Position numbers and translations under genes: made by a program. Positions 1 to 42,899 of a stretch of 42,899 nucleotides of DNA are shown piece by piece. The DNA comes from an uncultured Acidimicrobiales bacterium. GTDB taxonomy: Bacteria > Actinomycetota > Acidimicrobiia > Acidimicrobiales > AC-14. The stretch lies in the NCBI GenBank assembly GCA_902805665.1, contig CADCTB010000193.1, positions 1 to 42,899 of the forward strand, written 5' to 3'. The first letter of the stretch is position 1, and the number at the start of each line of letters is the position of its first letter. The notes under the pieces were generated by a model. The model saw nothing but the letters and a program-made list of their open reading frames with translations, searched no databases and was not told the origin of the DNA.

Positions 1-154
1 GCGCACGCCCGATCACCGCCGTCGTCGGGAGGGCGGAGGTCGTGGTGGTGTCGAAATCGGCGAATGTGGTCGGCGCGGAGGACGGTTCGTCGTCGGAGGT
101 GCAGGCCGTCAGGAGGACGGCAGCGAGCCCGGCTATGACCAGTCGACGCAACAT
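1..154 (-). CDS. Putative lipoprotein, N-terminal part only (runs off window)
   Basis: Reverse-strand reading MLRRLVIAGLAAVLLTACTSDDEPSSAPTTFADFDTTTTS...; lipobox LLTAC; not in the ORF track because truncated; TAGCGT-N6-ATG upstream. Confidence 0.65.
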   Translation of the reverse strand, partial: MLRRLVIAGLAAVLLTACTSDDEPSSAPTTFADFDTTTTSALPTTAVIGRA

Positions 155-198
155 TCCCGGACGCTACCGCCGGAGCGCCGGCGCGTGCGCTAGAAGAG

Positions 199-729
199 GT
201 GATGCCGGATCCCCGCCTGGAGGCGCTCGCCGGCGTGGTGGCGCGGGTCGAGGGCGCCGCGTGCTGGCTGGCCCGGCTGGCCACGAAAGCCGCCCTGATC
301 GGCGGTGGTGCCGGCCTCGTGCTCTGGTGGGTCACGGCTGGTGACCGGGTCGACGAGTGGTGGCAGGGCACGCTGGCGTCGCTGTTGGTCCTCCTCCTCT
401 GCGTCGCCGCCCCCGCCTGGTTGTTCAACGTTCGCTCGGCCCTCCACGACCTGGTGGAGCTGCCTGACAAGCTCACCGGCGTGACGACGAGGCGGGTGGC
501 CGAGCTCCGTGGCGGAGCGCGGCCCGAGCGCCCGGAGGGCGGCACGCTGCAGGCCATGCGGTCGGTACGCGGGGTGCTGAGCGACTACGGCGACGTCGCC
601 GGCTCCTGGGGCACAGTCGCCCAGTTGGTGGTCCCGTCCTTCTGGCTGCTCACCGCCGTCGCCCTCGTCGCCGTACCCATTCTGGTCGTGCTGGCCGCCG
701 TCGCCGGCCTTGTCGACTTCTACGCCTGA
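199..729 (+). CDS. Small membrane protein of unknown function
   Basis: ORF with two to three hydrophobic segments; start GTG or ATG at 199/202 after GAAGAGG. Confidence 0.6.
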   Translation: MMPDPRLEALAGVVARVEGAACWLARLATKAALIGGGAGLVLWWVTAGDRVDEWWQGTLASLLVLLLCVAAPAWLFNVRSALHDLVELPDKLTGVTTRRVAELRGGARPERPEGGTLQAMRSVRGVLSDYGDVAGSWGTVAQLVVPSFWLLTAVALVAVPILVVLAAVAGLVDFYA

Positions 730-1262
730 GCCGCCCGCCACGCGTCCCGCGTGATCTCCCGAACTTCCACCGGAGCGCCACTTCCGGGGTCTGTCGTCGT
801 GGAGACCGTCGTCATCCCGAGCTTGGCCATGACCCGGCCGGACGCCACGTTGTCGGGCACGAAGATGCTGACGATGCGATCGAGCCCGAGCTCCTCGAAG
901 CCGTAGCGCAGGCTGGCTCGGCCGCCCTCGGTGGCCAGGCCGCGTCCCCAGTGATCCGGGCGGAGCCGCCAGCCGACCTCGACGGCGGGAAGCACCTCGG
1001 GGAGCCAGGTGGGGATGGCCAGGCCGACGTAGCCGATGAGCTGAGCGTCGTCCCTGGACTCCGCCGCCCACATCCCGAACCCATGGGTGGCCCAATGGTC
1101 GATCTGGCGCTGGACGAACCGCTCCGTCTCCTCCCGGGTCAAGCCCCGGCCGAACGGGTACCACCAGAAGTCGGGCTCGGCGAAGACCGCCGCCAACGCA
1201 TCGAGGTCGTCCGGCTCCCACGGCCGCAGCCGGAGCCGCTCCGTCTCCACCGTCGTCGTCAC
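720..1262 (-). CDS. GNAT family N-acetyltransferase (RimJ/RimL-like)
   Basis: VTTTVETERLRLRPWEPDDLDALAAVF...GYVGLAIP...GWRLRPDHWGRGLATEG...; GTG start overlaps aat stop. Confidence 0.85.
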   Translation of the reverse strand: MTTTVETERLRLRPWEPDDLDALAAVFAEPDFWWYPFGRGLTREETERFVQRQIDHWATHGFGMWAAESRDDAQLIGYVGLAIPTWLPEVLPAVEVGWRLRPDHWGRGLATEGGRASLRYGFEELGLDRIVSIFVPDNVASGRVMAKLGMTTVSTTTDPGSGAPVEVREITRDAWRAAQA

Positions 1263-1987
1263 GCCGGTGCCAGCCGGCTGACGGGGAGCCGGTCGAGGAC
1301 GACCGGCACGTGCCGGTCTCGAACCGCTTCCAGCCTCTGGAGGAACTCGGCTCGGTCCATCTCGACCGCCCCGAGCGACGTCAGGTGGGGCGTGGGCAGC
1401 TGCACGTCGATGAAGGCGCCGCCGGCCTCGGCCCAGCGGGCGACCAGGTCGACGAGGGCGACCTTGGACGCGTCGGTGGCCCGGTGGAACATCGACTCGC
1501 CAGTGAAGCAGCCGCCGACGGCCACGCCGTACAGGCCGCCCACCAGCTCGCCACCGTCCCAGACCTCCACGCTGTGGGCCCATCCCAGGCGCCGCAGCCG
1601 GGCATAGGCCTGGCGCATGTCGCGGCCGATCCAGGTCCCCTCTCCGCCCGGCCGGTGCGCGCACCCGTCGACGACCGCCTCGAAGGCGGCATCCACGGTC
1701 GACGACCACCCGCACCGCCGCAGGCGCTGGCGCAGCGACCGGGAGACCCGGAGGCCGTCGAGCGGCAGGACGGCCCGGGGATCTGGCGAGAACCAGGGGA
1801 CGGCGACGCCGGGATGCGGCCACGGGAAGATGCCGCGCCGGTAGGCGTCGACGAGCGTCGACGGCTTGAGATCCGCGCCGAAGCCCACCACGCCGCCCGC
1901 GTCGGAATCCGCGCTGGAAGGGTCGGGGATGCGCCACGGTGTCCGGCCCACGGGCTCGGGCGGTTCGGCGCGCGACAGGTCAGCCAC
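1259..1987 (-). CDS. aat: Leucyl/phenylalanyl-tRNA--protein transferase
   Basis: YRRGIFPWP...[29 protein letters not shown]...[27 protein letters not shown]-type motifs...[21 protein letters not shown]. Confidence 0.93.
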   Translation of the reverse strand: [242 protein letters not shown]

Positions 1988-2035
1988 GGGAGCCGGCGTC
2001 GCAGTCCACGGTGTCGTCGTCGGCCACGTTGGCCA

Positions 2036-2041
2036 TAGTGT
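2036..2041 (+). promoter_or_regulatory. Leaderless -10 of hydantoinase A gene
   Basis: TAGTGT-N7-GTG. Confidence 0.45.
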
Positions 2042-2048
2042 CGCCTCC

Positions 2049-3809
2049 GTGCGCTGCGGGGTGGATACCGGTGGGACGTTCACCGACGTGGTCATGGCCG
2101 ACGGGCGCATCGCAAAGGTGCTGTCGACGCCCGACGACCCCGGCCGGGCCGTCGCCGAAGGCCTGGAGGGGCTACGCCCGGAGCTACTGGCCCACGGCAC
2201 GACGGTGGCCACCAACGCCCTGCTCGAGCGCCGAGGGGCCACGGTCGCCCTCGTCACGACCACCGGTTTCGCGGACGTCATCGAGATCGCCCGCCAGGAC
2301 CGTCCGTCGCTCTACGACATCTGGGCCGACCGGCCGGAGCCCCTGGTCCGGCGCGACCTGCGCCTCGAGGTCGACGGCCGGCTCGACGCAACCGGCCGCG
2401 AGATCGAGCCGGTCGGGGCGCCGCCCCCGATACCGGAAGGCGTGGAGGCGGTGGCGGTCTGCCTGCTGCATGCCGACCTCGACCCGGCCCACGAGCAGGC
2501 GGTGGCGGGGGCCCTCTCCGCATCGGGGCACGACGTGTCGGCATCCCACCAGGTGTCACCGGAGTTCCGGGAGTACGAGCGCACCGTGACCACCGTGGTC
2601 AACGCCTACCTCCGGCCCCGCTGCCGCACGTACCTGCGCGGCCTCAGCAGCCTCGCTGAGGAGGTGCTGGTCATGACCTCCGCCGGCGGCCTCATCCCCA
2701 CCGGCGACGCCGCCGACCTGCCCGTCGCCCTGTTGCTGTCAGGGCCGGCCGGCGGGGTGATCGCCGGGTCAGCCGCAGCCGTGGCTGCCGGCTTCGAAGG
2801 GGCGATCACCTTCGACATGGGCGGAACGAGCACCGACGTCTGTCTCGTGCAGGACGGCGTGCCGGAGCCTGCGGCGGGCCGTCGCGCCGCCGGCTTTCCC
2901 ATCCGCCTCCCCTCCCTCGACATCCACACGATCGGCGCCGGTGGCGGGTCCATCGCCCGCATCGACCCGGGCGGCGCGCTCGTGGTCGGCCCCGAGAGCG
3001 CCGGGGCCGAGCCGGGGCCCGCCTGCTACGGCCGGGGCGGCACGCGCCCGACCGTGACCGACGCGGACCTCGTGCTCCGCCGCATCCCCGCCGACGCCAG
3101 CTTTCCGGGCCTGGGCGTGCTCGACGTCGACGCGGCGAGAGCCGCGCTGGCCGGCGCCGGCGCCAGCGCTGAAGGGGTGGTGGCCGTCGTCGACGCGGCG
3201 ATGGAGCGGGCCCTGCGGGCGGTGTCGGTGGAGCGCGGCGTCGACCCGTCGGCGCTCGCCCTGGTGGCCTTCGGTGGCGCAGGACCGCTGCACGCATGCG
3301 CCCTGGCCGAGGCCCTCGGCATGGCCGCGGTGGTCGTGCCGCCCCGGGCCGGCGTGCTGTCCGCGGTCGGGTTGCTGTGCGCACCGCGCCAGCGGGACCT
3401 GGTCCGCTCCTGGCCGACGCCTGGCGACGTCGCCGGGCTGGACGAGGCGCTGTCCGAGCTGGCCGGCCGGGCCGCGGCGCTGGTGGGCGAGGGGGCGGAG
3501 GTGACCACGTCGGTGGACTGCCGGTACGCCGGCCAGAGCCACGAGCTGTCGGTGGCGACGGTTCAGGATTTCGCCGACGAGCACGTCCGCCGCAACGGGT
3601 ATTCGCGCCCCGGCGCGCCCGTGGAGGTCATCGCCCTCCGGGCGTCGGCCCGGACGCCCCCGGTCGTCCGGCCGGAGGACCTGCCGCCGGTGGACCGCCG
3701 CCGGGCGCGGGGCCCGTGCGTGGTGGCGGAGCCGGACTGCACCATCTGGATACCGGAGGGCTGGGCGGCCGACGTCGGCCCCGACGGCAGCTTCGTGATC
3801 AGCCGGTGA
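2049..3809 (+). CDS. hyuA: Hydantoinase/5-oxoprolinase subunit A
   Basis: VRCGVDTGGTFTDVV...HGTTVATNALLERRGA...FDMGGTSTDVCLV...GAGGGSIARID; GTG start 2049. Confidence 0.88.
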   Translation: MRCGVDTGGTFTDVVMADGRIAKVLSTPDDPGRAVAEGLEGLRPELLAHGTTVATNALLERRGATVALVTTTGFADVIEIARQDRPSLYDIWADRPEPLVRRDLRLEVDGRLDATGREIEPVGAPPPIPEGVEAVAVCLLHADLDPAHEQAVAGALSASGHDVSASHQVSPEFREYERTVTTVVNAYLRPRCRTYLRGLSSLAEEVLVMTSAGGLIPTGDAADLPVALLLSGPAGGVIAGSAAAVAAGFEGAITFDMGGTSTDVCLVQDGVPEPAAGRRAAGFPIRLPSLDIHTIGAGGGSIARIDPGGALVVGPESAGAEPGPACYGRGGTRPTVTDADLVLRRIPADASFPGLGVLDVDAARAALAGAGASAEGVVAVVDAAMERALRAVSVERGVDPSALALVAFGGAGPLHACALAEALGMAAVVVPPRAGVLSAVGLLCAPRQRDLVRSWPTPGDVAGLDEALSELAGRAAALVGEGAEVTTSVDCRYAGQSHELSVATVQDFADEHVRRNGYSRPGAPVEVIALRASARTPPVVRPEDLPPVDRRRARGPCVVAEPDCTIWIPEGWAADVGPDGSFVISR

Positions 3810-5359
3810 GCACCACGCTGAGCCCGGCTGCGTTGCAGATCCTGATCTCCCGCCTGACGGGGGTCGCCGAGGAGATGGGCGCCGTCCTCCGCCGGGCGTC
3901 GTTCAGCCCCAACATCAAGGAGCGGGCCGACTGCTCGGCCGCCCTGTTCACTCCCGAGGGCGAGCTCCTGGTCCAGGCCGAGCACATCCCGGTGCACCTC
4001 GGGTCGATGCCGGCGTCGGTCCAGGCCGCGCTCGAGGTCTTCGGGGACAGCATCCGCCCGGGCGACCAGGTCGTCCTGAACGACCCCTTCGCCGGCGGCA
4101 CCCACCTCAACGACCTCACGCTGGTCGCTCCCTGCTTCGTGGACGGGCGGCTGGTGGGGTGGGCGGCGAACCGGGCCCACCATGCCGACGTGGGCGGCAT
4201 GGCGCCGGGGTCCATCCCCGCCGCCGCCACCGAGGTGTACCAGGAGGGGCTGCGCATCCCGCCCGTGCTCCTCACTGACGCGGTCGAAGCCATCCTGTGT
4301 GCCAACTCCCGCACGCCCGACGAGCGCCGCGGCGACCTGGACGCCCAGCGGGGAGCGAACGTGGTTGGCGTGGCTCGCCTTGCCGAGTTCGCCGGCGCGC
4401 CCCTGGACGAGATAACCGGCTACGGCGAACGTCGGATGCGGGCTGCGCTGGCCGACGTGGGCGACGGCACCTGGACCTTCGAGGACCAGATGGACTCCTG
4501 CGGTCCCGAGCCCGACCAGCAGCGCCCCGCTCGCATCGCCCTGAGCCTCACGATCGCCGGCGACGAGGCCACCTTCGACTTCACCGGCACCGACCCCCAG
4601 CGGCCCGGCAACGTGAACGCGGTGGAGGCGGTGACCCTGAGCTGTGTGTCCTTCGCCCTCCGCTCCGCGGCCGACCCGACGATCCCGGCCAACGGCGGGG
4701 CCATGCGACCGGTACGGGTCGTCGCCCCGCCCGGGTCGATCGTCGCCGCGGTGCCGCCTGCGGCGGTCGGCGCGGGCAACGTCGAGGTCAGCCAGCGGGT
4801 GGCCGACGTGTGCCTCGGGGCCCTCGCCCTGGCCTGCCCGGGCCGAGTCGGCGCCGCCAACCAGGGCACGATGAACAACACCCTCATCGGTGGCGAGGGC
4901 TGGGTGTACTACGAGACCGTCGCCGGCGGCCAGGGCGGTCGCCCGGGCCGGGCGGGGATGAGCGGCGTCCAGACCGGCATGACGAACACCCAGAACACGC
5001 CGGTCGAGGCGCTCGAACGGTCCTTCGCCATGCGGGTACGCCGGTACCGGTTGCGGGCCGGCAGCGGGGGCGAAGGAACGGCGCCGGGCGGCGAGGGCGT
5101 GGAGAGGGACCTCGAGATGCTCGAGGACGTCACCGTGTCGCTGATCACCGAGCGCCGCGTCAGCCGGCCCTGGGGCCTCGAAGGCGGTGGCCCCGGATCG
5201 CCCGGCGAGAACTGGCTCCTGCCTCATGGAGACGAGAGCCGCGCCGAGCGCCTCCCCGACAAGTGCACCATCCGGATGCACGCCGGTGACGTGCTGCGGA
5301 TGCTGACACCGGGCGGAGGCGGCTGGCGTCCGGACACAGGCAGCGCGCAACCCCGCTAA
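3806..5359 (+). CDS. hyuB: Hydantoinase/5-oxoprolinase subunit B
   Basis: SPAALQILISRLTGVAEEMGAVLRRASFSPNIKERADCSAALF...NDPFAGGTHLNDLT...; GTGA overlap with subunit A. Confidence 0.88.
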   Translation: MSTTLSPAALQILISRLTGVAEEMGAVLRRASFSPNIKERADCSAALFTPEGELLVQAEHIPVHLGSMPASVQAALEVFGDSIRPGDQVVLNDPFAGGTHLNDLTLVAPCFVDGRLVGWAANRAHHADVGGMAPGSIPAAATEVYQEGLRIPPVLLTDAVEAILCANSRTPDERRGDLDAQRGANVVGVARLAEFAGAPLDEITGYGERRMRAALADVGDGTWTFEDQMDSCGPEPDQQRPARIALSLTIAGDEATFDFTGTDPQRPGNVNAVEAVTLSCVSFALRSAADPTIPANGGAMRPVRVVAPPGSIVAAVPPAAVGAGNVEVSQRVADVCLGALALACPGRVGAANQGTMNNTLIGGEGWVYYETVAGGQGGRPGRAGMSGVQTGMTNTQNTPVEALERSFAMRVRRYRLRAGSGGEGTAPGGEGVERDLEMLEDVTVSLITERRVSRPWGLEGGGPGSPGENWLLPHGDESRAERLPDKCTIRMHAGDVLRMLTPGGGGWRPDTGSAQPR

Positions 5360-5479
5360 CGGTCACGACGCCGGCCGGCAGCGGTCGGGGCGTCCCCGGC
5401 GATGTATTTCTCGCCGGTCACCGGGCTCGTTCTAGTGCCTCATCGAGGAAAGCCAACGGCGAAGGAACGGAGGACTGCG

Positions 5480-6106
5480 ATGGCGGCGGACTTGGAGCAC
5501 CTACACCCGATCTTCCGGGCACGCGTCGAGAAGGCCTGCGCCAGGACCGGCGCCTCGATCCTCTCCGGAGCTCGGAGCACCGTACGACAGGCCCAATTGT
5601 TCGAAGCGTTCCAGAACGGCACCGGCAACCCGGCCAATCCTCCCGGATCGAGCTGGCACGAGTTCGGCGACGGCTTGCCCGGGTGCCCCTTCGCCATCGC
5701 CGTGGACTTCCTCACCGACGACGGCGGGCCCGCCGATCGGGCCCTGTCCAAGGTGCACGCCATGGCCGAGGAGCTTCAGCTGTGCTTCCCCATCAAGAGT
5801 GAGCGGTGGCACGCCCAGCCCATCGAGGTCGCCGCTACGGCACGGGTCCCCCGCATCGCCGACATATTCACCCGGCCCCCCACCCCGCTCATGGAGGAGG
5901 TGACAACAGACATGGAATTCACCTACATCGTGAACAACGAGGACTGGCTCTGGCTCGGCGCCGAGCGCGTCCACGCCCGCTGCGCCAGCGGCGAGGTCCT
6001 GGAAGGTCTCAAGAAGGTCAACCAGATCGTGCCCCTGGGTGTGCAGGGCAAGCAGTTCCACGACTTCTTGTGCGGCATCTCCAAGAACGCCAACTTCAGC
6101 TCCTGA
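5480..6106 (+). CDS. M15/VanY-like D-Ala-D-Ala carboxypeptidase domain with an unassigned C-terminal extension
   Basis: SGARSTVRQAQLFEAF...SSWHEFGDGLPGCPFAIAVDFLT...SERWHAQP (M15 His-Asp-His zinc pattern); GGAGG before ATG. Confidence 0.72.
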   Translation: MAADLEHLHPIFRARVEKACARTGASILSGARSTVRQAQLFEAFQNGTGNPANPPGSSWHEFGDGLPGCPFAIAVDFLTDDGGPADRALSKVHAMAEELQLCFPIKSERWHAQPIEVAATARVPRIADIFTRPPTPLMEEVTTDMEFTYIVNNEDWLWLGAERVHARCASGEVLEGLKKVNQIVPLGVQGKQFHDFLCGISKNANFSS

Positions 6107-6146
6107 CGACCGCACGTCAGAGCACGTCCGCCGGCTGGTGGTAGCA

Positions 6147-6857
6147 ATGCCGGCCATGACGATCCGTGCCGTCATCTTCGATTGGGGCGGGACGCTGTCG
6201 GAGTTCGTCGACGCCGAACTGGTCGACGCCTGGCGACTGGCGGCCCGGCATCTCGACCCCGACCACGAGGATGAGATCGCGACCCGGCTCGTCCGGGTGG
6301 AGGCCGACTTCTGGGCGACGACGTCGAGCCACCAGCGCAGCGCCACCCTGGCCGACCTCCTGGCCACCGCGGCCCGGGAGCTGGAGCTCGACGTCGCCGA
6401 GGCGCTGCTCGAGGAGGCGGCGATCCGTCATCTCGACGCCTGGACCCCCCACATCCGCCACGACCCGGACGCAGCAGGCGCCCTGACTGCGCTGCGGGCC
6501 AGGGGGCTGAGGATCGGCATGCTCTCCAACACCCACTGGCCCCGCCCCTTCCACGAGCGCTTCCTCGAGCGGGACGGCCTGGTGGACCTCATCGACGCCC
6601 GCCTCTACACCAGCGAGATGCCGTTCCAGAAGCCGCACCCCTCCGCGTTCCTCGCCGCGGCCGATGCGCTCTGCGTCGAGCCGCAGCAGGCGGTGTTCGT
6701 CGGCGACCGTCCGTGGGACGACATCTCCGGCGCCCGGTCCACGGGCATGCGCACCGTCCTGCGTCCGAACCCGGTGGCCCCGGAGATCGAGGGCATCGAG
6801 CCCGACGCCCGCATCCGCCGACTACCGGAGCTGGTCGACCTCGTTCAGACCTGGTGA
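6147..6857 (+). CDS. HAD-superfamily hydrolase
   Basis: AVIFDWGGTLSEF motif I, GMLSNT, KPHPSAF, VFVGDRPWDDISGA. Confidence 0.85.
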   Translation: MPAMTIRAVIFDWGGTLSEFVDAELVDAWRLAARHLDPDHEDEIATRLVRVEADFWATTSSHQRSATLADLLATAARELELDVAEALLEEAAIRHLDAWTPHIRHDPDAAGALTALRARGLRIGMLSNTHWPRPFHERFLERDGLVDLIDARLYTSEMPFQKPHPSAFLAAADALCVEPQQAVFVGDRPWDDISGARSTGMRTVLRPNPVAPEIEGIEPDARIRRLPELVDLVQTW

Positions 6858-6876
6858 ACACGCCCGCCATCTGGGG

Positions 6877-7272
6877 CTACCCGACGACGATCGTGCCCTT
6901 CATGCCGTAGGCCCAGTGGCCGGGCAGATGGCAGCCGAACAGCAGCCGGCCTCCCGCGGAGCCGAACCGGTACGTGGTGACCGCGGTCTTCCCCGGAGCG
7001 ACAGACACCTCGCCCGGCCGGTGGGCGTGGTGCGCCTCGGTCCCCGCCTCGTGGACGTCCTGCACCGACTGGTCGCCCACGATGAGCTCATGGGGAATCG
7101 GGTCGGTGTTGCGCAGGACGAACCGGACGGTCTCGCCCGGGCGCACCCGGAGCTCCCCCACGGAGAACTGGGAGTGGTGCACCGTGAGCTCCACCGTGCG
7201 CTTCGACGGGCCGGCCGAGCACCCGGACAGGACCAGGCCCGCGGCCACGAGGACCCCGCCGAGCAGCTTCAT
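6877..7272 (-). CDS. Cupredoxin-like lipoprotein (type 1 copper candidate)
   Basis: MKLLGGVLVAAGLVLSGC lipobox; HELIVGD...LFGCHLPGHWAYGM, i.e. His/Cys/His/Met ligand pattern. Confidence 0.8.
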   Translation of the reverse strand: MKLLGGVLVAAGLVLSGCSAGPSKRTVELTVHHSQFSVGELRVRPGETVRFVLRNTDPIPHELIVGDQSVQDVHEAGTEAHHAHRPGEVSVAPGKTAVTTYRFGSAGGRLLFGCHLPGHWAYGMKGTIVVG

Positions 7273-8321
7273 CGCCGGCGGGCCACCAGCACGCCTCCGG
7301 CGACCGCGACCATCCCGACCGCACCCGCCAGCGCCCAGGGCAGGACCGCCGCGCCCGGTTCGGCCATGTCGCCGCCGGCGACTGCCGCCGGACCGGGTTG
7401 GGCGACCTCGAGCCCGGCCGCTTCCCTCGACGGCGTGCCGGCGCCAGTGGCGTCGACGGCCAGGTCGTAGGTGAGCTGGGCGGGCAGGGCGTCGACCTTG
7501 AGATAGCTCAACCACATCGACTCCGGCACCCACTCCATGCCCTTGTCGGTGCGCAGGTCGGTGAGCAGGCGACTGGATGCCGGCTCCTGGCGGTCGAGCG
7601 TGAGCCCGGGAGCGGTGTCGCCCGGAAGGAGCGTGGGACGCCTGTCGGTCAGCAGGAAGACGTCGGCGTTGATGCGCTCGGCGGCTTGCCGGCCCACGCC
7701 GAGGATGCGCAGCGGCACCCAGGGGTTCGGCGTGGGGATGGTGATGTGCACCGGCGTGCCGTCGCCCACGGCCACGCCCTTCTGGCGGGCGGCGTCGCCG
7801 TCGAACCGGGCCGCCAGGAAGATGGGGCTCCGCCGGGCGTAGAAGTCGAGCACCTCGGGCGTGTCGGGAGTGAGCAGGAAGCCGTTCTTGGTGGCCCACT
7901 CCCCGACCGCCTGGCCGCCGCCCTGGAGCACGGTGATGTCGAGGGCGTCGATGCGGGTCTCGAGGAGCACGACAGCCGGGGCACTCAGGGCGACGCCCGA
8001 GTTCGCCACCGATGTGGCCCGGCCGGTCAGCTGCGGCGTGACCTCACGAACCAGCCGCTGCAGGGTCCAGTCGCCGCCTCGCTCCACGCTGGTGGGGACG
8101 TCGGGCAACGGGATGATCGAGCCGAACTCCCCTCCCGAGCCGGCGAACTGGAACGAGGTCACGTAGTGCTCCACCCCGTCGTGCCAGGCGGCGAGCGTGG
8201 TGGTGCGGACCAGGTTCACCGACCCGTTGCGGCCGATCAGGCCGCCGCAAGCCAGGGCCGGGCCCGCGCCCAACACGGTGACAACCAGTCCGATCACGGG
8301 GGCCAGCAGGGTCCTGCGCAT
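7269..8321 (-). CDS. DUF2330-type exported protein with C-terminal TM anchor
   Basis: MRRTLLAPVIGLVVTVLGAGPALACGGLIG...; C-terminal ALAGAVGMVAVAGGVLVARRR; overlaps cupredoxin start. Confidence 0.7.
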   Translation of the reverse strand: MRRTLLAPVIGLVVTVLGAGPALACGGLIGRNGSVNLVRTTTLAAWHDGVEHYVTSFQFAGSGGEFGSIIPLPDVPTSVERGGDWTLQRLVREVTPQLTGRATSVANSGVALSAPAVVLLETRIDALDITVLQGGGQAVGEWATKNGFLLTPDTPEVLDFYARRSPIFLAARFDGDAARQKGVAVGDGTPVHITIPTPNPWVPLRILGVGRQAAERINADVFLLTDRRPTLLPGDTAPGLTLDRQEPASSRLLTDLRTDKGMEWVPESMWLSYLKVDALPAQLTYDLAVDATGAGTPSREAAGLEVAQPGPAAVAGGDMAEPGAAVLPWALAGAVGMVAVAGGVLVARRR

Positions 8322-8361
8322 CGTCAACCTCCAGGGGGCTCGGCTGGAGATGGGACGACGG

Positions 8362-9471
8362 CTAGGGCCGGTCTGGTTCCAAGATTCGCACCTTTCTCCG
8401 ATTGTGGATGAAGAACAGGATGAACCCACCGGCCACCAGCACGGTGGTGACGACGGCGAGCACCGCGACACCCATGGACCCGGCCCGGGGTATCGGAGGC
8501 GGCGGGGGCCCGAGCACGACGGTGACGTGGCCCTCGATCTGGGCGCCCGAGGCGTCGCCGAACGGGAACGTCCGGCACGTCGCCCGGCAGCGGACGACGA
8601 CGGTGCGCCCCCCCGCCTCCGTGGTCGCGATGAGGTCGTTCTCGTCGATACGCACCTGGCTGAACGCGTCGGCCGTCACCCGCCAGATGGCGCCGCGACG
8701 GTCGGCCACGTACGCGGTCCCGCCCCGACCGATGAACCCGGGGGGCGTGAACCCGACGCTCCCCACGCCGATGTCCGGGCCGGCGGGGAGCTCGGGCCTG
8801 ATGAGCACTCCGCTGGTGCCGTCGAAGCGGATGAAGACCACGTCGCCGGAGCTCTCGTCCGCTCCGATGAGGTCGCCGCCGTGCTCGCCGAACAGCTGGG
8901 GCGCAACCTCCATGCCGCCTTCAATGAGCGGGGCCCGCTCGGTCAGCGTCTTCAGCCGCCCCCTGCAGTCGATGGAGAAAAGGACCGTGTTCCTGCCTCG
9001 GCGACCGGCCACCAGCAGCTGGTTGCCGAACCGGCCGGTGGCGTCGAAAGCGATGCCCGTCAGCACGTCGACCGGGGGTGGCTCGATGAAGCGGGAGGCC
9101 TGGCCGTCGATCGTCACCCGCATCACCGCCTGTGGCGGAGTCCCCAGCTCGAGGGCGTAGATCTCGCCGGCCTCGAACCGGCAGCCGGCCCCGGGCACGT
9201 CGAGACCGGGGGCCATGGCGATGTAGCTCTCAGGCCCCGGGTCGGTCGAGTACGAGCCGAAGGGAGTCGGGGTCCCGCCGTCGGGGCGGACGAGGAAGAG
9301 CCGGCCGCCGGCGGCGGCCACCAGCGTCCCGTCCGGTCGGGGCCCGACCACATCGACCACGTCCGGCAACGACACCCAGCGCTCCCAGTTCGGCGGTACG
9401 GGGGCGGCGATGGGCGCCGGCTGGGCCGCGAACAGTCCGAGGCCGAGAGCGAGGAAGACGGCGGCGATCAG
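8362..9471 (-). CDS. Exported, membrane-anchored beta-propeller-like protein; start uncertain
   Basis: [25 protein letters not shown] signal-like start; DVVGPRPDGTLVAAAGGRLFLVRPDG...; C-terminal TM plus FIHNRRKVR. In-frame CTG at 9471 overlaps thiH stop. Confidence 0.6.
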   Translation of the reverse strand: MIAAVFLALGLGLFAAQPAPIAAPVPPNWERWVSLPDVVDVVGPRPDGTLVAAAGGRLFLVRPDGGTPTPFGSYSTDPGPESYIAMAPGLDVPGAGCRFEAGEIYALELGTPPQAVMRVTIDGQASRFIEPPPVDVLTGIAFDATGRFGNQLLVAGRRGRNTVLFSIDCRGRLKTLTERAPLIEGGMEVAPQLFGEHGGDLIGADESSGDVVFIRFDGTSGVLIRPELPAGPDIGVGSVGFTPPGFIGRGGTAYVADRRGAIWRVTADAFSQVRIDENDLIATTEAGGRTVVVRCRATCRTFPFGDASGAQIEGHVTVVLGPPPPPIPRAGSMGVAVLAVVTTVLVAGGFILFFIHNRRKVRILEPDRP

Positions 9472-10661
9472 TGCCGGGACTGCGCCGGGTAGGCGTCGGA
9501 GACACGTGCACCGATGGTGTCCTTCCAGACCGGGTCGTACCCGGCAGCGCGCAGAGCGGCGGCCACCTCGGCCGGGGACCGGGTGTCGCTCACCTCGAAC
9601 TGCGGCTCGGCCCCACCGGGCTCGGCGTAACCGCCGGGCTCCGTCTGCGAGCCGGCCGACATCTGGGTCACGCCGAGCTTGAAGGCCGCGTCCCGGAAGG
9701 CCGGGGACTCGCGGGTCGACAGGGTGATCCCCACGTCGGGCAGGGCCAGGCGCAGGGCGCAGAGGATCTGCACGTACTCCCGGTCGGTCACCGGACGAGC
9801 CGGCTCGAAGTCGCCGGCGGCCGGGCGCATCCGCGGCAGAGAGACGGCCACCTCGCACCGCCACCAGCGCCGGAGCAGGGCCGACGCGTGCGCGGCCACG
9901 GCCACGACGTCGGACCGCCAGTCCGGCTCCAGGCCGAGCAGGGCGCCCAGGGACAGCGACCGCATGCCCGCCTCGGCCGCCCGGTCGGGCGCGGCCAGGC
10001 GCCAGTCGTAGTTGCGCTTCTTCCCCTTCAGGTGGACGGCGGCGTAGGTGTCGCGGTCGTAGACCTCCTGGTAGACCACCAGCCCCTCGCAACCGGCCTC
10101 CACCAGCCGCCGGTACGTGGCCGTGTCCCAGACCTGGGTCTCCAGGGACACCGACGGCACGTCGGCGGCCAGCGCGCTGACGCACTCGACCAGGTAGTCC
10201 TTGGAGATGATCCGGGCGTGCTCCCCGGCCACGAGGAGCAGGTGACGGAACCCGCGCTCGGTGAGCGTGCGGGCTTCGGCCGCCACCTCGGCGGGCGACA
10301 GCGTGCGGCGGGCGATCTCGTTGCCCGACGAGAACCCGCAGTACGTGCACGTGGAGACGCACTCGTTCGACAGGTACAGCGGGGCGAACAGCCGCACCAC
10401 CCGGCCGAAGCGGCGGACGCTCGCGGCGTGGGCCAGGGCGGCCATGTCCTCCAAGCGGCCGGCCGCTGCCGGCGAGAGCAGGGCGCCCAGGTCGGCCAGA
10501 GATCGGCGGGTGGCCCGTAGCGCCCGGTCGACGTCGGCAGCTGTGGCCGTGGCGGCCAGGGCCAGAGCCCCGGTGAGGTCCGTGGCCAGGAAGTCCGCCG
10601 CCGCGGAGTGCTCCGGCACCCCGTCCGGCCGGGAGTCGAGGGCGACAGGCGTCGTGCTCAA
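9468..10661 (-). CDS. thiH: 2-iminoacetate synthase (radical SAM tyrosine lyase)
   Basis: [17 protein letters not shown] (CX3CX2C), [49 protein letters not shown]; adjacent to thiG; TTG start overlapping thiG TGA. Confidence 0.88.
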
Positions 10662-11425
10662 TTCAGGAAGCCGGTGAGCGGTGACGACGCCTCCGCCGCC
10701 CGGCCCACCCCCGGGAGCCCCGACCGGAAGGCCTGCCGTCCGGCCACGACCGCCATGCGGAAGGCGTCGGCCATGGCCGCAGGGTCGCCGGCGGTGCCGA
10801 TGGCGGTGTTGACCAGCACCGCGCCCGCCCCCATCTCCATGGCCTCGGCGGCCTGCGACGGGGCGCCGATGCCGGCGTCGACCACCACGGGCACGAACGA
10901 CTGCTCGATGATGATCTCCAGGGCGGCCTTGGTCCGCAGCCCCTGGTTCGACCCGATCCAGGAGCCGAGGGGCATGACGGTGGCGCAGCCCACCTCTTCC
11001 AGGCGCTTGCAGAGGACCGGGTCGGCGTTGACGTACGGGAGCACGGTGAAGCCCTCGGCGCACAGGATCTCGGCCGCCTTCAACGTCTCCACCCCGTCGG
11101 GCAACAGGTAGCGGGGCTCGGGGGTGATCTCGAGCTTGATCCAGGTGGGATAGCCACCGCTGCGGGCCAGCCGGGCCAGGCGCACGGCCTCCTCGGCGTC
11201 GTCGGCCCCACTGGTGTTGGTGAGCAGCAGGACCTTGCCGGGATCCACGGCGTCGAGGATGTCCTCTTCCGCAGTGGTGTCGATCCGGCGGAGGGCGACG
11301 GTCACCATCTCGGTGCCCGAGGAGACGATGGCCGCGGCAAGGGCGGCGTTGGACGGGAACTTCCCGGTGCCGAGGAACAGGCGGCTCCCGAACTCACGGC
11401 CGGCGATCACGAGGGGGTCATGCAT
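10658..11425 (-). CDS. thiG: Thiazole synthase
   Basis: [45 protein letters not shown]...[12 protein letters not shown]...[32 protein letters not shown]. Confidence 0.95.
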
Positions 11426-11432
11426 CCCGACC

Positions 11433-11439
11433 TACCTTA
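11433..11439. promoter_or_regulatory. Overlapping bidirectional -10 elements for thiG and DUF2203
   Basis: TACCTTA: top TACCTT-N6-GTG(11445); bottom TAAGGT-N8-ATG(11425). Confidence 0.55.
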
Positions 11440-11444
11440 CGTGG

Positions 11445-11786
11445 GTGCGCTACTGGACCGTCAGCGAGGCCCGGGCCTACCTTCCCCGGGTCCGGGAGCT
11501 GGCCGAGACCATCCGTCACGCGGCCAAGCTGCGGGCGGGCGAGGCCGGCTCCACGAACGGGAGCCGGGCGCCCATCCTCGACGCCCAGGAGGCGCTGGAG
11601 GAGATGCAGGCCGGTGACATCATCTTCCGCGACGCCATGACCGGACTTCTCGACTTCCACGCCAAGGGCGCCGACGGCGTCGTGTACTTCCTCTGCTGGC
11701 GCCTCGACGAAGGGGACCTCGGCTTCTGGCACCTGCCCTCGGAGGGCTTCCCCGGCCGCAAGCCGTTGCCGAGGGACCCGGAGTGA
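11445..11786 (+). CDS. DUF2203 family protein
   Basis: YWTVSEARAYLPRVRELAETIR...RDAMTGLLDFHAKGADGVVYFLCWRLDEGDLGFWHLPSEGFPGRKPL. Confidence 0.78.
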   Translation: MRYWTVSEARAYLPRVRELAETIRHAAKLRAGEAGSTNGSRAPILDAQEALEEMQAGDIIFRDAMTGLLDFHAKGADGVVYFLCWRLDEGDLGFWHLPSEGFPGRKPLPRDPE

Positions 11787-11817
11787 GGCGCTTCCCCCGC
11801 CACTCGGCTGGAGGGTC

Positions 11818-11910
11818 ATGAAGACCCGCACGCTGATCATCCTGGCCATGGTGGCCGGGCTCGCCATCCTGGTGGCCTTCGCCGCCCAGATCACGCTGGC
11901 CGCCAGGTAG
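11818..11910 (+). CDS. Candidate 30-aa single-span membrane microprotein
   Basis: ATG...TAG reading MKTRTLIILAMVAGLAILVAFAAQITLAAR; GGAGG just upstream; follows DUF2203 gene; below ORF-track cutoff. Confidence 0.45.
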   Translation: MKTRTLIILAMVAGLAILVAFAAQITLAAR

Positions 11911-11986
11911 CGAGCAGGGTCGTCATCGGAACCTGACGCGAGGCTATTGTCCGCCTGACAGCGGGGCGGGAACCAGAGGAGGCGGC

Positions 11987-13069
11987 ATGGGACGCAGCAG
12001 CGGCAGGTCTCTCGTGGTGGCGGTCATGACCGTCCTGGCCGGGCTGGCCCTGACCGGCCCCGCACAGGCCGCCATCCTGACGTGCGGCCAGACCATCACC
12101 CAGGACACCATCCTCGAGAACGACCTGGGGCCCTGCCCGAACCACGGCGTCGTCATCGGGGCCGACGGCATCACGCTCGACCTCAACGGCCACCAGGTCT
12201 CCGGCACGTCGGGCGGTCGAGACGGAGCCGGCGTCTACCTGCTCAACCGGAGCGGGGTGACCGTCATGAACGGCACGGTCAGCGCCTTCGACATCGGTGT
12301 GGCCATCGACGGGGGATCGGGCAACACGGTGAGGGGCATGACCGCCCGCGACAACATCGGCGGCCTCGGAGCCATCGGGGGCGACGGCATCGCCATCATG
12401 TCCTCCCAGTCGAACAGCATCGTCAACAACCTGGTGCACAACAACGGCCCCTTCTCCGGCGTCGGCCTCTACTCCCGCCGGGACAGTGACCACCCAGGCG
12501 TGCGCGGCGTGGCCCGGGACAACGTCATCTCCGGCAACTCCATCACCGGCAACATCATCGGACGCAACCGGTCGACACCGACGGACACGGACAACGACGG
12601 CATCCGGGTGGAGAACGACGCGGTCTTCAACACATTCGAGAACAACCGGGTGGCCCGCAACGGGCTGGACGGCATCGCGCTGTTCGCCGACACAGCCGAC
12701 AACATCGTCCGGAACAACCAGGTCGAGGGGAACGGGTTCTACCGCACCACGGCTCGCCGGGGCAGCGGGATCATCGTCTTCACCCGGTCCACCAGGAACG
12801 TGGTGGAGAACAACCAGGTGGTGAACAACGCCGACAGCGGGATCGACATCCGGCCGCCTCTCGCCGCCTTCCCAGGGGCGACCAACAACCGGATCGTCAA
12901 CAACCTGGCGGTCGGCAACGGTGCGCTGCCCTTCATCCCGAGTCCCGTCTTCGGGCCGAGCTTCGACCTCAAGGACGGGAACCCGAACTGCGATGCGAAT
13001 GTCTGGTTCGGCAACCGGTACCGCACGTTCAACCAGCCCTGCGTCACGACCGGCGGGCAACAGGTCTAG
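11987..13069 (+). CDS. Exported right-handed parallel beta-helix repeat protein
   Basis: Signal peptide MGRSSGRSLVVAVMTVLAGLALTGPAQA; repeated N-N-V-x-x-N-G-x-x-G-I rungs (NTVRGMTARDN, NTFENNRVARNGLDGIALF, NIVRNNQVEGNG, NVVENNQVVNNADSGIDI). Confidence 0.85.
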   Translation: MGRSSGRSLVVAVMTVLAGLALTGPAQAAILTCGQTITQDTILENDLGPCPNHGVVIGADGITLDLNGHQVSGTSGGRDGAGVYLLNRSGVTVMNGTVSAFDIGVAIDGGSGNTVRGMTARDNIGGLGAIGGDGIAIMSSQSNSIVNNLVHNNGPFSGVGLYSRRDSDHPGVRGVARDNVISGNSITGNIIGRNRSTPTDTDNDGIRVENDAVFNTFENNRVARNGLDGIALFADTADNIVRNNQVEGNGFYRTTARRGSGIIVFTRSTRNVVENNQVVNNADSGIDIRPPLAAFPGATNNRIVNNLAVGNGALPFIPSPVFGPSFDLKDGNPNCDANVWFGNRYRTFNQPCVTTGGQQV

Positions 13070-13097
13070 CGGGAGCGGTTACGTGGTCCGTCGCCGG

Positions 13098-13103
13098 TAG
13101 GCT
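13098..13103 (+). promoter_or_regulatory. Leaderless -10 of lpdA
   Basis: TAGGCT-N6-ATG. Confidence 0.55.
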
Positions 13104-13109
13104 CGGGCC

Positions 13110-14504
13110 ATGGCCGAGGAGTTCGACCTTGTGGTAGTCGGTGGTGGCCCGGGCGGGTACGCGGCCGCCCTGTACGCGTCGGGGGCCGGCATGTCGGTCG
13201 CCCTGGTGGAGAAGGACAAGGTGGGCGGCACCTGCCTGCACCGGGGATGCATCCCGGCCAAGCACTACCTCGAAACGGCGTCGGTCTTCCGCACGGTGTC
13301 CGGGGCCAAGGAGTTCGGCGTCCAGGCCGACCAGCCCCTGCTCGACCTCGGCATCTCCCGGGCCCGCAAGCAGAAGGTGGTCGACCAGCTGTGGAAGGGC
13401 CTCCAGGGCCTGATGAAGAGGCGCAAGATCAAGACGTTCGTCGGCACCGGTCGCCTCGGCGCCGACCATGTCGTGACCGTCGACGATGAGGCCGGCACCC
13501 AGCTGCACGGGCGCCACGTCGTGCTGGCCACCGGCTCCGTGCCCCGCACCATCCCCGGGTTCGAGCCGGACGGGTCGAAGATCCTCACCTCTGACCACGT
13601 GCTCGAGCTCGACACGCTGCCGGCCTCGGCTGCGGTGATCGGTGGCGGGGCCATCGGCTGTGAGTTCGCTTCCATGCTGAGCGACCTGGGCTGCGACGTG
13701 ACCCTGCTCGAGGCCCTGCCCAAGCTCCTTCCCGGTTGTGACGCGGACGTGGTCGACGTGGTGGTCAAGTCGTTCAAGCGCCGGGGCATGACGGTGCGCA
13801 CCGGGGTGACGGTCGAGGGCCAGGAGCAGTCCAACGGACAGGTCACCGTGCGGTTGGCCGACGGCGAGTCGGTCACCGTCGACACCGTGGTGGTGTCGGT
13901 GGGCCGGCGGCCGCTCACCGATGGGCTCGGTCTGGAGGACACCAAGGTGGAGGTCGACGAGAAGGGGTTCATCACGGTCGACAACCACCAGCGCACCGCG
14001 GAGGACGGGGTCTACGCCGTGGGCGACGTCGTGGCCACCCCCCAGCTGGCCCACGTGGGCTTCGCCGAGGCCATCGTCGCCGTCCGGGACATGCTCGGCG
14101 AGGCGCTCGAGCCGGTCGACTACGGCAAGGTCCCGTGGTGCATCTACTGCCATCCGGAGGTGGCGTTCGCCGGCATGACCGAGCAGGCGGCACGGGACGC
14201 CGGTCACGACGTCACCGTGTCCAAGCACTCGTTCAACGCCAACAGCCGGGCCCTGATCATCGGTGAGGCCGAGGGCCTGGTGAAGGTCATCGCCGAGAAG
14301 CGGCCCGACGGGAAGGCCGGCCCCATCCTGGGCGTCCACATGGTCGGCCCCTGGGTCACCGAGCAGCTCGGCGAAGGCTGGCTGTCGCTCAACTGGGAGG
14401 CCACGCCCGACGACATGGGCCAGCTCATCCATCCGCATCCGACGTTGTCCGAGACCTTCGGCGAGACGGTCCTGACCCTCACTGGAAGAGGTCTGCACGG
14501 CTGA
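13110..14504 (+). CDS. lpdA: Dihydrolipoamide dehydrogenase (E3)
   Basis: LVVVGGGPGGYAAALYASGAGMSVALVEKDKVGGTCLHRGCIPAK; C-terminal HPHPTLSETFGE. Confidence 0.95.
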   Translation: MAEEFDLVVVGGGPGGYAAALYASGAGMSVALVEKDKVGGTCLHRGCIPAKHYLETASVFRTVSGAKEFGVQADQPLLDLGISRARKQKVVDQLWKGLQGLMKRRKIKTFVGTGRLGADHVVTVDDEAGTQLHGRHVVLATGSVPRTIPGFEPDGSKILTSDHVLELDTLPASAAVIGGGAIGCEFASMLSDLGCDVTLLEALPKLLPGCDADVVDVVVKSFKRRGMTVRTGVTVEGQEQSNGQVTVRLADGESVTVDTVVVSVGRRPLTDGLGLEDTKVEVDEKGFITVDNHQRTAEDGVYAVGDVVATPQLAHVGFAEAIVAVRDMLGEALEPVDYGKVPWCIYCHPEVAFAGMTEQAARDAGHDVTVSKHSFNANSRALIIGEAEGLVKVIAEKRPDGKAGPILGVHMVGPWVTEQLGEGWLSLNWEATPDDMGQLIHPHPTLSETFGETVLTLTGRGLHG

Positions 14505-15886
14505 TGGCCGATATCACCATGCCGCAACTCGGCGAGACGGTCACCGAGGGAACCATCACCCGGTGGTTCAAGAAGGTCGGCGACCAGGTGGCCGAGGACG
14601 AGCCCCTCTTCGAGGTGTCCACCGACAAGGTCGACTCAGAAGTGCCCGCCGCGTCGGCCGGCTACCTCAAGGAGATCCTCGTCGAGGAGGGCGAGACGGT
14701 CGACGTGGGGGCCAGGCTGGCGGTGATAGACGACGCGCCGCCGTCGGCCAACGGGAAGGCGGCGCCCGAGAAGCCCGAGTCTGAGGAGCCCGAGCCCGCG
14801 GCGGCGCCCGAGGCCGAGCCCGAGGCCGAGGACGCGACGCAGGAGGACGAAATCCGGGAGGTCGTGCCCGAGCCCGAACCCCAGATGGATCCCGATCCCG
14901 ACCCGGCGCCGGCACCCCGGCCCAGGGCTGAGCCCGCCGCCCCCGCCGCCGGCGGGCGGCGGGTCCTGTCGCCCCTGGTCCGGCGCCTGCTGGCCGAGAA
15001 CGACCTCGACGTCGACGACATCCAGGGCACCGGCATCGAGGGCCGAGTGACCCGCAACGACGTGATGGCCCACCTGGACAAGGGCGGAAGCCGCGCCGGC
15101 GCGCCCAAGCCGGCCGCCGCCCGCCCCACTGCGCCCGCCCCGCCGGCGGCCGTCACCCCCAAGGCCCGGGCCGGGGCCGACGAGGTCATCCCCTTCACCA
15201 ACATCCGCAAGCGCACGGCCGAGCACATGGTCCGTTCGCAGGCCACCTCGGCCCACGTGCTGATCGCCATGGAGGTCGACTTCGACGCCGTCGACCGGGT
15301 CCGCCTGGCCCAGAAGACGGCCTTCAAGGCGGAGGAGGGGTTCTCCCTCACGTACCTGCCCTTCGTGTCCCGGGCGGTGGTCGACGCCATCCGCGACTTC
15401 CCCCACGTCAACGCCTCCGTCGGCGACAACGAGCTCATCGTCCACCGGGCCGTCCACCTCGGCATCGCGGTGGACATCAACTTCGAGGGCCTCATCGTCC
15501 CCGTGGTCCACGACGCCGACGGCAAGCGCATGCGGTCGATCGCCCGGGAGATCGCCGACCTGGCCGGTCGGGCCCGTAGCAAGAAGCTCAACGCCGACGA
15601 GATCTCGGGCAGCACGTTCACCATCACCAACCCGGGCGGCTACGGCACGTTCTTCACCGCCGCGGTCATCAACCAGCCGCAGGTGGCGATCCTGTCCACC
15701 GACGGCGTGAAGAAGCGCCCGGTGGTCGTGGAGCTGCCCGACGGCAGCGACGCCATCGCCATCCACCCGGTGGGCACGCTGGCTCTGAGCTTCGACCATC
15801 GGGCCTTCGACGGCGCCTATGCGTCGGCGTTCCTGGCCCGGTGCCGCGACATCCTCGAGACCCGGGACTGGTCGCAGGAGCTGTGA
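14504..15886 (+). CDS. Dihydrolipoamide acyltransferase (E2), one lipoyl domain
   Basis: ADITMPQLGETVTEGTITRWFKKVGDQV...STDKVDSEVPAASAG; PSBD SPLVRRLLAENDLDVDDIQGTGIEGRVTRNDV; catalytic SFDHRAFDGAYASAFL; Pro/Glu/Ala linker. Confidence 0.93.
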   Translation: MADITMPQLGETVTEGTITRWFKKVGDQVAEDEPLFEVSTDKVDSEVPAASAGYLKEILVEEGETVDVGARLAVIDDAPPSANGKAAPEKPESEEPEPAAAPEAEPEAEDATQEDEIREVVPEPEPQMDPDPDPAPAPRPRAEPAAPAAGGRRVLSPLVRRLLAENDLDVDDIQGTGIEGRVTRNDVMAHLDKGGSRAGAPKPAAARPTAPAPPAAVTPKARAGADEVIPFTNIRKRTAEHMVRSQATSAHVLIAMEVDFDAVDRVRLAQKTAFKAEEGFSLTYLPFVSRAVVDAIRDFPHVNASVGDNELIVHRAVHLGIAVDINFEGLIVPVVHDADGKRMRSIAREIADLAGRARSKKLNADEISGSTFTITNPGGYGTFFTAAVINQPQVAILSTDGVKKRPVVVELPDGSDAIAIHPVGTLALSFDHRAFDGAYASAFLARCRDILETRDWSQEL

Positions 15887-17451
15887 GCCTCGCCGAACCG
15901 GCGACGGCGACAGAAGCCCCGTTGCGGGCCCGGTGGCTGGGTCGGGTGCGCTTCGGCGACGCCCACGCCCTGCAGCGCGCCCTGTTCCGCGGCACCACCG
16001 ATTCCTACCTGCTCCTCATGGAGCACCACCCCGTCTACACGGTGGGACTGCGGGGCGCGCTGGACCACCTGCGGGTGCCGGCGGCCGAGCTGGGGGCCGA
16101 CGTAGTGGCCACCGACCGCGGGGGCGACGTCACCTGGCACGGGCCCGGTCAGCTGGTGGGCTACCCCATCGTGTCGACCACCGAGTCGCCGAGGGACCAC
16201 GTCCGCTCGGTCGAGCAGCTGGTGATCGACGCCTGCGCCGGCCTCGGCCTTCCCGGCCTCGGACGGATCGAGGGCTCGCCGGGGGTCTGGGCCGATCCCG
16301 ACGGCCGGCGCCCGAGGAAGATCTGCGCCATCGGCGTGCGCCGTTCGCGGGGCAGGACCATGCACGGCTTCGCGCTGAACGTCGACCCCGACCTGTCGTG
16401 GTTCGACCGCATCGTGCCGTGCGGCATCGACGACAAGGGCGTCACCTCCCTGGCCGCCGAAGGGATCACCGTCGCCATGCGCGGCGTGGTCGACGCGGTG
16501 ATCGAGGCCGGGGCTGAGCGCTGGGGCGACGGCGGGGTGGAGCGGGTCGACGTGTCCTGGGAGCGGGAGAGCTCCACCGGCATGCCCGTGGCCACCCGCA
16601 AGCCCGAGTGGCTACGGGTGAAGGTCGACCTGGGGACGGGCTACCGCCAGGTGAAGAGCACCATGCGCAGCCTCAAGCTCGTCACCGTGTGTGAAGAGGC
16701 CGGCTGCCCCAACATCTACGAGTGCTGGCGGGACGGCACGGCCACGTTCATGATCAACGGCGAGCAGTGCACCCGGGCGTGCGGGTTCTGCCAGGTGGAC
16801 ACCAGCAGGCCCATGCCGGTCGACCCGGCCGAGCCCGAGCGGTTGGCCGAGGCGGTGGCCGACATGGGCCTTGCCCATGCGGTGATCACCGCGGTGGCGC
16901 GCGACGACCTTCCCGACGGCGGCGCCGAGGGTTTCGCCGAGTCGATCCGGGCCGTCCGGCGTCGGTGCCCGGGCACTGCGGTCGAGGTGCTCATCCCCGA
17001 CTGCAAGGGCGATCCAGAATCGCTACAGATCATCTTTGAGGCCCGGCCCGACGTCCTGAACCACAACCTGGAGACCGTCGCCCGCCTGCAGCGCCATGTG
17101 CGGCCCTCCGCGTCCTACGCCCGCAGCCTCTCGGTGCTGGCCCGGGCCGCGGCCGCCGGGCTGGTCACCAAGTCCGGCCTCATCCTCGGCCTGGGAGAGA
17201 CCGACGACGAGGTGCTGGCGGCCATGGCCGACCTCCAGCGGGTCGGTGTGTCCATCCTCACCCTGGGCCAGTACCTGCGCCCCTCCGCCGACCACCTGCC
17301 GGTGGACCGGTGGTGGACGCCGGAGGAGTTCGATCGCATGGCCGAAGCGGGCCGGGCCCTCGGCTTCGCCCACGTCGAGGCCTCGCCGCTCACCCGCTCG
17401 AGCTACCACGCCCGCCAGGCGGCAGCCGGGGCGATACCGGCCCCCGGCTAG
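15883..17451 (+). CDS. lipB-lipA: Fused octanoyltransferase (LipB) - lipoyl synthase (LipA)
   Basis: One stop-free frame. LipB: DRGGDVTWHGPGQLVGYPI, RKICAIGVRRSRGRTMHGFALNVD, IVPCGIDDKGVTSL. LipA: RKPEWLRVKV, CEEAGCPNIYEC, CTRACGFC, GLGETDDEV, RSSYHA. GTGA overlap with E2. Confidence 0.92.
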   Translation: MSLAEPATATEAPLRARWLGRVRFGDAHALQRALFRGTTDSYLLLMEHHPVYTVGLRGALDHLRVPAAELGADVVATDRGGDVTWHGPGQLVGYPIVSTTESPRDHVRSVEQLVIDACAGLGLPGLGRIEGSPGVWADPDGRRPRKICAIGVRRSRGRTMHGFALNVDPDLSWFDRIVPCGIDDKGVTSLAAEGITVAMRGVVDAVIEAGAERWGDGGVERVDVSWERESSTGMPVATRKPEWLRVKVDLGTGYRQVKSTMRSLKLVTVCEEAGCPNIYECWRDGTATFMINGEQCTRACGFCQVDTSRPMPVDPAEPERLAEAVADMGLAHAVITAVARDDLPDGGAEGFAESIRAVRRRCPGTAVEVLIPDCKGDPESLQIIFEARPDVLNHNLETVARLQRHVRPSASYARSLSVLARAAAAGLVTKSGLILGLGETDDEVLAAMADLQRVGVSILTLGQYLRPSADHLPVDRWWTPEEFDRMAEAGRALGFAHVEASPLTRSSYHARQAAAGAIPAPG

Positions 17452-17975
17452 AACTCCACCGGGAGGCACGCCTGGCGGCCACCCGCAGCGCCCGGCGTGG
17501 AGCCACCCGCCTGGGTGGGATCGGCGTGGACGACGATGGACTTGGCGTCGCCGGGCTCGATCGTGAACGGCACCGTCGTCACCGCGAACCCGTAGCCGCC
17601 CGGCAGCACGGTGAAGTCCAGCCACACCTCGGTCTCGGGGCTGGGCGTCCCACCGGTGTTGTAGTGCGGGCCTGAGGTCAACGGGGCGCCGGCAACGCAC
17701 GGGCCGACGTGGACGTGGACGCCGTAGGTGGTCCCGGCCGCCTCGGGGTCGAGCCCACTGAGGAACAGGAAGAAGGTGGTGCTGCCGCCGGCGGCGACGG
17801 CCCACAGGTCCGCCGTGGCGCCATCGGTGGCGTTGTGGGTCGTGGGGGCGTAATCGGAGAGCTCGCCCCGGGACTCCACGAAGAGCGAGGCAGCCCCCGC
17901 CGGGCCGCTGCCCACCACGAGGCCCGCGGCAATTGCCGCTGTCGCCAGCCATCCGAACCTGCGTGTCCCGCGCAC
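17448..17975 (-). CDS. Exported Cu/Zn-superoxide-dismutase-family-like protein
   Basis: Signal peptide; GVHVHVGPC, GPHYNTGG, SIVVHADPTQAGG, GAAGGRQACLPVEF; GAGAGGAG RBS before GTG. Confidence 0.68.
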   Translation of the reverse strand: MRGTRRFGWLATAAIAAGLVVGSGPAGAASLFVESRGELSDYAPTTHNATDGATADLWAVAAGGSTTFFLFLSGLDPEAAGTTYGVHVHVGPCVAGAPLTSGPHYNTGGTPSPETEVWLDFTVLPGGYGFAVTTVPFTIEPGDAKSIVVHADPTQAGGSTPGAAGGRQACLPVEF

Positions 17976-18005
17976 AAGGGCTCCTCTCGTCGTCTGTTGC
18001 GTGGG

Positions 18006-18012
18006 TACCCTA
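18006..18012. promoter_or_regulatory. Overlapping bidirectional -10 elements for M24 peptidase and SOD-like gene
   Basis: TACCCTA: top TACCCT-N6-GTG(18018); bottom TAGGGT upstream of a leadered GTG at 17975. Confidence 0.5.
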
Positions 18013-18017
18013 CCGGC

Positions 18018-19130
18018 GTGGAGCACGCACCCGAAGCACTCGGCGCCCGCATCGACGCGGTGCGGGCGCAGATGCGTGCGCTCGGCGTCGACACCCTGCT
18101 CCTCTCCCTCGGCGCCGACCTGCCGTGGCTCACCGGCTACACGGCGATGCCCCTGGAGCGGCTGACCATGCTGATCCTTCCGCTCGAGAGCGAGGCCGTC
18201 CTCATCGTGCCCCGGCTCGAGGCGGCGCGGGTCGAGCCCCACCCGGAGCTGTTCTCGATCCGGCCCTGGGCCGAGACGGAGGACCCGGTGGAGATCGTGA
18301 CCGGGGTCGTGGGCCGGTCCCGCCGGCGGCTGGCCATCTCCGATCGCACGTGGGCCACGTTCCTGCTCGCCCTCCAGGCCAACCTGCCCCGGTCGACGTG
18401 GATGACCGCGTCCCGGGTCACCAGCCCGCTGCGGGCGGTGAAGGACAGTGACGAGGTGGCGGCGCTGCGCCGGGCGGCGGCGGCGGCCGACCGGGTCGCC
18501 ACCGCGCTGGTGACCGGCCAGATCCCCCTCCTGGGCCGGTCGGAGGCCGACGTCTCCCGAGAGCTGGGCCGGCTCCTGGTCGACGAGGGCCACGACTCGG
18601 TGAACTTCGCCATCGTCGCCAGCGGGCCCAATGCCGCCAGTCCCCATCACGACCCGGGCGCCCGTACGATCGGTGCCGGCGAGTCGGTAGTCTGCGACTT
18701 CGGCGGCGCCATGGACGGCTACTGCTCCGACATCACCCGCACGGTCTTCACCGGCGACCCGCCCACGGAGTTCCGCGACCTGTACGCCGTGCTGGCCGGA
18801 GCCCAGGCCGCTGCCGTCGACGCCGCTCGGGTGGGCACGCGCTGCGAGGCGGTCGACGGGGTGGCCAGGGACCTGATCGCCGACGCCGGCTACGGGCCCC
18901 ACTTCATCCACCGCACCGGCCATGGGATCGGGCTCGAAGAGCACGAGGACCCCTACCTGGTGAGCGGCAACCGGGAGCCGCTGGTGGCCGGTCACGCCTT
19001 CTCGGTCGAGCCCGGCATCTACATCGACGGTCGCTGGGGCGCCCGCATCGAGGACATCGTGGTGGCCACCGACGCCGGGCCCGATTCGCTCAACCGGGCC
19101 GACCACGCCCTGGCCGTCGTCGAGTCGTAG
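18018..19130 (+). CDS. M24 family aminopeptidase P / Xaa-Pro peptidase
   Basis: VCDFGGAMDGYCSDITRTVFTG, HRTGHGIGLEEHEDPY, FSVEPGIYIDGRWGARIEDIVV. Confidence 0.9.
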   Translation: MEHAPEALGARIDAVRAQMRALGVDTLLLSLGADLPWLTGYTAMPLERLTMLILPLESEAVLIVPRLEAARVEPHPELFSIRPWAETEDPVEIVTGVVGRSRRRLAISDRTWATFLLALQANLPRSTWMTASRVTSPLRAVKDSDEVAALRRAAAAADRVATALVTGQIPLLGRSEADVSRELGRLLVDEGHDSVNFAIVASGPNAASPHHDPGARTIGAGESVVCDFGGAMDGYCSDITRTVFTGDPPTEFRDLYAVLAGAQAAAVDAARVGTRCEAVDGVARDLIADAGYGPHFIHRTGHGIGLEEHEDPYLVSGNREPLVAGHAFSVEPGIYIDGRWGARIEDIVVATDAGPDSLNRADHALAVVES

Positions 19131-19852
19131 TGGACCTGGGAGTCACCGGACGGGTGGCGCTCGTCACCGCCGCCTCCAAGGGCTTGGGTCGGGCCTCCGC
19201 CGTCGCCCTGGCTCAGGAGGGCGCCAAGGTGGTCATCTGCGCCCGAGGAGCTGAAGCGCTGGCCGACGCCGAGGCCGAGCTCGGCTCGTACACCGAGGCC
19301 CTCGCCGTCCCGGCCGACGTGACCGACCCCGCCGTGCCGGCCTCACTCGTGGCGGCCGCCGTCGAGCGCTTCGGCCGGCTCGACATCGTGGTCGCAAACG
19401 CCGGCGGGCCCCCCGCCGGCCGGTCCCTCGACGTCGACGACGCCCAACTGGAAGCGGCGGTCAACGCCAACCTGCTCACCTCCGTCCGGCTGGTCCGGGA
19501 GGCGGTGCCCCACCTGCGTCAGCAGGGCTGGGGGCGGATCTGCCTGATCACCTCGTCGTCGATCAAGCAGCCGATCCCGACGCTGGCGCTGTCGAACACC
19601 GCCCGCACCGGCCTCTGGGCCTGGGCCAAGACCGCGGCCGGCGACCTCTTCGACGACGGGATCACCCTGAACCTGGCCTGCCCGGGATCGCACGCGACAG
19701 AACGCATGAAGGCCATCGCCCTGCCCCGAGGCCCCCTTGGCGACCCCGCCGACTTCGGGCGAGTCGTCGCCTTCCTCTGCTCCGAACCCGCCAAGTTCAT
19801 CAGCGGGAGCACCGTCCTGGTAGACGGCGCCCACAGCGTCGGCCTGGTTTAA
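19130..19852 (+). CDS. Short-chain dehydrogenase/reductase
   Basis: GRVALVTAASKGLGRASAVALAQEG, VANAGGP, C-terminal ISGSTVLVDGAHS; S-x(13)-K variant of the YxxxK motif (SNTARTGLWAWAK). Confidence 0.85.
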   Translation: MDLGVTGRVALVTAASKGLGRASAVALAQEGAKVVICARGAEALADAEAELGSYTEALAVPADVTDPAVPASLVAAAVERFGRLDIVVANAGGPPAGRSLDVDDAQLEAAVNANLLTSVRLVREAVPHLRQQGWGRICLITSSSIKQPIPTLALSNTARTGLWAWAKTAAGDLFDDGITLNLACPGSHATERMKAIALPRGPLGDPADFGRVVAFLCSEPAKFISGSTVLVDGAHSVGLV

Positions 19853-19857
19853 AACAG

Positions 19858-20150
19858 TCCGGGACTTCGTTCCGGACGAAGAACCCGGCAGTGGCAACGG
19901 CAGCGGCAGGCCGGGACTTCGCCCCGGACGGAACCCGGCCCGTGGCTACGGCAGCGCCCCGTGGGGTCCGAGACCCAAGCTGGGCCCGTGGCTACGGCAG
20001 CGGCCCGTGGGGATCCGAGACCCGAGCGGGCCCGCGGCTAGGGCGGTGGCCCGTGGGGTCCGAGACGCAAGCCCGAAGGGCGCAGCGTCTCGCCGCCGAG
20101 CCGTCCGAGCGCAGCGAGGCTTGGGTCGGCGGAACAGCGATGAGCCCGGC
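19858..20150. repeat. Intergenic mosaic of short tandem GC-rich repeats
   Basis: CCGGGACTTCGxxCCGGACG... twice (about 19859, 19911); CCCGTGGCTACGGCAGCGSCCCGTGGGG(A)TCCGAGACCC about three times at ~46-nt period (19937-20075); CGAGACGC...GCGTCTCG inverted repeat. Confidence 0.7.
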
Positions 20151-20175
20151 CGGTGAGGCCGGACCAAGCAGTTAC

Positions 20176-20192
20176 GTGCGCCGAAGGCGCAC
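20176..20192 (-). terminator. Hairpin terminator with cUUCGg loop
   Basis: GTGCGCC-GAA-GGCGCAC perfect palindrome; on the minus strand GTGCGC-CTTCGG-CGCAC, directly after stop of 20195..20425. Confidence 0.65.
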
Positions 20193-20194
20193 TG

Positions 20195-20425
20195 TCAGTC
20201 CTCGGTGTGCTCGGGGTGACGCTGCTCGTGGCGCTTGCCCTCGTCCTGGGCCTTGAACTCGTCGGCCCAGGTGGCCAGCACGTTGTCGAACTTGCCCAGG
20301 CGGTGGCGGAAGCGCCGGACCTCCACCTTCGGCGCCAGCTTGGCCCAGAAGAGCCGGATCAACAGGAGCGACATCGCCACTGCCAATGAGCAGTAGGCCG
20401 CAATTTCCAACGCGCCGTTCAACAC
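20195..20425 (-). CDS. Small single-TM protein
   Basis: VLNGALEIAAYCSLAVAMSLLLIRLFWAKLAPKVEVRRFRHRL...; RBS GGAAGGAG then GTG; hairpin after stop. Confidence 0.6.
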   Translation of the reverse strand: MLNGALEIAAYCSLAVAMSLLLIRLFWAKLAPKVEVRRFRHRLGKFDNVLATWADEFKAQDEGKRHEQRHPEHTED

Positions 20426-20556
20426 CTGACCGCTCCTTCCGGCTCGAAAAAACTCTGCCCCAATGAATTCTCGACCGTCGCGGTGGCGACCTTGAGCCTT
20501 CCCTGCAGTCTGTTCCGTGCCGGTCCGTTTTTGAAACCCTATGCGAAACTCGCCGG

Positions 20557-21417
20557 GTGATCCGCCTCGACGCCGCCACCGTCCTCCTCCAGTGGGCGAC
20601 CGGCGGCCTCCTGTTCCTGTGGGTCACCACCCGGCGTCGGGAAGTCGGGATCGGCTACGGCTGGCTCCTGCGGGCGGTCTATGCCGTCCTGGCCCTCGGC
20701 GCGGCCGCGGCGGGACTGCTGCTCGAGGCCGTTCCGGTCCGCGATGCGTGCGCGCTAGGGGTGGTCGCCGCCTCCACCGTCGCCCTGGCGGTCTCCATCG
20801 TGCGCCGCAAGGCGGGTGTCGCCGGCGAGCGGGCCCGCAAGGAGCGCAAGGCCAACCGGGTGGCGGTCATGGCGGGCCGACCGGCGCCGGATACCGTCGC
20901 CGACCCCGGCCCGGTCCCCGTCCGCGAGTTCCCTCCGGCGCTGGACGTCGTGGCCCCGGTCATCGGCCTGATCGGGCTCGTGTCGGCGGGAATGGCCGCC
21001 GGCGGTCCCGACTGGCTGGCCGTGGCCCGCACCCTGGCCGGGGCGCTCTTCCTGGGCGCGGTCTCCGACGCCATGCTCCTCGGGCACTGGTACCTGGTCC
21101 AGCCCGGCCTGGGCCGTGGCCCGCTCACGGAGCTGAACCGCTGGCTGGCCCTCACCTGGCCGCTGGAGGTGGGCCTGCTCCTGTGGCCGACAGGGATGCT
21201 GTCGGTCCTGTCCGGCGCGGTGGACGACGGCTGGGACGGCACCCTCGGCTGGTTCTGGGTGGCCTGCGCCATCGCCACCCTGATCCTCACCGCCGTCACC
21301 CACGCCGCCCTCAAGGAGAAGGCGTACTCAGCGGTGATGGCGGCCACCGGCCTGCTCTACCTGGCCATTCTCACCGCCTTCGGCACCGACCTGGTCGCCC
21401 GGGCCGTCCTGGCCTAG
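20557..21417 (+). CDS. Multi-pass integral membrane protein
   Basis: Many hydrophobic segments, e.g. LLQWATGGLLFLWV, VVAPVIGLIGLVSAGMA, FWVACAIATLILTAVTHAAL. Confidence 0.7.
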   Translation: MIRLDAATVLLQWATGGLLFLWVTTRRREVGIGYGWLLRAVYAVLALGAAAAGLLLEAVPVRDACALGVVAASTVALAVSIVRRKAGVAGERARKERKANRVAVMAGRPAPDTVADPGPVPVREFPPALDVVAPVIGLIGLVSAGMAAGGPDWLAVARTLAGALFLGAVSDAMLLGHWYLVQPGLGRGPLTELNRWLALTWPLEVGLLLWPTGMLSVLSGAVDDGWDGTLGWFWVACAIATLILTAVTHAALKEKAYSAVMAATGLLYLAILTAFGTDLVARAVLA

Positions 21418-21420
21418 TGC

Positions 21421-22062
21421 TCAGCCGGCCGACGCGCCGTTCCGCAGCGTCACCAGCTCCAGCAGCGGGCCCACCTTGGCCCCGGTGCGGAACAACGACT
21501 CGGCCGGCGTCGCATCCCCCATGAGGTGGGTGAGCATGGCTGCGCCGAGGTAGAGCGACACGATGGCGAAGGCCAGGTCGCGGGTCGGCACCAGCGGCGC
21601 CAGGCTCGACCCGGCCATGACGCGGACCACCGCCTCCTCGGTCAGGGTGATCCACGGCTGCATGCGGGCCGCGATCTCCGGGCCGAGCTCCGGCATGGCC
21701 GAGGCGCCGGCGATCATCTCGGCCAGCACCTTGATGTGGCCTCCGGCCAGGTCCTCCTGGTACGCCTCGCTGGCCACGGCCAGGAGCTCGGGCAGGGTGT
21801 CGACCGAGTCGATGGCGGCCTGGTAGCGGGCCATCCTCACCGCGCTGGTGTGGTCGAGGGCGGCGATCAGCAGGTCGTTCACGCTGCCGAAGTGGTAGAA
21901 GACCAGCGCCTGGTTGAACCCGCCAGTCGCGGCGATGGCCCGGGCGCTGGTGGCCGCGAAGCCACGCTCCTTGATCGTCTGGACGGCAGCCTCGACGATG
22001 CGCGACCGGGTGCCCTCACGGATGGAGCGGGCGATGGCCCCGTTCGGTCCGGACTTTGCCAC
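21421..22062 (-). CDS. TetR family transcriptional regulator
   Basis: RSRIVEAAVQTIKERGFAATSARAIAATGGFNQALVFYHFGSVNDLLIAAL HTH; GTG start. Confidence 0.9.
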   Translation of the reverse strand: MAKSGPNGAIARSIREGTRSRIVEAAVQTIKERGFAATSARAIAATGGFNQALVFYHFGSVNDLLIAALDHTSAVRMARYQAAIDSVDTLPELLAVASEAYQEDLAGGHIKVLAEMIAGASAMPELGPEIAARMQPWITLTEEAVVRVMAGSSLAPLVPTRDLAFAIVSLYLGAAMLTHLMGDATPAESLFRTGAKVGPLLELVTLRNGASAG

Positions 22063-22077
22063 TGCAGTTGCTCCGAT

Positions 22078-22096
22078 CAGTCGATTTGATCAACTG
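22078..22096. promoter_or_regulatory. Putative TetR autoregulatory operator
   Basis: CAGTCGAT-TTG-ATCAACTG, 7/8 inverted-repeat match, just upstream of the tetR start. Confidence 0.5.
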
Positions 22097-22126
22097 CTCA
22101 AAATATACGGGGCCCCTGGGCATCGG

Positions 22127-22603
22127 TCAATCGCCGGACCGCTGACCGCCACCCGGGTACGGCTCGACCACGACGAGGGGGATCAGGCGATCCGTCTTCT
22201 GCTGATAGCGGTCGTAGCCGGGATAGGCACTGACCACCCGCGGCCACAGCTCCGCCCGCTCGGTGCGGTCAGCCACCCTGGCCCGCATCCGCCGCTCCGG
22301 CTTCCCGCCCACGGTCACGCCCACCTCGGGGCGGATCAGCAGGTTCTGGAACCAATGCGGGTTGTGGCTGTGGCCACCGTAGGACGCAACCAGGACGACC
22401 CGTTCTCCGTCGACCACCGGCGCAGTGAGCATCGTCCGCCGTTTCCGCCCACTCCGATGACCCATGGTGGTGAGGACCACGACCGGCATGCCACCGGCCC
22501 GGCCCAGCAGCCGCCCTCGGGTCAGCCGGAAGACGGCCCGGTGCACTGCGGTGACCGCCCGGAACAGCCAGGCTCTCGGGCGCACGCTACGACCGTACGG
22601 CAC
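22127..22603 (-). CDS. Deazaflavin (F420)-dependent nitroreductase, Ddn-like
   Basis: MPVVVLTTMGHRSGRKRRTMLTAPVVDGERVVLVASYGGHSHNPHWFQNLLIRPEVGVTVGG; start 22603 or 22609. Confidence 0.8.
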   Translation of the reverse strand: MPYGRSVRPRAWLFRAVTAVHRAVFRLTRGRLLGRAGGMPVVVLTTMGHRSGRKRRTMLTAPVVDGERVVLVASYGGHSHNPHWFQNLLIRPEVGVTVGGKPERRMRARVADRTERAELWPRVVSAYPGYDRYQQKTDRLIPLVVVEPYPGGGQRSGD

Positions 22604-22621
22604 AGGCACCAAGATGGCGAC

Positions 22622-23791
22622 GTGGAACTCAGGATCCGGACGGCCGTCGCCGCCTTGCTGCTCCTCGTCTCGACCGCTCTGTCCGCCTGCAGTGGGGGGG
22701 GCTCGGAACGGGAGCAGCAGGCCGCCACCGGCAGCTGGCAGGACATGAAGCCGGCGCCCATCTCCGGTCGAAGTCCTGCGGCCACCGTGTGGACCGGCAA
22801 GGAGATGGTCGTCTGGGGCGGAGGGCTCTGCAAGGCCAACCCGTGCCAGTTCGACAACGTGGAGCCCCTGGCCGACGGCGGCGCGTACGACCCTGCGGCC
22901 GACACGTGGCGGCAGATCGCCCAGGCGCCACTGGCGGCCAGAACCGGAACGGCATGGGCCTGGACCGGCAAGGAGGTGCTGGTCTGGGGCGGAGGCGTCG
23001 GCACCACGCAGGTATTCGGCGACGGCGCGGCCTATGACCCGGCCACCGACAGCTGGCGGCCGATCCCCCCGTCCCCCCTGTCCGCCCGGCGGACGACAGG
23101 CGTGTGGACGGGGCGGGAGTTCGTCGTCTGGGGAGGGCGCAACATCGTGGAGACCCGGTTCTTCGCCGACGGCGCGGCGTACGACCCGGCCGCCGACCGG
23201 TGGCGAATGCTGCCGCCGGTCTCCCTGTCGGCCCGGGAGCGGGTGTCGCTGGTCTCCACCGGCAAGGAAGTCGTCGTCTTCGGCGGAGGCACCAGCGACG
23301 AGGCGTTCGGCGACGGCGCGGCCTACGACCCAACCGCCGACGCGTGGAGGCCCGTAGCGCAGACGCCCATGGCCGCCCGCTTCGTCGAGGGCGACTGGAC
23401 GGGCAAGGAGATCCTCTACTGGGGCGGGGAGGACTGGGCCCAGGTCTTCAACGACGGAGCTGCGTACGACCCGGCCGCCAACAGCTGGCGGCCCCTCGCC
23501 TCGACGTCGCTCCGGAGCAGGGTCGGCGCGACCCATGTCTGGACGGGGCGGGAACTGCTGATCTGGGGCGGCACGACGGGCACGTTCAACACCTACCTGG
23601 CCGACGGTGCGGCCTACGCCCCGGAAACCGACAGCTGGCGCCCCCTGCCCGCCTGGACCGGACGCTTCGTCGCCTCCGACATCTGGACCGGCCGGGAGAT
23701 GGTGGTCTGGGGCGGCATCGTCCCGACGGGGGCGCCGGGGCGGACCGTCGAGATCAAGAGCGCCGACGACGGGCGCCGGTACGTGCCCTAG
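22622..23791 (+). CDS. Kelch-like beta-propeller lipoprotein, seven repeats
   Basis: Lipobox LVSTALSAC; seven WTGKE(M/V/F/I/L)xxWGG-type strands alternating with DGAAYDPAxDxWRP. Confidence 0.78.
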   Translation: MELRIRTAVAALLLLVSTALSACSGGGSEREQQAATGSWQDMKPAPISGRSPAATVWTGKEMVVWGGGLCKANPCQFDNVEPLADGGAYDPAADTWRQIAQAPLAARTGTAWAWTGKEVLVWGGGVGTTQVFGDGAAYDPATDSWRPIPPSPLSARRTTGVWTGREFVVWGGRNIVETRFFADGAAYDPAADRWRMLPPVSLSARERVSLVSTGKEVVVFGGGTSDEAFGDGAAYDPTADAWRPVAQTPMAARFVEGDWTGKEILYWGGEDWAQVFNDGAAYDPAANSWRPLASTSLRSRVGATHVWTGRELLIWGGTTGTFNTYLADGAAYAPETDSWRPLPAWTGRFVASDIWTGREMVVWGGIVPTGAPGRTVEIKSADDGRRYVP

Positions 23792-23803
23792 GAGGATCTG
23801 CGG

Positions 23804-23852
23804 CCGACTTGCAAGCGGTCTTCAAGTCGGACGCAACCAGGGTGCAAGCGTC
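23804..23852 (+). promoter_or_regulatory. 11-bp direct-repeat array (SARP-type box candidate)
   Basis: TTGCAAGCGGT / CTTCAAGTCGG / ACGCAACCAGG / GTGCAAGCGTC from 23809 to 23852, CAA(G/C) cores at 23812, 23823, 23834, 23845. Confidence 0.6.
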
Positions 23853-23906
23853 GGAGGGCGAGAAATGGCGGTGACAACCGACCTCCCGACAAGGAGACCC
23901 GCCGTG

Positions 23907-24737
23907 ATGAAAGTCAACCGCCGCTGCCAGCCCGAGCTCGTCGCCCCCGACACCTACGTCATCCGCCAGCTCTTCGGCGAAGGCCTGGGCCCTGCCGCCG
24001 TGTACGTCAACTCCATGTTGATCGCCGGTCCGGAGGCGGTCATCGTCGACACCGGCCCCGCCGTCGCCCGCGACGACTGGATGGCAGACGTCTTCTCCAT
24101 CGTCGACCCCGGGGACGTGCGCTACGTGTTCCTCTCCCACGACGACACCGACCACGTCGGCAACCTCCGCGAGGTGCTCGACCTGTGCCCACGCGCCACC
24201 CTCGTCACCAACATGTTCACCGTCGAGCGCATGGCCGCCGACTACCTGCTGCCCCTCGACCGGGTCCTGGTCGTCAACGACGGTGACCGCTTCTCGGTGG
24301 CCGACAGGGACCTGCTGGCCGTCGTCCCGCCGACCTTCGACAGCCCCACGACCCGCGGCCTGCTCGACACCCGCACCGGCGTCTACTGGGGTGTTGACAG
24401 CTTCGGCACGCCCGTCCCCACCGAGGTCACCGATGTCGCCGAGCTCCCTCCGGACTTCTACCAGGCCGGGTTCCTGCAGATGAACCGCATGCTCAGCCCC
24501 TGGCACCGCTGGCTCGACAGCAGCCGCTACGGGTCCCACCTCGACCGGGTCCGGTCCTTGGGCGCCGCCGTGGTGGCCAACGCCCACGGCCCCGCGCTAC
24601 GAGGTGACCAGATCGGCACCGCCCTGGACATGCTGGCCCAGCTGCCGGACATGCCGGCCGCGCCCCTTCCCGGCCAGGCCCAGCTCGAGGCGCTGATCGC
24701 CCAGTTCACCGCGCCGGCCCAGACCGCCGCCGCGTGA
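23907..24737 (+). CDS. Metallo-beta-lactamase-fold protein, flavodiiron (ODP)-like, paralog of 36087..36959
   Basis: VFSIVDPGDVRYVFLSHDDTDHVGNLREVL...TGVYWGVDSFG...ANAHGPAL; AAGGAG at 23891 supports GTG 23904/ATG 23907 rather than ATG 23865. Confidence 0.8.
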   Translation: MKVNRRCQPELVAPDTYVIRQLFGEGLGPAAVYVNSMLIAGPEAVIVDTGPAVARDDWMADVFSIVDPGDVRYVFLSHDDTDHVGNLREVLDLCPRATLVTNMFTVERMAADYLLPLDRVLVVNDGDRFSVADRDLLAVVPPTFDSPTTRGLLDTRTGVYWGVDSFGTPVPTEVTDVAELPPDFYQAGFLQMNRMLSPWHRWLDSSRYGSHLDRVRSLGAAVVANAHGPALRGDQIGTALDMLAQLPDMPAAPLPGQAQLEALIAQFTAPAQTAAA

Positions 24738-24753
24738 CCCGGGGAAGTGCGTG

Positions 24754-25191
24754 ATGACCTACGTCTTCGATCTGGTCACTGAGGCCACCCCCCAGAGGGT
24801 GTGGGCGGTGCTGACCACGCCCGAGCTGACCGCGGAGTACCTCTCCGGCCTCGCAGCCCGGTCGATGTGGCGGACCGGCTCCCCTGTCGCCTTCTCGGTG
24901 TCGGGGCCGGCCGCTGCGCCCGCCCTCACCCTTCAGGGAGAAGTGCTCGCTGCTGCCGAGCCCACCCGGCTCTCCTACACACTCACGGCGGGACCGGACC
25001 AGCCCACCACCTACGTGACCTGGGAGGTCATCGCCGACGGCCGGGGCGCCGCCATCCGGCTCTCCGTCGACGAGCCCGACGAGCTGACGTCCGGCTCCCG
25101 TGAGGCCGAGACCGAGGCCGTGTGGTCGCAGATCATGGGGGACCTCGGCACGGTGCTGGCCCGGTCGGTCAGCCGGCCCTCACCGGCATGA
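24754..25191 (+). CDS. SRPBCC/AHSA1-like ligand-binding protein
   Basis: YVFDLVTEATPQRVWAVLTTPELTAEYLSG...; alternative start GTG 24751. Confidence 0.75.
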   Translation: MTYVFDLVTEATPQRVWAVLTTPELTAEYLSGLAARSMWRTGSPVAFSVSGPAAAPALTLQGEVLAAAEPTRLSYTLTAGPDQPTTYVTWEVIADGRGAAIRLSVDEPDELTSGSREAETEAVWSQIMGDLGTVLARSVSRPSPA

Positions 25192-25222
25192 GCGGCCCCG
25201 TCGATCTACGATCTCCCCGGCG

Positions 25223-25837
25223 ATGGGCATCGAGCGGGCCAGGGTCGTGGAGGTTCACTCGCAGACGTCCGCGACCGGTGGCGTCTGTTCCGGCTACCTG
25301 ATCGCAGACGGCCTCGTGCTGACCGCCGGTGGCGTTGCCGGCCGGCGCGGTTCCACCGATGTCCGCCCGGCGAGCACCGCGGTCTGGTGTTCGGCCTCGC
25401 AGGTGTGGGCCGCGGCGTCGGGCGACGTGGCCATTCTCGAGTTCGACGACCCATCCGCCGTCCCTTCGCCGCCGCGTGCCCTCCGGTGGGGCCATGTCTC
25501 GGGCCGGGGACCGGTGGCGGTGGCCGCGCTGGGCTTCCCACCGGCGCCGGGCAAGCCGGAGTGGTTCCGCGACGCCGAGCAGTTCTTCGGCCACCTTCTC
25601 CCCGACGGGGAGGTCAAGGCCTCTTCCACCAGCCGGGTGGCGGGCGAGGGCCTGAAGGGCGCCGCCCTCTTCGCCGGCGCCGACCTGGTGGGGGTGATCA
25701 TCGCCGGAACGGAGCTGAGGGCGCGCCCGGTCTCCGCCCTCGCCGCCGACCCTTCCTTCGTGGAACTGGTCGGCGACGCCGGCTCGCTCGACCTCACCCA
25801 GGTCAGCAGCCCGACCTTCGGGCTCCCGATCCTCTAG
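25223..25837 (+). CDS. Trypsin-like fold protein with degenerate catalytic residues
   Basis: GVCSGYLIADGLVLTAGGVAG (His replaced by Gly), GDVAILEFDDP, GEGLKGAALFAGADLVGVI (GxSG replaced). Confidence 0.6.
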   Translation: MGIERARVVEVHSQTSATGGVCSGYLIADGLVLTAGGVAGRRGSTDVRPASTAVWCSASQVWAAASGDVAILEFDDPSAVPSPPRALRWGHVSGRGPVAVAALGFPPAPGKPEWFRDAEQFFGHLLPDGEVKASSTSRVAGEGLKGAALFAGADLVGVIIAGTELRARPVSALAADPSFVELVGDAGSLDLTQVSSPTFGLPIL

Positions 25838-25851
25838 CCCTTCGTTCTGGA

Positions 25852-25885
25852 CACTGAAAAGCGCCGGAAACGTACCCTTTCAGTG
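25852..25885. terminator. Candidate bidirectional hairpin
   Basis: CACTGAAA ... TTTCAGTG 8-bp inverted repeat between convergent genes. Confidence 0.45.
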
Positions 25886-25932
25886 CAGAGAACGGGTGGG
25901 CAGCAGCGGGCGACGAAGTACATGGCGCCCGC

Positions 25933-28900
25933 TCAACGGGCGACGAAGTACTTCGCCTTGGGGTGGTGGCAGATGATGGCCGACGTGGTCTGCTCGGGGA
26001 CGTACTGGAAGTCCTCGCTCACGCCCACGCCGATGCGGTCGGCTTCGAGCAGCTCGGCCACCTTGAGGTTGTCCTCGAGGTCGGGACAGGCCGGATAGCC
26101 CCAGGAGTAGCGACCGCCGCGGTAGCCCTGGCGGACGAGCATGTCGACCAGGCGGCCGTCCTCGTCGGCGAAGCCCCATTCCTCCCGCATCCGCCGGTGC
26201 CAGTACTCGGCAAGCGCCTCGGCCATCTCCACGCCGAGACCGTGGAGCATCAGGTACTCGGTGTAGCGGTCCTCGGCGAAGAGCTTGGCCGTGGCCTCCG
26301 ACACCCGGGATCCGATGGTGACGATGGAGAACGCGGCGTAGTCGATCTCCCCGGAGGCGACCGGCCGGAAGAAGTCGGCGATGCAGCGCCACGGGTCCTT
26401 GCCCTCCCGCGGGAACGAGAAGCGCAGCCACTCCGACGTGGCCGTCTCGTCCTTCCAGATCACCACGTCGTTGCCGTCGCCGTTGGCCGGGTAGTAGCCG
26501 TAGACCACCTGGGGCACCAGCAACCCGGCCGCGGTGGCCTTGGCCAGCTCCTCGCGCAGCCTCGGCCGGATGCGGGTCTTGAAGTCGGCGTCGTTCTCGC
26601 CCTTCTCCGGCCGGAACTGCCACTGGTTGCGGAACAGTGCGGTCTCGTTGAGGTAGCCCACGAGCTCGTCGATGGCGACGCCCTTGACCACACGCGACCC
26701 GAGGAACGGTGGCACGAACACCCGGTTGTCGGTCTCCACCGCAGGCGAACGCGCAGGCAGGTCGACGGGCGCAGCCGCCTCCTCCTTGACCACGACCCGG
26801 CCGAGCGGCACCCGTCCGAAGTCGGGGTCTTCGACGCCCGACTTCTTCATCTCCATCAGCTGGTCCATGGTCCGGAGGCCCTCGAAGGCGTCCTTGCCGT
26901 AGAACACCCGGCCGTCGTAGACCTCGCGCAGGTCGCGCTCGACGTAGCGGCGGGTCAAGGCCGCGCCGCCCAGGATCACCGGCACCTCGTCGGCCAGGCC
27001 GCGCCGGTTCAGCTCCTCGAGGTTCTCCCGCATGATGAGCGTGCTCTTGACCAGCAGCCCGCTCATGCCGATGGCGTCGGCCTTGACCTCTTCGGCCTTG
27101 GCCAGCATCTCGGCCAGGGCCACCTTGATGCCGAGGTTGTGCACCTCGTAGCCGTTGTTGGTGAGGATGATGTCGACGAGGTTCTTGCCGATGTCATGGA
27201 CGTCGCCCTTGACGGTGGCCAGGACGATACGGCCCTTGCCGCCCTGGTCGGACTTCTCCATGTGGGGCTCCAGGTAGGCGACGGCCGCCTTCATGGCCTC
27301 GGCCGACTGGAGGACGAACGGGAGCTGCATCTGGCCCGACCCGAACAGGTCACCGACCACCTTCATGCCGGCCAGCAGCATGTCGTTCACGATGGTCAGC
27401 GCAGGCGACGTGGCGAGGGCCTCGTCGAGCTCGTCGGTGAGGCCGTCGCGGTCACCGTCGATGATCCGCTGCTTCAGCCGGTCCTCGACCGCCCAGCCGC
27501 TGCGGTCCTCCTTGACCAGCGTGGCCGAGGTCACGCCCTCGAACAGTCCGAGCAGCTCCTGCAGGGGGTCGTAGCCGTCGGTCCGGCGGTCGTAGATGAG
27601 GTCGAGGCAGACCTCGAGCTGGCGCTCGGGGATCTTCGACAGCGGCATGATGCGCGCCGCGTGGACGATGGCCGCGTCGAGCCCGGCCTCCACGCACTCG
27701 TGGAGGAACACCGAGTTGAGGACGTGACGGGCGGCCGGCGTCAGCCCGAAGGAGACGTTGGACAGGCCGAGGATGGTGTGGACGCCGGGCAGCTCGGCCT
27801 TGATGCGCCGGATCCCCTCGATGGTCTCGATGCCGTCCCGCCGGCTCTCCTCCATGCCGGTGGACAGCGGGAGGGCCAGCGCGTCGAAGAGCAGGTCTCC
27901 CGGCTCGAGGCCGTAGCGGTTCACGGCAAGGTCGTGGATGGCCTTGGCCGCCCGCACCTTCCAGTCCGCCGTGCGGGCCTGGCCCTCCTGGTCGATACAG
28001 GTGCAGACCACCGCGGCGCCGTACTCGCGGGCCAGGGAGAGGAAGCGGTCGAGCCGGGTGCCGGGGGCGTCGCCGTCCTCCAGGTTGACCGAGTTGAGGA
28101 CGGCTTTACCGCCGATCCATTGCAGGCCGGCCTCGATGACCGGCGGCTCGGTCGAGTCGAGCATCAGGGGGATGCTGGCCGCGGTGGCGAAGCGCACGGC
28201 GATCTCGTCCATGTCGGACACGCCGTCCTCGCCGGTGTAGTCGACACACACGTCGAGGACGTGGGCGCCCTCCTTCACCTGGTCGCGGGCCATGGCCACG
28301 CAGGTGTCCCAGTCGCTGGCCAGCATGGCGTCGCGGAACTTCTTGGACCCGTTGGCGTTGGTGCGCTCCCCCACCACCAGGAACGAGGTGTCCTGGTGAA
28401 AGGGCACCGACGAGTAGATCGACGCCGCCCCCGCCTCGTGGACCGGATTGCGGCGGGCCGGCTCCAGGTCACGGCAGCGGTCGACGACGGCCTTCAGGTG
28501 CTCAGGCCCCGAGCCGCAGCAACCGCCGATCACGCTCACCCCCAGCTCGGACACGAACCGGGCGTGGTGCTCGGCCAGCTGGTCGGGCGTCAGGTCGTAG
28601 TGCATCTTGCCGTCGACCACCGACGGCAGGCCGGCGTTGGGCAGGCAGGAGATCGGCACCCGGCAGTGCTGGGACAGGTGCCTGAGGTGCTCGTGCATCT
28701 CGGTGGGCCCGGTGGCGCAGTTGATGCCGATGACGTCGGGACGGAGGGCGTCGAGAGCCACGAGGGCGGCGCCGATTTCGGTGCCAGGGAGCATGCGGCC
28801 CGTGAGCTCGATCGTCACCTGGACCTGCAGCGGCACCTCGCGGCCCACCGCGGCCATGGCCCGACGGCAGGCGATGAGGGCCGCCTTGGCTTGGAGCAGG

Positions 28901-29373
28901 TCGAAGACCGTCTCGACCAGCAGCAGGTCGACGCCGCCTTCCAGCAGGCCTCGGGCCTGAACCTCGTACGCGTCACGGAACTCGGCGAATCGGATCTGGC
29001 CGAGGGAGGGGAACTTGGTGCCCGGACCGATGGAGCCGGCCACCCATCCCCCGTACCCGTCCGCCACCTCACGGGCGATGCGGGCCGCCTTGACGTTCAG
29101 CTCGTGGGCCCGCTCGGCGATGCCGTACTCGCCGAGGGTGTAGGAGAGTGAGCCGAAGGAGTTGGTCTCCACCACCTCGCTGCCCACCTCGAAGAACGAG
29201 TTGTGCAGCTGGGCGATGGCGTCCGGCCGGGTGTCGACGAGGATCTCGTTGCACCCCTCGAACTGCGGCCCGCCGAAGTCGTCGGCGGTGAGCTCCATCC
29301 GCTGGAGGTTGGTCCCCGTTGCGCCGTCGAAGATGACGACCCGTTCTCTGACGGCCTCCAGGTAGCTCTTCAT
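25933..29373 (-). CDS. metH: Cobalamin-dependent methionine synthase
   Basis: VVIFDGATGTNLQRMELTADDFGG; GGCCGSGPEHLKA; VVGERTNANGSKKFRD; VKGDVHDIGKNLVDIIL (B12 DxHxxG); AdoMet activation domain at the C terminus. Confidence 0.96.
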   Translation of the reverse strand: MKSYLEAVRERVVIFDGATGTNLQRMELTADDFGGPQFEGCNEILVDTRPDAIAQLHNSFFEVGSEVVETNSFGSLSYTLGEYGIAERAHELNVKAARIAREVADGYGGWVAGSIGPGTKFPSLGQIRFAEFRDAYEVQARGLLEGGVDLLLVETVFDLLQAKAALIACRRAMAAVGREVPLQVQVTIELTGRMLPGTEIGAALVALDALRPDVIGINCATGPTEMHEHLRHLSQHCRVPISCLPNAGLPSVVDGKMHYDLTPDQLAEHHARFVSELGVSVIGGCCGSGPEHLKAVVDRCRDLEPARRNPVHEAGAASIYSSVPFHQDTSFLVVGERTNANGSKKFRDAMLASDWDTCVAMARDQVKEGAHVLDVCVDYTGEDGVSDMDEIAVRFATAASIPLMLDSTEPPVIEAGLQWIGGKAVLNSVNLEDGDAPGTRLDRFLSLAREYGAAVVCTCIDQEGQARTADWKVRAAKAIHDLAVNRYGLEPGDLLFDALALPLSTGMEESRRDGIETIEGIRRIKAELPGVHTILGLSNVSFGLTPAARHVLNSVFLHECVEAGLDAAIVHAARIMPLSKIPERQLEVCLDLIYDRRTDGYDPLQELLGLFEGVTSATLVKEDRSGWAVEDRLKQRIIDGDRDGLTDELDEALATSPALTIVNDMLLAGMKVVGDLFGSGQMQLPFVLQSAEAMKAAVAYLEPHMEKSDQGGKGRIVLATVKGDVHDIGKNLVDIILTNNGYEVHNLGIKVALAEMLAKAEEVKADAIGMSGLLVKSTLIMRENLEELNRRGLADEVPVILGGAALTRRYVERDLREVYDGRVFYGKDAFEGLRTMDQLMEMKKSGVEDPDFGRVPLGRVVVKEEAAAPVDLPARSPAVETDNRVFVPPFLGSRVVKGVAIDELVGYLNETALFRNQWQFRPEKGENDADFKTRIRPRLREELAKATAAGLLVPQVVYGYYPANGDGNDVVIWKDETATSEWLRFSFPREGKDPWRCIADFFRPVASGEIDYAAFSIVTIGSRVSEATAKLFAEDRYTEYLMLHGLGVEMAEALAEYWHRRMREEWGFADEDGRLVDMLVRQGYRGGRYSWGYPACPDLEDNLKVAELLEADRIGVGVSEDFQYVPEQTTSAIICHHPKAKYFVAR

Positions 29374-29379
29374 CGCTCC

Positions 29380-29385
29380 AGGTTA
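29380..29385 (-). promoter_or_regulatory. Leaderless -10 of metH
   Basis: TAACCT-N6-ATG on the minus strand. Confidence 0.55.
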
Positions 29386-29492
29386 CCGGGGGCGTCCACG
29401 GGACTGCCCCGGGGTTTCAGCACGACGGGTGGTCGATGCCCGACATCTCGGCACTTGACGCCGTACGGGGCGGTGCAGGAGATCGCCCGTCG

Positions 29493-30104
29493 CTAGCGCG
29501 GTGAACGCCACATCTGCCACAGGGGAGGGCCGTCGGGCACGACGATCCTCCCTATGCACTCGAACCGGTGCCGCTCATAGAGAGCTCGGTTCCTGAGCGT
29601 CGTCGCCTCGAGATAGGCGGCATCGCCCACCCGATCGGCCCTGTACAGGAGATCGTTCAGGAGCACCGATCCGAGTCCCCGGCCCTGGTGATCGGGCCGA
29701 ACGGCAAGCAGCTGCAGGTGCCAATGGGGCTCGGCGGGAGCGTGGGCGTCGAAGAACTCGCCGAGCTCGAACACGCGCCCGGCGTCGGGACCGGCGACTT
29801 GCTGAACGCGCACGCCGAACTCCTCCAGCTGATCAGGAGCGAGCAGCTCACGGCCAGGGGGCAGCCAGAGAGCCGTCCCTGCGCCGTCATCGGTCAGGTA
29901 TGTCTCACCATGAGGTTGGAATGCGTCGAAGTACAGGCCGAACATCGCGGGCGCAATCTCCGCCCGGCGCCGCTGATCGGGCACGAGCCACTCGGTGACC
30001 GGATCGTCGAGGAAGCCGGCAGTGAGCACGGCGCTGGCAGTGGCCCGGTCAGAGGCACCCGCCTTCCGCACCGCAACGTGGGTTTTGCTGTTCGTGATTG
30101 TCAT
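29493..30104 (-). CDS. GNAT family N-acetyltransferase
   Basis: VRKAGASDRATASAVLTAGFLDDPVTEWL...LQLLAVRPDHQGRGLGSVLLNDLL...LEATTLRNRALYERHRFE. Confidence 0.85.
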   Translation of the reverse strand: MTITNSKTHVAVRKAGASDRATASAVLTAGFLDDPVTEWLVPDQRRRAEIAPAMFGLYFDAFQPHGETYLTDDGAGTALWLPPGRELLAPDQLEEFGVRVQQVAGPDAGRVFELGEFFDAHAPAEPHWHLQLLAVRPDHQGRGLGSVLLNDLLYRADRVGDAAYLEATTLRNRALYERHRFECIGRIVVPDGPPLWQMWRSPR

Positions 30105-30151
30105 GCCAGAAGCGTGCGCCGACGGAGGGGCGCCCGCATCGGTAGACCTGC

Positions 30152-31744
30152 CTATTTCGGCAGCAGATCGTGCTGGACGGCGAAGAGGGTGGCTGCGGCA
30201 CGCGATGACACGCCGATCTTCGTGTAGACGTTCTGCACGTGGTGTTCCGCGGTGCGACGGGAGACGAAGAGCCGCTCGCCGATCACCGCGTTCGAGCATC
30301 CCTGCGCCATCAGCCCCAGCACCTGGATCTCCCGGTCGGTGAGCCCGGCCGGCCGTAGGTCGACCGGACGGCGTCCTCTCCGCTCTGCTGCCTCGGCAAG
30401 GACCGCCGTGACCGCGTCCCGGTCGAGGCGGCCGGCCCGGGCCTCAGCGGAGAGCACCTCCGCCGCGTCCGTCGGCGTAAAAGCGGCCCGATAGGACCGA
30501 GGCTGCGACAGGGCTGCGAAGGTGTCGGCCGCGGCCAGGAGGCGCGCCTCCACGCCGATGTCCTTCGTCGTGCTGCATCGGTGGTACCCCGAACCGTCAA
30601 GCCTTTCGTGGTGCATCCCCGCGATGACCGCCATCGGCTCCAGGGCCTCGGCCGTGGCGAGCACCCGCTCGGAGTGGTAGGCGTGCATCCGCACCTGCTC
30701 CCACTCGGCCCTGGTGAGCGGTCCCTCCTTCTCCCAGAGTGCGTTGGAGATCCCTACCCGACCGACGTCGTGGAGCAGCGCGGCGACCTCCAGCCGGTGG
30801 AGGGACGCCGGGCCGAGGCCGACCTGTTCGCCGGCGGCCACGGCCAGACGGGCGACCGTTGCCGCGTGGCCGTGGAAGTAGGGAGACTTGAGGTCGGCCA
30901 GATCGCCGAAGGCGGCGGCCACCCGGGCCAGGTCGCCGGCGTTGCATTCGCGCACCGGCTCAGGCTCGACCTCGAGGATGCGGTCACGAGGATCGCCGGT
31001 TCCGCCTCCGGCCTCGGCCAAGAGGTGATCGACGTCGGCCAGGAACGTGTCGACGATCTCAGGGTCGAGGACGCCGCCCGCTCGCCGCTTGACCGCGGCC
31101 GCAGCGCGCTCGGCACCGCCGACATCGTCGAAGAAGACGGCGTCAGCGGCGACCCGCGCCACCCTTGCGGCCACCGCGATCTGGTCCCCGCCCAGCCCCT
31201 GCGGAGCCGATCCACCACGCCAGAACTCCGTTACCTCGTGGAGCGCCCGCTGGGTGCTCTCCGGGAGCCCGATACGCCGGGCGGTGGCCCGGGCGACCTC
31301 GCAGCTGGCGGTGTCGTATCTCCTCCCGAGCTCGATCCCGTAGGCGAGGACATACTCGGTGACCCGTGAGCGCTCCGCCGCGGTCATGCCTCGCGTGAGC
31401 TCGGGAATCAGCGTGCGCCCGAAGTCGTCGGGATCGCCGAGGTCGGTGAGGGTTACGGCGCGGTTGACAGCGAGGTCGTCGCCCAGGGCGGCGGCGGTTT
31501 CGTGCGCCATGCTGATGCACCCCACGTGCATCAGGAGGGGAACGTAGAAGGCGTCGCGCACGTCGTCGTCGTCCAGCCCCATCCTCCGGGCCAAGGCGGT
31601 GGACACCAGGCAGGTGCGCATCGCCTCCTGGGGCGGAAGGCCGAAACCCAGATCGGCCACGATCGAAAGTCCCCCGAGCAGATCGGCGAACCGAAGCCGC
31701 GAAGCCACAGCGGGCACGCTATTCCCGCCCCCCCGATCGTGCAT
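30152..31744 (-). CDS. HD-GYP domain protein with C-terminal LuxR-type HTH
   Basis: LLHDVGRVGISNALWEKEGPLTRAEWEQVRMHAYHSERVL...GMHHERLDGSGYHR; C-terminal GLTDREIQVLGLMAQGCSNAVIGERLFVSRRTAEHHVQNVYTKIGVSSRA. Confidence 0.88.
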   Translation of the reverse strand: MHDRGGGNSVPAVASRLRFADLLGGLSIVADLGFGLPPQEAMRTCLVSTALARRMGLDDDDVRDAFYVPLLMHVGCISMAHETAAALGDDLAVNRAVTLTDLGDPDDFGRTLIPELTRGMTAAERSRVTEYVLAYGIELGRRYDTASCEVARATARRIGLPESTQRALHEVTEFWRGGSAPQGLGGDQIAVAARVARVAADAVFFDDVGGAERAAAAVKRRAGGVLDPEIVDTFLADVDHLLAEAGGGTGDPRDRILEVEPEPVRECNAGDLARVAAAFGDLADLKSPYFHGHAATVARLAVAAGEQVGLGPASLHRLEVAALLHDVGRVGISNALWEKEGPLTRAEWEQVRMHAYHSERVLATAEALEPMAVIAGMHHERLDGSGYHRCSTTKDIGVEARLLAAADTFAALSQPRSYRAAFTPTDAAEVLSAEARAGRLDRDAVTAVLAEAAERRGRRPVDLRPAGLTDREIQVLGLMAQGCSNAVIGERLFVSRRTAEHHVQNVYTKIGVSSRAAATLFAVQHDLLPK

Positions 31745-31767
31745 GTGGCCCCGCGTAGCCGGCGCCG

Positions 31768-34700
31768 CTATCCGTCCCGCTGTCTTGTGGGCGTGCTGGC
31801 CGGGAGGGCCATGAGAGCGTCGATGTCGGCAAGGAGGGCGTCCATGCCGACATCGCGGGCGATCTGGGCCGCAGCAACCAGTAGTTGATCAGCGTCCTGG
31901 CCGCCGGCGATCGACGGCTCCTCGGTCACGAGCCGCGCAAGGTGGTACAGGGCCCGCGCTTCGAACGGTCGGGCGCCGAGGCGGCGGTTGTGGTCGACCG
32001 CGGCGGTCAGATGGCGGTGCGCCGCGTCGAGCCGTCCGAGACGCCGGGCGAGGAGTCCCAGGATGGTCTGTGTCGAACCCCACGAGGTCACCCCCGTACC
32101 GGCCACCACCACCTGGTCGGCGCGAGGGAGCAGCGCGTCGTACAGCGACGCGGCGTCCGGGACGCCGGTGAGGATCGAGATCTCCGACCACTGGGCGGTG
32201 GTGAAGTCCCACGACCAGTCGAACGGCCGGGCGCATCCCCAAGCCGAGATCCTGTCCGCCACTTCGTCGTGACGACCCATGCAGGCCAGGGCCAGGACGG
32301 CGGTGGGACGGATCGGCTCACCGCCGGGCTCTCCGCTCAGGGTTAGGAGCTCCGGCAGCAGCTCCTCGAGCCGGCCCTGCTCCCGCCTCATCCAGAACAG
32401 CTGCACCATCCGGCACCACAGCACCCCCCAGACGCTGGTCGGTGGAAGCCGCTCCATCGCCTTGGCCGACAGTGCCTCGGCTTCATCCCAGCGCCCGGTC
32501 AGGATGGCCAGCCCGGTCCTGCCATGAAGCACCTGGCCGCGAAGCTCGGGCACTCCCAGCTCGGTGGCCAGCCGCTCGCTGGTGGCCAGCTCCGCCTCGT
32601 AGGCCCCCACCTCGCCGCTTCGCAGAAGCGACCACATGCCGTGCAGCCGGGCGATCACCTCGGTTTCGGGCGGCAGTCCGGCACCCACCAGGGCGAGAGA
32701 CTCCGCCACCACGGCACGCCGCTCCGCCTCCCGGTCCGGTGACCACAGGGCGATGTGGCAGTTGTTCAAGACGCGCCCCAACAGCGCGGGGTCGCCGACC
32801 TGCCGAGCCAGGTCCACCGCCTCCCGGACTGCCGCCTCGCGCCGGTCGCGCTGATCGGTGTAGTAGAGCTCGACGCCCAAGGTGCCGAGGAGCTGCGCCC
32901 GCAGGGCGGGACGGTCGGTTCCCGTGCCGGCGAGCAGCTCCTCCAGCAGCGAGATCATTGCCGGATCCGACTCCCCGTACGGGCGCCAGTTCCAGAGGGT
33001 GACCCCACCGAAGACCACGACGGCACGAGCCGCCCGCTCCTTGTCGCCCAGGGCGTGGGCAATGGCGATCGCTTCCTCCACGTTGTCCCTGGCGGCGCGG
33101 ACGTCGCCGATGCGCCGCTGCGCCTGGCTGAGCCCCAGCAGGACGTCGTACCGCTGTTCCCGGCAGTCGTCAGCGACCGGGTCGACCGCTCCGAGCGCGC
33201 GCTGCCAGTAGCGAACCGCCTCGTCGTGGGCCAGCTTGCGTTCCGCCACCTCGGCGGCGAGCCGGGCGTATCGCACGGCCTTGGGGGCGGTCCCGGTCGG
33301 CAGGGCGGCGAGGAAGTGGTGGGCCAGTTCGTCGACGCGGGACTCCAGGCGCGGGTTCTCCTGCGGCCTGAGCGTCGCCTCGAGCGCCTCGGCCACCCGC
33401 CGGTGGATCCGGGCCCGCTTCAGGCGGGTCAGGCTCGCATAGAGGGCCTCGGGAAGCAGGGCGTGGGAGAACCTCGACGACCAGGAGTCCGGCGCGTCGA
33501 CCACAACGCCGATGGCGACGGCGGGTTCGAGCAACTCCAACAACCGTTCGACGTCGAGGCCCGACGCCGCCGCCAGCAGGTCGATGTCGAACTCCCGACC
33601 GATGACGGCGGCGACGCGGAGCACGGTCTGGGTGTCCTCCGGCAGCCGCGCCATGCGCCGGTAGATCACATCCCTGACGCTGGCCGGCACCTCCAGAACG
33701 TCGCCCCGCCGGTCACCGGCCTCGATCGCCTTCTCGCTGGTCAGCAAACGAACGAGCTCGATGAGGAAGAACGGGTTGCCTTCGGTGCGCCGGTGCAGGC
33801 GCGACGCCAGTTCGGCGTCGGAAGACGACGACCCCGCGAGTTCGAGGTAGCGCCCCACGTCGGCCACGCTCAGGCCGCCGAGGCGGATGCGCTCGGTGCC
33901 CCGCTCGCGCGCGAGCGCCCCGAGCAGATCCTCGAGGCCCTGTTCGCTCTCATGGGCCGAGCGGAATGTGGCGACGATCAGGAGCGGCGTTCTCGCGGTC
34001 TGTCCGGCGACGAACTCCAGCAGCTGCTGGGAGGAGCCGTCGGCCCAATGCAGGTCGTCGATGACGATGAGCAGAGGACGGTCTGCCGCGGCCCGCAACA
34101 GGTGGTCGACCACCTGGCTGTAGAGCTGGAACCGCGCCGCCGCGGGGTCGGTGGCGGCGAGCGCCTCCTCTACGCCGGTCCCGAGCAGGGACGCGATGGA
34201 CGGCGACCCACCGACGTTCCGGCCGTCGGTGCCCGGGCCCCCGATGGCTTGCAGGACCTGGATCCACGGCCAGAACGGCGGGGCGCCGGCGGTCTCGGCG
34301 CCGCGGCTCCAGACCACGGCCATGCCGGCCTGCCCGGCAAGCTGGGCCAGCTCCTCCACGAGCCGCGTCTTGCCGATGCCGGGCTCGCCTTCGACCAGGA
34401 CGACCCCGCCATGACCCGCTTTCGCGGCCTCGAGCCGGTCGACGAGACAACGCATCTGCGACTCGCGGCCCACCAAGGGCGCCCGGCGCGACGACGGCCC
34501 GGAGGACGGGGCCGCGAGCGGCGGCGGCGGAGCGGGCTCGGGCGACGGCGGCCCGGGGGCGACTGTGGGCCGGCCGGCCAGAGGCGCCGGCTGCAGCTCC
34601 GGAGTCAGCTCCTGGGAGAGGATGGCCTGTTCGAGGCGTCGCAGCTCCGGCCCTGGCTCCAGTCCCAGGTCTTCCTGGAGGATCCGACGGCACTGTTGGT

Positions 34701-35361
34701 AGGCGCGAAGTGCCTCCGCCTGACGACCCGCCCGGTACAGGGCGATCATCAAGAGGCCCCACAACCGCTCGCGGAACGGATGCTCGCCCACCAGCCGCTC
34801 CAACTCGGCGGCGGCGGCACCGTGGCGCCCCAGCAGCAGCCAGGCGTCGATACGGTGCTCCCAGGCCCGGACCTGCAATTCGGTGAGGCGGGCGACTTCG
34901 GGGAGGATGAACGCCTCCCCGGCGAGGTCGGCGAGCGGTGCCCCCCGCCAGAGGCGGAGCGCCTCGGCGAGAGCGGCGTCCGCGCCTTCCGGCGAGCCGG
35001 CCGAGAGCAACCGCTCTCCACGCTCGACGAGGTCCGCGAAGCGAACCGCGTCGACGTTGGCGGGAGGGACTCTCAGCACATACCCAGGCGACTCGGTGAC
35101 GAGGACCCGGGCCGGCTGACGCGGTCCCCGCTCGGGCTCGAGCAACCTCCGGAGGTGCGACACGTAGGCCTGGAGCGTCCCGGTGGCCGTGGCCGGCGGC
35201 TGGTCACCCCACAGCTGGTCGATGATCCTGTCCACCGGGACGACCCGATTCACCTCCATGACGAGGAGCGCCAGGAGGGACCTCAGCTTCTGAGTCGGGA
35301 GCTCGATCCGAACCCCGTCATCGGAGAGGACCTCGAGGCCGCCGAGTACTCCCAGATACAT
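31768..35361 (-). CDS. SARP/AfsR-like regulator: OmpR-type DNA-binding + BTAD + AAA ATPase + TPR-like region
   Basis: LPTQKLRSLLALLVMEVNRVVPVDRIIDQLWGDQPPATATGTLQAYVSHLRRLLEP; BTAD ALRAYQQCRRILQEDLGLEPGPELRRLEQAIL; Walker A VEGEPGIGKTRLVEE. Confidence 0.92.
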   Translation of the reverse strand: MYLGVLGGLEVLSDDGVRIELPTQKLRSLLALLVMEVNRVVPVDRIIDQLWGDQPPATATGTLQAYVSHLRRLLEPERGPRQPARVLVTESPGYVLRVPPANVDAVRFADLVERGERLLSAGSPEGADAALAEALRLWRGAPLADLAGEAFILPEVARLTELQVRAWEHRIDAWLLLGRHGAAAAELERLVGEHPFRERLWGLLMIALYRAGRQAEALRAYQQCRRILQEDLGLEPGPELRRLEQAILSQELTPELQPAPLAGRPTVAPGPPSPEPAPPPPLAAPSSGPSSRRAPLVGRESQMRCLVDRLEAAKAGHGGVVLVEGEPGIGKTRLVEELAQLAGQAGMAVVWSRGAETAGAPPFWPWIQVLQAIGGPGTDGRNVGGSPSIASLLGTGVEEALAATDPAAARFQLYSQVVDHLLRAAADRPLLIVIDDLHWADGSSQQLLEFVAGQTARTPLLIVATFRSAHESEQGLEDLLGALARERGTERIRLGGLSVADVGRYLELAGSSSSDAELASRLHRRTEGNPFFLIELVRLLTSEKAIEAGDRRGDVLEVPASVRDVIYRRMARLPEDTQTVLRVAAVIGREFDIDLLAAASGLDVERLLELLEPAVAIGVVVDAPDSWSSRFSHALLPEALYASLTRLKRARIHRRVAEALEATLRPQENPRLESRVDELAHHFLAALPTGTAPKAVRYARLAAEVAERKLAHDEAVRYWQRALGAVDPVADDCREQRYDVLLGLSQAQRRIGDVRAARDNVEEAIAIAHALGDKERAARAVVVFGGVTLWNWRPYGESDPAMISLLEELLAGTGTDRPALRAQLLGTLGVELYYTDQRDRREAAVREAVDLARQVGDPALLGRVLNNCHIALWSPDREAERRAVVAESLALVGAGLPPETEVIARLHGMWSLLRSGEVGAYEAELATSERLATELGVPELRGQVLHGRTGLAILTGRWDEAEALSAKAMERLPPTSVWGVLWCRMVQLFWMRREQGRLEELLPELLTLSGEPGGEPIRPTAVLALACMGRHDEVADRISAWGCARPFDWSWDFTTAQWSEISILTGVPDAASLYDALLPRADQVVVAGTGVTSWGSTQTILGLLARRLGRLDAAHRHLTAAVDHNRRLGARPFEARALYHLARLVTEEPSIAGGQDADQLLVAAAQIARDVGMDALLADIDALMALPASTPTRQRDG

Positions 35362-35430
35362 GTGATGCCCTCGAGATTCCCCAGCGCGGGGGTCGGCCGG
35401 CAGGGACGACTCCGACCCTGACCGGCGACC

Positions 35431-35907
35431 TCACAACTCCAACTCGTACCAGGAGTCTAGGGCGTGAGGGCCCGTCGCGACGGGACGAAATCCCACTTGA
35501 CGGTAGATGCGCTCTACGTCGACATGGTGGCCTGGGGCCGCCAGCACCCGGCGGGTCCCGGTGGTCCGGAGCTGGTCGACGACGGCGGTGACGATCCGTC
35601 CGCCGAGACGGCTCCCGATGTAGGCGGGGGAGACCGCCAGCGCCCGGAGCTCCGCCCCCCCGCCGGCGTCCGGCCCTACGACCACCACTGCGGCCAGCGG
35701 TTCGTCGGGGTCGTCGCTCGCCATGTCGACAAGGGCGTAGACGCACTGGTCCGCCGCTCCGGGATCCACCCCAGGAGACGCGCCTCCGGCCGCCAGCAGG
35801 TCCAGAGCGCGCCCGGCGGAGCCGGCCGGCATGCGACGCAGGAGAAGGGTCGTGAGCCCGAGAGCCCCTCCGTCCTCCGCCCTCCGGGGTACGACGCGCT
35901 CGTCCAT
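35431..35907 (-). CDS. GNAT family N-acetyltransferase
   Basis: ELRALAVSPAYIGSRLGGRIVTAVVDQLRTTGTRRVLAAPGHHVDVERIYRQVGFRPV. Confidence 0.78.
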   Translation of the reverse strand: MDERVVPRRAEDGGALGLTTLLLRRMPAGSAGRALDLLAAGGASPGVDPGAADQCVYALVDMASDDPDEPLAAVVVVGPDAGGGAELRALAVSPAYIGSRLGGRIVTAVVDQLRTTGTRRVLAAPGHHVDVERIYRQVGFRPVATGPHALDSWYELEL

Positions 35908-35914
35908 CCCGCAG

Positions 35915-35961
35915 ACGGTCGCATGACCGACTTGTACGCCCCTTGCCCACGACTTGAATCC
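35915..35961 (-). promoter_or_regulatory. CAAG-box array plus -10-like element for the GNAT-SARP operon
   Basis: Minus strand GGATTCAAGTC / GTGGGCAAGGG / GCGTACAAGTC (CAAG cores exactly 11 nt apart), 8 nt, GACCGT (35915-35920), N7, ATG. Confidence 0.6.
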
Positions 35962-35985
35962 GAGGGGCTTTCTGACATCCCGGCC

Positions 35986-36028
35986 ACCAGCGGACCTCAA
36001 GCGATCCGCAAGCTCGGGGGACGACGCT
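35986..36028 (+). promoter_or_regulatory. CAAG-box array plus -10-like element for the MBL-cupredoxin operon
   Basis: ACCAGCGGACC / TCAAGCGATCC / GCAAGCTCGGG (cores at 35987, 35998, 36009), 8 nt after heptamer GCAAGCT, then GACGCT (36023-36028). Confidence 0.6.
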
Positions 36029-36086
36029 GACCTCGTTCCCGATGGGGTGCCATTCCAGAAGCAGTCCGGACGACAAGGAGATCTCC

Positions 36087-36959
36087 ATGCCCACTACACG
36101 ATTGCCGGCCGTCAGGGCGGACGCAATGCCGGCTCAGCCACCTGCGGTCCACCATCCGCCGCTGCAGATCGCGCCGGAGGCCTTCCTCATCCAACAACTC
36201 CACGGGGAAGGGATGGCGCCGGTGGCGGTGAACGTCAACTCCCTCGTGATCCGCGGCGCCGAGCCGGTCATCGTCGACACCGGCGCGCCGAACAACCGGG
36301 AGCAGTGGCTGACCGACGTCTTCTCGATCGTCGACCCGCTGGACGTCCGCTGGATCTTCCTGAGCCACGACGACGTCGACCACTACGGGAACCTGGAGCA
36401 GGTCCTCGAGGCCTGCCCGAACGCGGTCTTCGTCACCAGCTTCTTCATCGGCGAGCGGATGGGCGTGCTGCTCGACAACCCTCTCCCCCGTTTCCGTTGG
36501 ATCAACGACGGTGACGTGCTCGACGTCGGCGACCGGCTGCTGGTGGCCGCCCGCCCGCCCGTGTACGACAATCCGACGACGCGCGGTCTCTTCGACGCCA
36601 GCACCGGCGTCTACTGGGCCTCCGACGCCTTTGCCACCCCCGTGCCCAGCTTCGTCGAGAACGTGGACGAGCTGGACCCGGGATTCTGGGCCGAGGGCTT
36701 CGCGCAGTTCCAGGGGATGCTCTCGCCGTGGCTCAGCATCGTCGACAATGAGCGGTGGTACGCCCAGGACGTCGCCAAGCTGGTCGACGACCCGGACCTC
36801 CGCATCATCACCGGCGCCCACACGCCGCCGATCACCGGTGCCAAGGTGGGAGAGGCGCTCGAGCTGATGAGCCGCATGCCCGCCATGGGCCCTGTCCGTC
36901 TTCCCGAGCAGGCCGACCTCGACGGCATGCTCGCCGCCATGAACGCGAAGGTCGCATGA
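36087..36959 (+). CDS. Metallo-beta-lactamase-fold protein, flavodiiron (ODP)-like, paralog of 23907..24737
   Basis: VFSIVDPLDVRWIFLSHDDVDHYGNLEQVLEACP...TGVYWASDAFATPVP...ITGAHTPPIT; RBS AAGGAG, 6 nt, ATG. Confidence 0.83.
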   Translation: MPTTRLPAVRADAMPAQPPAVHHPPLQIAPEAFLIQQLHGEGMAPVAVNVNSLVIRGAEPVIVDTGAPNNREQWLTDVFSIVDPLDVRWIFLSHDDVDHYGNLEQVLEACPNAVFVTSFFIGERMGVLLDNPLPRFRWINDGDVLDVGDRLLVAARPPVYDNPTTRGLFDASTGVYWASDAFATPVPSFVENVDELDPGFWAEGFAQFQGMLSPWLSIVDNERWYAQDVAKLVDDPDLRIITGAHTPPITGAKVGEALELMSRMPAMGPVRLPEQADLDGMLAAMNAKVA

Positions 36960-37510
36960 TGGGCGGCGCACGCAGGATCATGCTTCGTTCGGGCCGCCGG
37001 TACGCGGCCATCGCTGCCGTCGGGCTCGGACTTCTGGCCGCCGCCTGCGGCGACGACTCCACGACGTCGTCGTCCTCTTCCAGCTCCAAGACCGTCACCG
37101 TCAAGGCGGTCGACTACGGCTTCGAAGGGCTGCCGTCGTCGGTCAAGGCGGGGACCGCCCTCAAGCTCACCAACCAGTCGAAGCAGGAGGCGCACGAGCT
37201 CGTCGCGGTGAAGCTTCCGGACAACGAGCGTCGGCCGGTCGCCGACCTCGTGAAGCTGCCGGAGCAGCAGCTCATGGGCCTGTTCACCGGACCGCCGGCG
37301 CTGGTGCTCCTCGCTCCGCCTGGAGGTGGCGAGCAGGTCGTGGCCGAAGGCGACGGCACGCTGAGGGAGCCGGGCCGCTACCTGCTGCTCTGCAACGTTC
37401 CGACTGGCGCGAATGCCGACGCCTTCATGAACGCCACCGGTCCCGGCCAGGTCACAGGCGGCGCTCCGCACCACGTCCACGGCATGTACGCCGAGATCAC
37501 CGTGCAGTAG
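36956..37510 (+). CDS. Cupredoxin-like lipoprotein
   Basis: LGLLAAACGDD lipobox; VTVKAVDYGFEGLPSSVKAGTALKLTNQSKQEAHELVAV...GRYLLLCNVP...HHVHGMYAEITV; ATGA overlap with the MBL gene. Confidence 0.75.
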   Translation: MMGGARRIMLRSGRRYAAIAAVGLGLLAAACGDDSTTSSSSSSSKTVTVKAVDYGFEGLPSSVKAGTALKLTNQSKQEAHELVAVKLPDNERRPVADLVKLPEQQLMGLFTGPPALVLLAPPGGGEQVVAEGDGTLREPGRYLLLCNVPTGANADAFMNATGPGQVTGGAPHHVHGMYAEITVQ

Positions 37511-37534
37511 GTCATCCAGAAGCGTCAAGCAGCG

Positions 37535-37569
37535 CAGATGGGGAGGTCCGCCAAGGGCCTCCCCATCTG
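37535..37569. terminator. Strong hairpin between convergent genes
   Basis: CAGATGGGGAGG-TCCGCCAAGGG-CCTCCCCATCTG: perfect 12-bp stem. Confidence 0.65.
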
Positions 37570-37600
37570 GGCACCGGTGAGCCGGTGAGCCGGGACCGCG

Positions 37601-40551
37601 CTAGTGAGGCCGTTCGCCCGGTGGCGATCCGGCCTGTGACTGGACGGCCTCGAGGGCGAGCTGTACGACCTCTCCTCGGGACAGAGTGCCCGCGGCACGC
37701 CCGAGCCTTTGCATCTCCGCGTCACCGAGTCGCCGGTTGATGGAATGGCGGCACGCCGAGAGCCGAGCGGCGTCCGCGCCGACGACGGCGGGAGCATCGG
37801 GGTCCGCGTCAGCGGCCGCGAGCAACAGGGCTGCGTCTGCGTCCCGACCGCATTGGGCCAGGAGCTCGGCGACGTTTCGGAGGGTCGTCCACTGCTGGGT
37901 CCAGCTACCGGTCCGCGCCCAGTACCGGATCACGTCCACATAGCGGGCGGAGGCCTGCACCAGTTCGCCTCTCCGTGCCGCGGAGGAGGCCAGCGTGACG
38001 GCGGCGATGGCGGCGACGAAGGACGCACCGCTTACCGTCGACAGCTGGACGGCCCGTTCCAGATGCCGCGACGCGGCAGGGTCACCCAACTCGGCGAGAA
38101 CCTCACCCCGGGCGTAGGCCGTGTAGGCGCCAATCGTCTGGCCGCCCGCCGAGTCGGCGAGGGCGTCCGCCCGGTTGAGCAGCTCCTGGGTCAGTCCGTC
38201 CTGACCTCCGTAGACCGCAGCCAACGCCGCGGTGGCGAAGCGGGTCGCCGTCTCGCCGTGGGCGTCCAGCCGCGCGCTTTCCAGGGTCTGCTCCAATGCC
38301 GCGGCGTGATGCCCGCAGAAGAGCTCGACCACCGCGGACACCTCGAGGGCCCGGCCACGACTCCGGGCATCGGTCGCCTTCGCGAGCGCCCGGTCGGCGA
38401 GCTCCCGCGCCAGCTCCAGCCGTCCCAGCCGCCAGGCGCCCCGTCCGGCGGCCGTCATCAGCAGCGACTCGACGGGCGTGCCGTGCAGACGCGGCTCCTC
38501 GGCCAGCTCGATCGCCCACGACCACGGCTCGGGGTAGTCACGCCACAGGGCGAAATCGTCGAGGTGCACGGACAGCTGTGCCGCGGCCTCGGCGTCTCCC
38601 CGGGCCAGCCAGAAACGGCGTGCCGTGCCCAGTGTGGGCAGAGCCGCCACCAGGCGGGCGGCCCAGGACGGCTCCTCGGGGCCGCTCAGCTTCGCCGCCG
38701 CCCGCTCGACGAAGGCGGCGACCCAGCCGGAAAGCAGCTCCATCGCGTTCTCGGCTTCCCCGTTCCTGGCCAGCTCCTCGGAACCGAACGCCCGGATGCT
38801 GTCGAGCAACCCGTAGTACAGGGAGCCCGCCGCCTCTGTGGCGGTGACCATCGAGGCGTCGACCAGCCTGCTCAGCGCTGCACCGGGGTCACCCGGCAGG
38901 CCACAGCCCCGTCCGACGTGTTCGGCCGCCTCGAGCTCGAAGCGGTCCGGGAAGACCGACAGGTAACGAAAGTACCGCTGCTCGTGGACGTCGAGCAGCT
39001 GGTAGGACCAGTCGATCGTGGCCCTGAGGGTCCGGTGCCGGTCGTCATCGCCTCGACGACCCGGGGGTGCCAGGTCGAGCCGGTGGTCGATGCGCCGCTG
39101 CAACTCGACAAGGCCAATGCCCGCCAGACGGCCGGCGGTGAGCTCGATGGCCAGGGGCAGGCCGTCCAGCCGGCGGCAGATGTCGACGACGGCCACGAGG
39201 TTGTCCGCAGTGGGTGCGAAGGAGGCACCGGCCCGGCGGGCCCTGTCGGCGAACAACGCCACCGGAGGCGCATGCTGCGCCGCGCCGGTCAGCACCTCGG
39301 CCGCGGACGGCAGCTCAAGAGGATCGAGCCGGAACACGCACTCCCGCGGCCATACCGGTCGGCTCCCGGCTGGTATGGAGGAGGACGAGCTGAGGGCACC
39401 ACCGCAGCAGCTCGTCGCCGAGGGCCCGCGCCTCCTCGATGACATGCTCGCAGTTGTCGACGACGAGCAACTGCTGACGAGCCCTGAGATAGTCGACCAG
39501 CGCGTCAAGGGGGTTGCCAGGGCCCCGCACCCCGCACATCTGAGCCACCAGCGACACGACGCCGCCGGGGTGGCGGAGCGGAGCCAGCTCGACGAACACC
39601 GCACCGTCAGCGAAGGCGTCGAGGTGGGAGTGGGCCAGTTCGAGGGCGAGCCGGGTCTTCCCCACCCCGCCCGGCCCCACGACCGTGATGCACGCCTCGG
39701 TCGCCATCAAGGCGGCCAGGCGGCGGAGCTCACCCTCGCGGCCGACCAGAGGAGTCCGTGGATGGGGAAGTCGGGATCCCGGGGCGGTGGGGGGCGACGG
39801 AGACGGTCCCAGTTCCCCTCGGGCCACCGTCACCTCGAGCTCCGCCAGCGCGGTCGAGGGCTCCAGGCCGGTCTCCTCAGCCTCGCCCGCGGTAGGCGTG
39901 GGCGACCTGCAGGGCCTCGGCGCGCCGACCCGACCGGGCCAACGAGACCATGAGCAGCCTCTGAGTCGATTCACGCCAGGGATGCTCGGCGGCTGCACGG
40001 GCGACGAGGTCCACGACATCTTCCGGCCGTTCCGTGGCCAGCCTGGCTGCGAGCAGGTCGTCGGTCAGGGCGCTGTTGAGCTCGGCCAGACGCACAGCCT
40101 CGGCGGCGAGCGGCTCGACGTCGGAGAACTCCTCGAGGGCGAGCCCCCGCCACAGAGCCAGCGCCGAGGAGAACCGCTCGGCGGCCGCCGCGGGATCGTC
40201 GGCCATGAGGGCACGTCCCTGGGCGGCGAGAGTCACTGCCCGGTCCGCGTCCAAGGCACCCCTGTCCAGGGTCAGCCGGTAGCCAGTCCCCTCGTTGGCA
40301 AGGCACCCAGCCGCGCCACCGAGGTGCCGCCGCAGCCGCGACACGTGGCTCTGGACCGCGTTCACCGCCGCGCTCGGGGGATCGTCGCCCCAGAGGGCGT
40401 CCACGATCCGGCTGACACTCACCGTGTCGCCTCCGGCCATGGCCAGCAGGGCCAGCAGCGCGCTCCGTCGCTCCCCGGGCACGTCGACCGCACGGCCGTC
40501 GACACGTAGCCGCAGCGGGCCGAGGACGTCTACCTCCAGCGAGGACGCCAA
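37601..40551 (-). pseudogene. SARP/BTAD-ATPase-TPR regulator split over three frames by two +1 shifts
   Basis: Frame 1 (to ~39887) VDVLGPLRLRVDGRAVDVPGERRSALLALLAM...RAEALQVAHAYR; frame 2 EETGLEPSTALAELE...VVGPGGVGKTRLALELA...LLHTSREPTGM (to ~39346); frame 3 ECVFRLDPLELPSAAEVL to the end. Start TTG 40551 or ATG 40599. Confidence 0.82.
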
Positions 40552-40569
40552 CGTTCCACCTCCCCCCAA

Positions 40570-40613
40570 TGCTGGCACGTCCACGTCAGCTTCGTGCATA
40601 CCCGGTGCCAGCA
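40570..40613. promoter_or_regulatory. Inverted repeat in divergent intergenic region
   Basis: TGCTGGCAC (40570-40578) ... GTGCCAGCA (40605-40613), perfect 9-bp arms. Confidence 0.4.
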
Positions 40614-40687
40614 CTGGGGGCGAAGGTGGCAACGGTCGCGAATGTCACGACCGACCACGACGCAAGGAGACGATTCGATGGCAGGCA

Positions 40688-41725
40688 GTGGAGCGCTTCG
40701 CCGAGACGGTGGCCGTCGACCAGGCCAGGTCGACCGCTGGCGCGTTGGCCTACATCGGCGACCGGCTGGGGCTGTGGGCGGCTCTTGCCGGGTCGGGTCC
40801 CGTGACGAGCCGGGAGCTGGCCGAGCTCACCGGACTGCACGAGCGGTACCTGCGTGAGTGGCTGGCCACCGAGACGGCTGCCGGGTACCTCACGTACGAC
40901 CCCGACAGTGCGCGCTTCTCGCTGCCGGCCGAGCACGCCGCCGTGCTGGCCGACGAAAGCTCGCCTGCGGCGCTGGCCGGAGGCTTCGAGTCCATCGCCG
41001 CCTTCTGGGCCGTCGCCGACCGGATCGCCGACGGCTTCCGCAGCGGCCAGGGTGTCGCCTGGAGCGAGCAGGATCCCCGGCTGTTCAGCGGTGTCGACCG
41101 CTTCTTCACCCCGCTCTACCAGCGCAGCCTGACCACCGAATGGCTGCCGGCGCTGGAGGCGACGGTGGCCGCGCTCGAGCGCGGCGGGCGGGTCCTGGAC
41201 GTCGGCGCCGGCTTCGGCACATCGAGCATCCTCATGGCCCAGGCCTATCCCCGGTCCACGTTCCACGGCATCGACCCCCACCAAGGCTCGATCCTGCGGG
41301 CCCGCGATGCGGCCACGAAGGCCGGTGTTGCGCACCGGGTCACCTTCGCCGTCGGGACCGGTCTCGACGATGTCGGCACCGGATGGGACCTGATCACCTT
41401 CTTCGACGCCTTCCATCACGTCGGTGACCCTTTCGCCGTCGCACGACGGGCGCGGCAGTCGCTCGCAGCCGACGGCGCACTCATGCTCGTCGAGCCCCGG
41501 GCCGCGGATCGGCTGGAGGACAACCTCAACCTCGTCGGGCTGACCTACTACGGCGCCTCCACACTGGTGTGCGTCTCAGACGCCCTCGCCCAGGACGGGG
41601 CAACCGCGCTTGGAGGACAAGCCGGCCCGGGACGGCTCCGTGAGGTGCTGACCGAGGCGGGGTTCACCCGGGTCCGCTCAGCCATCGAAACCCCGTTCAA
41701 CCTGGTCGTGGAAGCCCGACCCTGA
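40688..41725 (+). CDS. Class I SAM-dependent methyltransferase with N-terminal winged-helix-like region
   Basis: LWAALAGSGPVTSRELAELTGLHERYLREWLATETAAGYL...GGRVLDVGAGFGTSSILMAQAYPRSTFHGIDPH; GTG start assumed, see finding on frame conflict. Confidence 0.82.
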   Translation: MERFAETVAVDQARSTAGALAYIGDRLGLWAALAGSGPVTSRELAELTGLHERYLREWLATETAAGYLTYDPDSARFSLPAEHAAVLADESSPAALAGGFESIAAFWAVADRIADGFRSGQGVAWSEQDPRLFSGVDRFFTPLYQRSLTTEWLPALEATVAALERGGRVLDVGAGFGTSSILMAQAYPRSTFHGIDPHQGSILRARDAATKAGVAHRVTFAVGTGLDDVGTGWDLITFFDAFHHVGDPFAVARRARQSLAADGALMLVEPRAADRLEDNLNLVGLTYYGASTLVCVSDALAQDGATALGGQAGPGRLREVLTEAGFTRVRSAIETPFNLVVEARP

Positions 41726-41742
41726 CCGACTGTCGGAGTGGT

Positions 41743-41773
41743 CCCACCGGCGGGCGAAACCCCAGCCGGTGGG
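41743..41773 (+). terminator. Hairpin after methyltransferase gene
   Basis: CCCACCGGC ... GCCGGTGGG perfect 9-bp stem, 18 nt after stop. Confidence 0.5.
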
Positions 41774-41806
41774 GTCGGCTCCGGCGACACCCCGGAGGTG
41801 ATCGCA

Positions 41807-42711
41807 ATGAGGCGAACCGAGCATCGAGAGAAGGGCGGCTTCGACGTGGCCGAGCTCGGCACGGTGCTGGCCGTGTGGGCCCACCCGGACGACGAGGCCT
41901 ACCTCGCCGGAGGGCTGATGGCCCTGGCGGCAGACGCAGGCTCCCTGTCGTGTGCGTGACCGCAACCCGCGGTGAGCACGGCACGGCCGATCCGCTGGGC
42001 TGGCCCCCTGCCCGCCTGGCTGCGGTGCGGGAACGGGAGACAGCGGCGTCGCTGGCTATCCTGGGCGTCAAGGAGCACCACTGGCTGGGGATCGAGGACG
42101 GCACGTGTGCCGTCACCTCGCCCATCGGCCCCATCGCCCACATCGCCCGCCTCATCCGGGAGGTGCAGGCGGACACGGTCGTGACCTTCGGGCCGGACGG
42201 GCTGACGGGCCACAGCGACCACCGGGCGGTGTCGCGGTGGGCGACGCAGGCCTGGGCGGTGAGCGGGGCCAGAGGCCGGCTGCTCCAGGCGACGTCCACC
42301 GCGAGCATCGCCACGCGGTTCCGCTCGGTCCACGAGCGCTTCGCCGTGTTCGATGCCGGTCTGCCAAGAGTGACGCCGGAGGAGGACTTGGCCGTCCACC
42401 TGTCGCTTGGCGGTGAGCTGCTCGACCGCAAGATCGTCGCCCTGCGGGCGCACGCCAGTCAGACCGCCGATCTGATCGCGGCCATGGGCGAGGACCTCTT
42501 CCGGGAGTGGTGCGCTGAGGAGTGTTACCTCGGCCTGCCATCGGAACCCCCCTGGCTCCAGGCATCCGCGCCACGCTCGAGAGAGCCGCATCGCCAGACC
42601 CCCATAGAACGGCCGGACATACTCGGGGGCGACAGCCCTGCGTGGTCCGACTCCGCCGCGACGGACGAGTGCGCCGACCAGCCGTTGAAGGTCCTCGCCG
42701 CCAGAGCGTAA
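41807..42711 (+). pseudogene. PIG-L/LmbE-family deacetylase interrupted by one frameshift
   Basis: Frame A LGTVLAVWAHPDDEAYLAGGLMALAADAGS then frame B PVVCVTATRGEHGTADPLGW...TGHSDHRAV; shift at ~41943; RBS GGAGG before ATG 41807. Confidence 0.8.
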
Positions 42712-42755
42712 GGGTTCGGTGCTCGCCGGTCCGGCGCCGGTCTACCGTGCGCAGG

Positions 42756-42899
42756 ATGCACGAGCACGAAAGCGGGGAGCAGCGGTTGGGCCCGGAGGCG
42801 GGCGCCGCGGAGTGGGACGCGAGATACACCGAGCGCGACGGGGCGATGTGGAGCGGGCGGCCGAACGGGCGGCTCGTCGCGGAGCTCCGCGCCCTCGCG
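42756..42899 (+). CDS. SAM-dependent methyltransferase, N-terminal part (runs off window)
   Basis: MHEHESGEQRLGPEAGAAEWDARYTERDGAMWSGRPNGRLVAELRALA: WDxRY...WSGxPN N-terminal signature. Confidence 0.62.
   Translation, partial: MHEHESGEQRLGPEAGAAEWDARYTERDGAMWSGRPNGRLVAELRALA

Follow-up and report, generated by a model that had tools for sequence, protein, structure and literature searches.

CAAG-type direct repeats as a predicted SARP operator before metallo-beta-lactamase-fold genes in an uncultured Acidimicrobiales bacterium

SARPs are best known from Streptomyces, where they switch antibiotic clusters. Two described kinds of operator lie closest to the one reported here. The operators of the SARP-LAL regulators PimR, SanG and PolR consist of CGGCAAG heptamers with 4-bp spacers (PMC3367932, PMC5930380), and AfsR acts at the afsS promoter through the afs box, a set of 11-bp direct repeats over the -35 region followed by a poor -10, CACTGT (PMC10936776).

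The window, that is, the whole stretch of 42,899 nucleotides analysed here, contains arrays of the same general kind before genes for metallo-beta-lactamase-fold (MBL) proteins. As in the operators of PimR, SanG and PolR, which have two to three units, the repeats are direct, CAAG-cored and set at 11-bp steps; a large regulator with several domains binds those operators through its SARP domain, and binding of this kind is predicted for the window. The differences are that the core in the window is CAAG with variable preceding bases, that one of its arrays (before MBL2) has four units, and that the targets are MBL genes in Acidimicrobiales and not antibiotic clusters, none being apparent from the window genes that were examined. 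Moreover, the PimR operator keeps clear of the -35, whereas the arrays described here lie directly upstream of a predicted -10. Shared with AfsR and afsS are the 11-bp direct repeats over the (here predicted) -35 region, the poor -10 ([C/G]ANNNT in the window) and a SARP protein with ATPase and TPR parts, but the core sequence is different, there are three to four units as against two, and alignments place A and H of the window's large SARP at the recognition-helix positions that are T88 and R92 in AfsR. The type of operator is already known, and its target set and host group appear to be new: a literature search covering few subscription journals returned nothing on a SARP in Acidimicrobiia or on a SARP-MBL regulon.

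Three CAAG arrays and their spacing

The array before MBL2 (23812-23848, plus strand) occupies part of the 112 bp that separate MBL2 (23904-24737, plus strand) from a kelch-repeat ORF upstream (stop 23791). Its units, CAAG at 23812, CAAG at 23823, CAAC at 23834 and CAAG at 23845, follow each other in exact 11-bp steps, in keeping with the 11-bp (or 22-bp) spacing of direct repeats by which SARP-dependent promoters are recognised. The four 11-mers described in the initial annotation (23804-23852) are present as written, except that the core of the third is CAAC and not CAAG. Its gene starts also hold, with AAGGAG followed by GTG 23904 or ATG 23907, as does the likeness to the array before the GNAT-SARP operon, TTCAAGTCG being common to both (GNAT copy at 35956, minus strand). 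When one mismatch is tolerated, the window has a single match to the four-unit pattern versus none in 100 dinucleotide shuffles, and four matches to the three-unit pattern versus 0.05 expected.

A scan of the whole 3.52-Mb assembly for CAAG-N7-CAAG-N7-CAAG with at most one mismatch gave four matches, which make up three arrays, all in the window; the reversed-pattern control in the same genome gave 10 matches. The three arrays precede MBL2 (23812, plus strand), the GNAT-SARP operon (35956, minus strand) and MBL1 (35987, plus strand); the annotation had recorded two of them, both of which are present, and had missed the one at MBL1. Of the two three-unit arrays, the one at the GNAT-SARP operon (35931-35956, minus strand) is perfect and the one at MBL1 (35987-36012, plus strand) reads CCAG, CAAG, CAAG. 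MBL1 (36087-36959, plus strand) is a paralog of MBL2 (47-48% identity) and diverges from the GNAT-SARP operon. The two paralogs had been called unlinked; they lie about 12 kb apart on one contig.

The composite pattern CAAG-N7-CAAG-N10-SANNNT has two exact matches in the genome, both in the window. Relaxed to one mismatch, it gives 14 matches in the same genome versus 17 in the control, and we therefore claim no additional members of the regulon. No three-unit array with at most one mismatch was found near the remaining SARPs of the genome, nor any array scoring at least 11 of 12 on the readable stretches at its four other MBL paralogs, one of which lies at a contig start. These four genes are located on G000 contigs C104, C149 and C50, and on C104 two of them stand in tandem, following the end of a LuxR-type gene.

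Each of the three arrays is followed by a predicted -10: GACCGT for the GNAT-SARP operon (35915-35920, minus strand) and GACGCT for MBL1 (36023-36028, plus strand), both 10 bp after the last CAAG, and GAGAAA for MBL2 (23860-23865, plus strand), 11 bp after it. Given its predicted -10, the GNAT ATG at 35908 would be leaderless, with transcription predicted to begin there, and the start for MBL1 would fall near 36035. Among 26 arrays selected by their CAAG units and not by their -10 (L042:9072 having been added after its sequence was read, and L114/L116 and L214/L220 being near copies), a [C/G]ANNNT hexamer lies exactly 10 bp past the last CAAG in 17, and every other spacing from 0 to 35 is found at most twice. 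According to the published SARP rule, the 3' member of the 11-bp direct repeats lies 8 bp from the -10 (PMC10936776); with the heptamer taken as NCAAGNN, a distance of 10 bp from CAAG is one of 8 bp from the heptamer, and the arrays thus conform to this rule. The loosest promoter in this respect is that of MBL2, and the annotation was right to find its -10 less convincing: the hexamer is the weakest of those predicted and the spacer exceeds the usual 10 bp by one base. We prefer GAGAAA at this promoter because the orthologs show GAGAAC (L142) or GACAAC (L143, G027) there, in each case 10 bp after the last CAAG.

Conservation before MBL2 orthologs and linkage to SARPs

In the protein tree, MBL2 forms a clade with its relatives in G027, L142 and L143 (support 100/98), which are respectively 60%, 61% and 54-55% identical to it. 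An 11-bp array of CAAG type, with a predicted GA[G/C]AA[A/C] -10, precedes the gene in all four; absence of the array before orthologs, which the initial annotation had set against its own reading, is not what we observe. More specifically, the ortholog in G027 is divergent from a large SARP that is 52% identical to that of the window in its DNA-binding half, and two further perfect arrays are found on the far side of this SARP, one before an MBL-like but diverged ORF (no Pfam match, 30% identity to MBL2) and the other facing a small lipoprotein-like gene whose copper-binding match is weak. This layout resembles that of the window. Three MBL loci with an array (L142, L143 and L187) have no SARP on the stretch examined, and in G011 the MBL gene has a SARP nearby yet no CAAG array scoring at least 11 of 12.

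The association was also assessed across 78 MBL-family upstream regions, whose hosts include Acidimicrobiia, Desertimonas, Yinghuangia and Herbidospora. Some of the rows are related or near copies, and with this in mind a score of at least 11 of 12 was reached by 6 of the 78 regions at period 11 versus 0 of 780 at ten control periods, a score of at least 10 of 12 by 10 of 78 versus 7 of 780, and arrays were present at 7 of 11 MBL loci with a SARP on the stretch examined versus 3 of 67 without (Fisher's test, p = 1.3e-5). In the home family, six of the seven exact arrays have a SARP-like match no more than 10 kb away (p ~2e-7), or five of six when the genome under study is left out (p ~2e-6), and several are immediately divergent from a SARP, before unrelated genes. 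Exact three-unit arrays outside the home family were about as common as the reversed-pattern control in an order-wide scan, and that scan is therefore not used as evidence there.

Some further features of these loci were recorded. Three home-family relatives (L115:5136-5158, L116:7419 and L118:7397) have SARP-adjacent arrays before non-MBL genes, including genes for small, secreted-looking proteins. Array-adjacent SARPs (L042, L115, L116, L118, L155, L168, L169, L209, L214 and L219) have the helix pattern [LV]Q[SAG]Y[VI]S in common, and N at the position of AfsR R92 (L155, L168) accompanies TCCA-type boxes, a possible specificity code.

Candidate activator and alternative readings

The genes for a GNAT acetyltransferase (35432-35908, minus strand; Acetyltransf_1, found on the longer ORF 35431-36000), a large SARP (31768-35361, minus strand; Trans_reg_C, BTAD, AAA_16 and TPR) and a protein with HD_5 and LuxR-type HTH domain matches (30152-31744, minus strand) probably form one operon, to which the last is assigned by a gap of 23 bp. 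The large SARP has the AfsR-like order of Trans_reg_C, BTAD, ATPase and TPR, and its closest solved relatives are EmbR and AfsR. It is encoded about 12 kb from MBL2, in an operon with like boxes of its own, as would suit a linked cognate regulator. In total, the genome has 18 SARP-like matches, including a small SARP in the window (39877-40632, minus strand; Trans_reg_C and BTAD), near which no CAAG array was found.

We consider it likely, from the sequence comparisons above, that a SARP-dependent promoter has its operator at 23812-23848 and that the large SARP activates MBL2, MBL1 and its own operon, a predicted regulon of three promoters. On the successive 11-bp direct repeats, each of them a helical turn long, SARP protomers would be placed next to one another. 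Because the last repeat closely precedes the poor -10 (GAGAAA), the SARP would overlap the -35 region, replace a -35 contact and recruit RNA polymerase, a step modelled by analogy on the solved mechanism of AfsR (PMC10936776). Transcription from the start site predicted near 23872 would cover MBL2 and probably an AHSA1-domain gene (24751-25191, plus strand; domain match), which lies 13 bp behind MBL2 and, judging by this short gap, is probably co-transcribed with it. The large SARP is the most likely activator, with boxes also before its own GNAT-SARP operon and MBL1, and the array at its own operon would imply autoregulation. The proposal of the initial annotation that a small SARP regulon joins both MBL paralogs is strengthened by the genome-wide restriction of the arrays, their presence throughout the MBL2 clade, the SARP linkage elsewhere and the fixed 10-bp offset.

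The same operator might be read by a different SARP, either the small one at 39877-40632 or one encoded elsewhere in the genome. The number of SARP-like matches, the second SARP in the window and the arrays of L142 and L143 with no SARP on the stretch examined would agree with such a binder. We nevertheless hold it to be unlikely: arrays also stand before the operon of the large SARP and the divergent MBL1, the corresponding large SARP adjoins the MBL2 ortholog in G027, and the remaining SARPs of the genome are without a nearby three-unit array. Chance periodicity in GC-rich DNA deserves mention because exact three-unit arrays reach about control frequency in distant genomes of the order, where single matches mean little. 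For the array before MBL2 it is extremely improbable, given the 0 of 100 shuffles, the restriction to three promoters genome-wide, the conservation in orthologs and the fixed offset of the -10.

A further reading takes its start from an inverted repeat at 23799-23835 (plus strand), beginning 8 nt past the kelch stop codon and overlapping boxes 1 and 2. Its 13-nt arms (23799-23811 and 23823-23835) match at 92% around an 11-nt loop. The annotation had described an 8-bp inverted repeat formed by the first two boxes; an inverted repeat does exist and is longer, but it is not a product of these boxes because most of the left arm precedes box 1. The hairpin could be the real feature, serving as a terminator of the kelch gene or as an RNA-level signal, with the direct repeats as a by-product, and its long arms, its place behind the stop codon and an RNA z-score of -2.5 fit this. 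It has no T-run, however, and the inverted repeat was not seen in the orthologs compared (L142, L143 and G027), which do keep the direct repeats; the two other arrays of the regulon sit in a divergent region. A hairpin could also coexist with an operator, and we regard its being the sole feature as very unlikely.

Products and meaning of the predicted regulon

MBL2 is a stand-alone protein with Pfam matches to Lactamase_B and ODP (40.2 bits, cutoff 27.2). In its AlphaFold model (pLDDT 91) the fold matches those of flavodiiron proteins and stand-alone ODP chemosensors in the PDB, and on the basis of fold and Pfam ODP, MBL1 and MBL2 are probably ODP-type proteins and not antibiotic-degrading beta-lactamases. 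Both share with flavodiiron proteins and ODP chemosensors the fold and most metal-ligand positions, and H78xD80xD82H83, D164 and H227 are invariant in the protein alignment. By sequence alignment, the positions of the flavodiiron diiron ligand set are largely kept in MBL2 and some are altered: the HxE of flavodiiron proteins is HxD in MBL1 and MBL2, and where a further His aligns, the MBLs have S, N, A or G. MBL1 and MBL2 also differ from flavodiiron proteins in standing alone, without the flavodoxin domain. A query with MBL2 against viral contigs gave no match. Elsewhere in the window, a single ORF (15841-17451, plus strand) combines LplA-B_cat, LIAS_N and Radical_SAM and is a possible lipoyl ligase/lipoyl synthase fusion.

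The predicted SARP circuit of Acidimicrobiales, with an operator, a -10 and a target list, constitutes a testable regulon, and CAAG-N7-CAAG-N7-CAAG-N10-[CG]ANNNT offers a search pattern for further cases. On the MBL protein tree a minimum of five changes is needed for the array label, which is clustered (none of 500 shuffles reached so low a number), so the pairing of SARP and MBL may have arisen several times. We tentatively suggest, as one possibility among others, that this is a recurrent pairing outside antibiotic clusters, in which SARPs would control stand-alone ODP-type proteins that are possibly O2/NO-reactive and the MBL may act as a sensor or detoxifier within a SARP circuit.
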